12,830 nucleotides of DNA from Firmicutes bacterium AF25-13AC (lineage in GTDB: Bacteria; Bacillota; Clostridia; Lachnospirales; Lachnospiraceae), in contig QUFP01000065.1 of assembly GCA_003478935.1 (NCBI GenBank), forward strand, positions 1-12,830, in the 5' to 3' direction. The position numbers were made by a program, and so were the translations under genes. Shown piece after piece: positions 1-12,830 of the stretch (position 1 is its first letter; each line of letters begins with the position of its first letter). The notes beneath the pieces are model-generated. The model was not told the DNA's origin and made no database searches. It saw only the letters and a list, made by a program, of their open reading frames with translations.

Positions 1-19
1 AGTTTAGCCTAAACTTTTT
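1..19 (+). terminator. possible tail of an upstream rho-independent terminator
   Basis: AGTTTA (1-6) and TAAACT (10-15) are perfect reverse complements around a three-base GCC loop, and five T follow (15-19). This is the shape of the end of an intrinsic terminator whose stem may continue upstream of the window. The stem as seen is short and AT-rich, so it is weak evidence. The 11-mer AACTTTTTAGA occurs at 12-22 and again at 26-36. A terminator for a preceding operon would fit the new promoter at 134-162. Confidence 0.3.
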
Positions 20-133
20 AGACTGAACTTTTTAGAGCATTATCATTTGTCGAGGCTATTATCTCAAAAAATGAGGTCACTGTCTACGCATCCACTATTG
101 AGCGTTTACGTTGTATTTTGGCAAAAATGGTTC

Positions 134-162
134 TTGACTTGTTTGTAAGAATGTAGGATAAT
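134..162 (+). promoter_or_regulatory. sigma-A-type promoter for the polysaccharide operon
   Basis: TTGACT at 134-139 matches the -35 consensus TTGACA at five of six bases. GATAAT at 157-162 matches the -10 TATAAT at five of six. The spacer is exactly 17 bases. Transcription would begin near 168-171, giving an untranslated leader of about 100 bases before the ATG at 269. It is the best promoter seen in the window and lies upstream of the first gene, so it probably drives the cluster. It is recognised by pattern only. Confidence 0.7.
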
Positions 163-197
163 AATAGACAAGTAAAAAATATTAGACTTCGAGGAAG

Positions 198-245
198 ACA
201 GCCGCAGAATCACTCTCGAGTTTCCGGGGGGGGTACTGCGGCTGT
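198..245 (+). promoter_or_regulatory. leader hairpin with G8 tract in its loop
   Basis: ACAGCCGCAG (198-207) and CTGCGGCTGT (236-245) form a perfect 10-bp GC-rich inverted repeat about 30 bases after the predicted transcription start. The 28-base loop carries CTCGAG and eight G in a row (226-233). No T-run follows, so it is not a simple terminator. The first gene's ribosome binding site (GGGAGG, 251-256) starts six bases after the stem, so folding could limit ribosome access or serve as a binding site for a factor. Clostridial polysaccharide operons are known to use leader RNA hairpins with processive antiterminators of the LoaP type. Whether this is one is a guess. Confidence 0.5.
226..233 (+). 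repeat. G8 homopolymer in the operon leader
   Basis: This is a run of eight G between TTTCC and TACTGC, inside the loop of the leader hairpin. Long G runs stand out in this AT-leaning sequence. Length change here would alter the leader RNA or its loop but no reading frame. Confidence 0.85.
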
Positions 246-268
246 ATAAGGGAGGGCAAAAAGAAGTA

Positions 269-1300
269 ATGTACAGAAAAGAATCTGAAGGCTGGTTCAA
301 GCATATCGACTTTATTCTGATTGATATGATTTGTCTGCAGGTGGCTTTTTATCTGGCCTATGTATTAAAGGGATTGGGAGTAAATCCGTATGCAGATCTT
401 GTATACCGTAATATGGCGATGGTGCTAGAGTTTGCCGATTTGGCAGCAATGTTTATGCTCGATACACTCACACATGTGACACTGAGAGGGCGTTACAGAG
501 AATTGATTGCGACAGCTGGAAATGTGTTGGCAGTCGGCTTGATTGGCAGTGCCTATCTGTTCTTTATGCAGGAGGGTGCAGCATTCTCTAGACTGATGTT
601 TGGTATTGCACTAGTTCTTTACTTTGTGTTCGCATATGCGTCTAGATTTGCATGGAAGAAAGTACTAGCAAGCGGTAAGTGGGAGCGAAACTGTCGGTCA
701 CTACTGATTGTTACGACAAAGGCAGAGGCACAGAAGGTTATTGAGACTGTTCAGGCTAACAATTACGGTAAGTTTTTGTTGAGTGGTTTGGTGATTGTCG
801 ATGCAGACATGGCGGGGCAGAGTATTGCCGGCGTGAAGGTAGTGGCAAACAGTGAAGATGCTCCGATGTATGTGTGTCAACAATGGATTGATGAGGTGTT
901 GGTTGTTGTACCAGATGAAGCTCCGTATCCAGAAGAGTTAATCAAGAAAATGGAAGAGACTGGTGTGACCATTCACTTGAAGATGTCTAAGATTGCAGAT
1001 GCAGAGGACAGACGCCAGTTTGTTGAGAAGGTTGGTTCTTATACCGTATTGACGACCAGTCTAAACTATGCATCCGCAAAGCAGCTTTTGTTTAAGAGAG
1101 TGATGGATATCGCTGGCGGTCTTGTTGGATGCTTATTAACCTGTATCATCTTTATCTTTATTGCACCGATTATTTACATTAGTTCTCCGGGACCGATTTT
1201 CTTCTCTCAGGAGAGAATTGGTAAGAATGGTAAGAAGTTTAAGATTTACAAGTTCAGAAGCATGTACATGGATGCAGAGCCAGAAAGGCGGAGCTTATGA
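269..1300 (+). CDS. polyprenyl-phosphate sugar-1-phosphate transferase, N-terminal part (frameshifted)
   Basis: This is the initiating enzyme of polymer assembly (WbaP/CpsE-type bacterial sugar transferase). Such enzymes move a sugar-1-phosphate from a UDP-sugar to undecaprenyl phosphate at the inner face of the membrane. Four hydrophobic segments lie at about residues 12-33, 48-68, 82-101 and 106-125. A soluble Rossmann-like domain (about 140-240) follows, then a membrane hairpin at about 282-305. The catalytic domain begins with [14 protein letters not shown] (305-318) and YKFRSM (327-332). The frame then breaks: after MDAE the sequence reads PERRSL and stops, while the -1 frame gives RKAELMKQN, the normal continuation. 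One base is missing near 1277-1282 (GAGCC where GAGGCC would restore frame). Repaired length is about 483 residues, normal for the family. The start ATG follows GGGAGG at 251-256. The sugar donor cannot be told from sequence. Confidence 0.9.
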
Positions 1301-1719
1301 AGCAAAACCGTGTAGCAGATGGAAAGATGTTTAAGCTTGATTTTGATCCGCGTGTCATTGGCAATAAGATCTTGCCGGACGGCACCAAGAAGACTGGCAT
1401 CGGTAATTTTATTCGAGTGACGAGCTTGGATGAGTTTCCGCAGTTCTTTAACGTGTTGAAGGGCGATATGAGTATCGTTGGTACGCGTCCACCGCTGCCG
1501 GGTGAGGTATCTGAGTATGAGCTTCACCACAGAGCAAGACTTGCAATTAAGCCTGGTATCACCGGTATGTGGCAGGTTAGTGGTCGAAGTGATATCACAG
1601 ACTTCGAGGAAGTTGTAAGACTCGATACAAAGTATATTAGAGAGTGGAGTCCTGCACTTGATATTAAGATCTTGTTTAAGACGGTGAAGACCGTGTTAGG
1701 CAAAGAGGGATCGATGTAA
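1297..1719 (+). CDS. polyprenyl-phosphate sugar-1-phosphate transferase, C-terminal catalytic part
   Basis: This is the rest of the transferase started at 269, in the next frame and overlapping its stop by four bases. Homologous sequence actually begins upstream of this ATG, at about 1282. It carries the conserved catalytic-domain stretches: [11 protein letters not shown], the GIGNFIR block, [26 protein letters not shown], and near the end the [14 protein letters not shown] block and [10 protein letters not shown]. It ends with the family's usual short hydrophobic tail, so the C-terminus is intact. Alone this 140-residue piece lacks the membrane hairpin and the SSPGP region and would not be expected to work. 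If the indel is an artefact the gene is whole; if real, polymer initiation would need another transferase. Confidence 0.9.
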
Positions 1720-1830
1720 AGGTGAGCAATTAGTCGAAGCCAAAGCGTAAGCGAAGGCGAAGATGAACAAATGAAAAGAATTAACCAGAGAGAAATCGTC
1801 GCGTTGTCGCGTTTCTTTAGGTTGAGGAAC

Positions 1831-1884
1831 ATAGTGCTTCGCTAGCCCACATGAATGAAGGTGGGATGGCGAAGCGCTATTTTT
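1831..1884 (+). terminator. strong intrinsic terminator-like hairpin inside the cluster
   Basis: The arm 1831-1850 pairs with 1861-1880 in 19 of 20 positions (two G-T pairs, one G-A mismatch) around a ten-base loop. The arm reads ATAGTGCTTCGC outward and closes with CCCAC/GTGGG. It runs directly into five T (1880-1884). The reverse strand lacks a T-run after the hairpin, so it would act only on + strand transcription. It separates the first gene from the rest, which suggests attenuation: most transcripts could stop here unless read through. An alternative is a dispersed palindromic repeat of the genome. Confidence 0.65.
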
Positions 1885-1894
1885 GTGAGAAGAA

Positions 1895-1922
1895 GTAAGA
1901 AAGAAAAAGTAAGAAAGAAAAA
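1895..1922 (+). repeat. purine-rich 14-bp tandem duplication
   Basis: GTAAGAAAGAAAAA occurs twice head to tail (1895-1908 and 1909-1922), between the hairpin at 1831-1884 and the start codon at 1944. It is all purine except one T per copy. It stretches the spacer between terminator and gene and may enhance ribosome loading through its G/A content, or it is simply a slippage product. Confidence 0.8.
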
Positions 1923-1943
1923 GATAGAAGTTGAGGACATTTT

Positions 1944-2180
1944 ATGAAAGGAAAACTTGCAATTGCAATGTTTGGCCAGAAACGTCTTTCGAGAGAAGGC
2001 GGAATTGAAATTGTCGTAAAAGAGCTTTGCACCAGAATGACACAAAATGGTTACAAGGTTACTTGCTACAATCGATCGGGTCATCATGTAAGTGGTGCAG
2101 AGTACGACAGAAAAACTGAATATGAAGGTATTTGTCAAAAGTATGTCCCGACGATTGAAAAAAAGGACTTGCAGCTGTGA
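1944..2180 (+). CDS. GT4 glycosyltransferase, N-terminal part (frameshifted)
   Basis: This is the amino end of a GT-B fold, family 4 glycosyltransferase, a cytoplasmic or membrane-associated enzyme adding one sugar to the lipid-linked chain. It starts MKGKLAIAMFGQKRL, then shows the glycine loop (REGGIEIVVKEL) that sits near the donor phosphate. The start ATG follows TTGAGGACATTTT (1931-1943), a modest ribosome site. The frame breaks in a run of seven A (2158-2164). As read, it gives IEKKDLQL and a stop. With eight A it would give IEKKGLAAVSSSFF and join the next frame smoothly. Repaired length is 373 residues, typical for the family. Confidence 0.85.
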   Translation: MKGKLAIAMFGQKRLSREGGIEIVVKELCTRMTQNGYKVTCYNRSGHHVSGAEYDRKTEYEGICQKYVPTIEKKDLQL

Positions 2181-3064
2181 GTTCTTCTTTTTTTGCGGCT
2201 CTCTATAGTGCTTTTGGAAAATACGATGTGGTACATATTCATGCGGAAGGTCCAGCCTTTTTTGCATGGCTACCAAAGCTATTTGGTAAGAGAGTCATTG
2301 TTACGATTCACGGTATTGACTGGCAGCGTGAAAAATGGAAGTCTGGATTTGGATCTAAGTTTATCCGTCAGGGCGAGAAGAATGCTGTGAAATATGCAGA
2401 TGAGATCATTGTGCTAAGTAAAGGCGTTCAGGACTATTTTAAGAACACCTACGGACGCGAGACACGGTTTATTCCAAATGGAGTAAACAGACCAAGCATT
2501 CGAAAGGCCAAGCTGATTACAGAGCAGTATGGATTAACGAAGGATTCTTATGTTTTGTTCTTGGGGCGTGTCGTTCCAGAGAAGGGAATCCGCTATCTGG
2601 TGGAAGCATTTAAAGATGTAAAGACAGATAAAAAACTGATCATAGCTGGTGGATCTAGCGATACCGATTCTTTTATGAAAGAAGTAAAAGAGCTGGCGAA
2701 GGATGATGATAGAATCACCTTTACAGGCTTTGTTCAGGAGCAGCTGTTGGATGAATTGTATAGCAATTCTTATATCTACACGCTTCCTTCTGATTTGGAG
2801 GGAATGCCGTTAAGCCTTCTTGAAGCGATGAGCTATGGAAATTGCTGTCTAGTTTCCAATATCCCTGAGTGTGCTGAGGTGGTGGAAGACAAGGCAGTGA
2901 TTTTTGAGAAGGCAAATGTGGATGATTTGAGAGAAAAGCTGCAAGCGCTTTGCGATCATCCAGAAAAGGTAGCTGAGTATAAGGCGCAGGCAGCAGATTT
3001 TATCTGTAAAAAGTACAATTGGGATGAAGTGGTAAAGAGGACAGTAGAGCTGTATGGGAGATAA
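2177..3064 (+). CDS. GT4 glycosyltransferase, main part
   Basis: This continues the gene begun at 1944; homologous sequence starts at about 2159, upstream of the GTG at 2177. It has VVHIHAEGPAFF and VTIHGIDWQREKW in the N-terminal lobe, FIPNGVNRP at the linker, and FLGRVVPEKGIRYLVEAF opening the nucleotide-sugar lobe. Further on are FTGFVQEQLLDELY and SDLEGMPLSLLEAMSYG, with the paired acidic residues E-x7-E of GT4 enzymes. It ends with the usual YNWDEVVKRTVELY helix. The GIDWQREKW pattern is typical of a GT4 group common in capsule loci; donor and acceptor cannot be assigned. If the A7 slip is real, this piece lacks the glycine loop and should be inactive. Confidence 0.9.
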   Translation: MSSSFFAALYSAFGKYDVVHIHAEGPAFFAWLPKLFGKRVIVTIHGIDWQREKWKSGFGSKFIRQGEKNAVKYADEIIVLSKGVQDYFKNTYGRETRFIPNGVNRPSIRKAKLITEQYGLTKDSYVLFLGRVVPEKGIRYLVEAFKDVKTDKKLIIAGGSSDTDSFMKEVKELAKDDDRITFTGFVQEQLLDELYSNSYIYTLPSDLEGMPLSLLEAMSYGNCCLVSNIPECAEVVEDKAVIFEKANVDDLREKLQALCDHPEKVAEYKAQAADFICKKYNWDEVVKRTVELYGR

Positions 3065-3070
3065 GAGAAG

Positions 3071-3183
3071 ATGAAGGTGTTGATGATTAATAATCTCCTC
3101 TAACCGAACGCAGGTGGTGAGATGTACATAGTGAAAATTCCGAAAAAGTAGCGTATTTACGGAACTTTTTGAGAGATGGATAG
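3071..3183 (+). pseudogene. decayed start of another GT4 glycosyltransferase
   Basis: After GGGAGATAAGAG, an ATG at 3071 opens MKVLMINNLL, then a TAA stop (3101-3103), then in the same frame PNAGGEMYIVKI before a TAG at 3149. This lines up with the N-terminus of the intact GT4 at 8678 (MRILLVNYRYFISGGPEKYM), with the stop where an aromatic residue would sit (TAT to TAA is one base). A further coding-like scrap, SEKVAYLRNFLRDG, appears in another frame at 3139-3180. The remainder of the gene is missing. I read it as a dead and mostly deleted glycosyltransferase; the assignment rests on about 20 residues. Confidence 0.55.
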
Positions 3184-3235
3184 AGCTGCGAGTGCAGTTT
3201 TTATCTCGCTCCCTAGGTTCAGTAACAGCAGATGA

Positions 3236-3364
3236 TTTTATCATAAGAACTTTCAGTATCACTACCTGCGTTTGTATGGAGCACTCTGGTTTATGAACAA
3301 TACATTGGAAGTGCTTCATCTGAACAGAGGTAGTGAAATAGAACATAAAAGGGAAAATACATGA
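3236..3364 (+). pseudogene. C-terminal fragment of an unidentified lost gene
   Basis: An open stretch of 42 codons with no start runs from after a TGA at 3233 to a TGA at 3362-3364. It begins FYHKNFQYHYLRLYGALWFM and is rich in aromatic residues. Its stop overlaps the acyltransferase start as ATGA, the arrangement of translationally coupled genes. It therefore looks like the true 3' end of a gene that once preceded the acyltransferase. I do not recognise the family. The interval between it and the GT4 remnant (about 3184-3232) shows nothing coherent. Confidence 0.4.
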
Positions 3365-3960
3365 CTAAACAGATTGCGGTAAAAACAAGAGAAAAGTGGG
3401 TCGATGATGTAAAAGTCATCGCCTGCATACTGGTGGTATTGGGTCATTTCTTTCAGAGCATGACGAAGGCGAATATCTTGCCGGAGAATGACTTGTATAA
3501 GTGGTTCAATACGACAATCTATTATTTCCATGTGCCGCTGTTCTTTATCTGTAGCGGATACCTTTATCAGAAGTACAGCAAGGTAAACAGTGTGGACAGC
3601 TGGTACAGGAATGTGGCTAAAAAGGCATTGGCACTCGGCGTGCCTTATGTGATCTTTTCTATAGCTACTTGGGTGTTGAAAAAGGCATTTTCGGGTAGTG
3701 TGAACAATCAAATTGGTGGATTAGGAGATATCCTGTTATTTCATCCTGCTTCGCCATACTGGTATATGTATGCATTGTTCTTTATTTTCCTTCTTACACC
3801 AACTTTTAAAAGCGTAAAGATGGCTGTAGGAGGCTTAATTGTAGCAATAGCTATGAAAACCATTGCATTGAATGGGGGGGGGGTACGGCGTTTATGCAGT
3901 ATCAACAGTTCTCTCAAACGAAATCTGGTTTGTGCTCGGTATGAGCATTTGTGTATTTAA
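3361..3960 (+). CDS. acyltransferase family 3 membrane protein, N-terminal part (frameshifted at G10)
   Basis: This is an OafA/WecH/YeiG-like integral membrane acyltransferase, which commonly O-acetylates surface polysaccharides. The start (ATGA overlap with the preceding stop, AAAGGGA just upstream) opens MTKQIAVKTREKWVDDVKVIACILVVLGHFF, with the family's histidine near residue 29. It is followed by YFHVPLFFICSGYLY and WYMYALFFIFLLTP, both standard family stretches. The coding sequence is good to ALN at about residue 171, then meets ten G (3874-3883). In this frame it continues GGGVRRLCS and runs to a meaningless tail with a stop at 3958-3960. With nine G it would read NGGGYGVYAVSTVLSNEIW and stay in frame. 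Repaired length is 334 residues, normal for the family. Confidence 0.85.
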   Translation: MTKQIAVKTREKWVDDVKVIACILVVLGHFFQSMTKANILPENDLYKWFNTTIYYFHVPLFFICSGYLYQKYSKVNSVDSWYRNVAKKALALGVPYVIFSIATWVLKKAFSGSVNNQIGGLGDILLFHPASPYWYMYALFFIFLLTPTFKSVKMAVGGLIVAIAMKTIALNGGGVRRLCSINSSLKRNLVCARYEHLCI

Positions 3961-4366
3961 TGTGCAGCTAAAAGGGAGAAGAATACAAGGAACTATATAC
4001 GGAGCCTTGTTTATGATTTTTAGTGTGGTGGTGTATAAGGCAAAAATTAGTGGCGGTGTGATTCCTTTCGCAATGGGATTGTTGGCTTGTGTAGCCGTCA
4101 TCCTGATGGTGGCGGGGGTTGAAAGAAGATTTGGTAGGGTCATGGATTTTCTTGCAAAATACACAATGCCGATTTTTCTGATGCATACGTTGTTTGCGGC
4201 ACCAATGAGATCAGTTTTGTTGAAGTTGGGTATCGGAAGCTTTGTGATCCATGTGGTGTTGGGACTAGGAATTAGCTTTGTAGGTCCGATTATTGCGGCT
4301 TGGATTATGAAGAAAACAAAGTGGTTGGAGTTCTTCCTGTATCCGAATAAATTTGTGAAGATATGA
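3872..4366 (+). CDS. acyltransferase family 3 membrane protein, C-terminal part
   Basis: This is the second half of the acyltransferase in the +1-shifted frame. It has hydrophobic segments around LSNEIWFVLGMSICVF, ALFMIFSVVVY, GLLACVAVILMV, TMPIFLMHTLFAAPM and the last helix VVLGLGISFVGPIIAAWIM. The TMPIFLMHT block is a usual late motif of the family. The start at 3872 is only the first ATG of the open frame (it overlaps the G-run) and has no ribosome site, so this is unlikely to be an independent gene. It stops at 4364-4366. Confidence 0.8.
   Translation: MGGGYGVYAVSTVLSNEIWFVLGMSICVFNVQLKGRRIQGTIYGALFMIFSVVVYKAKISGGVIPFAMGLLACVAVILMVAGVERRFGRVMDFLAKYTMPIFLMHTLFAAPMRSVLLKLGIGSFVIHVVLGLGISFVGPIIAAWIMKKTKWLEFFLYPNKFVKI
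3874..3883 (+). repeat. G10 homopolymer within the acyltransferase gene
   Basis: Ten consecutive G lie between AAT and TACGGC. The flanking reading frames are joined only if the run has nine (or twelve) G, so the tract decides whether full-length acyltransferase is made. The tract would encode three glycines in a loop between membrane segments, where length change is easily tolerated. Confidence 0.85.
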
Positions 4367-4383
4367 AATTGAGGAGTAAAAAT

Positions 4384-5433
4384 ATGAGCACAGTAACTTT
4401 AGATAAAAAAACAATTTTAGTCACAGGAGCGGCGGGCTTTATAGGATCCAACCTTGTGAAACGAATCTATCAGGAAGCGCCTTCCGCTACGGTTATCGGC
4501 ATCGACAACATGAATGCCTACTATGACGTAGCACTAAAGGAGTTCCGTCTGAACGAGCTGGCCAAGTATCCCACATTTACTTTTGTCAAAGGCAATATAG
4601 CTGATAAGGCACTGATCACTGAGCTGTTCGAGAAGTACAAGCCATCTGTGGTCGTTAACCTTGCGGCACAGGCTGGTGTGCGCTATTCGATTACCAATCC
4701 AGATGCGTATGTGGAATCTAATTTGGTTGGCTTTTTTAATATTCTGGAGGCTTGCCGTTACTGTGAGACATTGGAGCATCTAGTATATGCTTCTTCTTCA
4801 TCTGTATATGGTTCTAATAAGAAGGTTCCGTACAGCACAGATGATAAGGTAGACAATCCGGTTTCTTTATATGCTGCAACTAAGAAATCAAACGAGCTGA
4901 TGGCTCATGCTTACTCTAAATTATATAATATCCCATCCACTGGTCTACGTTTCTTTACTGTGTACGGTCCGGCTGGTCGCCCAGATATGGCATATTTTGG
5001 CTTTACCAATAAGTTGGTGAAGGGAGAGACAATCAAGATCTTCAACTATGGCAATTGTAAGCGTGATTTCACCTATGTGGATGACATAGTTGAAGGTGTT
5101 GTCCGTGTCATGAAGAAAGCGCCAGATAAGAAGAATGGTGAAGATGGTTTGCCAATTCCACCGTATGCAGTTTATAACATCGGTAATCAGAATCCAGAGA
5201 ATCTGTTAGACTTTGTTCAGATCTTGAGCGAGGAATTGGTAAGAGCAGGTGTTTTGCCAGAGGATTATGATTTTGAAGCTCATAAAGAATTGGTTCCGAT
5301 GCAGCCAGGCGATGTTCCAGTAACCTATGCAGATACCAGTGCGCTAGAGCGTGATTTTGGATATAAGCCAAGTACCAGTTTGCGAGATGGATTGAGAAAA
5401 TTCGCAGAGTGGTATGCAGAGGTTTACAAATAA
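4384..5433 (+). CDS. UDP-glucuronate 4-epimerase (NAD-dependent)
   Basis: This enzyme interconverts UDP-glucuronate and UDP-galacturonate in the cytoplasm, supplying an acidic sugar for the polymer. It is a short-chain dehydrogenase-type protein: TGAAGFIGSNL (14-24) binds NAD, ASSSSVYG (136-143) and the catalytic YAATK (163-167) follow. VYGPAGRPDMAYF (193-205) and GNCKRDFTYVDDIVEG (223-238) are the blocks that set glucuronate 4-epimerases apart from ordinary GalE. I choose the ATG at 4384 because TTGAGGAG sits at 4369-4376; an in-frame ATG at 4363 would add seven residues but overlaps the previous gene and lacks such a site. Length is 349, usual for the family. It works with the dehydrogenase at 7423, which makes its substrate. 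The exact substrate is inferred from motifs. Confidence 0.9.
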   Translation: MSTVTLDKKTILVTGAAGFIGSNLVKRIYQEAPSATVIGIDNMNAYYDVALKEFRLNELAKYPTFTFVKGNIADKALITELFEKYKPSVVVNLAAQAGVRYSITNPDAYVESNLVGFFNILEACRYCETLEHLVYASSSSVYGSNKKVPYSTDDKVDNPVSLYAATKKSNELMAHAYSKLYNIPSTGLRFFTVYGPAGRPDMAYFGFTNKLVKGETIKIFNYGNCKRDFTYVDDIVEGVVRVMKKAPDKKNGEDGLPIPPYAVYNIGNQNPENLLDFVQILSEELVRAGVLPEDYDFEAHKELVPMQPGDVPVTYADTSALERDFGYKPSTSLRDGLRKFAEWYAEVYK

Positions 5434-5464
5434 ATGCAATAAATATAGATAGGAAAATGTACTC

Positions 5465-5659
5465 ATGAAGTGTATTGAGGTTTACAAGAATATATACCAT
5501 CAAGAACCATTTGATGTGGCCTTTTGTCCATATCGAATCAGTCCATTAGGTGCTCATATTGATCATCAGTATGGAAAGATTAATGGTCTTGCAATTGATA
5601 AAGGCATCCACATGCATATCATCCAAAGCAGAATGGTGTTGTGGAATTACAGTCACTGA
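5465..5659 (+). CDS. galacturonokinase-like GHMP kinase, N-terminal part (frameshifted)
   Basis: This is the amino end of a galactokinase-related kinase. YRISPLGAHIDHQYG (residues 23-37) replaces the galactokinase signature (GEHTDY type) with the GAHIDHQ form that I recall from plant galacturonokinase; this is memory, not an alignment. It is in frame to about HMHII (5620), then shifts. As read it ends SRMVLWNYSH and a stop, while the other frame reads PKQNGVVELQS from 5623 on, the expected continuation. One base is missing between roughly 5611 and 5623, where there is no long homopolymer. It starts at an ATG after TAGGAAAA, 31 bases from the epimerase stop. Confidence 0.8.
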   Translation: MKCIEVYKNIYHQEPFDVAFCPYRISPLGAHIDHQYGKINGLAIDKGIHMHIIQSRMVLWNYSH

Positions 5660-6636
5660 ATTTCCCAAAGCGTGCACAGTTTTTTGTAAGTGCAGTACCA
5701 GAGGAAAAGCAGGGAGACTGGGCGGATCATTTGCGCGGTGCAGCAAAGATGCTAGGTGAGAAATATCGACTGAAGGTTGGTCTGTCTGGTATCATCGAAG
5801 GTAGTTTGCCCATTGGTGGTCTATCTTCATCAGCATCCGTTATTATCTGTTTTCTGTCTGCATTGTGTAAGGTAAATGGCATTCATCTAGATCCGATGGA
5901 GATGATCATGACAGCAAAAGCAGCAGAAAACCAGTATGTTGGTGTTTCTTGTGGCAAGCTTGATCAGAGTTGTGAGGTCCTTTCAAAGAAAGATCATCTG
6001 CTGTACCTCGATACAAAGGATGACAGTTATGAGTTGATTCCAGTCAATGAAAATATGAAGCCATATAAGATTGCAATTTTCTTCTCTGGTTTGGAGCGCT
6101 CCTTGAAAAATTCAAAATATAATCTGAGACAGGACGAATGCAAAGCAGCAGCATATGCGTTGATGGGCTATGCTGGAATGAATTATGATACCTTTGCGAA
6201 CACGAGATTGAGAGATGTTCCGTTTGAGGTATTTGAAGCTTATAAGAATCGTTTACCAGAGCTGTGGAGAAGAAGAGCTGAACATTACTATAGTGAGTTT
6301 GATCGCGCAGAAAAAGGTGCCAACTTGTGGCGCAAGGGTGATTTGGAAGGATATGGTCAGCTTGTTTTCGAGAGCGGTAAATCTTCTATTTATAGTTATG
6401 AATGTGGCTGTGATGAACTGAAAAAGCTGTATGAAATCATGGCAGATACAGATGGCATTTATGGTGGTCGCTTCTCAGGTGCAGGTTTCAAGGGATGCTG
6501 TATGGCTCTGATTGATCCAGAAAAGGCAGAGAAGATTGAAGCAAAGGTGACAAGAGAGTATTTGAAGGCATTCCCTGAATTGGAAGGAAAGTATAGTTTC
6601 CACTTGTGCGAGAGTGCAGATGGAGTAGAGCTGTAA
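5641..6636 (+). CDS. galacturonokinase-like GHMP kinase, main part
   Basis: This would phosphorylate a free sugar at C1 with ATP, most likely D-galacturonate. It carries GHMP motif 2, LPIGGLSSSASV (repaired residues about 115-126), the base-bearing GKLDQS (about 164-169), and motif 3, YGGRFSGAGFKGC (about 333-345). KYNLRQDEC, RRAEHYYSE and SYECGCDELKKLY also match what I remember of Arabidopsis galacturonokinase, which favours that substrate over galactose. The frame is open from about 5623; the GTG at 5641 is only its first listed start and has no ribosome site. Repaired length is about 390 residues. Its neighbours (uronic acid epimerase, nucleotidyltransferase, UDP-glucose dehydrogenase) support a uronic acid substrate. 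Ordinary galactokinase activity is the main alternative. Confidence 0.8.
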   Translation: MELQSLNFPKRAQFFVSAVPEEKQGDWADHLRGAAKMLGEKYRLKVGLSGIIEGSLPIGGLSSSASVIICFLSALCKVNGIHLDPMEMIMTAKAAENQYVGVSCGKLDQSCEVLSKKDHLLYLDTKDDSYELIPVNENMKPYKIAIFFSGLERSLKNSKYNLRQDECKAAAYALMGYAGMNYDTFANTRLRDVPFEVFEAYKNRLPELWRRRAEHYYSEFDRAEKGANLWRKGDLEGYGQLVFESGKSSIYSYECGCDELKKLYEIMADTDGIYGGRFSGAGFKGCCMALIDPEKAEKIEAKVTREYLKAFPELEGKYSFHLCESADGVEL

Positions 6637-6654
6637 GAGGAGATAGAGTACAGA

Positions 6655-7395
6655 ATGAAATGTTTGATTTTAGCAGCTGGATATGCAACTCGTTTGTATC
6701 CACTGACAGAGAACTTTGCTAAGCCACTTCTAAAGGTGGGTGAGAAGTCGATTCTTGATTGGCTTGTGGATGATCTGGTTGAAACAACGGATATTGATGA
6801 GTTTGTAGTGATTTCCAATCATAAGTTTGCAACTCACTTTGAAGAGTGGAAGAATAATAAAGAAAAGACAAGATCCTATGAGATCACTGTGATTGATGAT
6901 GGTACTAGTACTAATGAAAGCCGACTAGGAGCAGTCAAGGATATACAGTTGGCAGTTGACAAACTGAAGCTGACAGATGATCTGCTAGTAATGGCTGGTG
7001 ACAATGTGCTAGATTTTAGTCTTTCCAAGTTTGTTGAGTTCGCAAAGAAAAAGGATACTTCCTGTGTGATGTGCCATGAAGAAAATGAACTGAAGAAACA
7101 GCAAAAGACAGCAATTATTACAGTTGATAAGAATGATTTGATTACTTCTTATGAGGAAAAGCCGAAGGAACCGAAAGGTAACTTGGCTGTGCCGCCATTC
7201 TATTGTTATCGCAGTGTTGATGTAAAGCGTATTCAAGAGGCATTGGATAGTGGTTGTGGTTACGATGCACCAGGTAGCTTTGCAGCTTGGTTGAGTAAAC
7301 AGACACCAATGCATGCTTATAAAATGCCGGGAAAGCGGTATGACATTGGCGATATTAATAGCTATGAGTATGTAAAGAGTGTGTTCTCAAAGTAA
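6655..7395 (+). CDS. sugar-1-phosphate nucleotidyltransferase
   Basis: This cytoplasmic enzyme joins a sugar-1-phosphate to a nucleoside triphosphate, releasing pyrophosphate (RmlA/GalU-like superfamily). LAAGYATRLYPLT (6-18) is the nucleotide-binding signature, KPLL (23-26) follows, MAGDN (113-117) supplies the metal-binding aspartate, and EEKP (167-170) and YDIGD (229-233) are the late conserved blocks. At 246 residues it is a compact member. AGAGGAGAT precedes the start at a normal distance, 18 bases after the kinase stop. The tight kinase-nucleotidyltransferase pair suggests it takes the kinase product, giving UDP-galacturonate (or another NDP-uronate). The nucleotide and sugar preference are inferred from neighbours, not seen in the sequence. 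Confidence 0.85.
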   Translation: MKCLILAAGYATRLYPLTENFAKPLLKVGEKSILDWLVDDLVETTDIDEFVVISNHKFATHFEEWKNNKEKTRSYEITVIDDGTSTNESRLGAVKDIQLAVDKLKLTDDLLVMAGDNVLDFSLSKFVEFAKKKDTSCVMCHEENELKKQQKTAIITVDKNDLITSYEEKPKEPKGNLAVPPFYCYRSVDVKRIQEALDSGCGYDAPGSFAAWLSKQTPMHAYKMPGKRYDIGDINSYEYVKSVFSK

Positions 7396-7422
7396 GAAGG
7401 CTTGGGAGGGCTGAAAAGTACC

Positions 7423-8673
7423 ATGAGAGAATTTAAAGATTTGAAGATTGCAGTAGCTGGAACTGGTTATGTTGGTTTATCGATTGCTACACTGTTAAGC
7501 CAACATCACAAGGTAACGGCTGTAGATATTGTTCCTGAAAAGGTAGAGCTAATTAATAATAAGAAATCTCCGATTCAGGATGAATATATTGAAAAGTATT
7601 TGGCAGAGAAGAATCTTGATTTGACCGCTACATTGGATGCAAAGGAAGCATACAGCGATGCTGATTTTGTGGTCATTGCAGCGCCGACAAATTATGATTC
7701 TAAGAAGAACTTTTTTGATACATCTGCGGTTGAGGCAGTTATTAAGCTGGTTATTGAATATAATCCAGAAGCCATTATGGTGATCAAGAGTACGATTCCG
7801 GTTGGATATACAGCATCAATTAGGGAAAAGTTCCACTGTGATAATATTTTATTCAGTCCTGAGTTCTTGAGAGAGAGTAAGGCTTTGTATGATAACCTGT
7901 ATCCAAGCCGTATTATTGTTGGTACAGATGTGGAGAACGCAAGGCTTGTAAAGGCTGCACATACATTTGCTGAGCTTTTGCAGGAGGGCGCGATCAAGGA
8001 AGATATTGATACGTTGTTTATGGGCTTCACTGAGGCAGAGGCTGTTAAACTGTTTGCGAATACCTATTTGGCGTTGAGAGTTTCTTATTTTAATGAGCTG
8101 GATACCTATGCAGAGATGAAGGGGTTAAATACTCAGCAGATTATTAATGGTGTTTGCTTAGATCCCCGTATTGGCAGCCATTATAACAATCCAAGTTTCG
8201 GTTATGGTGGTTATTGCTTGCCGAAGGATACAAAACAGTTGCTAGCAAATTATCAGGATGTACCAGAAAATCTGATTGAGGCGATTGTGGAAAGCAATCG
8301 GACAAGAAAGGATTTTATTGCTGATCGAGTGCTGGAGATTTCAGGTGCTTATCAGGCAAATGACAGCTGGGATGAGAGCAAGGAAAAGGAAGTTGTGGTT
8401 GGTGTATATCGTTTGACGATGAAGAGTAACAGCGACAACTTCCGCCAGAGTTCCATTCAGGGTGTCATGAAGCGCATTAAAGCCAAGGGAGCAACAGTTA
8501 TCATTTATGAGCCTACGCTGAAAAATGGGGATACGTTCTTTGGCAGCCGAGTTGTTAATGATTTAGAAGAATTCAAAAAACAGAGCCAGGCAATCATTGC
8601 AAACCGCTACGATAAGAGCCTGGACGATGTGAAGGAAAAAGTTTATACAAGAGATATTTTCCAGAGGGATTAA
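7423..8673 (+). CDS. ugd: UDP-glucose 6-dehydrogenase
   Basis: This enzyme oxidises UDP-glucose to UDP-glucuronate with two [12 protein letters not shown] (12-20) is the NAD site. APTNYD (87-92), STIPVG (123-128), SPEFLRE (145-151), [20 protein letters not shown] (206-225) and [12 protein letters not shown] (259-270, catalytic C265) are the family's conserved blocks. [16 protein letters not shown] (328-343) belongs to the UDP-binding C-terminal domain. I use the ATG at 7423 rather than the TTG at 7402, because GGGAGGG (7404-7410) lies ahead of 7423 and the mature N-terminus then fits the family. Length is 416 residues. A related UDP-sugar dehydrogenase (for example UDP-ManNAc dehydrogenase) is less likely given the block details and the glucuronate epimerase nearby. 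Confidence 0.92.
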
Positions 8674-8677
8674 AGAT

Positions 8678-9925
8678 ATGAGAATTTTACTGGTTAATTA
8701 TAGATATTTTATTTCGGGTGGACCGGAAAAATATATGTTCAACATTAAGAAGATGTTAGAAGATAATGGGCATGAAGTGATTCCGTTCTCCATCCATTCT
8801 AACAAAAATGTTGAAACAGAGTATTCCAAATATTTTGTAGAGCCGATTGGAAGCCGTGACGCAACTTATTTTGAAGAATGTAAAAAGACCCCAAAGGTCA
8901 TCTGGCAAATGCTGACTCGCAGTATCTATTCTACTGAGGTTGAGAAAGCTATTAAGAAAGAAATCAAAGATGTAAAACCGGATTTGGTATACATCATCCA
9001 CTTTGTAAACAAGCTTTCACCGAGCGTGATTTGCGGTGCAAAGAAGATGGGTGTTCCGGTAGTGCTGCGATTGTCAGACTACTTTTTACTGTGCCCGAGA
9101 TTTGATTTCATGTACAACAAGAAACCATGCGAAGAGTGCCTTACGAAGGGGTATAGGACTTGCATCAAGAAAAGGTGTGTAAAGGGGTCGCTGTTTGCAT
9201 CGGTCGTTCGAGTTTTTTCTATGAAAGTACATAAGGCGATGAATGTATATAAAGGTGTGGATGCATTTATTACGCCGTCTGAGTTTTTAAAGAAGAAACT
9301 GATTGAGAATGGTTTTGATGAGAATAAAATAACCTGCATTCCGACATTTACGGCAAGCAAATCAGAAGTCGGCAAACCACAGGTTGGAACATATGGTTTG
9401 TATTTCGGGCGTGTGACAGAGGAAAAAGGTGTTGACACTGTTGTCAAAGCATATGAGATGATGCCGGATCGTCATGTGAAAATAATGGGCGATGATACAA
9501 CAGACGAGGCAAAAAGATTAAAGGCATATATCAAAGAGAAGAAAATTAAGAATGTTGAGTTCTTAGGCTTTAAAGCTGGCGAGGAATTGGAAGAGATCAT
9601 CAAGGGCGCACGATTCACACTGATTCCGTCCATTTGGTATGACAACCTTCCAAATACTGCATTGGAGTCTTTTCAGTATTCAAAGCCGGTTATTGCAAGC
9701 AATATCGGAAGCCTACCAGAGCTTGTTTTGGATGGAGTTAATGGTTATCTGTTTAAGCCTGCCGATGCTCGGGAACTGTGCGAAAAGATTGCTTTGCTGG
9801 ATGATGATGCTGTTGTAGAGAAAATGGGAGCTGCAAGCCGAGCTAGATTAGAAAATCGGTTTGCACCGCAGACTCATTATAATACATTGATGAAGGTATT
9901 TAGTCGTGTGAGAAAAGAAAATTGA
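8678..9925 (+). CDS. GT4 glycosyltransferase with cysteine-rich insert
   Basis: This is an intact 415-residue GT-B fold family 4 glycosyltransferase. The glycine loop is FISGGPEKYMFN (11-22), VVLRLSDYFLLCPR (128-141) lies in the first lobe, LYFGRVTEEKGVDTVVKAY (241-259) opens the second, and IWYDNLPNTALESF (319-332) carries the acidic D-x7-E pair. Between them is a cysteine cluster (C139, C151, C154, C162, C167), the CEECL...TCIKKRC pattern seen in a subgroup of GT4 proteins and possibly metal-binding. It starts four bases after the dehydrogenase stop, with AGAGGGA inside that gene's last codons, so the two are probably translated together. Donor and acceptor are unknown. Confidence 0.88.
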   Translation: MRILLVNYRYFISGGPEKYMFNIKKMLEDNGHEVIPFSIHSNKNVETEYSKYFVEPIGSRDATYFEECKKTPKVIWQMLTRSIYSTEVEKAIKKEIKDVKPDLVYIIHFVNKLSPSVICGAKKMGVPVVLRLSDYFLLCPRFDFMYNKKPCEECLTKGYRTCIKKRCVKGSLFASVVRVFSMKVHKAMNVYKGVDAFITPSEFLKKKLIENGFDENKITCIPTFTASKSEVGKPQVGTYGLYFGRVTEEKGVDTVVKAYEMMPDRHVKIMGDDTTDEAKRLKAYIKEKKIKNVEFLGFKAGEELEEIIKGARFTLIPSIWYDNLPNTALESFQYSKPVIASNIGSLPELVLDGVNGYLFKPADARELCEKIALLDDDAVVEKMGAASRARLENRFAPQTHYNTLMKVFSRVRKEN

Positions 9926-9949
9926 GAGTAAACAATAGGAGAGTTAATC

Positions 9950-11128
9950 ATGTCTGAAGAAAAGAAGTTAAATGGTACTGTCATCGTTACTTACCGCTGC
10001 AATGCTCGTTGCTCCATGTGTAACCGCTATAAAGCACCTTCCAAGCCGGAAGAAGAAATCAGCATTGAAACCATCAAGAAGCTGCCGAAGATGTACTTCA
10101 CAAACATCACCGGCGGCGAGCCGTTCATCCGTACTGACCTGAAGGATATCGTGCGTGAACTGTACAAGAAATCTGACCGTATCGTCATTTCGACCAACGG
10201 TTTCTTCACAGATCGTATCGTTGATTTGTGCAAAGAGTTCCCTCAGATCGGTATCCGTATTTCTATAGAGGGCCTAGAGCAGACCAACAATGAGATTCGC
10301 GGTCTGCAGAACGGCTACCAGCGTGGTTACGGTACGCTGAAGAAGCTGCGTGAGATGGGCATGAAAGACGTTGGTTTCGGCATGACCGTTCAGGACAAGA
10401 ATGCTCCAGATCTGGTTCCTCTGTACAAAATCTCTAACGAGATGGGTATGGAGTTCGCAACCGCTTCCCTGCATAACAGCTTCTATTTTGTTGAGGCTAA
10501 GAATATCATCCACGACCGTCCGATGGTTGCTAAGAACTTTGAGAATCTGGTCAACGAACTGCTCCGCAGCAATAGCCCCAAGAAGTGGTTCCGTGCATAC
10601 TTTAACCACGGCTTGATCAATTACATCTACGGTCAGAAGCGTCTGCTGCCTTGCGATATGAGTTTTGATACCTTCTTTATCGACCCGTATGGCGATGTTA
10701 TGCCTTGTAATGGTACCAAGGATAAGGAAGTCATGGGCAACCTGAACAATCAGACTTGGGACGAGTTGTGGAACAGCCCGGAAGCAGAGAAGGTTCGTGC
10801 AAAAGTTCGTTGCTGTGACCGTGACTGCTGGATGATCGGCAGCGTAAGTCCTGCTATGCACAAGTACATCTGGAAGCCTGCTATCTGGGTTTTGGTTCAT
10901 AAGTTCAAGGCTCTGTTCACCAAGCATCCGTACTCTATGTACGAACTGAAAATCTGCCGTGATTACCGTGATGGCAAAGTCACTAAAGAGAATCTGGATA
11001 AGTGTAGCACCTGCGACATGAACTGCGTGATCAATAACGGTCTGAGCGAGGCAAGCAAGGAGCAGCTAAAGCATAAATCTGGAGAACAGATTGTTGATGA
11101 AGATATTGCAAAACAGATGGAGAAATAA
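9950..11128 (+). CDS. radical SAM protein with SPASM-like and extra C-terminal cysteine motif
   Basis: The cluster motif CNARCSMC (C17, C21, C24) binds the S-adenosylmethionine 4Fe-4S cluster, followed by ITGGEPFIR (53-61) and VISTNGF (79-85). The C-terminal half has C235, C253 within DPYGDVMPCNGT, and C288/C289/C293, a SPASM-like auxiliary cluster region. A last CSTCDMNC (352-359) is an additional cysteine group. TAGGAGAG sits ahead of the ATG, 24 bases after the GT4 stop. Length is 392. SPASM enzymes usually modify peptides or sugars; I cannot name the substrate. Its codons look richer in C and G than those of its neighbours (34 G/C of 60 at 10081-10140), which hints at different ancestry or strong expression. 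In a glycan locus a sugar-modifying role is plausible but not shown. Confidence 0.88.
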   Translation: MSEEKKLNGTVIVTYRCNARCSMCNRYKAPSKPEEEISIETIKKLPKMYFTNITGGEPFIRTDLKDIVRELYKKSDRIVISTNGFFTDRIVDLCKEFPQIGIRISIEGLEQTNNEIRGLQNGYQRGYGTLKKLREMGMKDVGFGMTVQDKNAPDLVPLYKISNEMGMEFATASLHNSFYFVEAKNIIHDRPMVAKNFENLVNELLRSNSPKKWFRAYFNHGLINYIYGQKRLLPCDMSFDTFFIDPYGDVMPCNGTKDKEVMGNLNNQTWDELWNSPEAEKVRAKVRCCDRDCWMIGSVSPAMHKYIWKPAIWVLVHKFKALFTKHPYSMYELKICRDYRDGKVTKENLDKCSTCDMNCVINNGLSEASKEQLKHKSGEQIVDEDIAKQMEK

Positions 11129-11130
11129 AA

Positions 11131-11361
11131 ATGTATTCTATAACAAAAAGTAAGACTACAAAGCGATATGCTATTTTCATATGTCTAGTATATATATTTG
11201 TATTCAAAGATTGGATGGAACAGTATATACCCGTTGTTGGTTATATGGATGAACTATTTGCGGTATTATCTATCCCTGTTTTTGTATTTGAACTAAAAAA
11301 GAATCAATTTAAACTTAAAATACAAAAATGTACATGGGGGGGTATGCTAGGTTCATTCTAG
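11131..11361 (+). CDS. O-antigen polymerase/ligase-type membrane protein, N-terminal part (frameshifted at G7)
   Basis: This is the amino end of a polytopic membrane protein. Segments YAIFICLVYIFVF and DELFAVLSIPVFVFEL look like the first two membrane helices. It starts two bases after the radical SAM stop, with TGGAGA inside that gene's end. The frame breaks at seven G (11336-11342): as read, KCTWGGMLGSF and stop, whereas eight G would give KCTWGGYARFILVFLCFGF and join the next frame. Repaired length is about 410 residues. Base composition turns sharply AT-rich from here on. Confidence 0.75.
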   Translation: MYSITKSKTTKRYAIFICLVYIFVFKDWMEQYIPVVGYMDELFAVLSIPVFVFELKKNQFKLKIQKCTWGGMLGSF

Positions 11362-12362
11362 TATTCTTATGTTTTGGTTTTCTATCTAGTGTCATTTATA
11401 GATATCAAAGTATATTGAAAGCAGAAGTATCGGATGCATTTTTATGTATAAAATTTTGGCTTGCATTATATGTTGGAAAAAAGATTTTTGCAAAAATAGA
11501 TATGCAAAAATATGCAAGCAAAATATATTTTCATGTAAAATGCATTACGATATTGTATGGAGTGTTAATTGTTATTGATTATTCACTTCACATTTTCCAA
11601 GCGACAGAAAGATATGGTTTAAGATCTGAACAATTGATGTACACGCATCCAACGGTACTTGTAGCTTGCTGTGTGTTTTTGATTATGATTCTCCTTTCAC
11701 TTAAAAATTATGTAACAGGAAGCAAGAAATATATAATAATGCTATTGCTCATAATGTGTTCTACTTTAAGAAGCAAAGCTTTTGGAGCCGCACTTGCAAT
11801 CATATTAATATGTTATTTTGTGTTTGTTCGAAAGAAAAAAATAACGCTGAGAACAATGTTGCTATTTATTCCTTTGGTTGTGATTTTAGGATGGGATCAA
11901 ATACAATATTATTTTTTCAGTTCAATCATTCCGGATTCTGCCAGGTATCAATTACTTACAAAAGCGTTTGAAATTGCAAGAGATATGTTTCCATTAGGTG
12001 CAGGATTTGCTACATTCGGTTCATATTATTCTGGAGTATACTATTCATCGGTATATGCAGCATATGGATTATCTAATATTAATGGGTTACGCATCGGGGC
12101 ATCACAATTTATAAGTGATTCGTTTTGGCCAATGATATTAGGGCAATCAGGATATTTTGGACTGTTTTCGTACATTTTTGCAGTAATGATGTTACTCAAA
12201 GCAATCCAAGGAATTAGAAGAGTAGAAAATTCATATTATGCTGCAGCAATGAGTGGAATATGTTATTTGATAATTGTATCAATGGCAGAATCTGCTTTCG
12301 TGCATCCGATAGCGGTACCGATAGCTATGATGATAGGAGCTTTTTTAGGAAAATGTGAGTAA
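11328..12362 (+). CDS. O-antigen polymerase/ligase-type membrane protein (Wzy-like), main part
   Basis: This is a membrane protein with about ten hydrophobic segments in this piece, including FILVFLCFGFLSSVIY, TILYGVLIVIDYSL, VLVACCVFLIMILLSL, AALAIILICYFVF, MLLFIPLVVILGW, YFGLFSYIFAVMMLL and VAVPIAMMIGAFLG. Between the late helices is a long hydrophilic loop with DSARYQLLTKAFEIARDMF and PLGAGFATFGSYYSG, the R...G.G..F arrangement of Wzy/WaaL-type proteins. It would join repeat units into polymer outside the membrane (Wzy) or attach polymer to a carrier. The listed ATG at 11328 overlaps the G-run region and lacks a ribosome site, so it is part of the gene begun at 11131. 11701-11760 has only 14 G/C of 60, unlike the upstream gene. 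Confidence 0.8.
   Translation: MYMGGYARFILVFLCFGFLSSVIYRYQSILKAEVSDAFLCIKFWLALYVGKKIFAKIDMQKYASKIYFHVKCITILYGVLIVIDYSLHIFQATERYGLRSEQLMYTHPTVLVACCVFLIMILLSLKNYVTGSKKYIIMLLLIMCSTLRSKAFGAALAIILICYFVFVRKKKITLRTMLLFIPLVVILGWDQIQYYFFSSIIPDSARYQLLTKAFEIARDMFPLGAGFATFGSYYSGVYYSSVYAAYGLSNINGLRIGASQFISDSFWPMILGQSGYFGLFSYIFAVMMLLKAIQGIRRVENSYYAAAMSGICYLIIVSMAESAFVHPIAVPIAMMIGAFLGKCE
11336..11342 (+). repeat. G7 homopolymer within the polymerase gene
   Basis: Seven G lie between TACAT and TATGC in a very AT-rich gene. Eight G would fuse the two reading frames; seven leave the protein truncated after about 76 residues. The run encodes Trp-Gly-Gly just before a membrane helix. Confidence 0.8.
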
Positions 12363-12466
12363 CGACATAAATATTCGACACTGAATAATAAATGATAGAA
12401 AATTGAATGTAATACATAAAAATATAACAAAAATTATAATTTCAATTATGAAATGGTCATTTATTC

Positions 12467-12472
12467 AGGAGG
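12467..12472 (+). promoter_or_regulatory. perfect AGGAGG ribosome binding site that sets the last gene's start
   Basis: AGGAGG lies seven bases before GTG at 12480-12482, the ideal spacing. It argues for GTG at 12480 over the upstream in-frame ATG at 12453, which has only AT-rich sequence ahead of it. The 117 bases between the polymerase stop and this start are AT-rich and hold no clear promoter or terminator. Confidence 0.8.
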
Positions 12473-12479
12473 AATATTT

Positions 12480-12770
12480 GTGGAACTAAAAATAAAACCT
12501 ACTAAAATTTTAATGTGGTTATCATATAACTGTTTGTTTTTTTCCATCATGCTTAAAATGCTATATCAAACAAACCAAAATAGCACTATAAGACTTTTGG
12601 GATTTGGTATGCAGGCAATAGTTTTGCTGTGTTATTTTTTGGAGGAATTGATAACATTAAAAAGAAAATCAATAAATTGTATTACTTTGATTTTAGGGAT
12701 TCTAGTTGTATATCAATGTGTAATTACTATATTAAATGATTCAATTTTATTTACCTTATACGCCAATTGA
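12480..12770 (+). CDS. membrane protein, N-terminal fragment (interrupted near window end)
   Basis: From the GTG at 12480 the protein is 96 residues with three likely membrane segments: ILMWLSYNCLFFSIMLKML, GFGMQAIVLLCYFLEELI and ITLILGILVVYQCVITIL. It resembles the start of a second Wzy-like or other polytopic glycan protein, but the family is not certain. The stop at 12768-12770 falls in the first copy of a 44-bp duplication. In another frame of the second copy the sequence reads FYLPYTPIDIFIWP to the window edge, which looks like the true continuation. It would be reached in frame from one copy of the repeat if the T4 run at 12743-12746 had one more T. So the gene is probably longer and interrupted by an indel plus duplication, or by assembly errors. 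Confidence 0.55.
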   Translation: MELKIKPTKILMWLSYNCLFFSIMLKMLYQTNQNSTIRLLGFGMQAIVLLCYFLEELITLKRKSINCITLILGILVVYQCVITILNDSILFTLYAN

Positions 12771-12814
12771 CTATATTAAATGATTCAATTTTATTTACCT
12801 TATACGCCAATTGA
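12727..12814 (+). repeat. 44-bp perfect tandem duplication at the window end
   Basis: The 44 bases 12727-12770 (CTATATTAAATGATTC... to ...CGCCAATTGA) are repeated exactly at 12771-12814, with no spacer. Forty-four is not a multiple of three, so the copy shifts the reading frame of the membrane gene it lies in. Only 16 bases follow the second copy. Such a repeat at a sequence edge can be a true duplication or an assembly overlap artefact. Confidence 0.95.
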
Positions 12815-12830
12815 TATATTTATTTGGCCG

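Follow-up and report, generated by a model that had tools for sequence, protein, structure and literature searches.

Poly-G runs as candidate slipped-strand switches of an acyltransferase gene and a polymerase-like gene in a Lachnospiraceae exopolysaccharide operon

The stretch of DNA analysed here (12,830 nt, called the window below) carries an operon with three long runs of G, one in its leader, one in an acyltransferase gene and one in a polymerase-like gene, and both of these genes are out of frame at their runs. This arrangement raises the question of whether the operon is switched by gain and loss of Gs, as in known phase-variable loci, or whether the runs reflect a structural RNA element, sequencing errors or gene decay. 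The operon is an exopolysaccharide locus, containing an initiating sugar transferase, glycosyltransferases and precursor genes, and its features are as follows.

134..162, + strand: promoter-like site (TTGACT, 17 nt, GATAAT), matching 10/12 positions in a consensus scan, which is no evidence of function
198..245, + strand: predicted leader RNA hairpin, an inverted repeat whose 3' side contains the G8 run (fold of 165-275, z -4.66)
226..233, + strand: G8 leader run, 35 nt upstream of the sugar transferase start
269..1719, + strand: polyprenyl sugar-phosphate transferase (CoA_binding_3 and Bac_transf), split at about 1.29 kb, off any G run
1944..3064, + strand: GT4-type glycosyltransferase, split at about 2.17 kb
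3361..4366, + strand: Acyl_transf_3 acyltransferase, its frame lost behind the G10 run
3874..3883, + strand: G10 run in the acyltransferase gene, with run-length and frame variants in relatives
4363..9925, + strand: epimerase, galactokinase-like protein (split at about 5.65 kb), nucleotidyltransferase, UDP-sugar dehydrogenase and a second GT4-type glycosyltransferase
9950..11128, + strand: radical SAM/SPASM protein
11131..12362, + strand: polymerase/ligase-like membrane protein, its frame lost at the G7 run
11336..11342, + strand: G7 run in the polymerase-like gene; near-identical proteins in the database occur in either frame state

The polymerase-like protein has no Pfam match of its own, and many of its listed relatives have PF04932. 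No Wzx-type flippase was found among the annotated ORFs of the window, which may end before it. Between the first glycosyltransferase and the acyltransferase (3065-3340) there is no plus-strand ORF of 60 codons, and this segment may be a gene remnant. Base composition is mosaic over 9950-12362, with a GC3 of 0.60 in the radical SAM gene and 0.20-0.24 in the polymerase gene, compared with 0.36-0.50 in the preceding genes. A 45-base direct duplication at 12726-12814 (copies at 12726 and 12770) lies at the end of the window and may be an assembly artefact of the contig end.

The sequence-only reading of this DNA had proposed slippage switches at three points, namely leader, decoration and polymerisation, on the grounds that the runs are longer than chance would give, that TAC or TAT follows each of them, and that both coding runs are one base off the length needed for full protein. 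These observations hold: the three runs are present, TAC follows G8 and G10 and TAT follows G7, and among 1000 dinucleotide-preserving shuffles of the window a single one has three or more runs of 7+ (a run of 10+ arose in 2). Run lengths of G or C across the window are 1, 2, 3, 4 and 5, and then 7, 8 and 10, with no other run of at least 6 and a single run of 5 as the next longest. GGG accounts for 11 of 169 glycine codons in eight other ORFs of the window and for 2 of 24 in the acyltransferase outside its run. One mark of phase-variable genes, a long homopolymer beyond chance in a coding or control region, is thus found in the window. Both coding runs coincide with frame breaks (ORFs 3361-3960 and 3872-4366 for the acyltransferase, 11131-11361 and 11328-12362 for the polymerase), and relatives agree that each run is one base off, since there are nine Gs in the full-length acyltransferase gene of genome G029, and the full-length polymerase protein P0122 calls for a run that differs by one base from that of the window.

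Relatives of the acyltransferase were found with the 199-aa off-form ORF as it stands, and the best 120 of 2365 matches were compared. Behind the same glycine run, 90 of these 120 carry the off tail of the window, 5 read in the third frame, 24 are full-length and 1 is of another kind, proportions that do not represent a population frequency because the query was itself the off form. When 116 of 121 sequences (the 120 and the window, less 5 from which a 160-residue core could not be cut) were compared in pairs, 37 pairs shared at least 95% identity up to the run and read in different frames behind it, and seven of these pairs, including the window and P0018, were identical over the 160 residues. 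In the DNA itself, a run of 9 goes with the full-length frame in G029, and a run of 8 with a broken one in G198. Near-identical alleles with frame-changing length variants, a further mark of phase-variable genes, are therefore found for the acyltransferase. Its Blautia producta counterpart stands at 78% against the window, and relatives such as this one point to Lachnospiraceae as the source family.

In the off-reading copy of the window, the acyltransferase segment downstream of the run shows purifying selection. The comparison of the window with G029 behind the run gave a dN/dS of 0.14 (dS 0.34, 160 codons); with G198, synonymous change was saturated (pS 0.84) and pN was 0.29. A viral fragment, L017, gave a dN/dS of 0.67 over 66 codons behind the run, a value to which we attach no weight because the fragment is homologous there for about 26 residues only. 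Selection that maintains function in off alleles was found for the acyltransferase only. Two observations count against a switch at this gene: the run is interrupted by another base in some relatives, P0018 included, which lowers slippage, and the runs implied by many of the off copies are short, about seven, and would be expected to slip less often. Overall, the frame variants in near-identical relatives argue strongly that this gene is probably switched by slippage. Among viral contigs, one acyltransferase relative was found by sequence and none with an alignment query, and no polymerase relative was found. In genome G198, two adjacent acyltransferase genes (L053, 2447-4471) are each split at a G run of their own (7 and 8), and a G9 run lies in a hexapeptide-transferase ORF 6 kb further on.

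For the polymerase, the 344-aa piece was used as the query. P0121 (344 aa, 545 members) has the same broken start as the window, and P0122 (410 aa, 415 members) and P0154 have the same sequence as P0121 and are intact with the full N-terminus, the member numbers being those of 90% clusters rather than counts of run states. P0123 and P0126-P0128 likewise begin at the run. Accordingly, both frame states occur in near-identical alleles of this gene also (P0121 versus P0122 and P0154). When 120 relatives were aligned to P0122, the residue behind the run was tyrosine in 77 and another residue in 22, and 21 stopped short of the site; before that tyrosine there were 2 or 3 glycines in 22 relatives and one in 38. 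The long run therefore belongs to the window's lineage rather than to the family as a whole, and the near-identical full-length and broken forms give fair support to a putative slippage switch at the polymerase within that lineage.

We also surveyed 397 genomes of one family, inferred to be Lachnospiraceae, for the pattern H-G8-N{0,4}-TAY, which was present in 224 of them, a figure for matches to the pattern and not for all runs. Sixty regions holding 65 such runs were retrieved, and a run was called mid-gene when an open frame of at least 80 codons lay on both sides of it. In the retrieved loci, frames were broken at 14 of 24 mid-gene runs of 8+, at the single run of 7 (1/1), and at 3/15, 7/79 and 27/341 runs of 6, 5 and 4, respectively. 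The difference between 14/24 for runs of 8+ and 34/420 for runs of 4-5 gave a Fisher P of 4e-9, although the rows are not fully independent and most of the 8+ runs had been chosen for TAY. Thirty pieces, taken from 34 gene sites beside runs, were scanned with no background gene set; 6 were Acyl_transf_3, 5 glycosyltransferase-type, 3 hexapeptide transferases, 2 DUF6056, 1 a sulfatase, 1 a BspA-type LRR, 1 SHIRT and 3 others (a TPP enzyme, an asparagine synthase and a sigma-54 activator), and 8 had no match, with 4 of the 22 Pfam matches falling below Pfam's cut-off. Surface-glycan genes are thus prominent, making up many of the genes beside the runs. A -10-like box lay directly behind 11 of the 65 runs, with a -35-like box 15-20 nt before that, compared with 1, 0, 0 and 0 at control offsets; two of the 11 are in or at genes.

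Among individual loci, intergenic runs of G8-G10 lie between TTGACA-like and TATAAT boxes at L103, L107, L114, L116 and L117, which are candidate promoter-spacer switches of related genomes. In genome G121 (L084, L085 and L086), G8-G10 runs sit just behind a Cys codon in several similar genes, within what resemble lipoprotein signal peptides, and a Pfam scan of the L084 and L086 pieces gave no match. The 1.6-Mb genome G150 (L160-L163), with 121 pattern matches, was considered as a hyper-variable genome and dropped: 80 kb of it contained 12 mid-gene runs of 8+, of which 11 leave the frame intact, and its runs were read as codon bias. Long G runs that stay in frame are numerous in this genome, so that run length by itself does not prove switching.

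The TAC or TAT that follows the three runs of the window need not represent one DNA element. Behind the acyltransferase run, TAC encodes a tyrosine that is found in the full-length relatives displayed; TAT behind the polymerase run encodes the tyrosine that aligns in 77/120 relatives; and TAC in the leader sits within the predicted hairpin. Because TAY has these other explanations in the window, we do not claim a common element of a G run plus TAY. Among 150 listed runs of the 307 of 8+ in 77 genomes, TA follows 49 and TAY follows 24, and the baseline after a G in the window is 9.5% for TA and 5.5% for TAY. This excess is due in part to -10 boxes, which lie directly behind 13 of the 150 runs, compared with 1-2 at each of five other offsets.

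Taken together, the comparisons favor the reading that this is an exopolysaccharide or capsule operon whose acyltransferase and polymerase genes carry unstable G runs and are probably switched by slipped-strand mispairing, to which we assign a probability of roughly 0.8. Mispairing during replication would add or remove Gs, the downstream part of each gene would be shifted in or out of frame, and the decoration or the polymer would be made by some cells and not by others. A change in the leader run might act through the hairpin or through access to the ribosome site. From these sequences we infer slippage as the cause, together with its reversibility, rate and phenotype and the effect of the leader.

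At the leader, slippage switching is only suggested, and we consider the chances evenly balanced between a switch and a run with no role beyond the structure of an RNA hairpin. G8 is in the inner stem of the hairpin, downstream of the promoter-like site, and the predicted strength of the fold favors the structural explanation. Leaders of 30 related sugar transferase loci were compared (300 nt read in 28, 98 and 171 nt in the other two), and no run of at least 6 was present in the stretch read for 28 of the 30. Nor does the run form a promoter spacer, as it is downstream of the promoter-like site; no -10 box directly behind G8 with a -35 box before it, and no promoter across the run, was found. 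Against a purely structural role, G030 has a run of 9 and G042 a run of 8 shortly before the start codon of the same gene, compared with a chance expectation of about 0.006 in 30 leaders, although the sugar transferases of these two genomes are 84% identical and therefore probably count as one lineage. A search of the 397 genomes with the leader pattern gave four matches, which were G030, G042 and two places not before this gene. A scan of genome contigs yielded sugar transferase relatives of 37-42% only, and no such hairpin was found in their upstream regions; no Rfam family matched at the gathering threshold. The cited text on LoaP leader hairpins describes a UNCG tetraloop (PMC12691694); the likeness is that of a leader hairpin of a long biosynthetic operon in a Gram-positive organism, but the predicted loop here has six bases, AGUUUC.

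On another explanation, the frame breaks would be homopolymer length errors of sequencing or assembly, and the genes would be intact in the cell. Three genes of the window are indeed broken away from G runs, the sugar transferase at about 1.29 kb, the glycosyltransferase at about 2.17 kb and the galactokinase at about 5.65 kb, and the sugar transferase break is absent from all of the 120 listed relatives: 104 continue well past the site, 3 end nearby without the window's tail (P0259, P0277 and P0293), and of the 13 that lack the search motif 9 have a normal C-terminus and 4 end before the site. This private break therefore reflects error or mutation, so the run lengths of the window itself are weak evidence, which error may explain, and the database variants carry the case. 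As a general explanation error fails, because many independent database clusters contain acyltransferases that read off behind the run, including one from Blautia producta (P0054, 82 contigs, the longest 5.97 Mb), and because G150, in keeping its frame at 11 of 12 long runs, indicates that assembly does not generally break them. We regard error as unlikely to account for both genes. Slightly less likely still is ordinary decay, in which the acyltransferase and the polymerase would be pseudogenes hit at mutable runs, since the abundance of off forms among the listed matches and the loss of frames with no other visible regulation are outweighed by an acyltransferase part that is open and constrained behind its run in the comparisons with G029 and G198, and by intact and broken forms side by side in near-identical proteins.

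Slipped-strand switching of the two coding genes thus remains the preferred reading, and its extension to a coordinated switch of leader, decoration and polymerisation is possible, with the polymerase and leader runs confined to few lineages. We are doubtful of the widest version, in which poly-G contingency loci would occur family-wide in glycan genes and promoters of the Lachnospiraceae, abundant gut commensals, and the three runs here would together make up a random switch in layers, the leader run adjusting output by way of its hairpin.

Runs of the kind found between -35 and -10 boxes at 11 of the 65 family sites resemble Neisseria porA, where a homopolymer forms the promoter spacer, and the leader run of the window is not of that type. 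Within the Firmicutes, homopolymer slippage reportedly occurs at the poly-C tract of mga in group A Streptococcus; that gene regulates surface protein in a pathogen, whereas the window carries a glycan operon. The closest likeness is to the poly-G contingency loci of Campylobacter jejuni, such as cgtB, in which the frame of a surface-glycan gene is set by the length of a run of about 8-9 Gs (PMC6437147); that system was established by experiment in a Gram-negative pathogen, whereas the present case is drawn solely from sequence comparison, concerns Gram-positive gut bacteria and has acyltransferases in a prominent place. Surface glycans of gut Bacteroides, also commensals, are switched at random as well, but by inversion of promoters according to the cited text (PMC10939037) rather than by slippage.

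Classic slipped-strand phase variation is a known kind of regulation, and what differs here is the commensal clade and the spread; in the open-licence literature on phase variation, we found no report of the homopolymer form in Lachnospiraceae. At present, off alleles resemble pseudogenes in assemblies of these bacteria. If the proposed switching is true, capsule diversity, phage resistance and immune recognition would have to be read differently from such assemblies.
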